Part shown: one piece after another, positions 1-64,000 of the stretch
Position numbering within the stretch: the stretch's first letter is position 1
Layout of the letters: every line of letters starts with the position of its first letter
Assembly: GCA_041874755.1 (NCBI GenBank)
Contig: CP102611.1
Location: forward strand, 186,001 to 250,000
DNA: 64,000 bases
Source: Chitinibacter sp. SCUT-21
Lineage (GTDB): Bacteria; Pseudomonadota; Gammaproteobacteria; Burkholderiales; Chitinibacteraceae
Direction of reading: 5' to 3'
Notes under the pieces: model-generated
What the model was told of the DNA's origin: nothing
Databases searched by the model: none
What the model saw: only the letters and a program-made list of their open reading frames with translations
Made by a program: the position numbers and the translations under genes

Positions 1-1650
<1,650 letters not shown>

Positions 1651-1720
1651 TCTCACTTGGGGTATTGCCTTCTAGGTAATGCCTCAAGCTATCTTCAGAG
1701 CAATACAATTAGGGGTATTT

Positions 1721-2560
1721 ATGAAACTGTGCGGATTTGAGGTTGGGATTGATCAGCCTTTGTTTCTCATCGCCGGCCCATGTGTGATTGAAAGCGAGCA
1801 AATGGCGCTTGATACAGCGGGGCAGCTCAAGGAAATTTGTACGGCACTTGATATCCCATTTATCTATAAATCGAGTTTCGATAAAGCCAATCGCTCGTCC
1901 GGTAAATCATTCCGTGGTTTGGGTATCGATGAAGGCTTGCGCATTTTATCGGAAGTGAAAAAGCAAATTGGTGTGCCGGTTTTAACCGACGTTCACACTG
2001 AAGCTGAAGCGCCGATTGTGGCCTCAGTGGTGGATGTGTTGCAAACCCCAGCGTTTTTGGCGCGCCAAACCGACTTTATCCATGCCGTGTGTGCCACTGG
2101 CAAGCCCGTGAATATCAAAAAAGGCCAATTCATGGCGCCTTGGGATATGAAGCACGTAATCGCTAAGGGCAAAGAAGCCAACGGCGGTCTGGATAACTTG
2201 ATGGTTTGTGATCGCGGTACTTCGTTTGGTTACAACACCTTGGTTAGCGATATGCGCGGCCTGATGACAATGCGTGAAACCGGCTGCCCAGTTGTGTTTG
2301 ATGCAACGCACTCGGTGCAACAGCCTGGTGGTCAGGGTGATCGCTCAGGTGGTCAGCGTGAAATGGTGCCGGTGCTGGCGCGTGCGGCGGTCGCTTCAGG
2401 GATTGCTGGTTTGTTTATGGAAACGCATCCAAACCCATGCGAAGCGCTTTCTGATGGTCCAAATTCAATGCCATTAGGCCGGATCAAAGAATTACTGATT
2501 ACGCTCAAGGACATTGATCGTGTCGTTAAGGCACACTCCTTGATTGAGCATACTTTGTAA
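1721..2560 (+). CDS. kdsA: 3-deoxy-8-phosphooctulonate synthase (KDO-8-P synthase)
   Basis: Condenses phosphoenolpyruvate with arabinose-5-phosphate to KDO-8-phosphate, the precursor of the inner-core sugar of lipopolysaccharide. The 279-residue product matches the family length. Visible family motifs are [10 protein letters not shown] near the N-terminus, [12 protein letters not shown], and [11 protein letters not shown]. An in-frame ATG at 1679 exists, but the ATG at 1721 has AGGGG five bases upstream and gives the standard N-terminus (MKLCGFEVG). It lies 70 bases after pyrG with no terminator seen between, so co-transcription is likely. Its presence indicates an outer membrane containing LPS. 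Confidence 0.97.
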
Positions 2561-2655
2561 TAAAGTTTCTTGACTTGCCTGTTGGAAATGTAATTTTCTA
2601 ACAGCTAATGTCATAAATATTGTATATAGTCCTTTTTGTCTTCAAACCCACTTAA

Positions 2656-3963
<1,308 letters not shown>

Positions 3964-4032
3964 TTAGCGTTGTGATCAGGTTGTAATTGCTGGCGATGGT
4001 TTCGACGCTGCTGGCAAGCTGTAGTAATATCT

Positions 4033-4060
4033 AAACCGGGGTGCAAACCCCGGTTTTTTT
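4033..4060 (+). terminator. Rho-independent terminator after eno
   Basis: A 9-bp perfect stem (AAACCGGGG / CCCCGGTTT) with a six-base loop runs directly into a T tract (4054-4060). It lies 70 bases after the eno stop and 30 bases before ftsB, so ftsB probably depends on read-through or on a promoter overlapping this site. Confidence 0.9.
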
Positions 4061-4090
4061 ACATAAATACTCTTGGATAGTGTTTTTTTG

Positions 4091-4423
4091 ATGCGAATTT
4101 TAGCGCTAGTACTTGCCGCCTTAATTATTGCTTTGCAGTGGCCACTATGGATTGGCAAGGGGGGGTGGATGCGCGTTTGGCAACTTGATACCCAGCTAAC
4201 GCAACGGCAGGCGGAAAATGAAAAGATGAAGGAGCGTAATGCTGCTTTAGATGCCGAGGTGCGTGATTTGAAGCTAGGTACAGAAGCAATTGAAGAGCGA
4301 GCGCGTAACGAATTGGGTATGATTCGTGGTGATGAAGTATTTTTTCAGGTTTTAGATCGGCCTGAGCAGGCTAAAAATTCATTGATTGGTAGCAGTCCTG
4401 TAAAAATTCAGTTAAGGCCGTAA
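4091..4423 (+). CDS. ftsB: Cell division protein FtsB
   Basis: Small bitopic inner-membrane protein that joins FtsL and FtsQ in the divisome. The 110-residue product has a short N-terminus, one transmembrane helix (about residues 2-20, ending [10 protein letters not shown], a hallmark of the family), then a coiled coil (about 28-70) and a conserved [16 protein letters not shown] segment. A TTG at 4073 would add six residues, but the ATG at 4091 gives the N-terminus typical of FtsB. No clear SD site is visible. Location after eno is the standard position in proteobacteria. Confidence 0.93.
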
Positions 4424-4517
4424 CTGTACCGTAACATGTTTGGTATTTCTGCACTCATTTGTCATCTGTTATGCTGCGCCAACTTAGGTTATAGTTAGTC
4501 AATCTAAGGAGTTGACC

Positions 4518-5987
4518 ATGGCAGATCTGCAAGTCCCTACACAGCGTAAAACCCTCTATATCCAGCTTGCAGAAGAAATGGAGCAAGCCATCGAATCTGG
4601 CGTGTTGCGCGTTGGCGAAAAAATGCCATCGATACGTAAATTATCGGGGCAGCGTCAACTTAGCCTTTCCACAGTGATGGAGGCTTATCGTGAATTGGAA
4701 GATCGTGGCTTAATTGAAGCTAGGCCTCAGTCAGGATTCTATGTTCGCCAGAAGCTAAGTATGGCAATTCCTGAAATTACTGCGCCACCTAAAAACCCCT
4801 CACATGTATTCATAGATCCATTGCTAACACCGTCGGCTCTGTGGCGAATTAACAAGGAAATACGTGTTGACTTGGGTATGGCGATCTTGTCGCCCAAATT
4901 ATTTCCCAATCAACAGATTCAGCGGCTTATGTCACAGATCGGTCGCCAAGAGCCGGATTTAATCGCTAATTACGGCGAGTCTCAAGGTGATATTGAATTG
5001 CGCCGCCAGATTTCACGTCGATCCCTTTTGTGGGGAGGGCAAGTTGAGGCGGATGAAGTGATTATCACCCAAGGTGGAATCGAAGCGCTCAATTTGTGTT
5101 TGCGAGCGGTTACTAAACCTGGGGACGTTGTAGCGATTGAGTCACCTGCTTATTTTGGCTTGCTGCAAATTTTGGAGAGTTTCGAACTCAAAGCGCTAGA
5201 AATCCCCACTCATGCCAAAACGGGTATTTCGATCGAAGCGCTTGAGCTGGCTACACGCAATGGTGAAGTTAAGGCGTGTGTTGTTTTGCCTAATTTTGCA
5301 AACCCTTTGGGTAGCTTAATGCCCGATGAAAACAAGCAGCGGCTTGTTCAGTTGTTGGAAGAGCGTAACATCCCGCTGATTGAAGACGATATCTACGGTG
5401 AATTTTGTTACAGCGGCGATAGGCCAACGCCAGCCAAAGCGTTTGATCGTACGGGCAATGTGATGTTGTTATCTTCGTTTACTAAAATTGTAGCCCCGGG
5501 CTTTCGCATAGGCTGGGTTTTGGCGGGTAAATGGCAGAAGAAAATTGAGCAGTTAAAATTTATTAATACCTACTCAACCCCTGTGTTATTGCAACGTACG
5601 ATTGCCAAGTTTTTAGAGACCGGCGGGTATGATCACCATTTGCGACGCCTGCGAAAAAATTGTGCCGAACAAGTGCAAAATGCCGTTGATGCTATCCAGC
5701 GCCACTTTCCTGCGGATACAAGGCTTAATATGCCGCAAGGGGGGTATGTTTTGTGGGTTGAGCTTAATAAAGGAATTGATACAATTACCCTGCTGCAAGA
5801 GGCCTTAGCAGAAGGCATAAGTTTTACTCCCGGTTCACTTTTTTCCCCAAGTCACAGTTATCGTAACTGTTTGCGGATATGCTGTGTTGAGCCTTGGACC
5901 ACACGTCATGAAAAGGCCATTGCAAGGTTAGGGGAGTTAGCTAGGGCTCAATTGCCAGATTTGGTGGTTAAGAAAGCTAATCTTTAA
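4518..5987 (+). CDS. MocR family GntR-type regulator with aminotransferase-like domain
   Basis: A 489-residue fusion of a GntR-type winged helix (about 10-80, containing SIRKLSGQRQLSLSTVMEAYRELEDRGLI) with a fold-type I aminotransferase domain (about 105-480) that binds PLP. The PLP lysine is in SSFTKIVAPGFRIGW, and the N-P and D-Y contacts appear in VVLPNFANPLG and DDIYGEF. Such proteins (YdcR, PdxR, GabR relatives) usually sense an amine, amino acid or PLP and regulate a neighbouring gene; no obvious target is adjacent. The ATG at 4518 has AAGGA seven bases upstream, better than the TTG at 4512. Specific function unassigned. Confidence 0.9.
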   Translation: MADLQVPTQRKTLYIQLAEEMEQAIESGVLRVGEKMPSIRKLSGQRQLSLSTVMEAYRELEDRGLIEARPQSGFYVRQKLSMAIPEITAPPKNPSHVFIDPLLTPSALWRINKEIRVDLGMAILSPKLFPNQQIQRLMSQIGRQEPDLIANYGESQGDIELRRQISRRSLLWGGQVEADEVIITQGGIEALNLCLRAVTKPGDVVAIESPAYFGLLQILESFELKALEIPTHAKTGISIEALELATRNGEVKACVVLPNFANPLGSLMPDENKQRLVQLLEERNIPLIEDDIYGEFCYSGDRPTPAKAFDRTGNVMLLSSFTKIVAPGFRIGWVLAGKWQKKIEQLKFINTYSTPVLLQRTIAKFLETGGYDHHLRRLRKNCAEQVQNAVDAIQRHFPADTRLNMPQGGYVLWVELNKGIDTITLLQEALAEGISFTPGSLFSPSHSYRNCLRICCVEPWTTRHEKAIARLGELARAQLPDLVVKKANL

Positions 5988-6261
5988 GCGCTTTCATCAT
6001 GACCTCGCAACTGTTGACATGATGACCTTGAGCTTCGGAGCACGATTGTGAGTAACTCATCATACAAGGTGGGTTGATGCCACGGTCATCAACCCAAACT
6101 ACATCAAAGTGCTCGCCACACAGCTCGTCAATGGTGCTGCTAATAAACAGCAGACGGTCAACCATGGTCTCAGCTTTGCTGTCGTCATCGGTGGTAAGCG
6201 CGTAACTGCCGTTGCTGTATAAGCTGCAGATGATCAGTAGCTGTAATCCTTTTCGTAACAT
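5977..6261 (-). CDS. Small exported cysteine-containing protein, unknown function
   Basis: I do not recognise this 94-residue protein. It begins with a plausible Sec signal peptide: basic MLRKG, hydrophobic core to about residue 14, and a possible cleavage after SYA at residue 21. The mature part is about 73 residues and contains four cysteines (48, 66, 74, 85), suggesting two disulfides in the periplasm. A strong AAGGAGG lies five bases before the ATG, supporting real translation. Its stop overlaps the end of the convergent MocR-type gene by 11 bases. A substrate- or partner-binding role cannot be inferred. Confidence 0.7.
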   Translation of the reverse strand: MLRKGLQLLIICSLYSNGSYALTTDDDSKAETMVDRLLFISSTIDELCGEHFDVVWVDDRGINPPCMMSYSQSCSEAQGHHVNSCEVMMKALKD

Positions 6262-6297
6262 AATGCCTCCTTCGATCAGCGATCAAATGGGCAATAT

Positions 6298-6334
6298 AAA
6301 AGCGCCGATCAGTACTTTGACTATCGGCGCTTTT
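6298..6334 (-). terminator. Terminator after the DUF2917 gene
   Basis: A 12-bp perfect inverted repeat (AAAAGCGCCGAT / ATCGGCGCTTTT) with a 13-base loop lies 59 bases past the stop of the minus-strand gene at 6393-6701. The minus strand reads into TTTTATATT. Confidence 0.75.
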
Positions 6335-6392
6335 AAATGCGAGAAAAGCTTTATTATTTGAACGTCGTGCTTATGCTGATAAGCGGTGAACG

Positions 6393-6701
6393 TTATACGG
6401 TGGCGGTTTTAATTGTCGGGCGGTGAATGTACTGGTGAATAAAATCAGAGAAGCAATTGCGTGCTTTTTGTAGGGCGGTAGCGGGGCAAAATTGCTCTGA
6501 TTGAATATTGAAGCGGCTATTGGCAAAAGCCTCAATCACAACGGGATAATCGCTCTTTACTTGCCAGTTTTGCCCGCGCTGTAGGATTACATCATGGCCA
6601 TCATCGCTTAGCCAAATTGTGCCATGCTCACAGATGATCCATTGTTGTTTGTGTCCGCTCAGGGTAGAGAGGCTGGATTTTGGCAGCTGTATGGCTTGCA
6701 T
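6393..6701 (-). CDS. DUF2917 domain-containing protein
   Basis: A 102-residue protein whose central part (WIICEHGTIWLSDDG, then DVILQRGQNW) matches the DUF2917 pattern of a small cupin-like beta barrel: a Trp-rich strand, G-x-x-W-L-[ST], then a D-x-x-L-x-x-G-x turn. The biochemical role of the family is not known to me. The ATG at 6701 has AAGGAG seven bases upstream and is preferred over an upstream start at 6731. It is monocistronic, with 183 bases of upstream intergenic DNA that can hold its promoter, and a terminator follows. Confidence 0.75.
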   Translation of the reverse strand: MQAIQLPKSSLSTLSGHKQQWIICEHGTIWLSDDGHDVILQRGQNWQVKSDYPVVIEAFANSRFNIQSEQFCPATALQKARNCFSDFIHQYIHRPTIKTATV

Positions 6702-6884
6702 GATGATTCTCCTTGGGATCTTGCGTTGCACTGTTCAATGCCAAAAGAATACGCCCCAAAGATTCGGTTTTTAAGTTGCACAACTGTATTGCGATTTAGG
6801 GTACAGAGCTGCTTTTAGTGGTAACTGTAATCCTTGTGGGTGGTAGGATCTGTTTTACTTTGGTAGAAAGCTTTTGGTGTGCGC

Positions 6885-8810
6885 CTATTTTTTGCCTTTA
6901 CGTAGCGCGCGCAATTCGAACCGTGCAGGATCTATGGCATTGACTAAGCTGCGTTCTATCGGCAAGGGCTCGTTATTTATTTGGCATGCAATAATTTCCG
7001 CAGCTAATGCATGCCAGGTAATTCCGCGCGAACCAAAGCCTAGTACGGTATACAAACCGGGCTGCCTAGGCATCTGAAATAATTGATGTATAGCCTCCCT
7101 ATCGCTGGGTTTATTGAGTGGTGCATGCAAGGCTCCAACTAAGGGAAGGCGATCAAGCGAGTTTGGTCGGGCGCATACCCTTGTGTAGGTTTGTTTTGGC
7201 TGTGGCGGTTGTACGTCTGGCAATAAATCAGTTAATGCTGCGAGGTTGGCGTCTCGCGCCGCATCCGTATTGTCATTAATTAAGGCCGCTGCCCCTAAGC
7301 TGCGCCAGCCATTCCACGCGGCGGTGAGATAAGCCTTGCCCGAGTAGCTGGGCAGCGCAGAAGCAAACAATTCGGCAGGTACTTGGGTAACGGCACGCCA
7401 ACTTTCACTGAGTGGCAAATCTGCGTTGCTGATTAGCTGTGTAGCGGCGGTAGCATTGGCAATAATCAGTGTTTTCGTGGTGGCAATGCAGTGGGCATCA
7501 TGCGAAAAAAGATGCCAACGGTCATTAATAAATTCAATGCATTCTACGTGGGTATTGCCTTGAAAATTAATTAAATTTTGCTCTTTAGCAATATACCCTA
7601 CACATAGGCTCTTCGGGTTTAGCCAAGCACCCTGCTCAAACCACCATCCGCCGCGGGGCGGGGTTGTGCCAAGCTTTTCGTAGGCTTGTTCTTGATTTAG
7701 GTATTGCACAAGTGATGCTGGAAAATGCAGCGTTTGTACAGTTTTTTGCATTAATGTTTCTTGCTCATCGTCTTGGGCTGCCTGAAATTGGCCTGCAAAA
7801 CCGAACTGCACCAAGTCGGATGATTGCGCCAAGTGCAGCAATTTTTGCCGCGTCAGTGAAAAACCAGCTCGGCTTAAGCGCGCGAGTGCATTGTCATCTT
7901 TGCTAAAGGTCGGATGGCACAGGCCGACATGGTTCCCAGAGGCACGCTGCGCAATATCGTGTTCTGCATCCAATATGAGTACAGACCAGCCGCGCTCGGC
8001 TAGGCTTGCGGCCGTTGCGCAGCCGGCAATGCCAGCGCCAATGATAATTGCCGACTTTTCCGTAACGATGTATGGCTGTTGTTGCACAATGACGCGCGGC
8101 GGTTTGGGGAGGCGCGCGCAGTATCCGATCAGCATTTGCCGTTTGCTGGCAATGTCCACGGCTGTGGAAGTCGTAAAACCGGCCTCATGCAATCCCTCCA
8201 GTACATGGCTTGCTATGGTGTAGCTTGCTAGCGTGGTGTCGGCTGTGCACAAACGCCACAGCGCTTTAAAGACCGGCAAACTCCACATCTCTGGGTTTTT
8301 GGTCGGAGAAAAACCTGCGAGATAGATCGCATCAACTTTGCCCGAAACCTCATGTAGCATATTGAGCGTATCGCCGAATAATAGCGTTAAGCTAACTTGG
8401 CCTTGGTCTAGCCAAATGCGGTGAAATCCAGGGGTTAAATGCGGCCAATGCTCCAGCAGTTGTGCTGAAAGTTCGCTCAGCTCCGGATAGCTCTGATGTA
8501 GTTGCTGTAAGCTATCGCGCGTAAAAGGATGGAGCTCTACCGAGATAAAATGCAAGCGCTGGGATCGATGCTCATCATTGCGCCACTTTAGCCATGTGGT
8601 CAGAAAATTAAGACCTTGACCAAAGCCCGTTTCAATAATGCTAAAGCAATCTTTGCCTTGCCAGCGCTGCGGCAATTGATTGCCGGCTAAAAAAACGGCT
8701 TCGGCTTGCTGTATAGCGTCATGACTGGCGTGATAAATATCGTCAAATTGGCTGGAGTAGAGCGTCTGGCCGTCTGCGGCAAATTCGAGTTGGGCGGGGA
8801 TAATGGGCAT
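6885..8810 (-). CDS. mnmC: Bifunctional tRNA mnm5s2U34 methyltransferase / FAD-dependent oxidoreductase MnmC
   Basis: Carries out the last two steps of 5-methylaminomethyl-2-thiouridine formation at the wobble base of certain tRNAs. The C-terminal oxidase removes the carboxymethyl group of cmnm5(s2)U and the N-terminal SAM methyltransferase methylates the resulting nm5(s2)U. The N-terminal domain (about 1-240) shows IIETGFGQGLNFL, the SAM loop, and DAIYLAGFSPTKNPEMW. The FAD domain begins with IIGAGIAGCATAASLAERG (about 255) and ends with GFGSRGITWHALAAEIIA. The product is 641 residues from the ATG at 8810; a TTG at 8816 would add two. It starts six bases after the mdfA stop, so the two are probably translationally coupled; no good SD of its own is seen. 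Confidence 0.93.
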   Translation of the reverse strand: MPIIPAQLEFAADGQTLYSSQFDDIYHASHDAIQQAEAVFLAGNQLPQRWQGKDCFSIIETGFGQGLNFLTTWLKWRNDEHRSQRLHFISVELHPFTRDSLQQLHQSYPELSELSAQLLEHWPHLTPGFHRIWLDQGQVSLTLLFGDTLNMLHEVSGKVDAIYLAGFSPTKNPEMWSLPVFKALWRLCTADTTLASYTIASHVLEGLHEAGFTTSTAVDIASKRQMLIGYCARLPKPPRVIVQQQPYIVTEKSAIIIGAGIAGCATAASLAERGWSVLILDAEHDIAQRASGNHVGLCHPTFSKDDNALARLSRAGFSLTRQKLLHLAQSSDLVQFGFAGQFQAAQDDEQETLMQKTVQTLHFPASLVQYLNQEQAYEKLGTTPPRGGWWFEQGAWLNPKSLCVGYIAKEQNLINFQGNTHVECIEFINDRWHLFSHDAHCIATTKTLIIANATAATQLISNADLPLSESWRAVTQVPAELFASALPSYSGKAYLTAAWNGWRSLGAAALINDNTDAARDANLAALTDLLPDVQPPQPKQTYTRVCARPNSLDRLPLVGALHAPLNKPSDREAIHQLFQMPRQPGLYTVLGFGSRGITWHALAAEIIACQINNEPLPIERSLVNAIDPARFELRALRKGKK

Positions 8811-8816
8811 AGACAA

Positions 8817-10043
8817 TCAAGCGGCTTCTTCTCCGTGCGGTCCGCGTAAAAAAGCACGGCGCGCCAGCACGGCAAACAGACCAGAAATAAAACAAATCAA
8901 CACAAAGCTGCGGTTACCCCAATTAGCGTAGCTCCATTTTAACAGCTCAATGCCGGCGGCAAAAACAACCATATTAAACATGCCTAAAGCAGCGGCGACC
9001 GTGCCCTTGCTTTGCTCGCTGGCATACAGCGTTAGGCGGTATAGCGCGGCATTGACCATGCCCATGCCGATGGCTGCAACACCCATAGACCACACCAGCC
9101 ATAGCCAATTTGCTGGGGCGAGCAGTAAATAGAGTGAGGCGCTTAAACCGGCCATCATCGGGATGGTGCCAAGGCGGATTAAGCGATAAATCGGCACAGA
9201 GCTAACAAGCTTGGCGAGTAAAATATTGCCCAAAATAAGACCAGCAAAAACTGGAATTTGCCAAAGGCCGTAAGCTAAAGTGCTCAAGCCTGCCGTTTGC
9301 ATCAAAATCACAGGCGCGAGCGCAATCCAGCCAAGTAAGGGCACGATATTTAAGCCCAAGGCGAGCCCGCCATAGACAAAGCGGCGATTTTGAAAAACAA
9401 TTTTATAATCCTGCCACAGCGTGCCCAAGCGCAGCGGGGAGCGATCCATGGGTGAGGTTTCTGGCATTTTTAGCCATAAGCCCACTAGCGACACGGCTGA
9501 AAAGAAGGTGACGATAATAAAAATCCAGCGCCAATCGGCAATTTGTAATACCGCAGCGCCAGCCACAGGGCCGATTAAAGGGGCGATTAAAGCGACGTTG
9601 GCCATCAAAGCCATGACACGAATGGCCATGACTTCAGTAAAACTCTCCTGTATAGCCGCGTAACCCACGGCGCCAATGAAGCACAGGCCAATACCCTGCA
9701 AAAAACGAAACAGTAGAAATATGCCAAACGTATGCGCCCAAATGATGCCAATACTAGCTAAGGTGAAAAAAATGGCGCCACCCAGCATGACTGGTCTGCG
9801 TCCAATACGATCCGATAGGGGGCCGAGTAGCCATTGCAAGCTTGCGCCGCCGAGCAAGCACAGCGTCATCGCCGATGGAATAAGAACGGGGTCGGCGCCA
9901 AATTCTTTCACCACGGCAGGCATGCCGGGTAAAATCATATCGTTTGAAATATAAGTGGCAAATTCAAATAGAACGAGTGCTATTGGAAAGAGTAAGCTTG
10001 TCCACGTGAGCTGAGTAATTGGGGGGGACGATGTCTGCGACAT
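8817..10043 (-). CDS. mdfA: MFS multidrug efflux transporter, MdfA type
   Basis: A 408-residue, 12-helix major facilitator pump that exports lipophilic cations and chloramphenicol-type drugs in exchange for protons. Helix 1 has the MdfA signature FEFATYISNDMILPGM, whose acidic residue in the membrane is important for substrate recognition in E. coli MdfA. Motif A is GPLSDRIGRRPVMLGG and motif C-like FIGAVGYAAIQESF follows, nearly identical to MdfA. The frame extends far upstream, but the ATG at 10043 gives the correct N-terminus, and the extension would overlap the HU-like gene. It is divergent from that gene and followed immediately by mnmC. Confidence 0.88.
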   Translation of the reverse strand: MSQTSSPPITQLTWTSLLFPIALVLFEFATYISNDMILPGMPAVVKEFGADPVLIPSAMTLCLLGGASLQWLLGPLSDRIGRRPVMLGGAIFFTLASIGIIWAHTFGIFLLFRFLQGIGLCFIGAVGYAAIQESFTEVMAIRVMALMANVALIAPLIGPVAGAAVLQIADWRWIFIIVTFFSAVSLVGLWLKMPETSPMDRSPLRLGTLWQDYKIVFQNRRFVYGGLALGLNIVPLLGWIALAPVILMQTAGLSTLAYGLWQIPVFAGLILGNILLAKLVSSVPIYRLIRLGTIPMMAGLSASLYLLLAPANWLWLVWSMGVAAIGMGMVNAALYRLTLYASEQSKGTVAAALGMFNMVVFAAGIELLKWSYANWGNRSFVLICFISGLFAVLARRAFLRGPHGEEAA

Positions 10044-10209
10044 AAACTGCTCGGTTACTAAAGTAGTTATTTTCCAGCAATGAGTCGTGCTTGTCTGGTA
10101 AAAATTACAATGCCATGTTTTTTGCTTAAAAATCGCTGAAACATTCTCCCTAAGCTGGTCTGGCTGCGGCATAATCACTTGTATTATTTCAATCAGGTCG
10201 CGCATAAAA

Positions 10210-10512
10210 ATGACAAAAACTGAACTCATCGCCATTGTGCATAACTTGGCAAGTATCGAGCACCCAGAATTAACGAAAAAATCGGTGGGCGCTCTGATCG
10301 AAACTTTGTCTGAGGTAATCACGGCTACGGTATCCGGTGGCGGCGATGTGACTTTGCCGAATGTAGGCAAAATTGCCCTGAAGTCGCGCGAGGCGCGAGT
10401 AGGGCGCAACCCACGTACTGGCGAAGCGGTGCAAATCCCAGCCAAGAAAGTATTGAAATTCACACCGGCCAAAGCCTTGAAAGACGCTGTTGCGATGCCT
10501 GCGGCAGAATAA
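10210..10512 (+). CDS. HU family DNA-binding protein
   Basis: A 100-residue HU/IHF-fold histone-like protein that would bend and compact DNA as a dimer. The N-terminal helices (MTKTELIAIVHNLA, LTKKSVGALIETLSEVI) and the DNA-arm region GRNPRTGEAVQIPAKKVLKFTPAKALKDAV with the RNPRTG hairpin tip are clear. It is a little longer than the classic 90-residue HU and has an Ala-rich tail, so it is probably one of several paralogues rather than the major HU. The SD is weak. The 166-base gap to mdfA is a divergent promoter region; a terminator follows directly. Confidence 0.88.
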   Translation: MTKTELIAIVHNLASIEHPELTKKSVGALIETLSEVITATVSGGGDVTLPNVGKIALKSREARVGRNPRTGEAVQIPAKKVLKFTPAKALKDAVAMPAAE

Positions 10513-10527
10513 TTAAAGTGTTTCAAA

Positions 10528-10557
10528 CAAAAAAACCAGCCTCGGCTGGTTTTTTTA
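10528..10557. terminator. Bidirectional terminator between the HU-like gene and lysS
   Basis: The stem AACCAGC / GCTGGTT with loop CTCG is flanked by an A run on the left and a T run (10550-10556) on the right. It can end the HU-like transcript on + and the lysS transcript (stop at 10591) on -. Confidence 0.88.
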
Positions 10558-10590
10558 TTGTCACGGCAAGGGTGAACCCCTTGCTGTTAA

Positions 10591-12105
10591 TTAGTCTTCG
10601 TGGCGCATTTGCGGGAACAAAATCACGTCGCGAATGCTTGGTGCGTCGGTTAGCAACATCACCAAACGGTCAATGCCAATGCCGCAGCCGCCGGTTGGTG
10701 CCAAGCCGTGCTCCAGTGCGCGGATGTAGTCGGCGTCAAAGTGCATCGCTTCATCATCGCCCGCGTCTTTCAGGTCAACCTGCGCTTGGAAGCGCGCTGC
10801 TTGATCTTCTGGGTCGTTCAACTCAGAGTAGCCATTGGCGTGTTCGCGACCAACGATAAACAACTCGAATCGTTCGGTAATGCCAGGTTGCGTGTCTGAT
10901 GCACGCGCCAGTGGCGATACTTCAGCAGGGTAGTCAACGATGAATGTTGGCTCCCACAATTTAGCTTCGGTATTTTCTTCAAACAAGCTCAATTGCAGGC
11001 CGCCGATGCCGTCGGTCAAGACTGGCTTGCCGCCCAAACGGGCGATTTCAGCTTTCAAGAAAACGCGATCGTTTAGTTGCTCATCAGTGTATTCTGGGTT
11101 GTAGTGCTTGATCGCTTCGGCAATTGTGAAGCGCGCAAATGGCTTAGATAGATCAACCGTTTTGCCTTGGTAAGTTACGACCGCGTGACCCGTCGCTTCA
11201 ATCGCGCAGGCGCGGATGATGCCTTCGGTCATTTCCATCATGCGTTGGTAATCGGCGTACGCTTCGTAGAATTCGATCATCGTGAATTCTGGGTTGTGGC
11301 GCGTGCTCATACCTTCGTTGCGGAAGTTACGGTTCACTTCGAATACGCGTTCTAAGCCGCCTACGACCAAGCGTTTCAGATACAACTCTGGTGCAATACG
11401 CAGGTACAGCGGCATGTCGAGTGCATTGTGGTGCGTTACGAATGGCTTCGCTGAAGCGCCGCCCGGGATGCTGTGCATCATTGGCGTTTCAACTTCGAGG
11501 TAGTGCTGCTCAACCATGAATTCGCGCAAACGCTGAACAATTTTCGAGCGTTTGATAAAGGTGTTGCGCGATTGCTCGTTGGTGATCAAATCGATGTAAC
11601 GCTGACGATATTTGGTTTCTTGGTCGGTCAGGCCGTGGAATTTCTCTGGCAGTGGGCGCAGTGATTTAGTCAGCAAGCGCAATTCAGATACATGCACCGA
11701 CAATTCGCCAGTTTTGGTTTTCATCAAAGTGCCACGCGCAGCAACGATGTCGCCCAAATCCCAGGTTTTAAAGTCAGCATATACATCTTCGCCAACGGCT
11801 TGGCCGCTGATGTAGAACTGAATGCGGCCAGAAACGTCTTGAATCGTGATAAAGCTGGCTTTGCCCATGACGCGTTTGAGCATAATACGGCCAGCGACAG
11901 ATACCGCAATCGCTTGAGCCTCTAGCGGTTCTTTTTCGATCTCGCCGTACTGGGCCGCTAAATCAGCCGCCAAATGTTCACGTTTGAAATCATTCGGGAA
12001 GGCAACGCCTTTTTCGCGGATCGCGGCCAATTTAGCGCGGCGCTCGGCGATAATTTGATTTTCGTCTTGCTGAACAACTTGTTCTTCTGTATTTGGGTTT
12101 GACAT
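10591..12105 (-). CDS. lysS: Lysyl-tRNA synthetase, class II
   Basis: Charges tRNA-Lys with lysine in the cytoplasm. The 504-residue product is full length. The N-terminal OB-fold anticodon domain (about 60-160) carries [19 protein letters not shown]. The class II catalytic domain shows motif 1 near [15 protein letters not shown], motif 2 [20 protein letters not shown], and motif 3 [12 protein letters not shown]. It follows prfB by 75 bases, the same prfB-lysS order as in E. coli, separated here by a perfect hairpin (12142-12173). Confidence 0.97.
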
Positions 12106-12141
12106 GGGGTATATGCCTGCAAATTAATGTGTGTATAGTCT

Positions 12142-12173
12142 TGCGGCAGATACACTTGCATGTATCTGCCGCA
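12142..12173 (-). repeat. Perfect 13-bp inverted repeat between prfB and lysS
   Basis: The arms TGCGGCAGATACA and TGTATCTGCCGCA are perfect complements with a six-base loop. On the coding (minus) strand no T tract follows, so it does not look like a standard intrinsic terminator. It could be an mRNA-stabilising or processing hairpin that uncouples prfB from lysS expression, or a partial terminator. Confidence 0.8.
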
Positions 12174-12180
12174 TTAATGC

Positions 12181-13284
12181 TTAAACGCCTTGCTTCAAGC
12201 TTGCTTCAATAAAGCCATCGAGGTCGCCATCCATAACGCCTTTGATATTGCCAACCTCGTAGCTGGTACGCAGGTCTTTAATGCGGCTTTGATCGAAAAC
12301 GTAGGAGCGAATTTGGTGGCCCCAGCCGATATCGGATTTGGTCGCTTCCAGCGATTGCTGCGCTTCCATCCGCTTGCGCAACTCCAGCTCGTACAATTTG
12401 GCGCGCAACATTTTCCATGCTTCGTCGCGGTTTTTGTGTTGTGAGCGATCGTTCTGACATTGCACGACGGTATTGGTTGGAATGTGCGTCAAACGAACGG
12501 CCGAGTCTGTTTTATTAATGTGCTGACCACCTGCGCCCGATGCGCGATACGTGTCGGTACGAACGTCGGCTGGATTGATCTCGATCTCGAAGCTATCGTC
12601 AACTTCAGGATAGACAAACACCGAGGCAAACGAAGTGTGGCGGCGGTTGTTTGAGTCGTACGGTGAGCAGCGAACCAGACGGTGTACGCCGGTTTCGGTG
12701 CGCAAGAAGCCGTAAGCATAATCACCAGTCAGCTTGATCGTTGCTTGGCTGATGCCGACGATGTCGCCATCCGACTGCTCCATGATTTCGACGCCAAAGC
12801 CTTTACGCTCGCCGTAGCGAACGTACATGCGCAACAGCATGCCAGCCCAATCTTGCGCCTCAGTGCCGCCGGCGCCCGATTGAATGTCGATAAAGCACGG
12901 CATTGGGTCCATTGGATTGCTGAACATACGACGGAACTCAAGCTTGGCAATTTCTGCCTCAAGCTCGACGTAATCAGCTTGAATGACTTCGACGGTGCCA
13001 AAATCGTCTTCCATTTTGGCCATTTCGAATAATTCAAGCGCGTCCGTAACGCCACTGCTTACGCGATCGAGAACGAGCACGATGTCTTCGAGCGATTTGC
13101 GCTCACGGCCGACTTCTTGGGCCTTTTTCGGGTCGTTCCAAGTTTCAGGGGCTTCCGATAAGCGCACCACTTCCTCAAGGCGATCGACTTTGCCTGGATA
13201 GTCAAGGTAGCGCTTAAGTTCGTCAGCACGTGCGCCGAGCTCTTTAAGCTGGTTTTCAATCTGGTTTAGCTGTTCGCTTTCCAT
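12181..13284 (-). CDS. prfB: Peptide chain release factor 2
   Basis: Recognises UGA and UAA stop codons and triggers peptide release. The 366-residue product carries the GGQ motif (residues 252-254, in [18 protein letters not shown]) that enters the peptidyl transferase centre. Two departures are visible. First, the region that in E. coli holds the autoregulatory CUU-UGA-C frameshift reads CTT GAC in frame (L27-D28; 13206-13201) with no AGGGGG-like element before it, so the protein is made without frameshifting. Second, the codon-recognition tripeptide, SPF in E. coli, reads SPY (residues 207-209; 12666-12658). The ATG at 13284 matches the E. coli N-terminus; an upstream extension to 13320 is unlikely. 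Confidence 0.96.
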
Positions 13285-13365
13285 GCGATGGTCCGTCGTC
13301 CGCTGGTGCAAAACCGCCAATTATATCAGCCTAAAGCCCGTTTTTGTGAGCAATTTCATCTGCAA

Positions 13366-16300
13366 TTACATACAAAAGCGATGTCTTAACTCCCGTATTG
13401 CCGCCGAAATCATTGCCAAATCTGGCGTTGAATTGCGCAACTCCATAAACATGGCTCGAATTCGTTCAATTGCCGCACCATTTTGCTGCTGCCATTGCTC
13501 CAAACAATGATCGTTTTGGTGGCATTGCCACACCTGAGTAGTGAGCTGCGCTTGCAATTCACTTAGGTCGTCACGCACCGCCATACGCGCTAGCGTTTGC
13601 CAGCGGTTGTCACGCGGCAGCTTTTCAATCGCCGAATGCAACCAGTTTAGCTCGAGCAATTCGCCCAGCAGTAGGTGGAGCTTCAAGCGATCAGCCAATT
13701 GTCCGGTGTCATTGCCATGCCTTGCCATCTCAAGCAGGGCTTGAATCTCCTGCAAAACCAGCACCTTCATCGCCAAATCAGCAGGAACTGCCGCGTTAAT
13801 TAAGCGCTCTTTTTGCTCGGCATAGCGAGGGCTGGCCGCGATCCAGTCCGGCAGTTTAGGCAAAACCAGCGCCGCGCAGGTGTGTAAATGGTCGCTTTCG
13901 GCTTGGCTCAACGGGTGTTGAATCAACCAACGCGCAACACGCTCGCAATAACGACGGATTTGCAGCTGCATTTCAATTTGAATTTCGGCCGCGACCACAC
14001 CATCGAGCGCCTCAACGTCAAGCGCTAGCTTTTCGGCATCGAGCAGATGCTGCGCAGTCAAAAATGCCGCAACAACTTCGCTGGCGCTATGCTCGGTTTC
14101 TTCTTGTAAACGATAAACGCTGCTAAAACCAAAGCGATTAATCGTATGGTTTGTCAGCAAAGTGGCGACAATCTCGCGCCGCAGCGGGTGTGCTGCGATC
14201 GCGCTCTGGAACGATTGCTGCAATGGGCGAGGGAAGTAACGCGCCAAGGTGGCGTTCCAGCGCTCATCATCAATGAGCGTTTCCGCCAACAATTCTTGAT
14301 TCAGCACGATTTTGGCGTAGGCCAGCAGCACCGCCAACTCAGGACGATATAAGCCTAGGCCTGCAGCCTGCCGCTCGGCCAATTGCCCATCGCTAGGCAG
14401 GTATTCAATGCGTCGCGACAGTTTTCCTGTTTTCTCGAGGTGCTGCATCATGCGCGTATGCACACTGAGTAAGGACTGGGCCTGCTGATGCTCTAACGAG
14501 ATGGCGAGTGTTTGCAGCTCATTATCCCTGAGGACCAAGGCGCCAACTTCATCGGTCATGCTAGCGAGCAGTTCATTGCGCTGTTTTAAAGTTAAATCGC
14601 CATTGGCAATAAGCCGGCCCAACAAAATCTTGATATTCACTTCGTGATCGGAGCAATCAACACCTGCCGAGTTATCGATGGCGTCGGTATGGATACGCCC
14701 ACCTTTGGCCGCATATTCAACGCGGCCAAGTTGCGTAAAGCCGAGGTTCCCGCCTTCCGCGACGACCTTGCAGCGCAAATCTCGTCCATCAATTCGAATT
14801 GCGTCGTTGCTTCTGTCATTGGCTTCGGCGTGACTTTGGCTGCTGGCTTTAACGTAAGTACCAATCCCGCCGTTGTACAATAAATCAACGGGGGCTTTTA
14901 AAATGGCCTGTAGCAGGGCGTTTGGCTCTAAATGATCGGCGTCGCAATCTAATAGCGTCTTCATTTGCGGGCTTAGTGTGATTGATTTCGCACCGCGTGG
15001 CCAAATGCCACCGCCTTGCGAAATAAGCTGCTTGTTGTAGTCATCCCAAGACGAGCGGGGCAAATTAAACAAACGCTCACGTTCGGCAAAACTTGCTGCC
15101 TCATCGGGATTTGGATCAATAAAGATATGCCGATGGTCGAAAGCAGCGACTAAGCGCGTATGGGGTGATCTTAAGAGACCATTGCCGAATACATCACCAG
15201 ACATGTCGCCGATGCCTGCCACGGTAAAAGGCTCGATTCTTGTATTTAGGCCAAGCTCACGGAAAGAACGTTCGACCGAGACCCAGGCCCCCCGCGCAGT
15301 GATGCCCATTTTTTTATGGTCATAGCCGACCGAACCACCACTGGCAAAAGCATCATCAAGCCAAAAGCCATATTCTTGTGAGATTTGGTTGGCAATATCC
15401 GAGAAGGACGCAGTGCCTTTGTCTGCCGCCACGACCAAGTATGGATCGTCACCATCACGGCGACGTACATTGTCCGGCGGGACGATTTGGCCATCGATAA
15501 AGTTGTCGGTTAAATCTAGCAGACCGCGAATAAAGGTTTGATAGCAACTGATGCCCGCTTTTTGTAGTGCATCTCGCTCGGTTGGCGTGTTTTTAACAAT
15601 GAAGCCGCCTTTTGAGCCAACAGGAACAATCACTGTATTTTTTACCATTTGGGCTTTGACCAAGCCCAACACTTCGGTGCGGAAGTCTTCTTTGCGATCA
15701 GACCAGCGCAAGCCGCCGCGAGCGACTTTACCTCCGCGCAGATGGATACCCTCCATTTGCGGCGAGTAAACAAAAATCTCGCACATCGGCACGGGTTGCG
15801 GCATAAAGCTAATCTGCGGTGAGGCGACTTTAAGTGATAAATATGGCTTGGCTTGACCGTCTAGTTGCTGGAAAAAATTCGTGCGCAAAGTTGCGCGTAT
15901 TGCCTGAACAAAACCGGTGAGGATGCGCTCTTCATCAACATTCGGTAGCACTTTTGCCGCTTGTTCAACTTCTTCAAGGATGATCTCGGCAACGCCTTCT
16001 TGCGGGTCATTTGGGTGATGCAATAAATTGAACGCATTGACCAGTTGCTGGCTTTGCGCCGGGTATTTAAGCAAGCAATCGGCAATTGTTTCCATTGCAT
16101 ATTTCAGCGCAACTTGTTTTAAGTAGCGCGCATAGGCGCGAAGAATAAGCACTTCGCGCCAAGCAAGACCAGCTAGCAATGTGAGACGGTTAAAATTGTC
16201 GTTTTCTGCCTGATTACTAAACAGCGCAATAAATGCATCGCTGAGTCGAGCGCGATCTTGGCTTGACTCCAACGAGGCGCCACTCGGTAGTCGAACGCCA

Positions 16301-18081
16301 ATATCCATAATCGACAGTGGCTCGCCATTCAGCGGTTTAATTTGATAGGGCCGCTCATCCAAAACGCGCAAGCCCAAACTCTCCAAAAGCGGCAAACAAT
16401 CGGAAAGTTCGATCGCATGCTGGCGATAAAGCTTAACTCGCCAAACGCTTGTATCCAAAGGGCTGGCTGAGCTGAGTGAAATTGCTAATTCTTGGTGCTG
16501 GCTAAGTTCAAGTGCTTCAATGTCATGCACGGCGATGCGAGGAAGGTAGTCTGCGCAATAGGCAGCACTAAAGGCTGAATGATAACGCTGGAATAACTGC
16601 GCACCATGCTCTTCGCCTTGTGTATGAATTAACTCTCGCTTTAGTCCGTCCATCCAGCGTTGAGCTAGCTGAGCGATTTCTTGCTCAATTTCTTTTGGAT
16701 CGTAGTCAATTTTTGTGTCGACAGAGCCTCGAACAATATACTGAATGCGCGCGAGCGGCGCGTCACTAAGTGCTACGGTGTATTCCACACTGAGGCCGCG
16801 AAGACGGTCTAGTAATAATGACTCAATCTTGACTCTAACTTCTGTGCTGTAGTTATCTCTAGGAACAAAGACCATTACCGAAACGTAACGCCGATAGATG
16901 TCGTTGCGGAAGAATGCACGAACACGTGAGCGTTCGTGTAGTGACACGATGCCTTGCGCTATCCGATTCAGTTCATTCGCATCTATTTCAATTAATTCAT
17001 CACGAGGGTAGGTGTCTAAGGTGTTTAGTAATGCCTTCCCGCGGTAGCCAGACAAATCGGCATTACAAGTATCTAAAACTTGTTTGATTTTTTGTCGTAA
17101 TACAGGGATTTGGCGTGGTTGTGCGGCATAAGCACTTGAGGAGTAGAGCCCTATAATACGAGTTTCACCAACAAATTGCCCAGTACTGTCAAAATCTCTA
17201 ACTAAGATGGTGTCCAAATAGGCTGGGCGATGAATAATTGAGCGCTTATCTGATTTTGTGAGCATTAATAAGCGATCAGGGGCATAAGCAATCTTTTTTA
17301 ATTCTTCACTTAGGCTGTTCCAAATTTTGGATATGGAGTCTTGTCCTGAATCTCGTAAAATACCTAACCCTGAGCCTCCTTTCATCATCAAGGCTTGGTC
17401 AGTAAACTGATATTTTCTTATACCTAAGAATACGTAGTGCCCAGCAAGTAACCACTCCAAGAAGGCAATGGTTTCTTTTATTTTGTCTTTATTTAAAATT
17501 CTTTGTTTTTCTCTAAAATCTTCAAGTATGTCGACAATGCACTCGGTCATTTTTGTCCAATCAAGAACGCAGGCATTGATCGCATCTAGTGCGGACTCTA
17601 TATGGGTTTGCAGTTGTTGCATTTGAGCTATTTGGCTGATGCGACTTACTTCAAAGTGCATCCATGACTCTTTATTGCCTTCTTCAGATAGCCTTTTAAT
17701 CTTGTTATTGCCTCTTTCTATCTTAAGAACTGGGTGTATTACCTTGAGTGTGTTGAGCTTCAATGCGTTGATTGCAATACCTACAGAATCCACTAAGAAC
17801 GGCATATCATCGGTGATGATTTCAATGACTGTGTGGGCGCTCTGCCAGCCGTGCTCATTTTGAGTTGGATTATATATTCGCACTAGGTGTTGCCTCGATG
17901 GGCGCGATTGGCCTAAACGCCAGTGGGAGAGTAAAGCCCCGGCCCAATCCCTGAAGTCTCTGTCTTCCCAGTCTTCGATCGAAAGATTTGCAAAATATTG
18001 TGGCGCAATAGTGCCGGCATCTGCCATGCCTTGCTGTTGCAAGCAAACGATTAGATCGGTTAAAGGCAGGTCTGGTTGCAT
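13366..18081 (-). CDS. gdhB: NAD-specific glutamate dehydrogenase, large (GDH-180) type
   Basis: Catabolic NAD-dependent oxidative deamination of glutamate to 2-oxoglutarate and ammonia. The 1571-residue protein has the architecture of the about 180-kDa bacterial family. A long N-terminal regulatory half with ACT-like segments is followed by the catalytic core (about 730-1100: PVGSKGGFIVKN with the catalytic Lys, then VVAADKGTASFSDIAN, AEGGNLGFTQLGR) and a helical C-terminal part. The ATG at 18081 has GGAG eight bases upstream; an ATG at 18102 lacks an SD. It stands alone, with no terminator recognised, and diverges from the DUF1631 gene across about 190 bases. Confidence 0.94.
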   Translation of the reverse strand: MQPDLPLTDLIVCLQQQGMADAGTIAPQYFANLSIEDWEDRDFRDWAGALLSHWRLGQSRPSRQHLVRIYNPTQNEHGWQSAHTVIEIITDDMPFLVDSVGIAINALKLNTLKVIHPVLKIERGNNKIKRLSEEGNKESWMHFEVSRISQIAQMQQLQTHIESALDAINACVLDWTKMTECIVDILEDFREKQRILNKDKIKETIAFLEWLLAGHYVFLGIRKYQFTDQALMMKGGSGLGILRDSGQDSISKIWNSLSEELKKIAYAPDRLLMLTKSDKRSIIHRPAYLDTILVRDFDSTGQFVGETRIIGLYSSSAYAAQPRQIPVLRQKIKQVLDTCNADLSGYRGKALLNTLDTYPRDELIEIDANELNRIAQGIVSLHERSRVRAFFRNDIYRRYVSVMVFVPRDNYSTEVRVKIESLLLDRLRGLSVEYTVALSDAPLARIQYIVRGSVDTKIDYDPKEIEQEIAQLAQRWMDGLKRELIHTQGEEHGAQLFQRYHSAFSAAYCADYLPRIAVHDIEALELSQHQELAISLSSASPLDTSVWRVKLYRQHAIELSDCLPLLESLGLRVLDERPYQIKPLNGEPLSIMDIGVRLPSGASLESSQDRARLSDAFIALFSNQAENDNFNRLTLLAGLAWREVLILRAYARYLKQVALKYAMETIADCLLKYPAQSQQLVNAFNLLHHPNDPQEGVAEIILEEVEQAAKVLPNVDEERILTGFVQAIRATLRTNFFQQLDGQAKPYLSLKVASPQISFMPQPVPMCEIFVYSPQMEGIHLRGGKVARGGLRWSDRKEDFRTEVLGLVKAQMVKNTVIVPVGSKGGFIVKNTPTERDALQKAGISCYQTFIRGLLDLTDNFIDGQIVPPDNVRRRDGDDPYLVVAADKGTASFSDIANQISQEYGFWLDDAFASGGSVGYDHKKMGITARGAWVSVERSFRELGLNTRIEPFTVAGIGDMSGDVFGNGLLRSPHTRLVAAFDHRHIFIDPNPDEAASFAERERLFNLPRSSWDDYNKQLISQGGGIWPRGAKSITLSPQMKTLLDCDADHLEPNALLQAILKAPVDLLYNGGIGTYVKASSQSHAEANDRSNDAIRIDGRDLRCKVVAEGGNLGFTQLGRVEYAAKGGRIHTDAIDNSAGVDCSDHEVNIKILLGRLIANGDLTLKQRNELLASMTDEVGALVLRDNELQTLAISLEHQQAQSLLSVHTRMMQHLEKTGKLSRRIEYLPSDGQLAERQAAGLGLYRPELAVLLAYAKIVLNQELLAETLIDDERWNATLARYFPRPLQQSFQSAIAAHPLRREIVATLLTNHTINRFGFSSVYRLQEETEHSASEVVAAFLTAQHLLDAEKLALDVEALDGVVAAEIQIEMQLQIRRYCERVARWLIQHPLSQAESDHLHTCAALVLPKLPDWIAASPRYAEQKERLINAAVPADLAMKVLVLQEIQALLEMARHGNDTGQLADRLKLHLLLGELLELNWLHSAIEKLPRDNRWQTLARMAVRDDLSELQAQLTTQVWQCHQNDHCLEQWQQQNGAAIERIRAMFMELRNSTPDLAMISAAIRELRHRFCM

Positions 18082-18274
18082 GGCGATAGCTCCATATGGC
18101 ATTTGTTAAACTTTAGGATGTTTGTTGTTGAATCTCCACCATGCTCTACATTGCGTCTGTAACCGATTTCCCGTAGTACTCGGATGATTGGATGAGGGCG
18201 GTGACTAACGGTGCTGCTTTGTGTATTATTATTTGCTAATATATGTAAATAGTACCAAATGGATGGGCAGGGTC

Positions 18275-20371
18275 ATGTTGCAAGGACTTCCAAGCAGTCA
18301 ACCTAAGGGCAATACGGCAATAAAAACCGATCCTATGTTGGCGGCGTGTCGTGATTTGGCCGTCAAAATGCTGACTGACTCTTTAGATCATTTCTTTTCA
18401 AAATTAGAAGATACCTACTTCGAACTCGGCGACAAAAGCTTTGATCGAAAGCAGAGAGAAGACTTTTATGCCGCTCGTTTAGAAACGCATAATAAGCGCG
18501 AGCTTATGGCTCGGCAGTTCCAAAGCTTTATGAATGAAGCTTTTGATAAAGGCGCGATAAAAAAAACAGCAGACAATGAGAAAAAATTCTTTTACGTCAG
18601 TGCAGATCCTGATCAGTTAAGCTTGGTTGCAAATGAAGAATATGAGGAAAGCATTTCCGCAGACAAGGTTGTCAAAAGCATTAAAACTCAAGGAGGTGAT
18701 GAACTCACGCAGTTAGAACTGCGCTTGGCGCGTTTGTTGCCAGAAAATGATGGACAGATAGCGAGTAATCCGATGTCTCCGGAAGCTATATGTGAAGCAT
18801 TTTTGCAGGCGTGCCGACAGTTGGAAACCGGGGTCGACGCACGCATGATTGCAATGCAAGCGTTTGAAAAGGAGCTGTCCGGCCAGGTTGCCAATGTTTA
18901 TCATCAAATTAATCAGTACCTTATCGCGCAAAATGTTCAACCGCTACCACGAAGTCAAAGGGCTAAACAGCAAATTTCGCCAAAAGAGCACGAAGTCAAA
19001 CCCAAGTTGGCTGAAATTCCTCAGCTTGCAAATCATCTGTCACAACTAGCAAACCACGAAATTACAGAGCAAGAAACGAAAGCGCTAGAAACCTTGCGTC
19101 AAGCACCTAGCTGGTTAGCTTTCTTGGACCTGCTTCAACGCAAGGCCCCTTCCGCTGCAGCTGTTGATGGTGGTGAAACAATTACCCAAAACCTTTTGGG
19201 CTTGTTACGAGAAACAGGGTGGGCTAAGCAGCTCCCTCAACTCGACGCAATGACGCTCGAGTTGGTTGCTATGCTGTTTGAGCATATTTTCGAGGATCCA
19301 CGTCTATCACCTTCCGTGAAGAGCTTGATCGGACGTTTGCAAATTCCAGTTCTCAAAGTTGGCATGATGGACGCTGATTTTTTTGCCAGTAAAAAACACC
19401 CAGCTCGTTTATTGCTGGATGAGCTGGCATTTAGCGCAACGGATAATGAACAGTTTGAAGTTGGGATGCCGCGCTATGAAGCCACAGCCGAGATTGTAAA
19501 TTCATTAATAAAAAGATATGAAAAAGACATCTGTGTTTTTGATGAAGCCCTACATCAATTACAGGTACTTAATCAGCGCTATGAAGAGTTGGCCGCAGCA
19601 GAGTTGGCGGAAGAGGTGGAACAACTGGCAGCGCACGAGCTAGCTGAACTCTCGCACGTTACATCAGAGCAGTTAATTGCCCAGCATCTAAGTCAATATG
19701 AATCTGTACCGGATGTAATTCATGACTTTCTGACGGGGAATTGGTTATCAGCGTTAAAGGTGGCTTACGGGCCTCTTGGCGAATGCGAGCCGGAGTATGT
19801 TCGCCGCATTTCTGCCATGAATGATTTGCTTTGGAGCGTTCAGCCTAAAGCTACTGCTGATGATCGTTTTAAAATGGTCAATATGCTACCTGTTATGCTC
19901 AAAGCACTCGAGGATGGGGTGGCCGCTGCAGGTCTAAGCAAAGAGCATGCTCAAGCATTTTTTTCCGAGTTGGTGCAATGCCATGCTAGTGCCATTCGAA
20001 ATGGTATTAAAGTGGTTTCACGCCCAATTAGTGCGGTAGAGCAGGTAGTGGAAACTAGTTCTGATGAAGCTTTTCAGGAAACAGTGCCTGCTTATTCTGA
20101 AGATAGCTCTAAAGATGCAGATTCGATTTTACCGATCAAAGGTGAGTGGGTGGAGTGGTTAGATGAGTATGGTCACATTAGTCGTTTGCGTTTGTCGTGG
20201 ATAAGTCCGCAACAAACGCGTTTCTTATTTACCAGTCGTGAAGTCAAAGGTATGGCTTTTTTGAAGCCAGAGCTGGAATGCGCCATTAAAGAAGGGCGCA
20301 TTATTAGATTGGCTCTCGAGGGGTCAATAACAGATCGAGCCATCCAAGGTGTAATGAAGGATTTGTGCTAA
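18275..20371 (+). CDS. DUF1631 family protein
   Basis: About 698 residues, matching the DUF1631 family (sometimes mislabelled thymidine phosphorylase), whose biochemical role is not known to me. It is largely alpha-helical and acidic, with no signal peptide or membrane segment. The conserved N-terminal part contains LDHFFSKLEDTYFELGDKS, and the C-terminal 75 residues (GEWVEWLDEYGHISRLRL, then SWISPQQTRFLF) look like a small beta domain. Start choice is uncertain: ATG at 18275 has a GGG-rich stretch upstream; 18263 and 18221 are alternatives. It converges on the response regulator and multi-PAS kinase genes and may belong to the same signalling network, but that is inference. Confidence 0.8.
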   Translation: MLQGLPSSQPKGNTAIKTDPMLAACRDLAVKMLTDSLDHFFSKLEDTYFELGDKSFDRKQREDFYAARLETHNKRELMARQFQSFMNEAFDKGAIKKTADNEKKFFYVSADPDQLSLVANEEYEESISADKVVKSIKTQGGDELTQLELRLARLLPENDGQIASNPMSPEAICEAFLQACRQLETGVDARMIAMQAFEKELSGQVANVYHQINQYLIAQNVQPLPRSQRAKQQISPKEHEVKPKLAEIPQLANHLSQLANHEITEQETKALETLRQAPSWLAFLDLLQRKAPSAAAVDGGETITQNLLGLLRETGWAKQLPQLDAMTLELVAMLFEHIFEDPRLSPSVKSLIGRLQIPVLKVGMMDADFFASKKHPARLLLDELAFSATDNEQFEVGMPRYEATAEIVNSLIKRYEKDICVFDEALHQLQVLNQRYEELAAAELAEEVEQLAAHELAELSHVTSEQLIAQHLSQYESVPDVIHDFLTGNWLSALKVAYGPLGECEPEYVRRISAMNDLLWSVQPKATADDRFKMVNMLPVMLKALEDGVAAAGLSKEHAQAFFSELVQCHASAIRNGIKVVSRPISAVEQVVETSSDEAFQETVPAYSEDSSKDADSILPIKGEWVEWLDEYGHISRLRLSWISPQQTRFLFTSREVKGMAFLKPELECAIKEGRIIRLALEGSITDRAIQGVMKDLC

Positions 20372-20379
20372 TTATTTGG

Positions 20380-21513
20380 CTAGTCCCCAATGGCTTTTTG
20401 TAGGTCATGAATCGCGTTGCTCAGTTGGTCTTGAAAATGGGCTTCAGCTAATAAAGCCCCTGATACATCTTCGAGACCATCATGAATAATGGCCATTAAC
20501 GAGGACTCTTGTCGCTCTGTCAGTTGCAATCCAACAAGTGCTTCTTCTACACGCATCATCACATTGCTTAAAATAATGGATGCAGAAGCGCGTCCTGAGC
20601 GTTGCAAGTCATCGATATTAGCCATCGTAGTTGTTAGATTCTTAATAGTTTCAGCAATGGCGGTGCCACGATTCTGTGACTGATTTGACGTGTTGATGGC
20701 TTCTAAACGCACTTCCGCTGCTTCAATTAGCATTGCTAAGTGATCACGCAGACGACCGCATCGTTCTGGATCATCAGTGGGCATGTTGGTGATCAGTGTT
20801 CTCACATGTGGGTAGCTAATGGACATGCGTGTTTTGAACTGGGTTATCCTATCCATTGAGGCCATGTGTTGAATAACTGAGGATTCAAGCTCAGTAGCCG
20901 GCCCTTGCTTTCCGATGACAAGATTTGCATTGTTTGGGAGCAACAACTCCACGACGCTATCTACATCAAATAAAGCTTGCCCTTGTACAACGGCATCTGC
21001 CAGTTCCCGTGGGGTTTTGCAGTAATTGAATCGCTTAAGCCCTTCGAGTAATAACCCCGTTTCACTCATGCTCGTCATTGCTAGCATGGCTGTATTTGTT
21101 GCATATTGACTCTGGTTTTTTAACTGCTGACGCTCATCAATTAGGGCTAATATTCGTTTGACTTTGGCCTCAAGAATTTTGGGGTTGATTGGTTTGGCTA
21201 GAAAGTCCTCCCCACCTACTTCAAAAGCTTGTAATCGATCATCGATGGTATCGAGGGCAGATAAAAACAATATAGGTATGTCGTACAAATCGAAGTCATC
21301 TTTAATTTGACGACAAAACTCGAAACCATTCATTTCAGGCATTTGTATATCAGCAATGATGAGCTTCGGGTGAGACTGCGCCTGGCTTAATGCAAGACTG
21401 CCCGATTCTGCTGTAATGATTTGGCAGCTTTCAGCTAGAGCATCATGTAAAAAATCTAGCATAAACAAGTCATCATCAACGATCAGTACAAGTGGTTTGT
21501 CATCAGTTTGCAT
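20380..21513 (-). CDS. Response regulator with uncharacterised C-terminal domain
   Basis: A 377-residue protein. Residues 1-125 form a receiver domain: acidic pocket in LIVDDD (13-15), phospho-acceptor D55 in IIADIQMPEMNG, switch residue S85 and lysine K107 in FLAKPIN. The remaining 240 residues contain no DNA-binding, GGDEF, EAL or HD-GYP motif. They include a possible GAF-like segment (about 160-230) and a helical, coiled-coil-prone tail with SISYPHVRTLITNMPTDDPERCGRLRDHLAML. It begins 22 bases after the giant hybrid kinase gene on the same strand, so the kinase is its likely phosphodonor. Output unknown. Confidence 0.85.
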   Translation of the reverse strand: MQTDDKPLVLIVDDDLFMLDFLHDALAESCQIITAESGSLALSQAQSHPKLIIADIQMPEMNGFEFCRQIKDDFDLYDIPILFLSALDTIDDRLQAFEVGGEDFLAKPINPKILEAKVKRILALIDERQQLKNQSQYATNTAMLAMTSMSETGLLLEGLKRFNYCKTPRELADAVVQGQALFDVDSVVELLLPNNANLVIGKQGPATELESSVIQHMASMDRITQFKTRMSISYPHVRTLITNMPTDDPERCGRLRDHLAMLIEAAEVRLEAINTSNQSQNRGTAIAETIKNLTTTMANIDDLQRSGRASASIILSNVMMRVEEALVGLQLTERQESSLMAIIHDGLEDVSGALLAEAHFQDQLSNAIHDLQKAIGD

Positions 21514-21535
21514 AAATTGAATCTCTTCTTTGAAG

Positions 21536-24500
21536 TTAGTTTTTATTAAATTCCCACTGTTTTTTCCAAGCTATAAATTCGTCAGCTGGCATTGGCTTTG
21601 CAACTAAATAGCCCTGTACTTCATGGCAACCAACTGATACAACTAAATCCCAATCCTCTTGTGTTTCAACACCCTCTGCGACCAAATTTAGTTTAAATTT
21701 GCTTCCCAGCATCACGCTGTGTTCTAAAATCGTTTGTGCAGATTTATTATTGCTAGCTCCGCGGACAAAAGCTTGATCGATTTTTAATTCAGTGAAAGGT
21801 GTTTGCAGTAGGTGCTCCATCGTAGAGAATCCTGTTCCAAAATCATCAATAGACAAGCCGAATCCTTTGATGCGCAGTCGAGTAAGAATGTCCAAACTCA
21901 ATACATAATCGTGAGAAAGCTGCGTTTCTGTAATTTCTAGTGTAATTGATTGTGCTGCGACACCACTCTCTTCTAAAACTGCACTAAAAAGCTCCGGCAG
22001 TTCTAGTCGATGCAAATTATCCATTGATACATTGACTGATAATTTAATGTGCTCACCTTGTTCTTGCCAGGATTTAATCTGCCTAACGGCCTGTCTTAAT
22101 ACATTAAAGGTCAAATCATCGACCAACCCCAAGGTTTCGATCGCAGAAATAAATTGCCCTGGTCCGAGTAAGCCCCTGGTGGGGTGTCGCCAGCGAGCTA
22201 AGCACTCAGCACCAACAACACGCCGATCAAGTGTACTAACCTTCGGTTGGTAAAATAATTCGACTGCGCCATGGGCCAATCCTCGCTGCAATTCGTTGGC
22301 ATCTAGGTGGTCTTCTGCTGGCTTACCAATTGGTTTTATCGTGTTTTCTAGCGTTGCTTCACTCAGTAAACGGGCTAAATCTTCTCTTTTGACAGGTTTG
22401 CTTAAAGCCCCGTGAATATTGAGCATAAAGGCTTGGCCTAGTTTCTCGGTGGCTTTTAAGACGGTGTTATCCATCCCGGATAAAATGGCAACCTGCCCGC
22501 GATAGTTCTTTTGGCCAAGTAAGCGAAGAAAAGCAATCCCATCTAAATCTGGCATTTGTAAATCGCACAAAATCCAGTCAGGTAATTCCTGCTGCTCCAG
22601 TTGTGCAAGAGCCGCATTGCCGTCTAGGCAGGTTGTCACATGGGTTAGTTGAAGGTCGGCTAAGTGTTGCGAGATAATATCTAGAGTAAATTCGTCATCA
22701 TCAATAAGCATAATACGCAGATTGTGATCCAAAAGTGGCATTGTGCTCGATGATTTAAGCGTTACTGGGCTTGATTCAATTAACTGCTGATCAAATAAGT
22801 GCTGGCAGGTTTGCTCAAAAATATCATTGAGCCCTTTGATTTTTTCCTTCAGAAAGGGCGAGGAGCTATCTCTGGAGTCATTTTCTAGCTGATTGAGGCT
22901 GTTTGCCAGTTCTATGGCCCCAACCGTGCGAGCTATTGATTTGAGCCTATGGCATTCTGCAGCAATTTGCTGAATACCTCCCTCATTGGAAAGGCTTGAT
23001 ATTTTTTCTAAGCCTTCATGGGTGGCCGAGACAAACTTGGCAAAATATTTCTTTTGCCGCTCGATTTGTGGCCCCAGCATCGCAATTAAAGTGTCGTAAT
23101 CGATTAAAACGTCGTTTTGGGTTTTGATCGTATTCTCATTGCTTTCATTTTCTGTGTGCCCTGATACCCAATAAGCAAGCGTTTTATATAGTTTTTCAGG
23201 TATAACAGGTTTACTAATAAAGTCGTTCATTCCTGCTGCAAGACACAACTGCCGATCCTCATTCGATACATTGGCGGTCATGGCAATGATTGGGATTTGA
23301 TCAAATTGGGTGCTGTTCCGAAGTATCTTGCTTGCGGTGAAGCCATCCATTTCGGGCATTTGAACATCCATTAATATCGCATCAAATTGCTGCGAGTTTG
23401 CTAGCTCAACCGCTTCCCTTCCGTCATTGGCTAAAACAACTGTTGCTCCAACTTCAGCGAGCAGATCTTCGCCAACTTGCTGATTAAACGGGTGGTCGTC
23501 TGCTAGTAGAATATGTTTACCCTTTAAGGTGCTGTGATAGTCGATAGACTGGCGATCCTGGTCATTCTCATTTAATGATGGCTGGATGATTGATGGCAAT
23601 GGGAGGCTAAAACTAAATTCGCTACCGAGCCCTGATTGGCTTTTGAGTGTTAATTCCCCCCCCATTAACTCAATTAGTTGTCGGCTAATTGCTAGTCCTA
23701 ATCCGGTTCCACCAAATTTTCGTGTTGTTGAGCTATCTGCTTGGTGAAAAGATTGAAATAAACGTGTTTGTGCTCCTGGTGATATTCCGATTCCAGTATC
23801 GGTTACTGTGAAGCAAATTCGGGGGGGCGAAGTGGGAGGGGGCAGCATTGTAGAAATGTGCAATCGAATTTTGCCTTGCTCGGTAAATTTAATGGCATTG
23901 CTCAGCAAGTTTATTAAGACTTGTTTGAGTCTTAGCGCATCACCCTTACTATATTTAGGGACATCAGGCTCAATAATTAATTCAAATTTAAGGTGTTTTT
24001 CAAATGCCTTAGGCTCAAGCAAGTCTTTTAGCTCATTACATAATGAAGATAGCGAAAATTCAACGGATTCGATTTCAAGTTTTCCAGCCTCGATTTTAGA
24101 GAAGTCGAGTATGTCATTGATTAATCCTAATAAGTGGGTACCTGAGCTACTAATTTTGCTTAGGTAATCTCGTTGCTTCTCATTTAAGTCAGTTTGTAGG
24201 GCAAGGTGGGCCATCCCAAGTACACTATTAAGTGGGGTGCGAATTTCATGACTCATATTTGCCACGAAAGCACTTTTGGCTCTGTTGGCGCTTTCCGCAA
24301 GCAGGCGCGCCGTTTCTAGCTCTTTAGTGCGTTGCTGTACGCGCTCTTCTAGATTTGCTGTCAAGTTAATTAAATTTTGTTCAAATTCTTTGCGGTCTGT
24401 AATGTCCCTTACCATGGCGGTGTAAATGGGTGATCCGTAGTTTTCTGAAAATGAAATGGCAACTTCAATTGGGAATTCGGATCCGTCAGCACGTTGCCCG

Positions 24501-27500
24501 CAAACTTGGCGTGCTGCTATGCCATTCATTTTTCGGGTCTGATTCCCTTTTTCTCCAAACTGGCGCATAAAAATGCGATGACTAATTGCATAACGCGAGG
24601 GGATGAGGGATTCAATTGGACAACCAAGCATTTTGTAAGCGGGGTACCCAAACATTTGTTCAGCGGCGCGATTGAATAAAATGATGTTGAATTGATTGTC
24701 GGTTGTGATGATTGCATCCATTGCACTATCAATCATGCCTGCGAGTTGTGCACGATTGGCGAGCAATTCCTCCTCTGCATTTTTGCGAAGGCTAATGTCG
24801 GTTGTGGTGCCTATCATTCTGCTCGGAGTGCCGTCCTCGGTTCTGCTAACGACTGTTCCGCGTGTTAGAACCCATTTGTAGCTGTTATCTTGACTGCGTA
24901 GTCGGTGTTCGGCAGAAAAAGAAGGGCTTTGGCCGTCTAGGTGTGATTTTAGCTGGGCGCGTAGTGGCTGAATGTCTTCTGGGTGAACTCGTTCAAGCCA
25001 CTCGTCAGGGCTGTTAGATAATGTTTTCGGGTCGATCGCAAGGAGTTGAGCCCATCGCTCTGTAAGACTTAGTTTGTTTTCTTTTAAGTCCCAATCCCAC
25101 ACGCCGTGACCGGCGCCTTCAATCGCCGTTTTCCATAGCTGGTCGCGTTGATGTAGCTCCTCTTTTGCTCGTCTCGATTCGCGTTTGCTACGAAGTGCCA
25201 TGACTAGTTGAGAATAGGTCAACATAAATGGCTGGAGCTCATCGATTAGCTTAAGATTGAAGCCTTCCTTGCGATTGGCCATCCCAATCTCGGCGATTAA
25301 TGTACTTCCCTGGAAAATAGGGATCGCCATGAAATTGAAAATTGGCGCGTGTCCATTCGGGGTCTTGTAAATGTTCGAGTTGGTTGACGCTTCGTTCGAG
25401 ATATAGGGTTCTAAAGTTCGTAGTGGTATTCCAAAAACACTATCTAGGTTGTGAAATTCAATGCCGTGTTCAATATATTGTTGATATGTCTCATGAGCGC
25501 CCTGATTCCAGGCCATATTGCTCAATGCGTTTGCGCGCAAATAGGGGGATCCATCGGTATTAAGTAACACTTCGGCGATGAAGCCAAATTGGCACTGACT
25601 CACCAAGCAAATTTGCTCGAGCACCATATCAAATGCGGCTTTTTCATCTTGGTTTTCGATGAAGTTGCCTTGAATGTGCGCAATTGCCTGTAGTTGAGTG
25701 TTGCTGAAATCACGCTGTTGTTTGGCAAGATGCTCGGCGCTAATGTCGCGCTGTACGGTGATCCAAACCGGCCCGTAATTTTTATGGTTGAAGCCTGAAA
25801 TGGCTGCTCGAGTCCAAAAGGTTTCCCCATTGAGTTTGATGTTGAGTAACTCGCCTTCCCAGTGAGCGTGAAGTTCCAATTCTTTGAGAATAACCTGCGC
25901 CATGTCTTCCTGTAAGGTGTTCGCAGGAGGGTTGAGTACGCTGACGTGCTTGCCAATTAGGCTGTTCGATGGGTAACCAAACATGTCTTCTAGGGTTGGA
26001 TTGGCGTAGACGATAATACTGTCACTAGCGCGAACTAGGTGTACACCTTGATGCATGTTCTCGAGTACCTCACCCCGAAAAGCTAGTTCATTCTGCATTT
26101 CTTGAATTTGACTTAAATCTTGGATGCAAACGGGAACATTTTTCGCTGCTTCATGCGTTTTCGGAATAGGGAAAGAAATAATGGCGCGGAAAGGATGATT
26201 GCCTAGCGTGCGCAAGTTGACTTCTGCGCTAAAGTGTTCTTTTTTTTCCCAAAAATGCATTAATTCGTCTTTGATTACATCAATTGCGCCGTCGCCAAAT
26301 AAAACACTAATATCCTTCAGTAATTCAGCTTTTGTTCCCTGAAAAAGGGCTTCGGTTGCTGGGTTGAGGTCGGTGACTTTAAATAAGCGAATGCACTCCT
26401 GAAGTACTTCATTGTGCTGCTCTAGGTGATGATGAAAGTCTACGATGCCTTCGGCTCGCAGTTGGTCGAGCCGGTCCAGTAGGCCCGACATGTCTTCGTT
26501 CCAGATGGAAAGATTTGCTGTTTCAAAAAGTGCCTTGAAACGTTGTTCTCGCATGACGAGTTCTTGTTGCTGCTGCTCTTGTTCGGTTAAGTCGATTAGT
26601 GTGACTAGGTGATCTCCAGTCCAGTTGTTTTCTAGCGGTGTTGCGCTTGCTAACACTGTTTTCAGTTCACCATTTTGGCAATGGATGTGCGCAATTAATG
26701 GTTCAAACTGTGTTTGCTGGGTTTTGGCGGTTTCGAGTCTTTGCAGCCATTGATCTTGTATCCAGTTGCGATAGCTTGCGTCTGGGTAAGCGTGAGTCCA
26801 CCAATGGTGTAAATCAGGTATCTCAGCTAGTGAATAACCAAAGGTGGCAGAGAATGCGCGGTTGACAAAACTGATCTGCAAGTCTGGTGTGTTGATCGCG
26901 CATGGCACAGGGAGGGTGGCCATTAGTAATTCAAACCGAATCTGATTTTGAGCCTGAATCCGTTGTATCTCTTTATAAGGAGTAATGTTTCGCCAGGAAG
27001 AGATTGAGTGCGTAATGAGGCCTTCCGCATTACGGGCAGCGCGACTGCTGAGTAATACATCAAAGATCTGACCGTTTTTGGCTTTGACCTGTAACTCAAT
27101 CGCCTCAAGGCAGCCTTCTTGGGTGAATTTGGGTAGTAGTTCCGTTTTGATTCTTTGGCCGCTTTCTTGGGTATATATCTCAAGAGCAGATCTACCAATG
27201 ACTTCGTGGCTATAGTAGCCTAGGGTATTTAATAAAGTTTGGTTGCAATTGATGATGTGCGTTGTTCTTGGGTTGATTGATAGCAGCATGTCAGGAGAGT
27301 GGTCATACAAGTCCTGGAGTTGCTGCTGACTTTGCAAAAGATTTTGGGTTTGTTCTTTATGACTGGATATGTCCGTCAAAATACCTTCAATGGCTTCAAT
27401 TTCCCCTGTGTCAGAAATAATGGGCCAGGACTGATCTTGTACCCAAATTGTTGCGCCGTCACTCCTGGTGAGGCGGAACTCGCTCACGTTGCGTTGGTGT

Positions 27501-27757
27501 ACTTCATGCCGTTGCGATCGAAGTAGTTGCTGTGTGTCTTTATCATCCGAGTGTATTAGATCTAGTAATCCCACATCTTGTTGCAGAATGCTGGCAGTGT
27601 ACCCAGTTAATGCTAGGCAGCCTTCGCTGCAAAATATGAAGCGCCAATTTAAGTCACGCCGACAGACGTACAGCATTCCCGCATAGTTGCGAGTAAAGGC
27701 GGTAAAGAATTTTTGCCTTTTGTCTACGCTCTGTATGGAGTTGGCTTGCCTTTTCAT
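21536..27757 (-). CDS. Multi-PAS hybrid sensor kinase with REC, Hpt, REC and EAL domains
   Basis: A 2073-residue soluble protein without signal peptide or membrane helices. Approximate order: PAS (20-140), PAS (142-265), PAS (270-390), degenerate PAS (398-555), PAS (558-685), GAF (690-860), PAS (870-1000), PAS (1003-1125), coiled coil, HisKA with H1170 in MSHEIRTPLN, HATPase (N box NLLSNAIKFT, DTGIGIS, GGTGLGL), REC1 with D1464, Hpt with H1603 in CHRLKSIARTVGA, REC2 with D1732, and EAL (about 1823-2065). The EAL signature reads ECLAR with E1851, and SVNVS, LEITET, IDDFGTG, LKIDQAF and AEGVET are all present, so it should be a working c-di-GMP phosphodiesterase. The relay H-D-H-D thus appears to end on the protein's own EAL output. 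Expressed with the response regulator at 20380. Confidence 0.92.
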   Translation of the reverse strand: MKRQANSIQSVDKRQKFFTAFTRNYAGMLYVCRRDLNWRFIFCSEGCLALTGYTASILQQDVGLLDLIHSDDKDTQQLLRSQRHEVHQRNVSEFRLTRSDGATIWVQDQSWPIISDTGEIEAIEGILTDISSHKEQTQNLLQSQQQLQDLYDHSPDMLLSINPRTTHIINCNQTLLNTLGYYSHEVIGRSALEIYTQESGQRIKTELLPKFTQEGCLEAIELQVKAKNGQIFDVLLSSRAARNAEGLITHSISSWRNITPYKEIQRIQAQNQIRFELLMATLPVPCAINTPDLQISFVNRAFSATFGYSLAEIPDLHHWWTHAYPDASYRNWIQDQWLQRLETAKTQQTQFEPLIAHIHCQNGELKTVLASATPLENNWTGDHLVTLIDLTEQEQQQQELVMREQRFKALFETANLSIWNEDMSGLLDRLDQLRAEGIVDFHHHLEQHNEVLQECIRLFKVTDLNPATEALFQGTKAELLKDISVLFGDGAIDVIKDELMHFWEKKEHFSAEVNLRTLGNHPFRAIISFPIPKTHEAAKNVPVCIQDLSQIQEMQNELAFRGEVLENMHQGVHLVRASDSIIVYANPTLEDMFGYPSNSLIGKHVSVLNPPANTLQEDMAQVILKELELHAHWEGELLNIKLNGETFWTRAAISGFNHKNYGPVWITVQRDISAEHLAKQQRDFSNTQLQAIAHIQGNFIENQDEKAAFDMVLEQICLVSQCQFGFIAEVLLNTDGSPYLRANALSNMAWNQGAHETYQQYIEHGIEFHNLDSVFGIPLRTLEPYISNEASTNSNIYKTPNGHAPIFNFMAIPIFQGSTLIAEIGMANRKEGFNLKLIDELQPFMLTYSQLVMALRSKRESRRAKEELHQRDQLWKTAIEGAGHGVWDWDLKENKLSLTERWAQLLAIDPKTLSNSPDEWLERVHPEDIQPLRAQLKSHLDGQSPSFSAEHRLRSQDNSYKWVLTRGTVVSRTEDGTPSRMIGTTTDISLRKNAEEELLANRAQLAGMIDSAMDAIITTDNQFNIILFNRAAEQMFGYPAYKMLGCPIESLIPSRYAISHRIFMRQFGEKGNQTRKMNGIAARQVCGQRADGSEFPIEVAISFSENYGSPIYTAMVRDITDRKEFEQNLINLTANLEERVQQRTKELETARLLAESANRAKSAFVANMSHEIRTPLNSVLGMAHLALQTDLNEKQRDYLSKISSSGTHLLGLINDILDFSKIEAGKLEIESVEFSLSSLCNELKDLLEPKAFEKHLKFELIIEPDVPKYSKGDALRLKQVLINLLSNAIKFTEQGKIRLHISTMLPPPTSPPRICFTVTDTGIGISPGAQTRLFQSFHQADSSTTRKFGGTGLGLAISRQLIELMGGELTLKSQSGLGSEFSFSLPLPSIIQPSLNENDQDRQSIDYHSTLKGKHILLADDHPFNQQVGEDLLAEVGATVVLANDGREAVELANSQQFDAILMDVQMPEMDGFTASKILRNSTQFDQIPIIAMTANVSNEDRQLCLAAGMNDFISKPVIPEKLYKTLAYWVSGHTENESNENTIKTQNDVLIDYDTLIAMLGPQIERQKKYFAKFVSATHEGLEKISSLSNEGGIQQIAAECHRLKSIARTVGAIELANSLNQLENDSRDSSSPFLKEKIKGLNDIFEQTCQHLFDQQLIESSPVTLKSSSTMPLLDHNLRIMLIDDDEFTLDIISQHLADLQLTHVTTCLDGNAALAQLEQQELPDWILCDLQMPDLDGIAFLRLLGQKNYRGQVAILSGMDNTVLKATEKLGQAFMLNIHGALSKPVKREDLARLLSEATLENTIKPIGKPAEDHLDANELQRGLAHGAVELFYQPKVSTLDRRVVGAECLARWRHPTRGLLGPGQFISAIETLGLVDDLTFNVLRQAVRQIKSWQEQGEHIKLSVNVSMDNLHRLELPELFSAVLEESGVAAQSITLEITETQLSHDYVLSLDILTRLRIKGFGLSIDDFGTGFSTMEHLLQTPFTELKIDQAFVRGASNNKSAQTILEHSVMLGSKFKLNLVAEGVETQEDWDLVVSVGCHEVQGYLVAKPMPADEFIAWKKQWEFNKN

Positions 27758-28034
27758 GGTTGGAGTAATGCTCTCTGCAGAATTTAATTAGTTCTTCATC
27801 AACATAGGACAATCAGTAAGGCTCTGCCATATTCCTGTTGAGTTCCCCTCTGTATATTTGTTGCCGGGGTGTCTGTGCCCTGTCTTTGTGTGACAGCAAT
27901 TGGTTTTTAGGGGGGGTATAAATAAATATTCGTGATGCCTGTCGTATGTTTGACTTTTATCTATATGTGTTTGTATTTGATGGATTTTAATAGGGGTTTG
28001 GTGAGTGAATCCGTGACTACGAACGGGGTAGAAA

Positions 28035-28235
28035 ATGACAGCGATAGAGTTGGCAACTAAATTGGAGTCGTATACATTTGGTGCGGCAGCTGCGATGGAT
28101 TTGCGCAAAGAAATTGCGACTGAGCTGCGTAGATTGGTTGCAGAAAATACACGTTTACAAGGGCAGTGCGCGAAATGTGCACAACTTAAAGCAGAGGCCA
28201 TGACTATGGTTCATGACTACGACGAAAATGCCTAG
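28035..28235 (+). CDS. Small hypothetical coiled-coil protein
   Basis: A 66-residue reading frame I do not recognise. The ATG has GGGG six bases upstream. Composition is ordinary for a soluble protein, with a helical, heptad-like middle (LRKEIATELRRLVAENTRLQGQ) followed by a CAKC pair at residues 45-48. It stands alone between the divergent kinase gene and the phosphatase gene. A competing antisense frame exists at 27788-28201 but looks less protein-like. Translation is plausible, not proven. Confidence 0.5.
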   Translation: MTAIELATKLESYTFGAAAAMDLRKEIATELRRLVAENTRLQGQCAKCAQLKAEAMTMVHDYDENA

Positions 28236-28357
28236 CTTGCTCTGTATATTTTGCAGTAGGTCATCTAATTAGAGCGTGGTGTGCGGTTTTATGTGGTTGC
28301 GGTGGATGTGGAGCTGAGTTTATTTGATTTGGCTTACGCCAATATACTGGAAGGTTT

Positions 28358-28849
28358 ATGGAGAAAATTTCGATCTTGATGGTCTGTACCGGGAATATTT
28401 GTCGTAGCCCGACTGCGGATGGCGTGTTGCGCAAAAAAATCGCTCAAGCCGGTCTAGTAGGCAGGGTGCGCGTCGATTCAGCAGGAACGACGGACTATCA
28501 TGTTGGTGAGGCGCCAGATCGACGGGCTCAGCAGCACGCAAAAAAACGTGGGTATGACTTATCAAATTTGCGGGCTAGAGAGGTGTGTGCCAGCGATTAT
28601 GTGGAATTTGATTTAATTTTAGCCATGGATAGCACTCATTTGAGCTTTTTAAAGCGCAGTTGCCCAAGTGAGTATCAGACAAAAGTGCAGCTATTTTTAG
28701 ATTTCGCACCCGAATATAGGCAATCTGATGTGCCAGACCCTTATTACGGTGGGGCTGAGGGCTTTGAGCAGGTGTTGAATCTGATTGAGGCTGGGTGTGA
28801 TGGGGTGATGAAATTGGTGCAGTTGCAACTTTGCGCACAGTCGCGATAA
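28358..28849 (+). CDS. Low molecular weight protein-tyrosine phosphatase
   Basis: Cytoplasmic phosphotyrosine phosphatase of the arsenate reductase-like LMW-PTP fold. The 163-residue protein has the P-loop VCTGNICRSP with nucleophile C10 and R16, and the general-acid loop DVPDPYYGG near residue 125, so it should be active. GGAAGG lies just before the ATG at 28358. No tyrosine kinase or exopolysaccharide genes adjoin it, so this looks like the stand-alone housekeeping type rather than a Wzb partner. A small inverted repeat (TTGGCttacGCCAA) lies about 20 bases upstream. Confidence 0.93.
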   Translation: MEKISILMVCTGNICRSPTADGVLRKKIAQAGLVGRVRVDSAGTTDYHVGEAPDRRAQQHAKKRGYDLSNLRAREVCASDYVEFDLILAMDSTHLSFLKRSCPSEYQTKVQLFLDFAPEYRQSDVPDPYYGGAEGFEQVLNLIEAGCDGVMKLVQLQLCAQSR

Positions 28850-28885
28850 TCCCCTACTTGTAAGCTACTCGCTCTCTGCATTAAA

Positions 28886-29085
28886 ATGCTTGATTCCTTT
28901 GGGGGAGTATTCTCCAGCCTGCCGTGGTATTGGCTCGGTTGAGTTGGTCATACGTCAACAAACTTAAAGCATGATTCGCTTTATGGCGTATGAAAGTGAG
29001 CATTGCTCATTTGAAGAGACCCGAAGTTAGTCTAGTGCTCATGGGTGGGCCGCTGGCTAGCTTCGTGTCGTCGCCCACCCTGGAG
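28886..29085 (+). promoter_or_regulatory. yybP-ykoY family manganese riboswitch with expression platform
   Basis: The leader of the GDT1-type exporter gene carries the class hallmarks. CTTTGGGGGAGTA (28897-28909) matches the conserved 5' loop. The helix TCATACG / CGTATGA (28948-28954 with 28987-28993) encloses the conserved internal loop TCAACAAACTT, and an inner helix is AAAGC / GCTTT. ATGCT (28886-28890) and AGCAT (28999-29003) can close the aptamer. Downstream, an 8-bp perfect hairpin (GGGTGGGC 29043-29050 / GCCCACCC 29073-29080) ends one base before the SD GGAG at 29082-29085, so control probably acts on translation. Manganese would be expected to turn the exporter on. The family identity is recalled, not searched. 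Confidence 0.82.
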
Positions 29086-29091
29086 TTTTGA

Positions 29092-29661
29092 ATGTTTGAT
29101 GCACTAATGGTTTCTACGGGCGTCGTTGCAGTGGCTGAAATGGGAGATAAAACCCAACTTTTGTCACTGATCTTGGCTGCTCGCTTTCGTCGCCCGCTTC
29201 CTATCGTTGCGGGCATTTTTGTAGCTACTGTCTTGAATCATTTTGCTGCCGCATGGGTTGGGCAGCAGGTGGCAGGTTTAATCTCGCCTGATATTTTGCG
29301 TTGGGTGGTCGGCTTGGGCTTTCTGGCGATAGCTGCATGGGCCATCATTCCTGATGAAATGGAAGAGGGTGAGGCTGCTGTGAAGCCCTATGGGGCATTT
29401 CTAGCGACCTGTGTTGCGTTCTTTTTGGCTGAGATGGGTGATAAAACCCAGGTGGCAACAATCGCTCTAGCGTTGAAATACTCGCCTTTGTGGCAGGTGG
29501 TGATCGGCACCACAGTTGGCATGATGATTGCCAACGTTCCCGCGGTTTATTTGGGTGATTGGATTTCTAGTCGCATGCATTTACTGCGCATGGTGCGTTT
29601 TGTAGCCGCAGCGATTTTTGCTGCAATTGGTTTATTTGCCTTGTTTGGCTTTTCTAACTAA
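29092..29661 (+). CDS. TMEM165/GDT1 family manganese exporter (UPF0016)
   Basis: Inner-membrane cation exporter of the UPF0016/GDT1 family; bacterial members such as MneA export Mn2+. The 189-residue protein has six predicted helices in two repeats, each carrying the signature E-x-G-D-K-T (VAEMGDKTQLLSL near residue 15 and LAEMGDKTQVATIAL near 115), which line the ion path. The yybP-ykoY riboswitch in its leader strongly supports manganese as substrate. Transcription ends at the terminator at 29669, so it is monocistronic. Confidence 0.92.
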   Translation: MFDALMVSTGVVAVAEMGDKTQLLSLILAARFRRPLPIVAGIFVATVLNHFAAAWVGQQVAGLISPDILRWVVGLGFLAIAAWAIIPDEMEEGEAAVKPYGAFLATCVAFFLAEMGDKTQVATIALALKYSPLWQVVIGTTVGMMIANVPAVYLGDWISSRMHLLRMVRFVAAAIFAAIGLFALFGFSN

Positions 29662-29668
29662 GCCGGAA

Positions 29669-29718
29669 AGCCAAGCCGTACTGATAATGCCAGTATGGCT
29701 TGGCTAATTATATTTTTA
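29669..29718 (+). terminator. Terminator after the GDT1-type gene
   Basis: A 15-bp stem with one G-U pair (AGCCAAGCCGTACTG 29669-29683 / CAGTATGGCTTGGCT 29691-29705) and a seven-base loop is followed by AATTATATTTTT. It separates the exporter from the purine cluster. Confidence 0.85.
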
Positions 29719-29743
29719 ACTTTGATCTCTATGAGGTATTCAC

Positions 29744-31054
29744 ATGCTGGACGCTTTTTTTAAGCTCAAAGAGCATGGCACAAATGTAAAGACTGAAGTG
29801 ATTGCAGGTGCTACCACCTTCCTCACCATGGCCTACATTGTCTTTGTTAACCCAGCCATCCTGTCGATTACCGGCATGGATTTTAATGCTGTCTTTGTGG
29901 CAACTTGTTTAGCTGCAGCGCTAGGCACAGCAATTATGGGCTTGGTTGCCAATTACCCAATCGCTCTAGCGCCCGGCATGGGGCTGAATGCCTATTTCAC
30001 CTTTACAGTAGTGAAAGGGATGGGGATGAGTTGGCAAACTGCACTGGGTGCGGTATTTATTTCCGGCATTATTTTCTTGCTAGTGAGCTTGTTCAAGGTT
30101 CGTGAAGCCTTGGTGAATGCTATTCCACATTCGCTCAAATTGGCCATCTCTGCCGGTGTTGGGATGTTTTTGGCGATTATTGCGCTGAAAAACGCAGGTG
30201 TTGTGGTTGACCACCCGGCAACTCTAGTTACGCTTGGCAATTTGGCTGATCCTAAAGTATTGCTAGCCATCATGGGCTTCTTCCTGATTGTTGGCCTTGA
30301 ATATCGTCGCATTCCTGGCTCAATTATTATTGGTGTGCTTGCCGTGACCGTAGCAGCAATTGCTTTTGGCTTGCAAGAATTTAAGGGCGTTTTTGCGCCA
30401 ATCCCATCCCTAGCGCCTACGTTCATGCAAATGGACTTCTCGGCATTGATGACGCCTGCAGGCATTTTCAATGGCGCCTTATTGGGGGTGATTTTTGTAT
30501 TCTTCTTTGTTGATTTGTTTGATACCACAGGTACTTTGGTTGGTGTTTCACATCGCGCAGGCTTGCTTGATAAAGACGGTAAATTGCCACGCCTGAAAAA
30601 AGCCTTATTGGCGGACTCAGTTGCTATTACTGCTGGCGCAGCTATGGGTACATCTTCAACGACTGCCTACATAGAGTCGGCTGCAGGGACGGCTGTTGGT
30701 GGGCGCACAGGTTTGACGGCCGTTGTTGTTGCCATTTTGTTCTTGCTGGCCTTATTCCTGTCGCCATTGGCCGCATCGGTTCCAGCGTATGCAACTGCGC
30801 CAGCGCTTTGCTATGTTGCGGTATTGATGAGCCGTGGCTTGGCCGAGATTGAATGGGATGATTTAACTGAATCTGCTCCTGCCGTGATGACGGCACTGGC
30901 TATGCCATTCACATTCTCAATTGCGGATGGTATCGCTTTCGGCTTTATTAGCTACGTGGCAATCAAAGCAATTGCTGGTCGCTTTAAAGACCTCAGCCCT
31001 GCAGTCGTTATTATTGCTGCATTGTGGGTGGTGAAGTTCGCCTTGTTCCACTAA
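29744..31054 (+). CDS. NCS2 family purine permease (AzgA-like)
   Basis: A 436-residue, 12- to 14-helix nucleobase:proton symporter of the AzgA branch of NCS2, related to E. coli AdeP/GhxP. Family motifs seen are [16 protein letters not shown] at the N-terminus, [12 protein letters not shown] in helix 3, [12 protein letters not shown], and [14 protein letters not shown] in helix 10. Adenine, guanine or hypoxanthine is the likely substrate; neighbours apt and hpt convert all three to nucleotides, so the cluster is an uptake-and-salvage unit. GAGG lies before the ATG, and apt follows after 13 bases. Confidence 0.9.
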
Positions 31055-31067
31055 AACGGAGATCAAG

Positions 31068-31622
31068 ATGGATAAAGCTGTTGCACCTTACGCGGATTAC
31101 ATCCGCGAGCGCATTCGCACCGTACCGAATTGGCCTCAGCCGGGCGTGATGTTTCGTGATATCACCCCGCTATTGCAAGACCCACGAACTTTTCGCTTGC
31201 TAGTTGATGTATTTGTCCATCGTTATATGGGGCAAAAACTCGATGTAATTGCGGGGGTGGATGCGCGCGGCTTTATCCTTGGCTCTGTAGTGGCCTATGA
31301 GTTAAATCTTGGCTTTGTTCCTGTTCGTAAGAAGGGTAAGCTGCCGTTTGATACGATCGCCGAAGAGTACGAGCTTGAATACGGCTCTGCTACAGTCGAG
31401 CTGCATGCCGACGCTTGCAAGGCGGGTGATCGTGTATTGCTGATTGATGACTTGGTTGCGACGGGTGGCACACTAATGGCAGCGGCTAATTTGCTAAAAC
31501 GCTTGGGTGCCAATGTCGTTGAAGCCGCAGCAATCGTTGATTTGCCTGAGCTTGGCGGTTCGCAATTAATTCGCCAAAATGGCATTGATTTATTTACTGT
31601 TTGTGATTTTTCTGGGCATTAA
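31068..31622 (+). CDS. apt: Adenine phosphoribosyltransferase
   Basis: Converts adenine and PRPP to AMP in purine salvage. The 184-residue product has [15 protein letters not shown] near the N-terminus, the adenine-pocket stretch [23 protein letters not shown], and the PRPP-binding loop [13 protein letters not shown] (about residues 124-136). It sits 13 bases after the permease gene and 21 bases before hpt, with which it is probably co-transcribed. Confidence 0.97.
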
Positions 31623-31643
31623 GCTTGGATTGAGGATGTCATC

Positions 31644-32198
31644 GTGACTATGGAATTGCCAGAAGCTCGTACCATTTTAGATAACGCAGATTGCCTGCAT
31701 CCAGAGGCTGAAGTGATTGCCGCGCTCGATCAAATGGGTGAGTCAATGTGCAAAGCTTTGGCGCACACCAATCCTGTGGTGTATACCGTACTCAACGGCG
31801 GTTTGATCGTTGCAGGGCATTTATTGCCACGTTTGAAATTTCCTTTGGAAATGGCTTATCTGCATGCAACGCGCTATCGCCAGGAAACCTCGGGTGGCGA
31901 GCTAGATTGGAAAGTTAAGCCTCGTGAAGATCTGCGTGGCCGTACCGTAGTGATTGTGGATGATATTCTGGATGAAGGTCACACACTGGCAGCGATTGTT
32001 GATTACTGCAAACAGCAAGGTGCAAGCGCGGTTCACGTCGCCGTCTTGATCGACAAAAAACACAATCGCAAGGCAGAAGGTATTAAAGCTGACTTTGTGG
32101 GTATGGAAGTAGAAGATCGTTTCTTGTTTGGTTGCGGCATGGACTACCAAGGCTACTGGCGAAATACCCTTGCCGTGTATGCCGTCAAAGGCCTTTAA
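31644..32198 (+). CDS. hpt: Hypoxanthine-guanine phosphoribosyltransferase
   Basis: Converts hypoxanthine and guanine to IMP and GMP. The 184-residue product has the PRPP-binding motif VVIVDDILDEGHTL (about 107-120) and the base-binding region with KADFVGMEVEDRFLFGCGMDY. This is the betaproteobacterial HGPRT form. I place the start at GTG 31644, which has GAGG eight bases upstream; an ATG at 31650 would be fourteen bases from it. Third gene of the salvage cluster. Confidence 0.92.
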   Translation: MTMELPEARTILDNADCLHPEAEVIAALDQMGESMCKALAHTNPVVYTVLNGGLIVAGHLLPRLKFPLEMAYLHATRYRQETSGGELDWKVKPREDLRGRTVVIVDDILDEGHTLAAIVDYCKQQGASAVHVAVLIDKKHNRKAEGIKADFVGMEVEDRFLFGCGMDYQGYWRNTLAVYAVKGL

Positions 32199-32237
32199 TT
32201 CTAAGCCTTAGGTTGCCATGCCTCAGTAGGGGGTGTC

Positions 32238-33893
32238 ATGGCGACCAGTTCCAATGTAATAGTTAAGCACTTTCGCCAAATCTTAATTTGGCCCCTACAG
32301 CTGATGCCGATTCCACACAAAAGTGGCGAATCAAACGCCATGGGTCGGCACTGGGAAGTAATGCAAGCCGCCGCGGCCGAAGGCTCGCCTTGGCAGCCAC
32401 GAGCAACCGAATTTGATGGCGACCCAGAGCAATTCGAAGAGCGCCACTACCGCGAATTCGTCACCTTCCTTCCTTATGTTCAACGTTTTCTGTACGGCGA
32501 AAGCAAGGCCTCAGGGTTAAGCAGCTACGGCCACTCACCGCTCCACGTGTTTCGTCGGTCAGACATCACTACAGCGCTGATGATGTTTAAAGATGGTGCT
32601 GTGCATCATTTTAAAGTGGCGCACATCGATTTGTATTTCTTTTACGACGTCGATGTGGTGATTCTGGCCTTTGAAATCATGGGTGACAATTTACCCCTCA
32701 GGCGTGTGCAGGATGCATTATTTCGTTTTGGTCGCGCTTTTCCTGCGCAGTGGGATGAAGATGCTACGGCGGCCAATTGTTTGCGCAAAGTGGCGTGGCT
32801 AAATAAAGAAGGCGAAGTGATTTCAGAGTCCGACTTTGAAGATCGGCTAGGTTATTTGTCACACCTTGGCCAATTTCGTGCACCGCGCATGGCTGCCCAT
32901 TGGGATTTTTTAATGCAGCCTCTGGTCATGCATCACTCTTCGGCTGCCGGTTCTTTACGTTATCGTCAAATTGAATATCACCGCATGCCGATTTTGGCCT
33001 ACTTGGCGGTGGATGATCCTTTTAAATTAACGGATGAGGATTTTTATCGCTTAGGCATGGTCATTCGTCCCGGTAGTGGAGATGCGCTACCGTACACCCA
33101 AAAAATGTTCGATGAATTTGAGCGTGATTGTTGCTACGACCGATTCTGGGTGCCAGAAAGGCAGCACAGTACGGCCTCGACGCGCATGATGTGCAATGGT
33201 CATGCTTTTGTTATGGTTGGAAAACACGACAATGCTTTTTATTCCGATCCGTATACTGGCGTGCTTGGGCAGTTTCGTCATCAGCATTTCTTAATGACTT
33301 TGATCGCCCATTTTCACAAGGCATCGTTGCTGATGTTTTCTGATCGCCTTGCCGTGGCCCTATCAGAACTCGATTTAAAAGATGCGCGTTCTATTCGTGG
33401 GTTTAAGCGTGAAATTCGACTGTTATTGGAAGGGTTTTTGCGTTTTAACCAGCGCTATTGGTTTCGCGAGGTGTCCAACCAAATTGTTTCCGATCAATTA
33501 TTTCAAATGCTCTCCAAGCACTTAGATACTGAGCGACTGCATTCGGATGTCAAGGATGCGGTGCAGAGCATGAATCAGTATTTAGAAAATGACGATTTGC
33601 GCCGGCAGGCCGATACGGTGGTTCGACTAACTGTGGTAACGGTTTTTGGCTTAATCGGTACAACGATCACCGGATTTCTCGGTATGAACTTATTTGGCTT
33701 GGCGGATGAGCCTAGCTTGCAAAAAATCGGGTATTTTGTCGTGGTTGCTATACCAATTTCTTGGCTGATTTTTATTACGGTAGCTAAATCAAAGGTTTTA
33801 TCTGAGTTTTTGGATGCTATGTCGGATGAGCGAATTTCACTTCGTGAAACGTGTAGAATGCTTGCAAATGTCTGGCGAAAAAAGAAATCATGA
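32238..33893 (+). CDS. CorA family divalent cation transporter-like protein
   Basis: A 551-residue protein with a large cytoplasmic N-terminal domain and two C-terminal membrane helices. The GMN signature of the CorA pore is present in FLGMNLFGL (residues 482-484) at the end of the first helix (about 463-484); the second spans about 497-517 and is followed by a basic tail ending RKKKS. The N-terminal domain is longer than in classic CorA (about 316 residues), marking a distinct subfamily. Mg2+ is the default substrate by family, but Ni2+, Co2+ or Zn2+ cannot be excluded. GGGGG precedes the ATG; it lies 39 bases after hpt. Confidence 0.85.
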   Translation: MATSSNVIVKHFRQILIWPLQLMPIPHKSGESNAMGRHWEVMQAAAAEGSPWQPRATEFDGDPEQFEERHYREFVTFLPYVQRFLYGESKASGLSSYGHSPLHVFRRSDITTALMMFKDGAVHHFKVAHIDLYFFYDVDVVILAFEIMGDNLPLRRVQDALFRFGRAFPAQWDEDATAANCLRKVAWLNKEGEVISESDFEDRLGYLSHLGQFRAPRMAAHWDFLMQPLVMHHSSAAGSLRYRQIEYHRMPILAYLAVDDPFKLTDEDFYRLGMVIRPGSGDALPYTQKMFDEFERDCCYDRFWVPERQHSTASTRMMCNGHAFVMVGKHDNAFYSDPYTGVLGQFRHQHFLMTLIAHFHKASLLMFSDRLAVALSELDLKDARSIRGFKREIRLLLEGFLRFNQRYWFREVSNQIVSDQLFQMLSKHLDTERLHSDVKDAVQSMNQYLENDDLRRQADTVVRLTVVTVFGLIGTTITGFLGMNLFGLADEPSLQKIGYFVVVAIPISWLIFITVAKSKVLSEFLDAMSDERISLRETCRMLANVWRKKKS

Positions 33894-33990
33894 AAATCTT
33901 GCATGTTGAGTGGACAACTGTGCATCTTAAATTGATCTAAGTCGTGTTAGAATTGCGTATTCTTTCAACGATTACGGATGCATCTCGCTC

Positions 33991-35238
33991 ATGTTCTCGA
34001 AGTCTCAAACCATTGCCTCTTACGATCCAGATCTCGCTGCAGCGATTGCTGCTGAAGTTGTTCGTCAACACGAACACATCGAATTGATCGCATCTGAAAA
34101 CTACACTAGCCCAGCCGTGATGGAAGCCCAAGGCTCTCAACTCACGAACAAATACGCTGAAGGTTACCCAGGTAAACGTTTCTACGGTGGTTGCGAGCAC
34201 GTTGACGTGATCGAGCAATTGGCGATTGATCGTGTAAAAGCTTTGTTTGGTGCTGAATATGCCAACGTTCAGCCGCACTCTGGCTCACAAGCCAACCAAG
34301 CGGTTTACTTCTCGATCCTGAAACCAGGTGACACCGTAATGGGTATGAACTTGGGTCACGGCGGCCACTTGACGCACGGTTCACCAGCGAACTTGTCAGG
34401 TAAATTGTTCAATATCGTGGCTTACGGCTTGAACGAAAACGAAGAAATCGATTACGACGATATGGAACGCGTCGCAATGGAAACCAAGCCAAAACTGTTA
34501 ATCGGCGGTGCTTCGGCTTACGCTTTGCGTTTTGACTGGGCGCGCATGCGTGAAATCGCTGACAAAGTTGGCGCTTACTTCATGGTTGATATGGCGCACT
34601 ACGCAGGTTTGATCGCTGCTGGTGTTTACCCAAATCCAGTACCTCACGCGCACTTCGTAACGTCGACCACGCACAAAACATTGCGTGGCCCACGTGGCGG
34701 TATCATCTTGGCTAAGGCTGAGTTTGAAAAATCACTGAATTCAAACGTGTTCCCAACACTGCAAGGTGGTCCGTTGATGCATGTGATCGCGGGTAAAGCG
34801 GTTGCATTTAAAGAAGCTGCAACTGACGAATTCAAAGAATACCAAAAACAAGTTTTGCTGAACGCGCAAGCAATGGCAAAAACTTTGGCAGAGCGCGGTC
34901 TGCGCATTATTTCTGGTCGCACTGAATCGCACGTATTCTTGGTTGACTTGCGCCCTAAAGGTCTGACTGGTAAAGCGGCTGATGCTTTCCTCGGCAAAGC
35001 GCACATCACCGTCAACAAAAACGCGATCCCGAACGATCCAGAAAGCCCATTTGTGACCTCTGGCATCCGTATCGGTGCACCTGCGATTACTACGCGCGGC
35101 TTTAAAGAAGAAGAAGCGATTCAAGTAGCCAATCTGATTGCTGATGTGCTGGATAATCCAGAAGACGAAGCAAATATCGCTGCAGTAGCTGCTAAAGTAA
35201 AAGCGCTAACTGCACGCTTCCCAGTTTACGGCGCTTAA
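33991..35238 (+). CDS. glyA: Serine hydroxymethyltransferase
   Basis: PLP enzyme converting serine and tetrahydrofolate to glycine and 5,10-methylene-tetrahydrofolate. The 415-residue product has [21 protein letters not shown], the [14 protein letters not shown] substrate region, and the PLP lysine in [14 protein letters not shown] (about 229). Full length and canonical. It is preceded by 97 bases of intergenic DNA and followed by a strong terminator, so it is probably a single-gene unit. Confidence 0.98.
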
Positions 35239-35260
35239 TATTTAGCGTTAATAGCTGCAC

Positions 35261-35290
35261 AAAGGTGGGGCGCAAGCCCCACCTTTTTTT
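35261..35290 (+). terminator. Terminator after glyA
   Basis: The stem GGTGGGGC / GCCCCACC (35264-35271 with 35276-35283), loop GCAA, is followed by seven T and preceded by AAA, a classic intrinsic terminator 25 bases past the glyA stop. Confidence 0.92.
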
Positions 35291-35425
35291 GCTGTATATG
35301 CTTGGGCTTGACATGTGGCAATATGTCTAGCTCAATACATAGCTAGAGTATCTATAAAGCTTGAGTTTTTATCCTTCGGCCTTATTTGATATGAATGATC
35401 TTTTTGTTCTTTGCGGGGTTCGTTA

Positions 35426-35878
35426 ATGAAGTGCCCATTCTGTGGTTCTCCTGATACGCAAGTCGTTGACTCGCGCGTATCTGATGAAGGTGACGTGATC
35501 CGTCGCCGTCGCCGCTGCACGATTTGCGACAAACGCTTTACCACCTTTGAGACCGCCGAGGTTCGTATGCCTCAGGTCGTCAAACAAAATGGACAACGCG
35601 CCGAGTTTGATCGCGAAAAAGTCCGCACCAGTTTCCTGCGTGCACTGCATAAACGTCCAGTGCCAACCCCGCTCGTTGATGAAGCCATTTCCCGCATTAT
35701 TCAAAAAGTGCTCACGGTCGGTGAGCGCGAAATTATGTCGCGCCAGATCGGTGAAATGGTCATCGCCGAGCTCGCCAAACTCGATAAAGTGGCATACATC
35801 CGTTTTGCTTCAGTTTATCGCTCATTCCAAGACGTGGATGATTTCCGCGACGTTATTCGAGAAGTAACGAAGGAATAA
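35426..35878 (+). CDS. nrdR: Transcriptional repressor NrdR
   Basis: Nucleotide-sensing repressor of ribonucleotide reductase genes. The 150-residue protein has an N-terminal zinc ribbon with cysteines 3, 6, 31 and 34 (MKCPFCG and RCTICDKRF), a basic RRRRRC patch, and a C-terminal ATP-cone (about 49-139, [19 protein letters not shown]) that binds ATP/dATP. ATG 35426 has GGGG seven bases upstream; a TTG at 35411 is in frame but would add residues ahead of the conserved MKCPFC. It leads the riboflavin operon, two bases before ribD, a common betaproteobacterial arrangement. Confidence 0.96.
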
Positions 35879-35880
35879 GC

Positions 35881-37005
35881 ATGTTTACCGCATTTGATCA
35901 CGAAATGATGGCCAAAGCCTTGCAGGTTGCCGCACAAGGAGCGCACCTGACGACACCGAACCCTTGCGTTGGCGCTGTTTTAGTCAATCAGGGCGAGATA
36001 ATCGGTTATGGCCATAGCCAAGCCGCGGGCGGAGCGCATGCCGAAATTATGGCCTTAAAAATGGCCAAGGCCCGTGCGCCAGAAAAAATCATGGGCGCCA
36101 CAGCCTACGTCACGCTAGAGCCATGCAGTCATTTTGGCCGCACACCACCTTGTGCCAATGCCCTAATCGGTGCCGGTGTTGATCGCGTCATTGCTGCGCT
36201 GCGTGACCCAAATCCACTGGTTGCCGGCAAAGGCTTGGCACGACTTGCTGCGCACAATATTGAAGTCGCGCATGGACTTATGGCCCATCAAGCGCGTGAG
36301 CATCATAAAGGCTTTTTGTCTCGCATGACGCGTAATCGGCCGTGGTTGCGCGTAAAATTGGCGGCCAGCCTCGATGGGCGAATTGCGCTCAATAATGGCC
36401 AATCACAATGGATCACGGGCGCAGCAGCGCGTTCTGACGTCCAAAAAATTCGTGCTCTGTCCTGTGCAATGTTAACCGGCGTTGGAACAGTGTTGGCAGA
36501 TGATCCACAGCTGACGGTGCGAGATTTTACCGTAACACGTCAACCCCAGCGCATCGTGCTCGATAGTCAGTTGCGCACGCCATCAAGCGCCAGAATACTG
36601 CAAACCGAAGTCGCAAAGACCCAAATACTCAGTACCAAGACTTCAAATACGCTATCAACAGAGCGGCTAATTTTCAAACAAATCGCAAGTAATGCTGATC
36701 GTCTCGATTTGCACGCGGTGATGCAATATTTAGCTGAGCAAGGTTTTAACGTAGTCACTGTTGAAGCAGGTGGCACTTTGGTAGGGGCACTACTTGAGGC
36801 AGGCTTGGTAGACGAAGTTATCCTCTATCAAGCAATGAGCTTTATTGGTCAAGGGCAAGCTTTGGCCAACTTCAGCTTGAGCGACTTAAGCCAGCAGTAT
36901 CGTCCAACCTTATTCGATCGCCGGATGGTCGGCGCGGATCAGCGCATTACTTTGCGCTTTACCGATCCTAATGTCGCCTTCGCGCCGAGCACGACAGGAG
37001 CTTGA
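35881..37005 (+). CDS. ribD: Bifunctional diaminohydroxyphosphoribosylaminopyrimidine deaminase / uracil reductase
   Basis: Performs the second and third steps of riboflavin synthesis. The N-terminal deaminase (about 1-145) has the zinc motif HAEIMAL and EPCSHFGRTPPC; the C-terminal NADPH-dependent reductase (about 150-365) has WLRVKLAASLDGRIA and the VEAGGTLVGALLEAGLVDE substrate region. 374 residues, full length. It follows nrdR by two bases and precedes a small zinc-ribbon gene by one base. Confidence 0.96.
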   Translation: MFTAFDHEMMAKALQVAAQGAHLTTPNPCVGAVLVNQGEIIGYGHSQAAGGAHAEIMALKMAKARAPEKIMGATAYVTLEPCSHFGRTPPCANALIGAGVDRVIAALRDPNPLVAGKGLARLAAHNIEVAHGLMAHQAREHHKGFLSRMTRNRPWLRVKLAASLDGRIALNNGQSQWITGAAARSDVQKIRALSCAMLTGVGTVLADDPQLTVRDFTVTRQPQRIVLDSQLRTPSSARILQTEVAKTQILSTKTSNTLSTERLIFKQIASNADRLDLHAVMQYLAEQGFNVVTVEAGGTLVGALLEAGLVDEVILYQAMSFIGQGQALANFSLSDLSQQYRPTLFDRRMVGADQRITLRFTDPNVAFAPSTTGA

Positions 37006-37006
37006 A

Positions 37007-37171
37007 ATGAGTACGGAACAAAAATTAGTCTGCCCAGATTGCGGCAAAGAAATTGAAGTGTTGGCGGCGTGTGGCGCCAAAAGCTATTTTTGCAATCATT
37101 GTAATGAACTGAAGTCGTCTTCACGCGTGCGCGAAGCCAACCCGACCTTATTTCCCGAGCAGAAGGATTGA
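37007..37171 (+). CDS. Small zinc-ribbon protein
   Basis: A 54-residue protein starting one base after the ribD stop and ending one base before ribE, with AGGAG six bases ahead of its ATG, so it is surely translated as part of the operon. Five cysteines are visible, including two knuckles CPDC (9, 12) and CNHC (29, 32), a rubredoxin/zinc-ribbon pattern reminiscent of YfgJ-type proteins. A protein partner in the riboflavin pathway is possible but unsupported; function unknown. Confidence 0.85.
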   Translation: MSTEQKLVCPDCGKEIEVLAACGAKSYFCNHCNELKSSSRVREANPTLFPEQKD

Positions 37172-37172
37172 T

Positions 37173-37796
37173 ATGTTCACTGGCATTATTCAAGCAGTCG
37201 GTCAGATTATTGACGTCAAAGCCTTTGATGGTGGCCTTCAACTCACCGTCGATGCCGCCGATTTAGATATGAGCAATGTAGTACTTGGGGATAGTATTGC
37301 TCATAATGGCGCATGCATGACTGTGATTGAGCTAATACCCCCTAAGCAATACAAGATTGACGTCTCCAACGAATCGTTGCGTTGTACCGTGGGCTTGGGC
37401 GAGCAGGGCGGCAAGGTGAACCTGGAAAAAGCATTACGCCTTGGCGATATGCTCGGCGGCCATATGGTGTCCGGCCACGTTGATGGCGTTGGTCAGGTGC
37501 TGAGCTTTGAGCCCGTAGGCGAAAATCGTGAACTCGTCATTTGCGCGCCAAAATCACTGGCTAAATATTTAGCCGCCAAAGGCTCGGTGGTGGTGAATGG
37601 CGTGTCGCTGACAACCAATACAGTGCAAGACAGCGCTGATGGCTGTGTGTTTTCAATTAATTTAATCCCACACACTTTAAGCGTAACTACGCTTGGGGCG
37701 CTGGTCGCCGGCGCTAGCGTTAATCTAGAGATAGACCTGATTGCGCGCTATGTTGAGCGCATGGTTTCATTCGAAACCACTCAAGGCGGAGCTTAA
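37173..37796 (+). CDS. ribE: Riboflavin synthase
   Basis: Dismutates two 6,7-dimethyl-8-ribityllumazine molecules to riboflavin and the pyrimidinedione, the last step of the pathway. The 207-residue product starts MFTGIIQAVGQI and shows the two internally similar lumazine-binding barrels; GGHMVSGHVDGVG and SLTTNTV mark the first-to-second repeat region. It overlaps no neighbour but lies one base after the zinc-ribbon gene and three before the next rib gene. Confidence 0.96.
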   Translation: MFTGIIQAVGQIIDVKAFDGGLQLTVDAADLDMSNVVLGDSIAHNGACMTVIELIPPKQYKIDVSNESLRCTVGLGEQGGKVNLEKALRLGDMLGGHMVSGHVDGVGQVLSFEPVGENRELVICAPKSLAKYLAAKGSVVVNGVSLTTNTVQDSADGCVFSINLIPHTLSVTTLGALVAGASVNLEIDLIARYVERMVSFETTQGGA

Positions 37797-37799
37797 TCA

Positions 37800-38894
37800 A
37801 TGAGCCAAATTTCCCCAGTTCATGAAATCGTAGCTGAATTAAAAGCAGGGCGCATGGTCGTGCTGGTTGACGAAGAAGATCGCGAGAACGAAGGCGATTT
37901 AGTTCTTGCGGCCGATTTTGTCACGCCTGAAGCCATCAATTTCATGGCCAAATACGGCCGTGGACTGGTGTGCCTGACTTTAACGCCTGAGCGTTGCAAA
38001 CTGCTTAATTTGAGCACGATGGTGTCGAGCAATGGCTCGTCGTTTGGCACCAATTTCACCGCTTCAATCGAAGCGGCCGAGGGCGTGAGCACGGGTATTT
38101 CCGCGCATGATCGTGCGCTGACGATTCGTAAAGCGGTTGCTTTTGATGCCAAAGCCAGCGATGTTGTATCACCGGGACACATTTTCCCTGTCATGGCCCA
38201 ACCTGGCGGGGTGTTAGTTCGTGCGGGTCACACTGAAGCGGGTTGTGATTTGGCGATGATGGCGGGCTTAACGCCGGCGTCCGTAATCTGTGAAATCATG
38301 AACGATGACGGCACAATGGCGCGCCTGCCGGAATTGCTGGTGTTTGCTAAGGAACACAATCTAAAAATTGGCACTATCGCGGATTTGATCAACTATCGCA
38401 GCCGCACCGAAAGCTTGGTTGAGTGCGTAGGCCGTCGTCCGGTGCGAACTTTTGCTGGCCAATTTGAATTGGCCGTTTATCGCGACAAACTCACCTCGTC
38501 GACGCATCTGGCCTTGATTAAAGGCGAACCTACTGCAGATGATGAAACCTTGGTGCGTGTTCACGAGCCCTTGTCGGTAATCGACTGGCTAGATTTAGAC
38601 GCGCGCAGCCATTCTTGGAGCATTGAATCGGCGCTATCGGCTATCGAAGAAGCGGGTAAGGGTGTGGTGGTCTTATTGCATCGCACTGAAGACGGAGAAG
38701 ATCTGCTGGCGCGTGCGTTGCCTGATTTGAAACTGAATAAACCCCAAAAATGGGATATGCGTACCTATGGTATAGGAGCGCAGATGCTGAAAGACTTGGG
38801 CGTTGGACGTATGCGTCTGATGTCGCCAGAGCGCAAGATTCCGAGCATGATGGGTTTTGGTCTCGAGATAACTGGCTTTTTCCAGCCCGAATAA
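37800..38894 (+). CDS. ribB: 3,4-dihydroxy-2-butanone 4-phosphate synthase with degenerate GTP cyclohydrolase II domain (RibBX type)
   Basis: The N-terminal domain (about 1-205) is a complete RibB: DEEDRENEGDLVLAAD binds metal and ribulose-5-phosphate, and RAGHTEAGCDLAMMAG completes the site. The C-terminal domain (206-364) aligns in position with GTP cyclohydrolase II but lacks the three zinc cysteines. Where functional RibA has a SECLTGD...LRCDCG-like stretch, this protein has VHEPLSVIDWLDLDARSH. The downstream YGIGAQMLKDLGVGRMRLM segment is recognisable. So DHBP synthase activity is expected but not GTP cyclohydrolase II; a separate ribA should exist elsewhere. Confidence 0.9.
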   Translation: MSQISPVHEIVAELKAGRMVVLVDEEDRENEGDLVLAADFVTPEAINFMAKYGRGLVCLTLTPERCKLLNLSTMVSSNGSSFGTNFTASIEAAEGVSTGISAHDRALTIRKAVAFDAKASDVVSPGHIFPVMAQPGGVLVRAGHTEAGCDLAMMAGLTPASVICEIMNDDGTMARLPELLVFAKEHNLKIGTIADLINYRSRTESLVECVGRRPVRTFAGQFELAVYRDKLTSSTHLALIKGEPTADDETLVRVHEPLSVIDWLDLDARSHSWSIESALSAIEEAGKGVVVLLHRTEDGEDLLARALPDLKLNKPQKWDMRTYGIGAQMLKDLGVGRMRLMSPERKIPSMMGFGLEITGFFQPE

Positions 38895-38920
38895 GTGTTT
38901 AAAAATTAAAGGATATACAA

Positions 38921-39391
38921 ATGAGTTTAGAAGGTATTTCACTAATTAAACCCAATCTAGCTGGCCAAGGCATGCGTATTGGTGTGGTGATGAGCCGCTT
39001 TAATACGCCAATTTGCGAAGGTTTGCGTGATAACTGCTTGGATGAATTAGTTAAATTGGGTGTTGCGCCGCAGGATATTTTATTGAGCAGTGTTGCTGGT
39101 GCGCTAGAAATTCCCGTGGTTTTGCAAACTATGGCGGCCAGCGAGCGTTTTGACGCTTTAATCGCATTGGGCGCAATTATCCGTGGTGAAACCTACCACT
39201 TTGAATTGGTCGCCAATGAATCGGGCGCTGGGGTAACGCGCGTTACGCTGGACGCAGGCCTGCCGATTGCCAATTGTATTTTGACCACTGAAACTGATGA
39301 ACAAGCAGAAGTACGTGTAGTAGAAAAAGCGCGCGAAGCCGCGCGTGTTGCGGTTGAAACCGCTAATTTAGTAAAGGCATTACAAGCATGA
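38921..39391 (+). CDS. ribH: 6,7-dimethyl-8-ribityllumazine synthase
   Basis: Condenses the pyrimidine product of RibD (after dephosphorylation) with DHBP from RibB to the lumazine substrate of RibE. The 156-residue protein has [14 protein letters not shown], the [10 protein letters not shown] motif, and the catalytic loop [20 protein letters not shown]. It normally forms 60-mer capsids or pentamers. Its TGA overlaps the nusB ATG by four bases (ATGA), indicating translational coupling. Confidence 0.97.
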
Positions 39392-39879
39392 CCGCAGAAA
39401 AATCAGAAGCCCCTGCAGTAAAAAAAGCACCGATGAAATCCGCTCGCCGCCGTGCGCGCGAATTTGCGGTGCAAGGTGTGTATCAGTATTTGATGAGCAA
39501 CGACACCGTTAATAATATCGATTTGTATCTGCGTGGTAGCAGCACTTACTTCACGAAAGCCGATGCAAACCTGTATCGCGCGATTTTATTTGGCGTGATT
39601 AAAGACGCAGCCAAACTCACGCAAGCGATTGAGCCGCATGTGGACCGCCCGCTAGAAGAAGTCAGCACCGTTGAATTGGCGGTACTCTACACTGGCGCGT
39701 TTGAAATTATGTCGATGCCAGAAACGCCATACCCAGTAATTATCAATGAAGCGATTGAGCTCACCAAAACCTACGGAGGCTCTGATGGTCATCGCTTCGT
39801 GAATGGTGTACTCGATAAATTGGCTGAACTCGTGCGTAGCACAGAATTTGCTGCCATTCGCGCCAAACGTCAGGGCTAA
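39388..39879 (+). CDS. nusB: Transcription antitermination factor NusB
   Basis: With NusE (S10) binds boxA RNA in rRNA leaders and supports antitermination. The 163-residue protein has a lysine-rich N-terminal extension, then [16 protein letters not shown] and the C-terminal [28 protein letters not shown] typical of the all-helical fold. It starts inside the end of ribH (ATGA), the standard ribH-nusB pairing, and thiL follows after 12 bases. Confidence 0.97.
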
Positions 39880-39891
39880 TCTGTTGCGCGT

Positions 39892-40866
39892 ATGAACGAG
39901 TTTGATTTAATTGCCAAATATTTTACCCGCCCAAATCGTGCGCTTAAGAATGCGGATTTGGGAGTCGGTGACGATGCTGCGCTAATGACGGTCAGTGCAG
40001 GGCATCAATTAGCCGTCTCGGCCGATATGTTGGTGGCTGGTCGACATTTTTTTGCCGATGCCGACCCAGAACGCTTGGGGCATAAATGCTTGGCAGTAAA
40101 TCTGTCGGATTTAGCGGCGATGGGCGCCAAGCCGACTTGGTTTACGCTCTCACTCGCTTTGCCGAGTATTGATGAAGCATGGCTGGCCGCGTTTAGCCGC
40201 GGCCTATTCGCCCTAGCTGATCAGCATGAAATCGAACTCGTTGGCGGCGACACGACTCGCGGACCACTAACCATTGCGATTCAAATCGCCGGCGAAGTGC
40301 CAACGGGTCAAGCCATGCTACGCAGCCATGCGCAAATTGATGACGATATTTGGGTCTCTGGCCCGCTGGGTGGTGCGGCGGCAGCGGTAATGCATCGCAC
40401 CGGACGCGCGCAATTGCCAGCAGAAATCGCGCAGCAATGTGATTTACGTTTAGATTTACCGCAACCCCGCCTTGTATTTGGCCAAGCGATAGCTCCGTTC
40501 GCCAACGCCGCACTCGATATTTCAGATGGCCTGGCCGGTGATTTGCGCCATATTTGCCAGCGCTCACAATGTGCGGTACAAATATGGATAGCTTCAGTGC
40601 CCAGTGCTGCGCAACTCTTGCATCTGCCGCACGAGTTACAGTTGGAAGCTAAGTTGGCAGGCGGGGACGACTACGAGTTGTGCTTCACTGCGCCGCAGTC
40701 CGCTAGAACCAATATCGAAGCGCTAGCTCAGGAACATGGTTTAGCCGCCCAACGCATCGGGGTTATCATTCCACATGGCGATTCACAGCCTTTGGTGCAA
40801 TTTCTCGACACTACAGGTCAATCCATGCAGTTTGGCTTTGGCGGCTTTGACCACTTTAAAAATTGA
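39892..40866 (+). CDS. thiL: Thiamine-monophosphate kinase
   Basis: Phosphorylates thiamine monophosphate to thiamine pyrophosphate. The 324-residue protein of the PurM/HypE fold has GVGDDAALM with metal-binding Asp pair, VSADMLVAGRHF, LAVNLSDLAAMGAKP, VGGDTTRG, and AALDISDGLAGDL. The stop shares its last base with the pgpA start (TGATG). The nusB-thiL-pgpA order is conserved widely in proteobacteria. Confidence 0.96.
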   Translation: MNEFDLIAKYFTRPNRALKNADLGVGDDAALMTVSAGHQLAVSADMLVAGRHFFADADPERLGHKCLAVNLSDLAAMGAKPTWFTLSLALPSIDEAWLAAFSRGLFALADQHEIELVGGDTTRGPLTIAIQIAGEVPTGQAMLRSHAQIDDDIWVSGPLGGAAAAVMHRTGRAQLPAEIAQQCDLRLDLPQPRLVFGQAIAPFANAALDISDGLAGDLRHICQRSQCAVQIWIASVPSAAQLLHLPHELQLEAKLAGGDDYELCFTAPQSARTNIEALAQEHGLAAQRIGVIIPHGDSQPLVQFLDTTGQSMQFGFGGFDHFKN

Positions 40867-41387
40867 TGATTACAGACTCTTTGCCCAGCAGCAATAAAAA
40901 GCAAGCCCCCAAAATCCAACCCAGTTGGACCTTCTTAAAGGCTCATCCAGCCCACTTTGTAGCCTTTGGCTTTGGTAGCGGCTTGGCAAAAAAAGCCCCC
41001 GGCACTTGGGGTACGCTGGTTGCGCTGCCAATGATGGCTGCGCTGCAGCTTTTTTTGCCCAATCCAATCATCTTTGCGTTTTGCGTTCCCTTATTTGCCA
41101 TCGGCATTTGGTCGTGTGAAATCACCGGTCGTGCGCTGGGCGTCAGTGATTATGGTGGCATTGTGATCGATGAAGTGGTGGCCATGCTGATGGTGCTGTG
41201 CTTTGCGCCCAAAACAGTCGCCGCATGGGTTTTGGCTTTTGCCTTATTTCGCTTTTTCGACATTATCAAGCCTTGGCCGATTAGCTGGTTTGATCGTCGC
41301 GTTAAAGGAGGACTTGGCGTGATGATTGATGATCTGATCGCGGCGGTGTTCGCCATTATCGGCATTGTGCTATATACGGCATTTTAG
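40866..41387 (+). CDS. pgpA: Phosphatidylglycerophosphatase A
   Basis: Inner-membrane phosphatase converting phosphatidylglycerophosphate to phosphatidylglycerol. The 173-residue protein has a soluble N-terminus, then FGSGLAKKAPGTWGTLVALP, the acidic motif YGGIVIDEVVAML, and RFFDIIKPWPISWFDRRVKGGLGVMIDDLIAA, all typical of PgpA, within about three to four hydrophobic segments. ATG 40866 overlaps the thiL stop by one base. Last gene of the nrdR-to-pgpA run; no clear terminator follows. Confidence 0.94.
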   Translation: MITDSLPSSNKKQAPKIQPSWTFLKAHPAHFVAFGFGSGLAKKAPGTWGTLVALPMMAALQLFLPNPIIFAFCVPLFAIGIWSCEITGRALGVSDYGGIVIDEVVAMLMVLCFAPKTVAAWVLAFALFRFFDIIKPWPISWFDRRVKGGLGVMIDDLIAAVFAIIGIVLYTAF

Positions 41388-41521
41388 TATTCATAGGTAT
41401 GGCTCTGCGGGCAATATTTTTAAATGACTATAGAGCAATACCTAACTTAGTAGCCCCTCCTTAACTTGATTTTCTGGCGGCAAGTCGGCTAGAGCAACGC
41501 AAGCTCTGGTAAAATGCCGCC

Positions 41522-43426
41522 ATGATCAGACTAAAATCCCTCACCCTACGTCGCGGCGTTAAAGTTCTCTTAGACCGCGTTGATTTAACCCTCAATCCAG
41601 GCTCTAAAACAGGTGTCGTCGGTGCCAATGGCGCTGGCAAATCAAGTTTTTTTGCGCTGTTGCGCGATGAAATACACGCCGACGAAGGTAATCTGGAAAT
41701 GCCTCCACGAGCCGCTATTGCGCACGTCGCGCAAGAGACGCCCGCTTTATCATGCACGGCACTTGATTACGTGTTGGACGGTGATGCCGAACTGCGTCGC
41801 ATCGAGTCTGATTTAGCGGCGGTGGCCGGCGATGGCCTTCAGCACGGCGAATTACTAGCGCAGCTTGAAGCCATTGACGGCTATTCAGCGCCAGCACGCG
41901 CAGGCAAATTATTGGCTGGTCTGGGATTTAGTACTGAAGAAATTTCGCGTCCAGTATCGAGTTTTTCCGGTGGATGGCGCATGCGCTTAAATTTGGCGCA
42001 AGCACTGATGTGTCGCTCTGATGTTTTGTTGCTGGACGAGCCAACCAATCACTTGGATTTAGAAACGGTGGTGTGGTTGGAGAATTGGCTTAAATCGTAT
42101 CGCGGCATGCTGCTGATTATTTCCCATGACCGCGACTTTCTCGATTCAACCGTGGGGCAGATTTTGCACGTTGAGAATGCGCAGTTAGCACTGTACACCG
42201 GTAATTACGCAGATTTTGAAAACCAACGAGCTGAAAAACTGGCGCTGCAAGCCCAATCGTATGACAAGCAGCAACGCCAAATTGCGCATTTGGAGAGCTT
42301 TATTACCCGCTTTAAGGCCAAGGCCAGCAAGGCCAAGCAGGCGCAAAGCAGAGTTAAAGCATTAGAAAAGATGGAGCGCATCGCCGCTGCGCACGTTGAT
42401 TCGCCTTTTACTTTTGCGTTTCGCGAACCAGATTCATCGCCAAGCCCATTGGTGCGACTCGAGCAAGCTGAAGCAGGTTACAACGCTGATAAACCGATTT
42501 TGCGCGGACTGGAGTTAAGCCTAGAGAACAAAGCGCGGCTTGGTTTATTGGGTGTCAATGGTGCAGGTAAATCTACCTTTATTCGCTCTTTGGCGGGTGA
42601 GCAGCCCTTGCTAAAGGGGATGCGCACCGAAGGGAAAGGGCTCAAAGTAGGGTACTTTGCCCAGCACCAACTTGAATATCTGCGCTTGGAAGAGTCCGCG
42701 CTGTGGCATATGCAAAAGCTCGACCCACAAACGCGTGAGCAAGAGCATCGCAACTTTCTGGGCGGCTTTAATTTTCACGGTGATATGGCCACTTGCCCTG
42801 TTGCGCCGTTCTCAGGCGGGGAAAAAGCGCGGCTCGCGCTGGCTTTGCTCATCTGGCAAAAACCTAATCTGTTGCTACTTGATGAGCCGACCAACCACTT
42901 AGATATCGAAATGCGCGAGGCCTTAACCTTTGCGCTGCAAGACTTTGAAGGTGCTTTGATTGTGGTGTCACACGATCGGCATTTACTGCGCGCAACAGTC
43001 GATGATTTTTGGTTAATCGAAGATGGCAAGGTGCGGCCGTTCGACGGCGATCTGGACGATTACACGCGCTACAGTCAAGACAAACGCTCGCAACAAGATC
43101 AAGCCGTTCGTTCTGCTTCGCCAAGTGCATCAAGCGACGCAGGCAATCGCAAAGAACAAAAACGTCTTGAAGCCCAAGAGCGCCAGCGGGTTGCTGAATT
43201 GCGCAAACCGCTAGAAAAGCAACGCGATAAAAACGAAAAAGAAATGGCTAAATTGGCGCAAGAGCAAGCGCAAATAGACCAAATCTTGGGTGACGAGGGC
43301 GTTTATAGCAACGAGAGGAAAGCCGAGTTACAGCAAGCTCTGCAACGAGATGCGCAAATCAAAGCCCGCGTTGAAGAGCTAGAGTTTGAGTGGCTTGAAC
43401 TAACCGAGCAGATTGAAGCGATATAG
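41522..43426 (+). CDS. ABC-F family ATPase, YheS type
   Basis: A 634-residue soluble ATPase with two ABC cassettes and no membrane segments, acting on ribosomes in the ABC-F class. Cassette 1 has Walker A GANGAGKSS, signature FSGGWRMRLNLAQAL and Walker B LLLDEPTNHLD; cassette 2 has GVNGAGKST, FSGGEKARLALALL and LLLDEPTNHLD. The linker (YDKQQRQIAHLESFITRF then KAKQAQSRVKALEKME) and a charged C-terminal coiled coil (about 535-630) match E. coli YheS closely. The upstream 134 bases contain an extended -10-like TGGTAAAAT (41507-41515) just before the gene, so it likely has its own promoter. Confidence 0.93.
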   Translation: MIRLKSLTLRRGVKVLLDRVDLTLNPGSKTGVVGANGAGKSSFFALLRDEIHADEGNLEMPPRAAIAHVAQETPALSCTALDYVLDGDAELRRIESDLAAVAGDGLQHGELLAQLEAIDGYSAPARAGKLLAGLGFSTEEISRPVSSFSGGWRMRLNLAQALMCRSDVLLLDEPTNHLDLETVVWLENWLKSYRGMLLIISHDRDFLDSTVGQILHVENAQLALYTGNYADFENQRAEKLALQAQSYDKQQRQIAHLESFITRFKAKASKAKQAQSRVKALEKMERIAAAHVDSPFTFAFREPDSSPSPLVRLEQAEAGYNADKPILRGLELSLENKARLGLLGVNGAGKSTFIRSLAGEQPLLKGMRTEGKGLKVGYFAQHQLEYLRLEESALWHMQKLDPQTREQEHRNFLGGFNFHGDMATCPVAPFSGGEKARLALALLIWQKPNLLLLDEPTNHLDIEMREALTFALQDFEGALIVVSHDRHLLRATVDDFWLIEDGKVRPFDGDLDDYTRYSQDKRSQQDQAVRSASPSASSDAGNRKEQKRLEAQERQRVAELRKPLEKQRDKNEKEMAKLAQEQAQIDQILGDEGVYSNERKAELQQALQRDAQIKARVEELEFEWLELTEQIEAI

Positions 43427-43485
43427 GTATTTGCGCCTAAGCCAATATATTAGCTGCGTAGCTTAAAATACCATAGAGGTGTAAT

Positions 43486-43980
43486 TTGAAATCTACTGCA
43501 TCGATTGTACTGATTTGGCTTTTGGTGGCTGGCGCAATTTACTGGGCTTTTGATGCGCTGATTCTACGTCAACACAACCCTAATGTAGCCAGCATGAGCC
43601 AAACTCACGGTGAAATACTCAAGCTCAAGCGCTCAAAAGACGGACACTTTCGCTTGAGTGCGATGCTTAATCAGCAAGCCGTAGTTTTGATGATCGACAC
43701 TGGCGCCAGTTCGCTCACCATTGATGAATCGCTGGCGCAACAATTGAGTTTGGAGCGGGGAGAAGCCTTCGTCACTCAGACCGCCAATGGACCAAGCCCA
43801 GCCTATTGGTCGAACATTGAGCAATTACAGTTCGGGCCATTTGAACTTGAAAATATTAAAGTGGCCGTTGTGCCGCGTTTGGGGGATGAGGCGCTACTGG
43901 GGATGAATGTATTGAAGTTTTTTGCGGTACAAATTAGTGGGAACGAAATGACGCTGCAATCAAGCAGCAATAGGCATTAA
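43486..43980 (+). CDS. Membrane-anchored retropepsin-like aspartic protease (clan AA, TIGR02281-like)
   Basis: A 164-residue protein with one N-terminal hydrophobic segment (about residues 5-23), then a retropepsin fold with the active-site motif LMIDTGASSLTI (D-T-G-A, about residues 70-73) and the closing LLGMNVLKFFAV. Such single-domain proteases dimerise to form one active site, and are predicted to face the periplasm. Initiation seems to be at TTG 43486, which has GAGGT five bases upstream; no in-frame ATG fits. Physiological substrate unknown. Its 3' end overlaps a possible small antisense gene. Confidence 0.85.
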   Translation: MKSTASIVLIWLLVAGAIYWAFDALILRQHNPNVASMSQTHGEILKLKRSKDGHFRLSAMLNQQAVVLMIDTGASSLTIDESLAQQLSLERGEAFVTQTANGPSPAYWSNIEQLQFGPFELENIKVAVVPRLGDEALLGMNVLKFFAVQISGNEMTLQSSSNRH

Positions 43981-44115
43981 ATTTGAGTTGGCAGATTTGC
44001 TAAGCTCAGCCTGCAAAACCAGATCGACTCGCTTCACGACTTCATTGGCCGATTGCAGATATTGTGCAATAGCAGCACTAAGTTCATCGTAATTTGGGTT
44101 GGAGTTGATTGGCAT
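43960..44115 (-). CDS. Possible 51-residue small protein
   Basis: A short minus-strand frame from ATG 44115 to TGA 43960, with CAGGTG seven bases ahead of the start. The product is soluble-looking and helical in the middle (YDELSAAIAQYLQ, then VVKRVDLVLQAEL), with no odd composition. It overlaps the last 21 bases of the protease gene, tail to tail. I know of no family. The SD and protein-like composition argue for a real gene; the size leaves doubt. Confidence 0.42.
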   Translation of the reverse strand: MPINSNPNYDELSAAIAQYLQSANEVVKRVDLVLQAELSKSANSNLMPIAA

Positions 44116-44231
44116 AAAACGACACCTGAAATAACATTCTCTATATTTATGCTATCGGCAAGTCGATCAAAAACTTGAGCGTTTCTGCATGGTTTTGTGA
44201 CTATTAACACAAGCCAAACTCAATAAAATCT

Positions 44232-44246
44232 ATGGTCAGCCAGAAC
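44232..44246 (+). repeat. Subterminal inverted repeat, transposase 3' side
   Basis: ATGGTCAGCCAGAAC, an exact reverse complement of 45581-45595. It marks the end of the IS downstream of the transposase. Confidence 0.88.
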
Positions 44247-44461
44247 TTTGCAAGCACAATTTACTGATGAATAATGACTTTGAAGCCTTGCTCTAATCTA
44301 TTCGGATTCTGTTGGACTCAATAGCCCGATCCTTGATGTGAGCCGCTCCTGACGATCCTTAAAAAGCCCACAGTCTCATGGACTGTTTTTATTGCCAGGT
44401 TAGTCGTCAGGCCGTGGGGCCGCTTGTCTTCATCAGTGTCTGTCTTGCGCAAAGGCAGGCT
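44247..44461 (-). ncRNA. Candidate IS1111 seeker/bridge RNA region
   Basis: These 215 bases between the transposase stop and the inner edge of the inverted repeat hold no credible gene. In IS1111-subgroup elements the structured RNA that guides target choice is encoded 3' of the transposase. Visible structure on the minus strand includes a hairpin ACAGTC / GACTGT (about 44370-44386), GC-rich potential stems around 44405-44430, and a direct repeat AAGGATCG. I infer the RNA from position only; its exact ends and guide loops are not determined. Confidence 0.5.
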
Positions 44462-45523
44462 TCACTCACCGCCGGTTCTGCCGGCGGTTTGTTTTTCATG
44501 CAAGGTCCGCGGGTGCGGGTGATACTCGTCCCCTGTGGCGAGGATCGCCCACACCACGCGGGCCAATTTGTTGGCGACCGCACACGCCACTACATTGCCG
44601 TGTCGCCGCACCATCAATTCTCGCGTCCATTCGGCGATCGCACTGTTCCAGCGTGTCGCGTTGAGCATGATCACGTGCGCGCACTGCACTAACAATCGTC
44701 GCAACGACTTGTCACCTCGTCTGCTGATGCCCAATAGTTTGGCTTTGCCGCCCGTCGAATGCTGCCGCGGCACGAGGCCAAGTGAGGCAGCAAAATCCCG
44801 TGCTTTGCCATATCCTTTGGCGTTGCCCGCATCGGCGGCGAGTTGGCTGGCGGTGATCGGACCGATGCCGGGTATCGTCATTAAACGTGTGGCGACATCA
44901 TTGCTGCGTGCCTCAGTGGCAATCTGCTGGTCGAGCACCTGAATCAGGCGTTCCAGCAACAGCACGTGCTCGAACTGCTGCAACAAGATCTGCCGCACCA
45001 TCACCGGCAAATCATCGGATGGTGTGGCGAGCAAGGTGGGCACTTGCCGGATACCACGCATGCCTAGCGGCAATGTGATGCCAAATTCCAGTAGCAAAGC
45101 ATGGATCTGATTGGTGGTTTGAATCCGCTCGGCCATGCGGGCTTCGCGCATTCGATGCAAGCTCGAAACAGCTTGTTGTTGCATTGATTTGATCGCGACA
45201 TAGCGCATTGAAGGACGACAAGCGGCTTCGCAGATGGCGTGTGCGTCGATGAAGTCGTTCTTGTTGCCTGTGACGAAGGGGCGAATGTACTGAGGGGCAA
45301 TCAGCTGGGCGTGATGTCCGAATTCGATGAGTTTGCGCGCCAGCCAGTGCGCACCGGCGCACGCTTCCATCACAATACGGCAAGGTGGATGCGTCGCAAG
45401 AAACTCGATCAAGCCTGTGCGGGTGAATTGGCGCTTGTAGAGAACGTGCCCTGCCACATCCTGTGCGACAGCGTGAAAAGTGTGTTTGCCAATATCAAGC
45501 CCAATCAAAGTTGCAGTTGCCAT
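44462..45523 (-). CDS. IS110 family transposase (IS1111 subgroup)
   Basis: A 353-residue recombinase with the N-terminal RuvC-like DEDD domain (D10 in GLDIGKHTF, E53 in IVMEACAGAHW, D90 and D93 in NKNDFIDAHAICEA) and the C-terminal Transposase_20 domain containing MTIPGIGPITASQLAAD and RQHSTGGKAKLLGISRRGDKSLRRLL, with the likely catalytic serine S256. All key residues are present, so it may be active. GAGGAG lies six bases before the ATG. A GC hairpin inside the last codons (44469-44487) followed by TTTGTTTTT on + would stop transcription entering from the left flank. Confidence 0.93.
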   Translation of the reverse strand: MATATLIGLDIGKHTFHAVAQDVAGHVLYKRQFTRTGLIEFLATHPPCRIVMEACAGAHWLARKLIEFGHHAQLIAPQYIRPFVTGNKNDFIDAHAICEAACRPSMRYVAIKSMQQQAVSSLHRMREARMAERIQTTNQIHALLLEFGITLPLGMRGIRQVPTLLATPSDDLPVMVRQILLQQFEHVLLLERLIQVLDQQIATEARSNDVATRLMTIPGIGPITASQLAADAGNAKGYGKARDFAASLGLVPRQHSTGGKAKLLGISRRGDKSLRRLLVQCAHVIMLNATRWNSAIAEWTRELMVRRHGNVVACAVANKLARVVWAILATGDEYHPHPRTLHEKQTAGRTGGE

Positions 45524-45580
45524 GATGATCTCCTCGCCAGAAAAGAAAACAGCCCCTACAGCTTACGCCTGCAGGGGCTG

Positions 45581-45595
45581 GTTCTGGCTGACCAT
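45581..45595 (+). repeat. Subterminal inverted repeat, transposase 5' side
   Basis: GTTCTGGCTGACCAT, exact reverse complement of 44232-44246. Between it and the transposase lies another imperfect 12-bp inverted repeat (45550-45561 / 45569-45580, one mismatch), probably part of the element's end structure or its circle-junction promoter region. Confidence 0.88.
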
Positions 45596-45601
45596 CACAT
45601 T

Positions 45602-45622
45602 AAGCCCCTTGCGGGGCTTTTT
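45602..45622 (+). terminator. Hairpin terminator bordering the IS and adhE
   Basis: The stem AAGCCCC / GGGGCTT, loop TTGC, with a T tract (45618-45622) on the + strand. Before the IS inserted it probably ended + strand transcription from the protease side, and the stem may also serve adhE on -, where the following bases are only weakly T-rich. A near-palindrome centred on AATTAATT (45626-45648) overlaps the adhE stop. Confidence 0.7.
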
Positions 45623-45639
45623 ATTGGTCGATCAATTAA

Positions 45640-48249
45640 TTATTGACCATATGTTTCTTTGTATTCACGACCGTAGAAGCTATCGAGCAATACCTGTTTC
45701 AACTCAGTGATCAATGGGAAGCGTGGGTTAGCACCGGTACATTGGTCATCAAACGCTTCTTCCGCAATGCGATCAACTTTAGCCAAGAAGTCAGCCTCGT
45801 TCACGCCAGCATCTTTAATTGAAGCTGGAATATTCAACGTCGCTTTCAGCTCATCAACCCAAGCAATCAACGCTGCAACTTTCTGGTCGTCATTTTTGCC
45901 TTGCAGGCCCAAATGTTCGGCGATGTCAGCATAACGGCATTTAGCTTGTGGGCGATCGTATTGGCTAAACGCTGTTTGTTTAGTCGGGATATCAACCGCG
46001 TTGTAGCGAATCACGTTGCTGATCAGCAAGGCATTGGCCAAGCCGTGCGCCAAGTGGAACTCGGCACCGATTTTGTGCGCCATTGAGTGACACACACCCA
46101 AGAAGGCATTGGCAAACGCCACGCCAGCGATCGTTGCTGCATTGTGCACACCTTCACGTGCAGCAGGGTCTTTCGCGCCATTGATGTAAGCAGAAGGCAA
46201 GTGCTCTTTCAGTAATTTCAAGGCTTGCAGCGCTTGTGGATCGCTAAATTCATTCGCCAATACCGACACATAAGCTTCTAGTGCGTGTGTTACCGCATCG
46301 ATACCACCAAAGGCAGTTAGCGATTTTGGCATATTCATCACCAGATTCGGATCGACAATCGCCATATTTGGCGTCAATTCGTAATCGGCGATTGGGTATT
46401 TCATGCCTGTTTTTTCGTCGGTCACTACCGCAAATGGCGTTACTTCTGACCCGGTACCTGAAGTGGTTGGAATTGCGACCAATTCAGCTTTTACGCCCAT
46501 TTTCGGGAATTTATAAATCCGTTTACGGATATCCATAAAGCGCAATGCCAAGTCTTCAAACGCTACATCTGGGTGCTCGTACATCACCCACATGATTTTC
46601 GCCGCATCCATTGGCGAACCACCGCCCAGAGCAATGATCACGTCTGGTTTGAAGCTATTGAGCATCGCCACGCCTTTACGCACCACGGCCAGCGTTGGAT
46701 CGGCTTCAACTTCGTGGAAAACTTCAACTTCCAAGCCGTTTTGTTTTAGGATTCGGATGGTTTCGTCGACGTAACCATTGTTGAACAAGTAACGGTCGGT
46801 CACGATCGCAGCGCGTTTTTTGTTTGACAGCTCTTCAAGAGCAACTGACAAACTGCCACGGCGGAAGTAAATACTTTTTGGAAGTTTATGCCACAACATA
46901 TTTTCAGCCCGTTTAGCGACAGTTTTCTTGTTGATCAAGTGTTTTGGACCCACGTTCTCAGAAATTGAGTTGCCGCCCCATGAACCACAACCCAAAGTCA
47001 GAGAAGGTGCCAGTTTGAAGTTGTACAAGTCACCGATACCGCCTTGTGAAGACGGAGTATTGATCAAAATACGTGCCGTTTTCATTTTGTCGCCAAAGTA
47101 AGCAATGCGCTCGCCTTGCAAATCTTGGTCGGTATACAGTGATGAAGTGTGGCCAATGCCGCCCAATGCCACCAGCGCTTCGGCTTTGTGAACCGCATCA
47201 AAGAAGTCTTTGGCGCGATACATCGCCAGAGTAGGGGAGAGCTTCTCGTGCGCAAATGCTTCTTCTTCGCCCACCGAGCTCACTTCACCGATCAACACTT
47301 TGGTGTAAGGCGGCACTTTAATGCCTGCCATATCTGCGATTTTCAGTGCAGACTGACCAACGATATTGGCGTTCAAATTACCGTCTTTCAAAATTACTTT
47401 ACGTACGGCTTCGGTTTCTTTCTTGTTCAGAATGTAGCCGCCGTTTGCGTTAAAGCGCTCTTTCACTTGATCGTAAATGCTATCAACGATAATCACGGAT
47501 TGCTCAGAAGCACACACCACGCCGTTATCGAATGTTTTTGACATCAGAATCGATGCAACCGCGCGTTTGATATCGGCAGTTTCATCGATAACAACTGGGG
47601 TATTGCCCGCACCGACACCAATAGCTGGCTTGCCGGAGCTATACGCTGCCTTAACCATGCCAGGGCCGCCAGTTGCCAAGATCAGATTCAGGTCTGGGTG
47701 TTTCATGAGGTGGTTAGACAATTCAACAGTAGGCTCGTCGATCCAGCCAATAATATCGCGTGGCGCGCCAGCAGAAACCGCGGCTTCCAGCACCAAACGT
47801 GCCGCTTCGCAAGTTGATTTACGTGCACGTGGGTGTGGGCTAAAAATAATGCCGTTACGAGTTTTCAGTGCGATCAGTGCTTTGAAGATCGCCGTTGAAG
47901 TTGGATTGGTCGTAGGAACAATGCCGCAAATAATGCCGATTGGCTCAGCGATGGTCATCGTGCCAAACGCATCATCCACCGACAAAATACCGCACGTTTT
48001 TTCATTCTTGTATGCGTTGTAAATGTATTCAGAAGCAAAATGATTTTTGATGACTTTGTCTTCAACAATACCCATGCCAGTTTCGGCAACGGCCATTTTA
48101 GACAATGGCAAGCGAGCATCAGCCGCAGCCAATGCTGCCACACGGAAAATCTCGTCAACTTGCTCTTGAGAAAAAGTAGAGAACAGTTGCTGTGCTTTTT
48201 TTACACGAGCAACCAGTGCGTCGAGTTCTTGTACATTAGTAACAGCCAT
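45640..48249 (-). CDS. adhE: Bifunctional acetaldehyde-CoA/alcohol dehydrogenase
   Basis: Reduces acetyl-CoA to ethanol through acetaldehyde, using two NADH, in fermentation; it forms spirosome filaments. The N-terminal aldehyde dehydrogenase (about 1-440) has the catalytic Cys in NGVVCASEQSV. The C-terminal iron-dependent alcohol dehydrogenase (about 450-869) has GGGSPMDAAK, AIPTTSGTGSEVTPFAV, and the metal-binding His residues in DAVTHALEAYVS and CHSMAHKIGAEFHLAHG. The frame runs open to 48462, but ATG 48249 has GGAG seven bases upstream and gives the standard MAVTNVQEL start (869 residues). The IS lies directly downstream. Confidence 0.97.
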   Translation of the reverse strand: MAVTNVQELDALVARVKKAQQLFSTFSQEQVDEIFRVAALAAADARLPLSKMAVAETGMGIVEDKVIKNHFASEYIYNAYKNEKTCGILSVDDAFGTMTIAEPIGIICGIVPTTNPTSTAIFKALIALKTRNGIIFSPHPRARKSTCEAARLVLEAAVSAGAPRDIIGWIDEPTVELSNHLMKHPDLNLILATGGPGMVKAAYSSGKPAIGVGAGNTPVVIDETADIKRAVASILMSKTFDNGVVCASEQSVIIVDSIYDQVKERFNANGGYILNKKETEAVRKVILKDGNLNANIVGQSALKIADMAGIKVPPYTKVLIGEVSSVGEEEAFAHEKLSPTLAMYRAKDFFDAVHKAEALVALGGIGHTSSLYTDQDLQGERIAYFGDKMKTARILINTPSSQGGIGDLYNFKLAPSLTLGCGSWGGNSISENVGPKHLINKKTVAKRAENMLWHKLPKSIYFRRGSLSVALEELSNKKRAAIVTDRYLFNNGYVDETIRILKQNGLEVEVFHEVEADPTLAVVRKGVAMLNSFKPDVIIALGGGSPMDAAKIMWVMYEHPDVAFEDLALRFMDIRKRIYKFPKMGVKAELVAIPTTSGTGSEVTPFAVVTDEKTGMKYPIADYELTPNMAIVDPNLVMNMPKSLTAFGGIDAVTHALEAYVSVLANEFSDPQALQALKLLKEHLPSAYINGAKDPAAREGVHNAATIAGVAFANAFLGVCHSMAHKIGAEFHLAHGLANALLISNVIRYNAVDIPTKQTAFSQYDRPQAKCRYADIAEHLGLQGKNDDQKVAALIAWVDELKATLNIPASIKDAGVNEADFLAKVDRIAEEAFDDQCTGANPRFPLITELKQVLLDSFYGREYKETYGQ

Positions 48250-48603
48250 TTTATTGCTCCTGACTTGCAATGTGAGTATCAGTGGTTGAGATGCTTGCCT
48301 GACGTTGATTTTTTTCAAACTGAATTTAATCGTCATCACGATGATAACTAAATCCAGAGAGAGTGTGACTACAGGCTGCAATCTTTTTCGATGTATGCAT
48401 ATTAAATGTACCTTAGCCGACTTTGTTTGATATTTCTCATGTTTTGGAACCTTCTTATACATAACATCGCATAATGTATATTATGTAAAGCTAAATACAT
48501 AACCAGATGCACATTTACGAGCAATCACTCTACTTGATTAAGCCCAGCCCCCACCGCCTTATGTTCGACTCAATTCTCTCCGCAGCAAAATCGCCTTGAG
48601 TAT
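48250..48603 (-). promoter_or_regulatory. Intergenic region upstream of adhE
   Basis: These 354 bases hold no credible gene in either strand and must carry the adhE promoter. The part farthest from adhE is AT-rich and contains CATAATGTATATTATG (48470-48485), two six-base arms around GTAT, possibly an operator. A loose FNR-like half site (ATCAA on the minus strand near 48430) is present, but the other half does not match, so oxygen control by FNR is only a guess. Apart from these nothing stands out. Confidence 0.4.
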
Positions 48604-48903
48604 TTATTTATTATGTAACTTACTTAGGCGTGCACATAAATCTTGTATGTGTTCAGGGGTTTCAAATAAATCGTGCAGATGTCGCTGCTCCAACTCAAGC
48701 AGGCGTGATTGCAGCGCTGAGATCAAAACATGAACGTCGGTACGATCTAGTTCCATGGCTTCAATGCCATAGAGTTTTTTTCTTCGACGATATGCCGCCT
48801 GCTTTTGTGCAGGGGTCATTGCTTTGCCCGTCTTTGGCCTGCCCCGTTTTTTTGGGAATGGCAGCAGATCTAGCGTGTGATTGTCTTCGAGTTGACGGGC
48901 CAT
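48604..48903 (-). CDS. Small RGRP (AT-hook-like) protein
   Basis: A 99-residue basic protein with KKRGRPKTGKAM near residue 18, an AT-hook-like core, followed by a very basic helix AQKQAAYRRRKKLYG and a C-terminal helical part rich in Leu and His (about 60-95). A nearly parallel N-terminal arrangement (RRGRP, AMS, basic helix) occurs in the protein at 50139, so both probably belong to one family of small DNA-binding proteins. The start is uncertain: ATG 48903 or 48933, neither with a good SD. Function unknown. Confidence 0.7.
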   Translation of the reverse strand: MARQLEDNHTLDLLPFPKKRGRPKTGKAMTPAQKQAAYRRRKKLYGIEAMELDRTDVHVLISALQSRLLELEQRHLHDLFETPEHIQDLCARLSKLHNK

Positions 48904-49030
48904 GACGTGTGTGAAATTTGAAGCGGGCGGCATTTTAACAAAATTTGCGTAACAGTGTCTAAATACCCACGGCACCGCCCAAGCCAAAACAAGGTAAAAT
49001 CTGGCACCTTTGACCCAAACGAACCAATTG

Positions 49031-50104
49031 ATGACCGCGATTGATTTTGCCGCCTTGCAACTGCAGCGCTACCCAAGTAAACACGCCAAAGAATTACGCG
49101 CATGGGATGCCGCTGATGAATATTTGAGTGAGTTTTTGCCTGAAAATGACTCGGTTATTCTGTTAAATGATGCATTTGGCGCTCTGCATTGCGCAGCCGA
49201 AGCAAAGAATTCAGCAGAGATTTGGCACATCAATGACTCATGGTGTGCACGCAAAGCAATTGGTCAAAACTTGCAGTCCATTCAGTATCAGGATTTTGCC
49301 GGCCAATCAGCTTCGCTCGGTCTAGTTAAAATTCCAAAATCCATTTCACTGCTGCAAGCTCAAATGCTATCGCTGGCCAGTCAGATCACTACACCCATAA
49401 CGTTATATTGTTCTGGCATGCAAAAGCACGTTAGCAATGGTCATCTTGATGTATTCAAAGCGTGTTGCGACGGAGTTGAATATCTCCCCACGAGCAAAAA
49501 GGCGCGCATGTATCGTGCCCTGCTAGCGCCGCAAAATAATCCAACCAATCTGCAAACCGTACCCGTACCAGAGTTAGGCATAGAACTTAAGAATATTGCT
49601 GGCGTGTTTGCCGAGCAAAAGATTGATATTGGTTCACGCTTTTTTATTGAGCATTTTCATTTGCTCCCCAAAGCCAGTAAGGTCGCAGATGTGGGTTGTG
49701 GCAATGGCTTACTCTCCTTAGCCTATCATCGCCTTCATCCTGACGCACAATTGTTTTTATATGACGAATCAATGGCTGCCGTGCAATCGGCGCAACTGAG
49801 CTTTGCGCACAATTTCCCCCAAGCTACCGTAACTATCCAGCACAACGATGGCCTATTGGATGTCAAAGAGCAATTTGAGCTGATTTTAATTAACCCGCCG
49901 TTTCATCAGCAAAATACCGTCACCACCGATATTGCCCTTAGCATGTTTGAACAAGCCAGCCACTCTCTAGTCCCTGGCGGCGCAGTTTGGATTGTTGCAA
50001 ATCGCCATTTGGATTATTGGCAAGCACTACGGCGACGTTTTGCACGTGTCGATACGGTGGCGCAAAACGATAAATTTGTGATTTTACGTGCTAGTTTGCT
50101 TTAA
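49031..50104 (+). CDS. rlmG: 23S rRNA (guanine-1835-N2)-methyltransferase
   Basis: SAM-dependent methyltransferase modifying G1835 of 23S rRNA. The 357-residue protein resembles E. coli RlmG along its length: a degenerate N-terminal methyltransferase-like domain (LQLQRYP, LRAWDAADEYL, LLNDAFGAL) and a catalytic C-terminal domain with VADVGCGNGLLSL (SAM motif I), the NPPFHQQ target-base motif and VANRHLDYW. The conserved linker IGSRFFIEHFHLLP corresponds to DIGARFF in RlmG. ATG 49031 matches the E. coli start; TTG 49010 is possible. Divergent from the RGRP gene. Confidence 0.92.
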   Translation: MTAIDFAALQLQRYPSKHAKELRAWDAADEYLSEFLPENDSVILLNDAFGALHCAAEAKNSAEIWHINDSWCARKAIGQNLQSIQYQDFAGQSASLGLVKIPKSISLLQAQMLSLASQITTPITLYCSGMQKHVSNGHLDVFKACCDGVEYLPTSKKARMYRALLAPQNNPTNLQTVPVPELGIELKNIAGVFAEQKIDIGSRFFIEHFHLLPKASKVADVGCGNGLLSLAYHRLHPDAQLFLYDESMAAVQSAQLSFAHNFPQATVTIQHNDGLLDVKEQFELILINPPFHQQNTVTTDIALSMFEQASHSLVPGGAVWIVANRHLDYWQALRRRFARVDTVAQNDKFVILRASLL

Positions 50105-50138
50105 TATATTCGTGACAAGTCTCTAAATAATCGCAAAA

Positions 50139-50393
50139 ATGGAAGATCAAACACCTAAACGCCGTGGGCGCCCTGCCCTGGGCTCAACTGCAATGTCGGT
50201 CGCCGAGCGCAAACGGCGTTCTCGCGCCTTGCAAGTCACCCGCGCCACCAAGGACCACAACGCGCGATTGCCCAAAGCCCTGTCGGTCGAAATCGACGCC
50301 AGCTTGCATCAACGCTTTCGTGATTACTGCCAGCAGCATGAATTAACACAAGCGCAGGGCTTGGAGCAATTGATCGCCAAACTTTGTAGTTAG
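50139..50393 (+). CDS. Small RGRP (AT-hook-like) protein
   Basis: An 84-residue basic protein: PKRRGRPALGSTAM (AT-hook-like core) then AERKRRSRALQV, followed by a ribbon-helix-helix-like C-terminal half (SVEIDASLHQRFRDYCQQHELTQ continuing to EQLIAKL). It starts 34 bases after rlmG on the same strand, but no SD is obvious. The resemblance to the protein at 48604 on the other side of rlmG suggests a small DNA-binding family. Target and function unknown. Confidence 0.7.
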   Translation: MEDQTPKRRGRPALGSTAMSVAERKRRSRALQVTRATKDHNARLPKALSVEIDASLHQRFRDYCQQHELTQAQGLEQLIAKLCS

Positions 50394-50449
50394 GGGTATT
50401 TGCCTGTAGCTCTTATTTGAATTGATCCAAAAACACATACCCATTGTTT

Positions 50450-51388
50450 TTATTGACCAAATACTAGAGCGGGAAAGCCTGCTTCGATGTCTTCTTTGGT
50501 ATTTAAGGTGCGAATCTGTTGAAACAGCACATCGGCTTCCGGGTAGTGGCGGCGCAGGTAATTCAGCCATTGCTTTAGGCGTCCGGCCTGATATTTTGGA
50601 TAGCAATGCAGTAAAACCTGCTGCCAGAATACGACGAACAGTGGCGTTAATTCATCCCATGTAAGTTTTTTGCCGGTTTTAGCCTCGAGCGCCAAGCCGG
50701 GATTCGAAACAATGCCCCGCCCCAGCATAATGTCGTCGCAGTTTGAAATCTCGCGACAGCGATTAAACTCCTCCACCGTCCAAATTTCGCCATTGGCGAC
50801 TACATTAAATTTCACGTTTTCTTTGATCGTCGCAATCCACTCCCAGTACGCTGGTGGTTTATAGCCATCCGTTTTTGTTCGCGCATGCACTACCACTTCG
50901 GCTGCACCAGCCGCTTCAATCGCCTGTGCACAAGCAATCGCGGGTGAGGTGTCGGTGTAGCCTAGGCGCATTTTGGCGGTAACCGGAATATGCGCAGGAA
51001 CAGCGTCGCGTACCGCTTTTACAATCTGGTAAATCAATTCTGGCTCTTGCAATAGCACCGCACCACCGCGGTGGCGGTTGACGGTCTTGGCAGGGCAACC
51101 AAAATTCAAATCAATGCCATTCGGATTAAACGTCGCTAAACGGGCGGCATTTTCGGCTAGACATACCGGATCGGAACCGAGTAATTGCACACGCACTGGC
51201 ACACCGGTTGCCGTTTTGCTCTCGGTTAGGATTTCAGGCGCGATACGTTCGAATGTACGGCTCGGTAATAGCGTACTGGTGACGCGAATAAATTCGGTGA
51301 CGCACAAATCAATACCGCCAGCGCGCGTAATGACATCGCGCAACACGCAATCGAGCAGACCTTCCATCGGGGCTAATAAAATTCTCAC
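50450..51388 (-). CDS. dusC: tRNA-dihydrouridine(16) synthase
   Basis: FMN enzyme that reduces U16 in the tRNA D-loop. The 312-residue protein starts MRILLAPMEGLLDCVLRDV, and has VQLLGSD, the catalytic-cysteine region LNFGCPAKTVNRHRGGAVLL, TAKMRLGY, and VVANGEIW. The GCPAK-with-NRHRGG form and the length fit DusC rather than DusA or DusB. It is divergent from the LexA-type gene across 132 bases, so the repressor's operators could also affect dusC. Confidence 0.93.
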   Translation of the reverse strand: MRILLAPMEGLLDCVLRDVITRAGGIDLCVTEFIRVTSTLLPSRTFERIAPEILTESKTATGVPVRVQLLGSDPVCLAENAARLATFNPNGIDLNFGCPAKTVNRHRGGAVLLQEPELIYQIVKAVRDAVPAHIPVTAKMRLGYTDTSPAIACAQAIEAAGAAEVVVHARTKTDGYKPPAYWEWIATIKENVKFNVVANGEIWTVEEFNRCREISNCDDIMLGRGIVSNPGLALEAKTGKKLTWDELTPLFVVFWQQVLLHCYPKYQAGRLKQWLNYLRRHYPEADVLFQQIRTLNTKEDIEAGFPALVFGQ

Positions 51389-51461
51389 GCCGCACTACCA
51401 ATTCTGAGCAAAACGGCATTTTATCAGAGCCGCAATTTTGCTGCGCAAAGCAAAGCAGCTA

Positions 51462-51506
51462 TTGACAAGGGAACGATCGTTCAATACGCTAACAGAACGA
51501 ATGTTC
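51462..51506 (+). promoter_or_regulatory. Promoter with two GAAC-N4-GTTC operators for the LexA-type gene
   Basis: A consensus -35 TTGACA (51462-51467), a 17-base spacer and a weak -10 TACGCT (51485-51490). The spacer contains the perfect palindrome GAACGATCGTTC (51471-51482); a second box GAACGAATGTTC (51495-51506) lies just after the -10. Centres are 24 bases apart, roughly two helical turns. Placement is ideal for autorepression by the S24-type repressor encoded 15 bases downstream. The box type resembles the Bacillus LexA (DinR) site rather than the CTG-N10-CAG box of E. coli. Confidence 0.72.
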
Positions 51507-51520
51507 AGCAAGGTAAAATC

Positions 51521-52108
51521 ATGGCCAACCCCAATCGCGATCATGAATATTTAGGCAAACTGCAAGATTATTACGCCGATTATCGCAGCCTCCCCTCCTA
51601 TGCCGTGATTGGCGAACTACTGGGTATGGCGTCCAAATCGGCCGTCTCTGCCTTGGTGAAGCGCCTAACACTGGCCGGATTTGTCGAAATGACCCCCGAC
51701 AAACGCCTCGCACCGACCAAACGATTTTTTGAGCGCGAACTCGCAGACTTTAACCTGCCAGCTGGCTTACCTGCAGCAGCCAATGACGCGATGAGCGAAT
51801 CGATTTCGCTCGATGAATTTTTAATGCCTCGCCCCTCTACGTCGATCATTATTAAAGTCCGCGGTGACTCAATGATGGATGCGGGCGTGTTTGATGGCGA
51901 TTTAGCCGTCGTTGAGAAACGGCACGCCGCCAATGTGGGTGACTTTGTCGTGGCGATCATTGATGGCGAATACACGCTGAAAGAGCTGGGTCGCGACAAG
52001 CAAGGCTACTACCTCATTCCGCACAATCCCGACTTTAATATTATTCGCCCGAGCGAAAGCTTAGAAATCTACGGCGTGGTCGTGGGCTTGATGCGTAAAT
52101 ATCGCTAA
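51521..52108 (+). CDS. LexA family transcriptional repressor (S24 autopeptidase)
   Basis: A 195-residue protein with an N-terminal winged helix (about 8-70, with LPSYAVIGELLGMASKSAVSALV) and a C-terminal LexA/UmuD-like autoprotease. The cleavage site is A81-G82 in LPAGLPAAAND, the catalytic serine S117 is in RGDSMMDAGVFDGD and the lysine K154 is in DGEYTLKEL. All parts needed for RecA-stimulated self-cleavage are present, so it should regulate a DNA-damage or similar regulon. Whether it is the main LexA or a second one cannot be told here. AGG lies seven bases before ATG 51521; paired palindromes sit in its promoter. Confidence 0.9.
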   Translation: MANPNRDHEYLGKLQDYYADYRSLPSYAVIGELLGMASKSAVSALVKRLTLAGFVEMTPDKRLAPTKRFFERELADFNLPAGLPAAANDAMSESISLDEFLMPRPSTSIIIKVRGDSMMDAGVFDGDLAVVEKRHAANVGDFVVAIIDGEYTLKELGRDKQGYYLIPHNPDFNIIRPSESLEIYGVVVGLMRKYR

Positions 52109-52198
52109 TGAGGTGAGCGAACTGCGCGGCAAAGGCTGAGGGTACTGCCGCATTGCGGTAGAATAAAGTCACCATAAGATAAACCACGAGACACCACC

Positions 52199-53038
52199 GT
52201 GACTGATACTCTCAACGCCGCGCAAGCCTCTCCACTAGGTAAAACGGTCAGCTACATTACCGAGTACGATCCAAGCCTATTATTTCCGATTGCCCGCCAG
52301 GGCAAGCGCGATGAAATCGGCATTGGTGCACAATTGCCCTTTATGGGCTTAGATATTTGGAATGGTTATGAAGTCTCATGGCTTAATCTTCGTGGCAAGC
52401 CGCAGATTGCGCTAGTTACCTTCCAAATCCCTGCCGACAGCCCCAATATTGTCGAATCAAAATCCTTTAAGCTATATCTCAATAGCTTTAATCAAACCAA
52501 AGTTGAATCAATCGACAAATTGGCCGAGATTTTACGCGCTGATATTGGCGCTGCCGTGGGTGCTGTGGTGCAAGTTAAGATCAGTGAGCCCGAGCAATTT
52601 GGCGCACTGAAGTTTGGTGAACTCAAAGGCTATTGCATCGACAATTTAGATATCGAGGTTGATCAATACTCGCCGCAGCCCGACATTTTGTTCTGCGATG
52701 AATCGGATGGCACGACGACCGAAATGCTCACATCCAACCTGTTAAAATCCAATTGTTTAGTTACAGGGCAACCTGATTGGGCTAGCGTGCAGATTCAATA
52801 CGTTGGCAAACCGATTAACCGCGAAAGCCTGCTGCGCTATTTGATTTCATTTCGCAACCACAATGAATTTCATGAGCAGTGCGTTGAGCGCATTTTTGTC
52901 GACATCATGCGCGCGTGCAGCCCAATGAAATTGGCGGTTTACGCGCGCTACACGCGGCGCGGCGGCTTGGATATCAACCCATTCCGTAGCAATTTCAACG
53001 CCGAATTCCCAAGCAATTTGCGCGGTGCGCGCCAATAA
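52199..53038 (+). CDS. queF: NADPH-dependent 7-cyano-7-deazaguanine reductase
   Basis: Reduces preQ0 to preQ1, the base inserted into tRNA on the way to queuosine. The 279-residue protein is the long two-domain (YqcD) type: the QueF motif [15 protein letters not shown] binds NADPH and the catalytic Cys lies in [15 protein letters not shown] with the Asp just after. The start is GTG 52199. msrA follows after nine bases. A small hairpin (CCGCAtTGCGG) lies in the 90-base leader, which does not look like a preQ1 riboswitch. Confidence 0.96.
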
Positions 53039-53047
53039 GGACTAAAC

Positions 53048-53578
53048 ATGACTGAAATTGCAACTTTGGCTGGCGGCTGCTTCTGGTGTTTAGAAGCTAT
53101 TTACCAACAGATTCGCGGCGTAAAATTGGTTCGATCAGGTTACATGGGCGGGCATGTCTCGCAACCTCAATACCGACAAGTCTGCGAGGGCAATACTGGG
53201 CACGCGGAAGTGGTGCAGATTGAGTTCGACCCGACGATTGTTGCTTATGCTGATTTATTAACCGTCTTTTTCGCCATTCACAACCCCACCACACTCAATC
53301 GGCAAGGTAATGATGTTGGGCCGCAATATCGCTCGGCGATTTTTTATCATTCGGATGAACAAAAGTTAGCGGCCGAACTAGCCATCAATGTGGCGAAACA
53401 GGATTGGCCAATGCCAATCGTTACTCAGCTCGAATCAGCCGCCACTTTCTGGCCCGCCGAGGCCGAGCATGATAATTATTACAACCTGCATCCATCGCAG
53501 CCGTATTGCATGGCGGTGGTTGGGCCTAAAGTACGCAAGTTTATGGATCACTTTGGTGATTTACTGGCTCAGCCTTAA
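53048..53578 (+). CDS. msrA: Peptide-methionine (S)-S-oxide reductase
   Basis: Repairs S-epimers of oxidised methionine. The 176-residue protein has the active-site motif GGCFWCLEA with the catalytic cysteine at 11, then GYMGGHVSQPQYRQVCEGNTGHAE and DVGPQYRSAIFY, all typical. The second cysteine in the first motif and the one at VCEGN could act in recycling. It is nine bases after queF, probably co-transcribed, and is followed by a hairpin at 53607. Confidence 0.96.
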   Translation: MTEIATLAGGCFWCLEAIYQQIRGVKLVRSGYMGGHVSQPQYRQVCEGNTGHAEVVQIEFDPTIVAYADLLTVFFAIHNPTTLNRQGNDVGPQYRSAIFYHSDEQKLAAELAINVAKQDWPMPIVTQLESAATFWPAEAEHDNYYNLHPSQPYCMAVVGPKVRKFMDHFGDLLAQP

Positions 53579-53606
53579 ACACGTACCAAACGAGTCATTG
53601 AAATTA

Positions 53607-53633
53607 GCGGAGCCACGCCTTGCTTGGCTCCGC
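53607..53633. repeat. Perfect 9-bp inverted repeat between msrA and dapC
   Basis: GCGGAGCCA and TGGCTCCGC with a nine-base loop, but without a T tract on either strand. It could be a Rho-assisted or weak terminator for queF-msrA. A consensus -10 TATAAT at 53652-53657 just downstream probably belongs to the dapC promoter. Confidence 0.65.
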
Positions 53634-53684
53634 AGAGCCAAAAAATAGCGGTATAATTAGCGTTTTCCCCTAGCAGACCGTGAC

Positions 53685-54881
53685 ATGTCGCCACGCCTAG
53701 AGCTCTTACACCCCTACCCGTTTCAAAAGTTGCGCCAACTATTCAGTGATCTAAGCCCCAATCCCGCGCTGAATCACATCAATCTATCAATTGGCGAGCC
53801 CAAGCACCCGGCCCCGCAATTGGTTAAAGATGCTCTAATGGACAATTTGGCGGGCCTATCTAGTTACCCTGCCACTTTAGGCTCTGACGAATTGCGCCAA
53901 AGCATTAGCCAGTGGATTGCGCAGCGCTACAATATTGCCGCACCAAATCCTGCGACCGAAATCCTACCTGTGAACGGCAGTCGCGAAGCTTTGTTTGCGT
54001 TTGCGCAAGCTGTGATTGACCCAAGTGCGGATAATCCGGTCGTTCTCTCGCCAAATCCGTTTTACCAGATTTACGAAGGTGCAGCGTTACTAGCGGGCGC
54101 TGAGCCATGGTATGTGAACTGCCTAGCGGAAAATCGTTTTCAGCCCGACTGGGATAGCGTACCCACCGAAGTATGGGCGCGCACGCAGCTAGTGTTTGTG
54201 TGCTCACCGGGTAATCCAACCGGCGCGGTGGCGTCGTTAGCCGATTGGGAAAGATTGTTTGCACTATCTGATCAATACGGCTTTGTGATCGCATCGGACG
54301 AGTGCTACTCAGAAATTTATTTCGGCGAAGAGCGACCACTCGGTGGCTTAGAAGCTGCGATTAAGTTGGGTCGCGACTTTACGCGCTTGGTGATGTTCTC
54401 GTCACTGTCAAAACGCTCCAATGTGCCTGGCATGCGTTCGGGCTTTGTAGCGGGTGACGCAGCGATCATGGCTAAATTTTTGCTCTACCGCACTTACCAC
54501 GGCTGCGCGATGAGTCCAATGGTGATGGCGGCCAGTGCCGCGGCATGGCAAGATGAGGCGCATGTTGTTGAAAATCGCGCGCAATACACGGCAAAATTTA
54601 ACGCGGTAACTCAGAAATTGGCTAGCGTTCTAGATGTTGCCTTGCCTGATGCAGCGTTCTATTTGTGGGCCAAAATTCCGACACGATTTTCTTCTGATGA
54701 AGAATTTGCTCGCCAATTGTATGCGCAAGAGCACGTCACCGTATTGCCTGGCTCTTATTTGGCGCGTGAGGCGCACGGTGTTAATCCGGGGCAAGGTTAC
54801 ATCCGAGTCGCGCTGGTTGCGCCGCTGGAAGAGTGCGTAGCAGCCGCTGATCGTATTATTCGTTTCTGTAATTCCCATTAA
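53685..54881 (+). CDS. dapC: Succinyldiaminopimelate transaminase
   Basis: PLP aminotransferase making N-succinyl-LL-2,6-diaminopimelate in lysine and peptidoglycan precursor synthesis. The 398-residue protein has [13 protein letters not shown] at the substrate region, [10 protein letters not shown], and the PLP lysine in [16 protein letters not shown]. It matches the proteobacterial DapC type rather than ArgD. ATG 53685 is 28 bases after a TATAAT box; dapD follows after 29 bases and uses its product's acyl precursor, so the pair forms a pathway operon. Confidence 0.93.
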
Positions 54882-54910
54882 TGGGTTTATGTTTTTCTAT
54901 TGGAGTGATT

Positions 54911-55732
54911 ATGAGTAATTTGCAAAACATCATCGAAACCGCATTTGAAAACCGTGCCGATATCACGCCAAGCAATGTATCTGCGGAATTGCGCGACGCC
55001 ATCAACGAAGTAATCAACGCACTGGATAAAGGCCAACTGCGCGTAGCAGAAAAAACCAGCGGCCAATGGATGACGAATCAGTGGGTTAAAAAGGCTGTTT
55101 TGCTGTCATTCCGCATCAACGATAACGTGGTAATGGACGGCGGCTGCACTAACTACTTCGATAAAGTGCCTAGCAAATTTGGCGACTACACCGAAGCAGA
55201 TTTTCGCGCTGGCGGTTTCCGTGTGGTGCCTAACGCAATTGCGCGTAAAGGCTCGTTCATCGGCAAAAACGTCGTACTGATGCCTTCTTACGTGAATATC
55301 GGTGCTTTCGTTGACGAAGGCACGATGGTTGATACTTGGGCGACTGTAGGCTCATGCGCGCAAATCGGTAAAAACGTTCACCTCTCTGGTGGCGTGGGCA
55401 TTGGTGGCGTGTTGGAGCCACTGCAAGCAGGCCCAACGATTATTGAAGACAACTGCTTTATCGGCGCACGCTCTGAAGTAGTTGAAGGCGTAATCGTTGA
55501 AGAAGGCTCGGTCATTTCAATGGGCGTTTACATCGGCCAATCTACCCGCATTTACGATCGCGAAACCGGCGAAGTAACCTACGGTCGCATTCCAGCAGGT
55601 TCTGTTGTGGTGTCAGGTAATCTGCCATCGGCTGACGGCAAGTACAGTCTGTACTGCGCAGTGATCGTGAAAAAAGTGGATGCGAAAACACGCTCTAAAG
55701 TCGGTATTAACGAACTGTTGCGCGGCATCTAA
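54911..55732 (+). CDS. dapD: 2,3,4,5-tetrahydropyridine-2,6-dicarboxylate N-succinyltransferase
   Basis: Succinylates tetrahydrodipicolinate, the step before DapC. The 273-residue protein has an N-terminal helical domain and a left-handed beta-helix with hexapeptide repeats ([15 protein letters not shown] through [25 protein letters not shown]). ATG 54911 has GGAG six bases upstream and gives the standard N-terminus; ATG 54881 would add ten odd residues. A bidirectional terminator at 55785 separates it from convergent rpoS. Confidence 0.97.
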
Positions 55733-55784
55733 TGGGTATGTGGCTGCAGCTTAATTCAGTTAAGCTCTTCAGCCATATACCAAC

Positions 55785-55813
55785 AAAAAGCCAGTCATTA
55801 TGACTGGCTTTTT
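55785..55813. terminator. Bidirectional terminator between dapD and rpoS
   Basis: A 13-bp perfect inverted repeat, AAAAAGCCAGTCA / TGACTGGCTTTTT with a three-base loop, giving a T run on both strands. It can end dapD on + and rpoS on -. Confidence 0.92.
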
Positions 55814-55842
55814 GTTTGACTTTAATTATTGGGAGGCGGTGA

Positions 55843-56808
55843 TTAAAGTACTACGTCACGAGTGACGCCATAACGGCGCAAGATTCGGCGTAATTGATCC
55901 AGCGCTTCGATTTGGATTTGGCGTACGCGTTCACGCGTTAAATTCAAATTTGCGGCCAGATCTTCCAAGGTACAGATCTCGTAACCATTGAGCCCGTAGC
56001 GACGCTCGATCACCATGCGTTGTTTTTCGTTGAGTTGCTTCATCCACTCACGCACATAACGCTCCACTTCAGCATTTTGCAGTGTCGAATCCGGCCCTTC
56101 ATGTTGCTCGTCTGGAATTGATTCGCCAATCGTTAGCATTGGATCGATATCGAGCGGTGCATCGAGTGACGCCACTCGTTCATTCAGACCCATCACGCGG
56201 CGAACGTCTTCGACATCTTTGCCAACCAAGTGCGCAATGTCTTCTAGGCTTGGGTCATGGCCGAGTGAGGCCTCTAGGTGGCGCTGTGCACGCAGATAGA
56301 CGTTTAGCTCTTTGATTACGTGTACCGGCAGGCGTATGGTGCGCGACTGATTCATGATGGCCCGCTCAATGCTTTGTCGTATCCACCAGGTAGCGTAGGT
56401 GGAAAAACGAAAACCACGCTCGGGGTCAAATTTTTCCAGTGCATGCATCAAACCAATATTGCCTTCCTCGATCAAGTCCAGCAAGGTCATGCCACGATTG
56501 ATGTAGTGTTTTGCTATGTTCACAACCAGACGCAGGTTGTGCTCAATCATTTTTTGTCGAGCATTGAAATCGCCTTGCACCACAAGGCGAGAAAGTGCTC
56601 GCTCTTCATCGGGTGTCAATAACTTGCACTGGCCAATTTCATTTAGGTAGATCTGGGTTACATCGCCCGTGCTTTCGCTGGTGTATCGTTCAGAATCTTC
56701 TTTTGCATCAGCCTCTATGTCATCAGATTCTTCGTCAGTATCTGCATCCGCTTCCAAAACTTCAATTTCATCTACGATGAGGTCTTGCTCAATGATTGGT
56801 TCGCTCAT
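55843..56808 (-). CDS. rpoS: RNA polymerase sigma factor RpoS
   Basis: Stationary-phase and general stress sigma factor. The 321-residue protein has an acidic N-terminal tail, region 1.2 (DVTQIYLNEIGQCKLLTPDEE), region 2 (MTLLDLIEEGNIGLMHALEKF, then TYATWWIRQSIERAIM), region 3, and region 4.2 (TLEDLAANLNLTRERVRQI). The N-terminal tail (about 1-48) is richer in Asp/Glu than in E. coli RpoS. It starts four bases after nlpD, and as in other proteobacteria its main promoter may lie inside nlpD. Confidence 0.95.
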   Translation of the reverse strand: MSEPIIEQDLIVDEIEVLEADADTDEESDDIEADAKEDSERYTSESTGDVTQIYLNEIGQCKLLTPDEERALSRLVVQGDFNARQKMIEHNLRLVVNIAKHYINRGMTLLDLIEEGNIGLMHALEKFDPERGFRFSTYATWWIRQSIERAIMNQSRTIRLPVHVIKELNVYLRAQRHLEASLGHDPSLEDIAHLVGKDVEDVRRVMGLNERVASLDAPLDIDPMLTIGESIPDEQHEGPDSTLQNAEVERYVREWMKQLNEKQRMVIERRYGLNGYEICTLEDLAANLNLTRERVRQIQIEALDQLRRILRRYGVTRDVVL

Positions 56809-56812
56809 GATT

Positions 56813-57778
56813 TTATTCTGTCGCGATGAATTTCTCCGGATCTACTGGCTTGCCGCCTTTGCGCACTTCGAAGTGTAACTTCACATGATCTGCATCGGTT
56901 TTGCCCATCTCGGCGATTTTTTCACCTTTTTTAACGACATCTCCCTCTTTGACTAGCAATTTATCATTATGTGCATAAGCGGTGAGGTATCCATTGCTGT
57001 GCTGCAATATAACCATCTTGCCGTATCCGCGCAAACCCGCGCCAGCATAGACTACCTTTCCTTGTGCTGACGCAACAATAGATTGCCCATGTTTCCCTGT
57101 AATATCAACGCCTTTACTCTCTTCGCTAAATTTACGTGTAATTTTTCCAGCGGTTGGCATGCCAAACTCTACAGCGCTGGTATTCTTTGTAGTTGGTGAT
57201 GATGCCACTACAGCCCCCGCTTTATTAGGGTTTGGCGATGTTGTTGCTGTGGCGATTGGGGTAACTGGTTTGACTGAAGATGCTGTCGTATAGCTTGCAT
57301 TGGCTTGTTGCTTAATTGCAACTTCACTAGCCACTTTCGCTGTCGAAACAGTTTTAAACCCTTCAGAATAGACTTGTTTGCTGGCCTTTGGCGATGTAAT
57401 GGTTCTTATTTCATTGGTAGTTGAACTTGCTGTGGGGCCATTCTCATCTTTTAGTGGTGTTATCGTTACGCCATTTACACCGAGCGGAGCAGCGACGCGC
57501 AGTGACTGTCCAATCTTGATATTGCTGTCCACAAGTTGGTTCCATGCCATTAGGTTTTGCGGCGAAACCTTAAATTCAGTGGCTATGCGATAGAGCGTGT
57601 CACCTTTTTTAACAGTGTAGACATCAATAGGAGTGGCACTTGCTGCTGGCGGCGTCGCCGCTGGTTGAGGACTGGCTATTGCGTGACCATCGATGATTGG
57701 TGCGGGCGTGGTGCGACTACTTGAGCAGGCCGAGAGTAGAATAGCCAACATCAAAAGAGGGTAATGATAAGCACGCAC
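56813..57778 (-). CDS. nlpD: NlpD-type LysM/M23 lipoprotein
   Basis: Outer-membrane lipoprotein that activates a cell-wall amidase during division. The 321-residue protein has a lipobox LSAC (Cys18), a LysM domain (about 53-95, VYTVKKGDTLYRIATEF), a Ser/Thr/Ala-rich linker, and a C-terminal LytM/M23 domain (about 208-320). The M23 zinc site is incomplete: the usual H-x-x-x-D region reads GVDITGKHG, though HVKLHFEVR remains, as expected for the non-enzymatic NlpD/EnvC class. Start is GTG 57778 with AGGAG six bases upstream. It is part of the surE-pcm-nlpD-rpoS order. Confidence 0.92.
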   Translation of the reverse strand: MRAYHYPLLMLAILLSACSSSRTTPAPIIDGHAIASPQPAATPPAASATPIDVYTVKKGDTLYRIATEFKVSPQNLMAWNQLVDSNIKIGQSLRVAAPLGVNGVTITPLKDENGPTASSTTNEIRTITSPKASKQVYSEGFKTVSTAKVASEVAIKQQANASYTTASSVKPVTPIATATTSPNPNKAGAVVASSPTTKNTSAVEFGMPTAGKITRKFSEESKGVDITGKHGQSIVASAQGKVVYAGAGLRGYGKMVILQHSNGYLTAYAHNDKLLVKEGDVVKKGEKIAEMGKTDADHVKLHFEVRKGGKPVDPEKFIATE

Positions 57779-57896
57779 GCCAAACTCCTATTGCAAACTA
57801 AATGAATATTGATCGCGTCGCTACATATGACGCACAGCAATAGTTTACACGGGAAGTTGGGGTTATTAAGGTAAAAATTAATACCAGCAATACGGT

Positions 57897-58547
57897 TTAG
57901 CTTAGGCCTGGCAATAAGGGGACGAAATTAACTTTTTCGAGCCTACTTTCCAGGAAATCTTCACCATGGCGCTCAATCATTCTTAATTCTTGCTCTTGCG
58001 TACCCACAGGAAAGATGAGTCGGCCGCGATCAGCGAGTTGATCGATCAAACTTTCTGGCACGATAGGCGCTGCAGCGGTAATTAAAATTACGTTAAATGG
58101 CGAAAGCTCTTTCAGCCCATGGCTACCATCAGCGTGGCGCAATCGAGCATTATGAATACCAAGACGGCCCAATCGTTCGCGCGTATTTCTAAGCAAGCCC
58201 CCAACCCGCTCAATGGTATGGACGGTCTTAAATAATTTTGCCAAAACTGCTGTTTGATAACCACACCCGGTACCGATCTCAAGCGCACTTAGGCGTTCAG
58301 GAACCCCTGCTGCCAGCTCGCTCATGCGAGCAACAATATACGGTTGCGAGATAGTCTGCCCAAAGCCGATGGGCAAGGATGTGTCATCGTAGGCTTTATG
58401 GGAAAGCGCTTCATCAATGAATTCATGCCGTGGGATTGCCCCCATAACATTTAGCACCTCTTCATTGCTGATCCCCTGGGCGCGCAATCGTTCTACCAGT
58501 CGCGCCCTTGTTCTTGCGGAGGTCATTCCAGAGCCGAGACTTATCAT
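57897..58547 (-). CDS. pcm: Protein-L-isoaspartate O-methyltransferase
   Basis: Repairs isomerised aspartyl residues using SAM. The 216-residue protein has the family motifs [18 protein letters not shown], the SAM loop [15 protein letters not shown] and the C-terminal [12 protein letters not shown] 58547 overlaps the surE TGA as ATGA, the usual coupled start; ATG 58559 is an alternative adding four residues. Second gene of the surE-pcm-nlpD-rpoS group. Confidence 0.95.
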
Positions 58548-59287
58548 GATTTGATCCATTCAGAAACAAATTCAAGCTGTGGATAGGCAGTCAGATCGAC
58601 AGATAGTGGTGTAATAGAAACGTAGCCGCGCTCTATGGCATCAAAATCTGTGCCTTCGCTTGCATCCGCAATATCACCGATTGGACCTACCCACCAAATA
58701 GTGTCGCCACGAGGGTTTTGACTTCGGATCACAGATGCTGATTTGTGGCGCCGTCCCAGTCTGGTGATTAAAGTGCCTTTTAACTCTTCATAGGGTAGAT
58801 CTGGCACATTTACATTCAACAATACCGCGCCACGAAACGGCTCACGCTTAAATCTTTGCACCAGTTCGCGAGCGATACGAGCTGCCGTCTCAAAATGTGT
58901 CGGATTACGGGATGCTAAAGAAATTGCTATCGATGGAATTCCAAGCAAAAAACCTTCCGTAGCGGCTGCTACGGTGCCAGAGTAGATTGTGTCATCACCC
59001 ATATTGGCACCATGATTAATGCCCGAGACCACCATATCAGGTGGGGTTGGCATTAAACCAGTGGCGGCCAAATGTACGCAATCTGTCGGAGTGCCATTCA
59101 CATAGTGAAATCCAGATGGCGAGGTGCGTACTTGCAAAGGACGATCAAGCGTTAAGGAGTTACTTGCTCCGCTGCGATCACGCTCTGGTGCGCACACCAA
59201 AGCCTCACCCTCCTCGCCAAGTGCCATTGCCAAAGCAGCAATACCAGGGGCGAAGTAACCATCGTCATTACTAATCAAAAAGCGCAT
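58544..59287 (-). CDS. surE: 5'/3'-nucleotidase SurE
   Basis: Metal-dependent survival-protein nucleotidase acting on nucleoside monophosphates. The 247-residue protein begins [16 protein letters not shown] with the metal-binding Asp pair, then [14 protein letters not shown] and [22 protein letters not shown], all conserved. GGAG lies seven bases before ATG 59287. It heads the stationary-phase survival cluster surE-pcm-nlpD-rpoS. Confidence 0.97.
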
Positions 59288-59342
59288 GTTTTTCTCCGAT
59301 AACGCATTCTATCTGGAACGGCTGACTCGGCAAATATGCAAG

Positions 59343-60227
59343 TTAACTACGTTGTACGCGCGTAGCACCCGCCCAGATCCCGGCCGTAGCGATGAGTACC
59401 ATCCCAAATAGTGACAATTGCGATATTTGATTGCCCCAAATTAGCCAGGTAAATACCGTTGAAAACAAAACAGTTAAGTAAGCCAAGCTAACAATCACCA
59501 ATGATCGACCCTTGCGATAGGCGCGGGTCATGCTCAGTTGCGCAACAGTGGCCGCAGCACCCATGCCAATCACCACGAGCCAATCGCGCGCACTAGGGGC
59601 ATGTAGCGCAGCTTGCTGCAATAGCATCCATAACCCTGCACCTAGCGTGGAAACCAGAGAAAAATAAAACACCGTTCGCCACTCAGGCTCCCCTGCCTTG
59701 CCCAATTCACTGACATTTAAATAAGCAATGCTCGCTAGAACTCCGGACCCTAACCCTAAGACGCCAGCAAACCATTGTTCGCCAGTTAACGTTGGCTTAA
59801 GCAATAGAACAACGCCGATAAAGCCTAAAATCACGCTGCAAATTTGAGTGAGCTGCGGCCATCGCCTCTGATGCATAGTGGTGACGAGCACAAAAAAAAT
59901 GGGGGACGTATAGTTCAGTGTGACTGCGGTGGCCAAGGGTAGATGGCTAATTGCATAAAAATACAGCATTAGTGCTATAAAGCCAGAAACACTCCGGCTC
60001 AGGTGCAGTTTTAAGCTGGCGCGACTAACTGCCAAAGACTTACCTTGTGGCAAAACAATGCACGCAATGCCGATCAAACCGGCTGCGCAGCGGTAAAAAA
60101 CTAATTCAGCCGTTGAAAACGGCTCGCTTCCCAACTTAACAAATACGCCCATCACGGCAAAAGCCAATCCTGCCATAATCATCCAAAAGGGGCCCGATTG
60201 TTTGCAGTGCTCAATCCAATTATTCAT
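59343..60227 (-). CDS. DMT superfamily transporter (EamA family)
   Basis: A 294-residue integral membrane protein with ten predicted helices in two EamA repeats (GPFWMIMAGLAFAVMGVFVKLG starts repeat one; the second begins near GVLASIAYLNVSELGKAG). The YTSPIF motif of metabolite exporters of the RhaT/EamA group is present. Substrate not predictable from sequence. ATG 60227 has AAGGG five bases upstream and is preferred to the longer frame at 60266. Confidence 0.87.
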   Translation of the reverse strand: MNNWIEHCKQSGPFWMIMAGLAFAVMGVFVKLGSEPFSTAELVFYRCAAGLIGIACIVLPQGKSLAVSRASLKLHLSRSVSGFIALMLYFYAISHLPLATAVTLNYTSPIFFVLVTTMHQRRWPQLTQICSVILGFIGVVLLLKPTLTGEQWFAGVLGLGSGVLASIAYLNVSELGKAGEPEWRTVFYFSLVSTLGAGLWMLLQQAALHAPSARDWLVVIGMGAAATVAQLSMTRAYRKGRSLVIVSLAYLTVLFSTVFTWLIWGNQISQLSLFGMVLIATAGIWAGATRVQRS

Positions 60228-60286
60228 CAATACCCTTATTGGTATAACCCTGTAACTTATATTCAACAGAACCTACAGAGCAATAC

Positions 60287-60318
60287 CCAAAAATAAGAAA
60301 GGCGACTTACGTCGCCTT
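60287..60318 (-). terminator. Terminator after the Rieske oxygenase gene
   Basis: The stem AAGGCGAC / GTCGCCTT with loop TTAC, followed on the minus strand by TTTCTTATTTTT. It lies five bases past the stop of the oxygenase gene. Confidence 0.8.
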
Positions 60319-60322
60319 CTGC

Positions 60323-61462
60323 TTACGATTCTAGTGATTCAATCGCAGACCCTAATTCTCTACGCAAGAACTGGTGAAAGTGCCGCATGCCGTCTTCCAT
60401 CGGGCTTTGATACGGCCCAACCTCGTTACGCCCTGCTTTATACAGCGCAGCACGCCCTTGTTCCATGCGATTTATAATTTCAACATCCTCTACCGCTGTT
60501 TCGTCATACGCTGCTTGCTCAGCGGCAACAAAATCCGGCTCAAAGTATGCAATGTCCTCTGGATAGTAAAACTCGACGACATTTTTATAACTACGCGGCC
60601 CTGTTGGGATAATCGTAGAAATGACCAAGGTATGTGGATACCACTCAACGGTGATATTCGGATAGTAAGTCAACCAAATCGCGCCGTACTTAGGTAGCTT
60701 GCCCTGATCGTAGCGCTTTACTTGCTCCGACCATGCTTCATAAGTTTTTGAGCCAGGACGCGCCAAAGCATTATGCACACCGACGGTCTGCACCGAATAC
60801 CAATCGCCAAATTCCCAATTCAGATCGTTGCATTCAACGAATTTACCCAAGCCAGGGTGGAATGGCACCACATGGTAGTCTTCGAGGTAAACCTCGATAA
60901 ACGTTTTCCAATTACCTTGGTACTCATCGACTTTAACGCTGTGCAGTACATATTTAGAAAAATCGAGGTCTTTTCGTACACCTAGATTTTTCAGATCGCC
61001 CTCAATATCACGGCCGTTATTCTCAAACAGCAGACCATTCCATTGAGTTAGCTCTGTTTCTGGTAAATGCAGACAGGGGTTGGCTGGAAAATGCGGCGCC
61101 CCCATGAGTTGGCCGTGTTGATCGTAAGTCCAGCGATGCAATGGGCACACAGTATGCGCAGCGTTGCCGCGCCCAGTAAGCATACTGGCTTGGCGATGAC
61201 GACAAATATTCGAGAAAACTTTAACGCCCTGATCGGTGCGTTTTAGGTAGCGCGCGCCATTTTCCGCTTCGAGCACATGATAGTCGCCCTGATTGGGCAC
61301 CATCAGTTCATGGCCGATATAGCGTGGGCCTTTGGCGAATAACTGCTCAAGCTCTAGCTGATACAGTTTTTCATCAAAATAGGCGGCGACAGGTAGTGGT
61401 GTTGTTAAATCCAGCGTCAGAATTTGTTCAAATGCTTCTGTTGCTGTAGCCAGATTGGACAT
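60323..61462 (-). CDS. Rieske-type aromatic ring-hydroxylating oxygenase, alpha subunit
   Basis: A 379-residue non-heme iron oxygenase alpha subunit. The Rieske [2Fe-2S] ligands are CRHR and CPLHRW (about residues 87-110); the mononuclear iron site is recognised in YLEDYHVVPFHPGL, with the third acidic ligand expected near the C-terminus (DVEIINRMEQG region). No reductase, ferredoxin or beta-subunit gene adjoins, so electrons come from elsewhere. The small size and lack of catabolic neighbours suggest a dedicated physiological substrate (for example a quaternary amine or a cofactor precursor) rather than aromatic breakdown, but this is inference. Confidence 0.87.
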   Translation of the reverse strand: MSNLATATEAFEQILTLDLTTPLPVAAYFDEKLYQLELEQLFAKGPRYIGHELMVPNQGDYHVLEAENGARYLKRTDQGVKVFSNICRHRQASMLTGRGNAAHTVCPLHRWTYDQHGQLMGAPHFPANPCLHLPETELTQWNGLLFENNGRDIEGDLKNLGVRKDLDFSKYVLHSVKVDEYQGNWKTFIEVYLEDYHVVPFHPGLGKFVECNDLNWEFGDWYSVQTVGVHNALARPGSKTYEAWSEQVKRYDQGKLPKYGAIWLTYYPNITVEWYPHTLVISTIIPTGPRSYKNVVEFYYPEDIAYFEPDFVAAEQAAYDETAVEDVEIINRMEQGRAALYKAGRNEVGPYQSPMEDGMRHFHQFLRRELGSAIESLES

Positions 61463-61662
61463 AATCCAATACCCCCTGGGCTAGAAGGTCTTGCCACTTT
61501 GTACGCAATGTCCCGCGCAACGATGGGTGGGCAAGCCATCAAAACTGAAAATACCAGCACAAAAGGCTGGCCCGAAAAAGCCGAGCATTATTGCAGAGCC
61601 TTAGATTTTAGGCAATATTGACGCCAATTTCTTATTCTTTTTAATGGCTTATCGATGAGAAG

Positions 61663-62436
61663 CTATTTGATCCAGCCGATAGATTTTGCGGTCTCTGCCC
61701 CAATCAACACCGACGATAAGGACTTAGGAATTTGCGCCTCAGTCTCACTTATAGGAATACGCCCCGCCATAATTTCAGCAAATTGCTGTGGATAGCGCGG
61801 TTCTCGCTCTGCCTCGGCGTAGCCCTGTGGGAAAATTGGTAAGTTAGTGCGTGCATCATACAAATCATCCGCGCCATAAATATGCAATAACTCATGCGCT
61901 ACAACCACTTGGTTGCTGCCGTGCATTTGATTGCTGGCAAAAATATGCGCCAAGCCTAATCTGGCTTTGGCAATCCCAATTGAATGTGGGAGTGCGACAT
62001 TATTCTGAAGCGGGTGATAGAGCACATAAATCCGCGCATCAGGCTTGACCTTGGTTTCTGGCGTATGGCTCCAGGCCCACCAACGTAATTGCAGGCTCCA
62101 CCACATCACACCCAAGGTGCCAGCGCCATTTGCTAGTTGCGGTGGTGCCTCCGTGACTTTAGGGCCCCAATAGACGCGAACCGGGCTGGTGAGATTAACA
62201 CCATATTGCTCAGCTTCACGATTAAAAAACTGTTCAATATCGCGCCAATCTTCGGTGCTAACCTTTTCAGTGTATGCCAGGGTATTGGCATCCAAGCTAG
62301 CTACTATGGGGTATATGTAAATATACTGGCTACTCTTCCAAGCTTGTGCTTTGCTGTCTGTTCGCAGGGCATCGAGCGCCACCCACAGCAAAATCAACAA
62401 CAAAACCACAATTCGTATTTTTTTAAACATTGGCAT
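61663..62436 (-). CDS. Membrane-anchored protein with HEXXH metalloprotease motif, unknown family
   Basis: A 257-residue protein I do not recognise. One N-terminal hydrophobic helix (about residues 8-24) would anchor it in the inner membrane with the rest in the periplasm. The motif VVAHELLHIYGADDLYD (about 178-194) fits HEXXHxxGxxD, the zinc site of some metzincin-like peptidases, so a metallopeptidase is likely. The mid-region is unusually rich in Trp (WWSLQLRWWAW). Start is uncertain (ATG 62436 or 62430, neither with a clear SD). The upstream fumarase terminator separates it from that gene. Confidence 0.75.
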   Translation of the reverse strand: MPMFKKIRIVVLLLILLWVALDALRTDSKAQAWKSSQYIYIYPIVASLDANTLAYTEKVSTEDWRDIEQFFNREAEQYGVNLTSPVRVYWGPKVTEAPPQLANGAGTLGVMWWSLQLRWWAWSHTPETKVKPDARIYVLYHPLQNNVALPHSIGIAKARLGLAHIFASNQMHGSNQVVVAHELLHIYGADDLYDARTNLPIFPQGYAEAEREPRYPQQFAEIMAGRIPISETEAQIPKSLSSVLIGAETAKSIGWIK

Positions 62437-62442
62437 CTGCAA

Positions 62443-62469
62443 TAAAAAAGCCCAACCTTAGGTTGGGCT
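62443..62469 (-). terminator. Terminator after the fumarase gene
   Basis: The stem AGCCCAACC / GGTTGGGCT with a three-base loop is followed on the minus strand by TTTTTTATT. It lies 17 bases beyond the fumarase stop. Confidence 0.9.
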
Positions 62470-62485
62470 ATCGAGACAAACCCGC

Positions 62486-64000
62486 TTAAACGCTGGCCAC
62501 CGGAATTTTACCGATTTTAGCTTGCCACTCTTTGGGTGCGATTGCGTGAACTGAGGTGCCGGTCGAATCCACCGCAACGGTCACCGGCATATCAACCACA
62601 TCAAACTCGTAAATCGCTTCCATGCCCAAGTCTTCAAAGCCCACCACACGGCTACCTTTGATCGCTTTGGATACCAGATACGCCGCACCACCAACGGCCA
62701 TCAAATACACCGATTGATGTTTTTTGATCGACTCACACGCAGCCGGGCCACGCTCTGCTTTACCGATCATACCGAGCAAACCGGTTTGCTCAAGTACTTG
62801 CTCGGTAAATTTATCCATCCGCGTTGCGGTGGTTGGGCCTGCTGGGCCAACCACTTCTTCACGTACTGGATCAACTGGACCCACGTAGTAGATAAAGCGG
62901 CCATTGAAATCAACTGGCAGTTTTTCGCCTTTATTGAGCATTTCCACCATGCGTTTATGCGCCGCATCGCGGCCGGTCAGCATTTTGCCGTTGAGTAATA
63001 ATGTCTGACCTGGTTTCCAACTCGCTACATCTTCACGCGTTACATTGTTCAAATCAACGCGCGTTGCCGCTGCTGAAGGTGTCCAAGTTACTTCTGGCCA
63101 GTCTTCGAGTTTTGGCACTTCCAATTGTGCAGGGCCAGAACCATCGAGTGTGAAATGCACGTGGCGCGTTGCCGCACAGTTTGGAATCATCGCGACTGGC
63201 AAGCTCGCGGCGTGCGTTGGGTAGTCTTTGATCTTTACATCCAATACCGTTGCCAAGCCACCCAAGCCTTGTGCGCCGATACCAAGTGCATTTACTTTTT
63301 CGTACAGCTCGATGCGCAGTTCTTCAACGCGATTTTGCGGGCCACGCGCGATCAGATCGTGAATGTCGATTTCTTCCATCAAGGCTTCTTTGGCCATCAC
63401 CATCGCTTTTTCAGCGGTGCCACCGATACCGATGCCGAGCATACCTGGAGGGCACCAGCCCGCGCCCATCAGCGGTACAGTTTTTAGCACCCAATCAACA
63501 ATCGAATCGGATGGGTTAAGCATCACGAATTTGGTTTTGTTTTCCGAGCCGCCGCCTTTGGCTGCGATATCGATATCAACCGTACAGCCCGGTACGATTT
63601 CGTAATGAATCACCGCTGGCGTATTGTCTTTGGTGTTTTTACGACCGCCCGCAGGGTCCATCAGGATCGATGCGCGCAGTTTATTGTCTGGGTGCAGATA
63701 AGCACGACGTACGCCTTCGTTGATCATGTCGGTGACCGACATCGTCGCACCTTCCCACTGCACATCCATGCCCACGCGAACAAAGACCGTCACGATGCCG
63801 GTATCTTGGCAAATCGGGCGATGACCTTCGGCGCACATGCGGCTATTGGTCAAAATTTGCGCAATCGCGTCTTTGGCCGCAGGGCTTTCTTCAAGCTCAT
63901 ACGCTTTACCCAAGGCTTGGATATAATCTTTTGGATGGTAGTAGCTAATGTATTGCAGGCTGTCTGCAATGCTGGCGATTAGATCGTCTTGGCGAATCTT
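62486..64000 (-). CDS. Fumarate hydratase, class I (5' end outside window)
   Basis: Iron-sulfur fumarase of the TCA cycle, interconverting fumarate and malate. The frame runs open from the window's right edge; 504 residues are visible against about 507 usual, so only the first few are missing. The N-terminal part ISYYHPKDY, the cluster-binding Cys in SRMCAEGHRPICQDTG, PNCAATRHVHF and GPAACESIKKH, and the C-terminal beta domain (VGPAGPTTATRMDKF) are all present. It is oxygen-sensitive by family. A terminator follows at 62443. Confidence 0.96.
   Translation of the reverse strand, partial: KIRQDDLIASIADSLQYISYYHPKDYIQALGKAYELEESPAAKDAIAQILTNSRMCAEGHRPICQDTGIVTVFVRVGMDVQWEGATMSVTDMINEGVRRAYLHPDNKLRASILMDPAGGRKNTKDNTPAVIHYEIVPGCTVDIDIAAKGGGSENKTKFVMLNPSDSIVDWVLKTVPLMGAGWCPPGMLGIGIGGTAEKAMVMAKEALMEEIDIHDLIARGPQNRVEELRIELYEKVNALGIGAQGLGGLATVLDVKIKDYPTHAASLPVAMIPNCAATRHVHFTLDGSGPAQLEVPKLEDWPEVTWTPSAAATRVDLNNVTREDVASWKPGQTLLLNGKMLTGRDAAHKRMVEMLNKGEKLPVDFNGRFIYYVGPVDPVREEVVGPAGPTTATRMDKFTEQVLEQTGLLGMIGKAERGPAACESIKKHQSVYLMAVGGAAYLVSKAIKGSRVVGFEDLGMEAIYEFDVVDMPVTVAVDSTGTSVHAIAPKEWQAKIGKIPVASV

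Follow-up and report, generated by a model that had tools for sequence, protein, structure and literature searches.

A predicted phosphorelay and c-di-GMP phosphodiesterase domain in one Chitinibacter protein, conserved beside a second response regulator

Histidine kinases and the c-di-GMP phosphodiesterases with which they pair are usually matched by indirect evidence. Two-hybrid tests showed RocS1 and RocS2 to bind, through their Hpt domains, the receivers of RocA1, RocA2 and RocR, according to available passages of PMC3083521. Excerpts of PMC11841396 describe binding of the ArrR REC domain by the ArrS HPT domain, a lower ArrR activity in the presence of ArrS and ATP, and inhibition of the phosphodiesterase ArrR by phosphorylation. 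PvrR is functional without its receiver aspartate, and the receiver aspartate of PvrS is likewise dispensable (PMC3842833, in the sections available). For the Caulobacterales, the accessible part of a census (PMC9756655) records EAL proteins that also contain kinase and Hpt domains. The terms Hpt-REC-EAL and REC-Hpt-REC-EAL did not occur in the open-licence PMC literature searched.

The window, a stretch of 64,000 nucleotides from Chitinibacter sp. SCUT-21, contains a single open frame of 2073 codons that encodes a hybrid kinase / EAL protein (Table 1). Reading of the translation by script found H1170, D1464, H1603, D1732 and E1851 exactly where an earlier note on this DNA had placed them, and located the EAL motifs that it had quoted. 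On the whole protein, Pfam gave EAL with 219 bits, REC with 156 bits over two stretches, HATPase_c with 103, HisKA with 77, and Hpt with 27.0 bits against a cut-off of 24.6; when separate pieces were searched, both Hpt (31.1 bits) and REC2 (70 bits) were recovered. HisKA with H1170 and HATPase_c (77.4 and 103.1 bits), and REC and Hpt C-terminal to them in the same chain, are the features of an unorthodox (tripartite) hybrid histidine kinase. The sensor region had been described as about seven PAS domains and one GAF domain. Six PAS domains above the cut-off and the GAF domain were recovered, and the seventh PAS (around 460-550) is marginal (E 0.049), so that the count is six firm and one weak. 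The absence of a membrane segment was borne out by a 19-residue Kyte-Doolittle mean that peaks at 1.38.

Table 1. Features of the fused protein and of the adjacent regulator (residue numbers in brackets; homologue counts refer to the best 120 of 2786 matches)
Feature	Position in window	Strand	Evidence
Fused hybrid kinase / EAL protein, 2073 aa	21536..27757	-	ORF, Pfam, homologues
PAS 1 (36-131)	27365..27652	-	PAS_3 40.9 bits, PAS_9 29.8 bits
PAS 2 (156-259)	26981..27292	-	PAS_9 46.2 bits
PAS 3 (282-394)	26576..26914	-	PAS_4 35.2 bits
Possible PAS (460-550), marginal	26108..26380	-	PAS_9 14.4 bits, E 0.049, below cut-off
PAS 4 (576-673)	25739..26032	-	PAS_9 53.3 bits
GAF (703-850)	25208..25651	-	GAF_2 40.3 bits as separate piece; 35 on whole protein
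PAS 5 (897-984)	24806..25069	-	PAS_3 70.8 bits
PAS 6 (1014-1121)	24395..24718	-	PAS_9 42.8 bits
HisKA (1160-1225), phospho-acceptor H1170	24083..24280	-	77.4 bits; H 120/120
HATPase_c (1272-1388)	23594..23944	-	103.1 bits
REC1 (1416-1527), D1464	23177..23512	-	Pfam; D 120/120, K1516 120/120
Hpt (1571-1646), H1603	22820..23047	-	31.1 bits alone; H 120/120; all-helical in AlphaFold2 model
REC2 (1682-1796), D1732	22370..22714	-	70 bits; D 119/120, K1787 120/120
EAL phosphodiesterase domain (1821-2055), activity predicted	21593..22297	-	219 bits; seven residues 120/120 each
Second response regulator, 377 aa, 22 bp downstream of fusion	20380..21513	-	Adjacent orthologue in same 15/43 family genomes
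REC of second regulator (9-118), D55	21160..21489	-	81.4 bits; D55 read from sequence
Output half of second regulator: GAF-like alpha/beta (168-241), two long helices (249-328, 333-376)	20386..21012	-	AlphaFold2

Homologue statistics were taken from the best 120 of 2786 matches, a choice that favours complete proteins in the conservation counts. Among these 120, the relay residues are kept in 119-120, the sole exception being P0095, with E instead of D at the position of D1732. Pfam annotates no Hpt domain in 10 of the 120, yet the histidine aligns. E1851, N1909, D1971, D1972, E2028, E2031 and Q2048 are each present in all 120; we take these seven to have catalytic roles in the EAL domain, and the conservation of metal and catalytic residues predicts a catalytically competent EAL domain. 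An AlphaFold2 model built for residues 1131-2073 (mean pLDDT 85, pTM 0.44) matched RocR (3sy8) at rank 1 among PDB folds, the hybrid kinase ShkA at rank 4 and GacS at rank 10. Chance is excluded, because the relay residues are invariant or almost so and the model matches these three proteins. The observation of a four-acceptor relay and an EAL domain in one chain is thus confirmed.

The fusion is neither an assembly artefact, having orthologues in four of six genomes of the genus (that of the window counted) and none in the other two, nor unique to the Chitinibacter protein. It is present in 15 of 43 genomes of the family, and the best 120 of the 2786 homologues spread over several genera. The earlier note had presented the fusion as a departure from normally separate parts; the single chain stands, and many other proteins are fused likewise. 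The fusion is real and conserved, and its domain combination already appears in the census (PMC9756655, in the part available). In one of the 15 orthologues (G419) an in-frame gap (residues ~1233-1367) removes most of HATPase_c, so that in this genome at least the internal kinase can be dispensed with. No second fused copy was found in the Chitinibacter genome itself, where the other REC-EAL matches lie in frames of 412, 413 and 422 codons. Two of these frames (2297 and 2301 kb) sit in a cluster of chemosensory genes, alongside CheA and two CheB.

In split relatives these parts are encoded by two neighbouring genes, with the break between Hpt and REC2. The kinase-REC-Hpt and REC-EAL products are 657 and 398 aa in G038, with 3 nt between the genes; 1083 aa directly before 409 aa in G326; 1376 and 405 aa in G397, by open reading frames; and 909 and 410 aa in a Gallionella MAG (L003). 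Two of these pairs had appeared as fusions: one alignment spans the L003 locus and one listing gave a 1819-codon frame for G397, but the open reading frames as read show split pairs.

A tree was built from 80 REC-EAL sequences: 52 classed as fused (40 of them hand-picked from the best 120 of the 2786 homologues), 11 whose locus carries kinase or Hpt sequence in a different frame, and 17 without, a label that may miss distant partners since the locus rows were classified on 1.5 kb flanks only. In three fused rows of another family (L106, L108 and L116) REC1 is joined to REC2-EAL and no complete kinase was seen; the L106 and L108 loci gave no Hpt match. Well-supported branches force three changes of the fused state, and the tree fits three fusions as well as one fusion and two splits. 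The row of the Chitinibacter 2301 kb frame (own2301) has a very long branch.

Directly downstream of the fusion lies a second response regulator, overlooked in the earlier note. Fusion and regulator stand side by side in 15 of the 15 family genomes that bear the fusion. The AlphaFold2 model of the regulator has a mean pLDDT of 86 and a pTM of 0.50. Pfam on this protein gave REC alone; among 109 relatives (E <= 0.1) it gave REC in all, plus weak matches, the best being PDE8A_N in 17 relatives at 2.6e-4 (25 of 30 families shown). The output half had no PDB sequence match at E <= 1, and a PHROGs search of the C-terminal half returned nothing useful. Foldseek and VIA-align lists were filled by REC domains and chains such as 6oaq, so that fold comparison barely probed this half. 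D301, Q304, R305 and Q361 are each present in all 109 relatives. A CheZ-like reading of the output half, prompted by a motif, is a guess; CheZ was not among the 25 of 30 Pfam families shown for the relatives.

At E <= 1e-60 the regulator family was matched in 40 of the 399 genomes sampled from the order. Of 27 other loci with a related regulator, 6 have kinase or REC-Hpt sequence no more than 1.5 kb away, a count made without a chance control, and in three of the six the regulator is on the opposite strand. No such regulator was found near the split pairs L003 and L126, and the 1.5 kb flanks of four fused proteins from another family (L106, L108, L111 and L116) likewise lacked one. As far as seen, the link between neighbour and fusion is confined to this family. 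The Chitinibacter genome has another relative of the regulator (G000:C1:1781292-1782413), with no kinase-like match to the fusion in the 19 kb covered around it; it stands between two large ORFs, which are CTI and radical SAM genes.

The protein has all four phospho-acceptors and a complete EAL site, and these are conserved, so that it is best read as an H-D-H-D relay within one chain, leading to a c-di-GMP phosphodiesterase. The chain is probably not self-contained: in this family the second regulator is strictly kept together with the fusion, just downstream of it, and the Hpt domain may therefore serve two receivers. As a whole, the locus is probably best explained by a soluble unorthodox H1-D1-H2 kinase joined to a RocR/PvrR-type REC-EAL module, with a relay that branches to the neighbour; the evidence comes from domains, residues, conservation, gene order and split counterparts. 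We infer from it each phosphotransfer step, the enzyme activity, the branch and the sign of control. The PAS/GAF array would read cytoplasmic signals and set autophosphorylation at H1170; phosphate would pass to D1464, H1603 and D1732 in turn, and the state of REC2 would tune c-di-GMP hydrolysis by the EAL domain. Covalent fusion would fix the Hpt-REC2 pairing, and the Hpt domain would most likely also serve the receiver of the neighbour, giving a two-output branched relay. A branch like that of RocS1, RocR and RocA1 is the likeliest, given that fusion and neighbour co-occur in the same 15 genomes and that the neighbour's output half has no Pfam or PDB sequence match. In its fuller form, in which one soluble chain sets hydrolysis and the same Hpt drives a dedicated regulator with an output half of no described family searched, the proposal is tentative. 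That output half could be a phosphatase or adaptor which resets or targets the relay. Of the earlier prediction that an intracellular signal directly sets c-di-GMP breakdown, the direction of control is left free, as phosphorylation inhibits ArrR and mutation of the aspartate leaves PvrR unaffected.

The example of PvrR, which kept its activity with the receiver aspartate mutated (PMC3842833, sections available) and whose NCBIfam model comes closest to residues 1679-2063, raises the alternative that the EAL domain is active but not under REC2 phosphorylation, its activity being set by sensor conformation, oligomerisation or abundance. This is unlikely: D1732 and K1787 are kept in 119 and 120 of the best 120 of 2786 homologues, and the Hpt histidine, invariant in the same set, would make little sense with no receiver to serve. 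The strict adjacency in the family could instead mean that the neighbour is the main client of the relay and REC2-EAL a side branch or phosphate sink, and in 4 of the 27 other loci (L137, L147, L149 and L160) a match extending into the Hpt region has a related regulator next to it; the absence of such a regulator within 1.5 kb of the fused REC1-to-EAL proteins of the other family, in four loci of four, makes this rather improbable.

Some EAL domains act as receptors, LapD being an example, and the EAL domain here might be a c-di-GMP receptor without catalytic activity, exerting feedback on the kinase. The checked catalytic residues are intact in the Chitinibacter protein and in all of the best 120 of 2786 homologues, which makes a silent domain very improbable.

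Under the preferred reading, a branched relay onto an active EAL domain, the wiring from signal to output is explicit, since the genome itself fuses kinase and phosphodiesterase. Relatives hold the same parts fused and split, so that the effect of covalent linkage is testable, and the co-conserved regulator gives entry to an uncharacterised output half.

The Caulobacterales and Rhizobiales EAL proteins in the available part of PMC9756655 carry HisKA, HATPase and Hpt in the same sequences, a likeness of domain content. In the G038 split pair (L126, 6006-7979 and 7983-9179), PAS-HK-REC-Hpt precedes a REC-EAL half 44% identical to that of Chitinibacter; it differs in its separate genes, its one PAS region and the lack of a neighbour-type regulator in 14 kb. 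Among NCBIfam REC-EAL models, residues 1679-2063 fit PvrR of the PvrS/PvrR system (P. aeruginosa PA14) best, scoring 338.4 bits with the PvrR equivalog NF052596, below its cut-off of 580. In the sections of PMC3842833 available, PvrS is described as a hybrid kinase that depends on an external Hpt, whereas the Chitinibacter protein has its own. ArrS/ArrR of Aeromonas veronii is alike in its HK-REC-HPT kinase co-transcribed with a REC-EAL partner; it consists of two proteins, with periplasmic sensor domains and, in the excerpts of PMC11841396, no rocA- or bvgA-like gene nearby. REC2-EAL aligns over its full length with RocR (3sy8, E 7.2e-61) and is of RocR type in joining a REC with a phospho-acceptor aspartate (D1732) to EAL, though it shares its open reading frame with the kinase. 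The Roc system of Pseudomonas aeruginosa resembles the locus in its H1-D1-H2 kinase, whose Hpt binds the receiver of the REC-EAL phosphodiesterase and those of further regulators (PMC3083521 and PMC12051241, passages available). The Roc sensors are periplasmic binding domains and those of Chitinibacter cytoplasmic PAS/GAF domains with no membrane segment, and the second regulator of Chitinibacter, unlike the transcription-factor regulators of the Roc system, shows no DNA-binding Pfam domain. Kinase and REC-EAL are separate in the Roc system, whereas in Chitinibacter parts often encoded by two genes occur in one chain, which travels with a second regulator.

The domain search proposed as a check in the earlier note was performed with Pfam on the whole fusion and recovered PAS domains, GAF_2, HisKA, HATPase_c, two REC stretches, Hpt and EAL; the Hpt domain was above cut-off (31.1 against 24.6, protein scanned in pieces). 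Residues H1170, D1464, H1603, D1732 and E1851 were each read from the translation at exactly the position assigned to them. About seven PAS domains had been claimed: in separate pieces six scored above the Pfam cut-off, and the seventh was marginal (E 0.049). No membrane-like stretch is present in the protein, as had been described.

Coordinates of the fusion, the neighbour regulator and related features (positions in the window, or in the fetched locus where one is named)
Feature	Position	Strand	Remarks
Fusion	21536-27757	minus	open reading frame, 2073 codons
Neighbour response regulator	20380-21513	minus, as fusion	377 residues; starts 22 bp past fusion
DUF1631 protein	18221-20371	plus	425 bits; convergent with neighbour
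Chemosensory cluster, window's own genome	L125 (G000:C1:2290000-2309000)
Fusion orthologue, G419	L168 5018-8215
Third gene, Iodobacter sp. BJB302	L004 13911-17795
Third gene, a MAG	L002 14168-18049
PAS-HK-REC-Hpt gene, G038	L126 6006-7979
REC-EAL gene, G038	L126 7983-9179		3 nt after PAS-HK-REC-Hpt gene
ORF after REC-EAL, G038	L126 9439-12975		Pyr_redox_2 match
Neighbour relative, G206	L170 3061-6171		within 1036-aa frame

A protein search using fusion residues 1400-2073 gave 2786 proteins at E <= 1e-30 (7993 scored), of which the best 120 were listed. In these top-scoring rows, which are biased towards complete proteins, HisKA, HATPase_c, REC and EAL were all found in 120/120 and Pfam Hpt was annotated in 110/120 (table read by eye). 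Genera named among the listed proteins included Chitinibacter, Chitinilyticum, Iodobacter, Deefgea, Vogesella and Undibacterium, along with some MAGs under other names. Among them the first three relay sites (H, D, H) were each conserved in 120/120 and the fourth (D) in 119/120, the sole exception being P0095, where E replaces D; seven EAL residues were each kept in all 120. Their lengths ranged from 1144 to 2082 aa, indicating that the constant piece runs from the kinase through EAL and that the sensor part is variable.

The earlier finding stands for the fusion and omits the neighbour regulator, which is strictly conserved with it within the family. The fusion (at least 605 bits) was found in 15 of 43 family genomes, and a strong neighbour match (at least 477 bits) in exactly those 15, always on the same strand and with 20-146 bases between the two matches. 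In-frame kinase sequence was checked in all 15, using eight short loci (L081-L088) and seven fetched regions (L162-L168). Six further genomes of the 43 carried only weaker neighbour relatives, which scored at most 331 bits across the family. The neighbour was absent within 1.5 kb of four fused proteins of another family.

The neighbour's family comprised 401 proteins at E <= 1e-10 and was matched, at E <= 1e-60, in 40/399 sampled genomes of the order. With three fusion loci set aside, 27 loci of neighbour relatives were examined with 1.5 kb flanks; as raw adjacency counts, chance adjacency included, kinase or REC-Hpt sequence occurred in six (L137, L146, L147, L149, L150 and L160; on the opposite strand in three), REC sequence only in four, and none in 17. 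At locus L170 a kinase match lies in a frame overlapping that of the neighbour relative, a possible fusion or frame break. In the predicted neighbour model (mean pLDDT 86, pTM 0.50), REC is followed by a long helix, a part resembling GAF and a pair of long helices. D301, Q304, R305 and Q361 of its undescribed C-terminal (output) half were invariant in 109/109 aligned relatives.

The fusion point can be located from relatives with separate kinase and REC-EAL genes. G038, a genome from the same order, carries PAS-HK-REC-Hpt and REC-EAL as consecutive genes in that order; G326 has a Tll0287-PAS-HK-REC-Hpt gene ahead of a REC-EAL gene, and G397 and a Gallionella MAG (L003) are split in the same way. 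REC-EAL is followed by an ORF of similar size, about 1180 aa, in three genomes belonging to one genus (L126; L127 and L131, 1175 and 1184 aa). At E <= 1e-85, a match was present in 30/399 genomes in an even sample of the order, and the 35 matches in these were mostly in frames of 396-572 codons, corresponding to stand-alone REC-EAL. A tree built from 80 REC-EAL sequences needed three changes to account for the fused label, against a mean of 23.2 after shuffling, and two unfused groups were nested among fused ones.

Variants were also found. The G419 orthologue lacks most of HATPase_c in frame; HisKA, REC1, Hpt, REC2 and EAL are all retained, as is the regulator next to it. From this one genome it may be speculated that the relay part can persist without its own ATP-binding domain, for example fed by another kinase. 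In L004 and L002 the neighbour is followed by a third gene, a fusion-like hybrid kinase with REC and Hpt-like sequence (in L002 21.9 bits, below the Pfam cut-off) that ends before EAL and may give the same regulators another input. In L106, L108 and L116 (G279, G066 and G150, another family) REC1 is joined to REC2-EAL with no complete kinase between PAS and REC1. The window's own genome, a single contig of 3,454,474 bases, has 26 EAL matches; its chemosensory cluster, with CheA, two CheB and a weak MCP-like match, contains two stand-alone REC-EAL regulators, which suggests another c-di-GMP input.

The best reading of the fusion, all chemical steps of which we infer, is a relay in which a signal would pass through H1170, D1464, H1603 and D1732 to EAL within one protein; a branch from Hpt to the neighbour is probable. 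The model for this branch is the Roc system, in which RocS1 and RocS2 use their Hpt domains to bind the receivers of RocA1, RocA2 and RocR (PMC3083521). On the last step, control of EAL by REC2, the nearest experiments disagree: the phosphodiesterase activity of ArrR fell to 12.57% with ArrS plus ATP (PMC11841396), whereas the receiver aspartate of PvrR was not needed (PMC3842833). The open-licence literature searched yielded no functional work on a fused HK-REC-Hpt-REC-EAL protein. The parts and chemistry of the fusion are already known, the fusion itself is present in many genomes, and an alphaproteobacterial census (PMC9756655) had reported kinase and phosphotransfer domains as the commonest partners of Caulobacterales EAL sequences; the fusion is therefore a variation on a known architecture.
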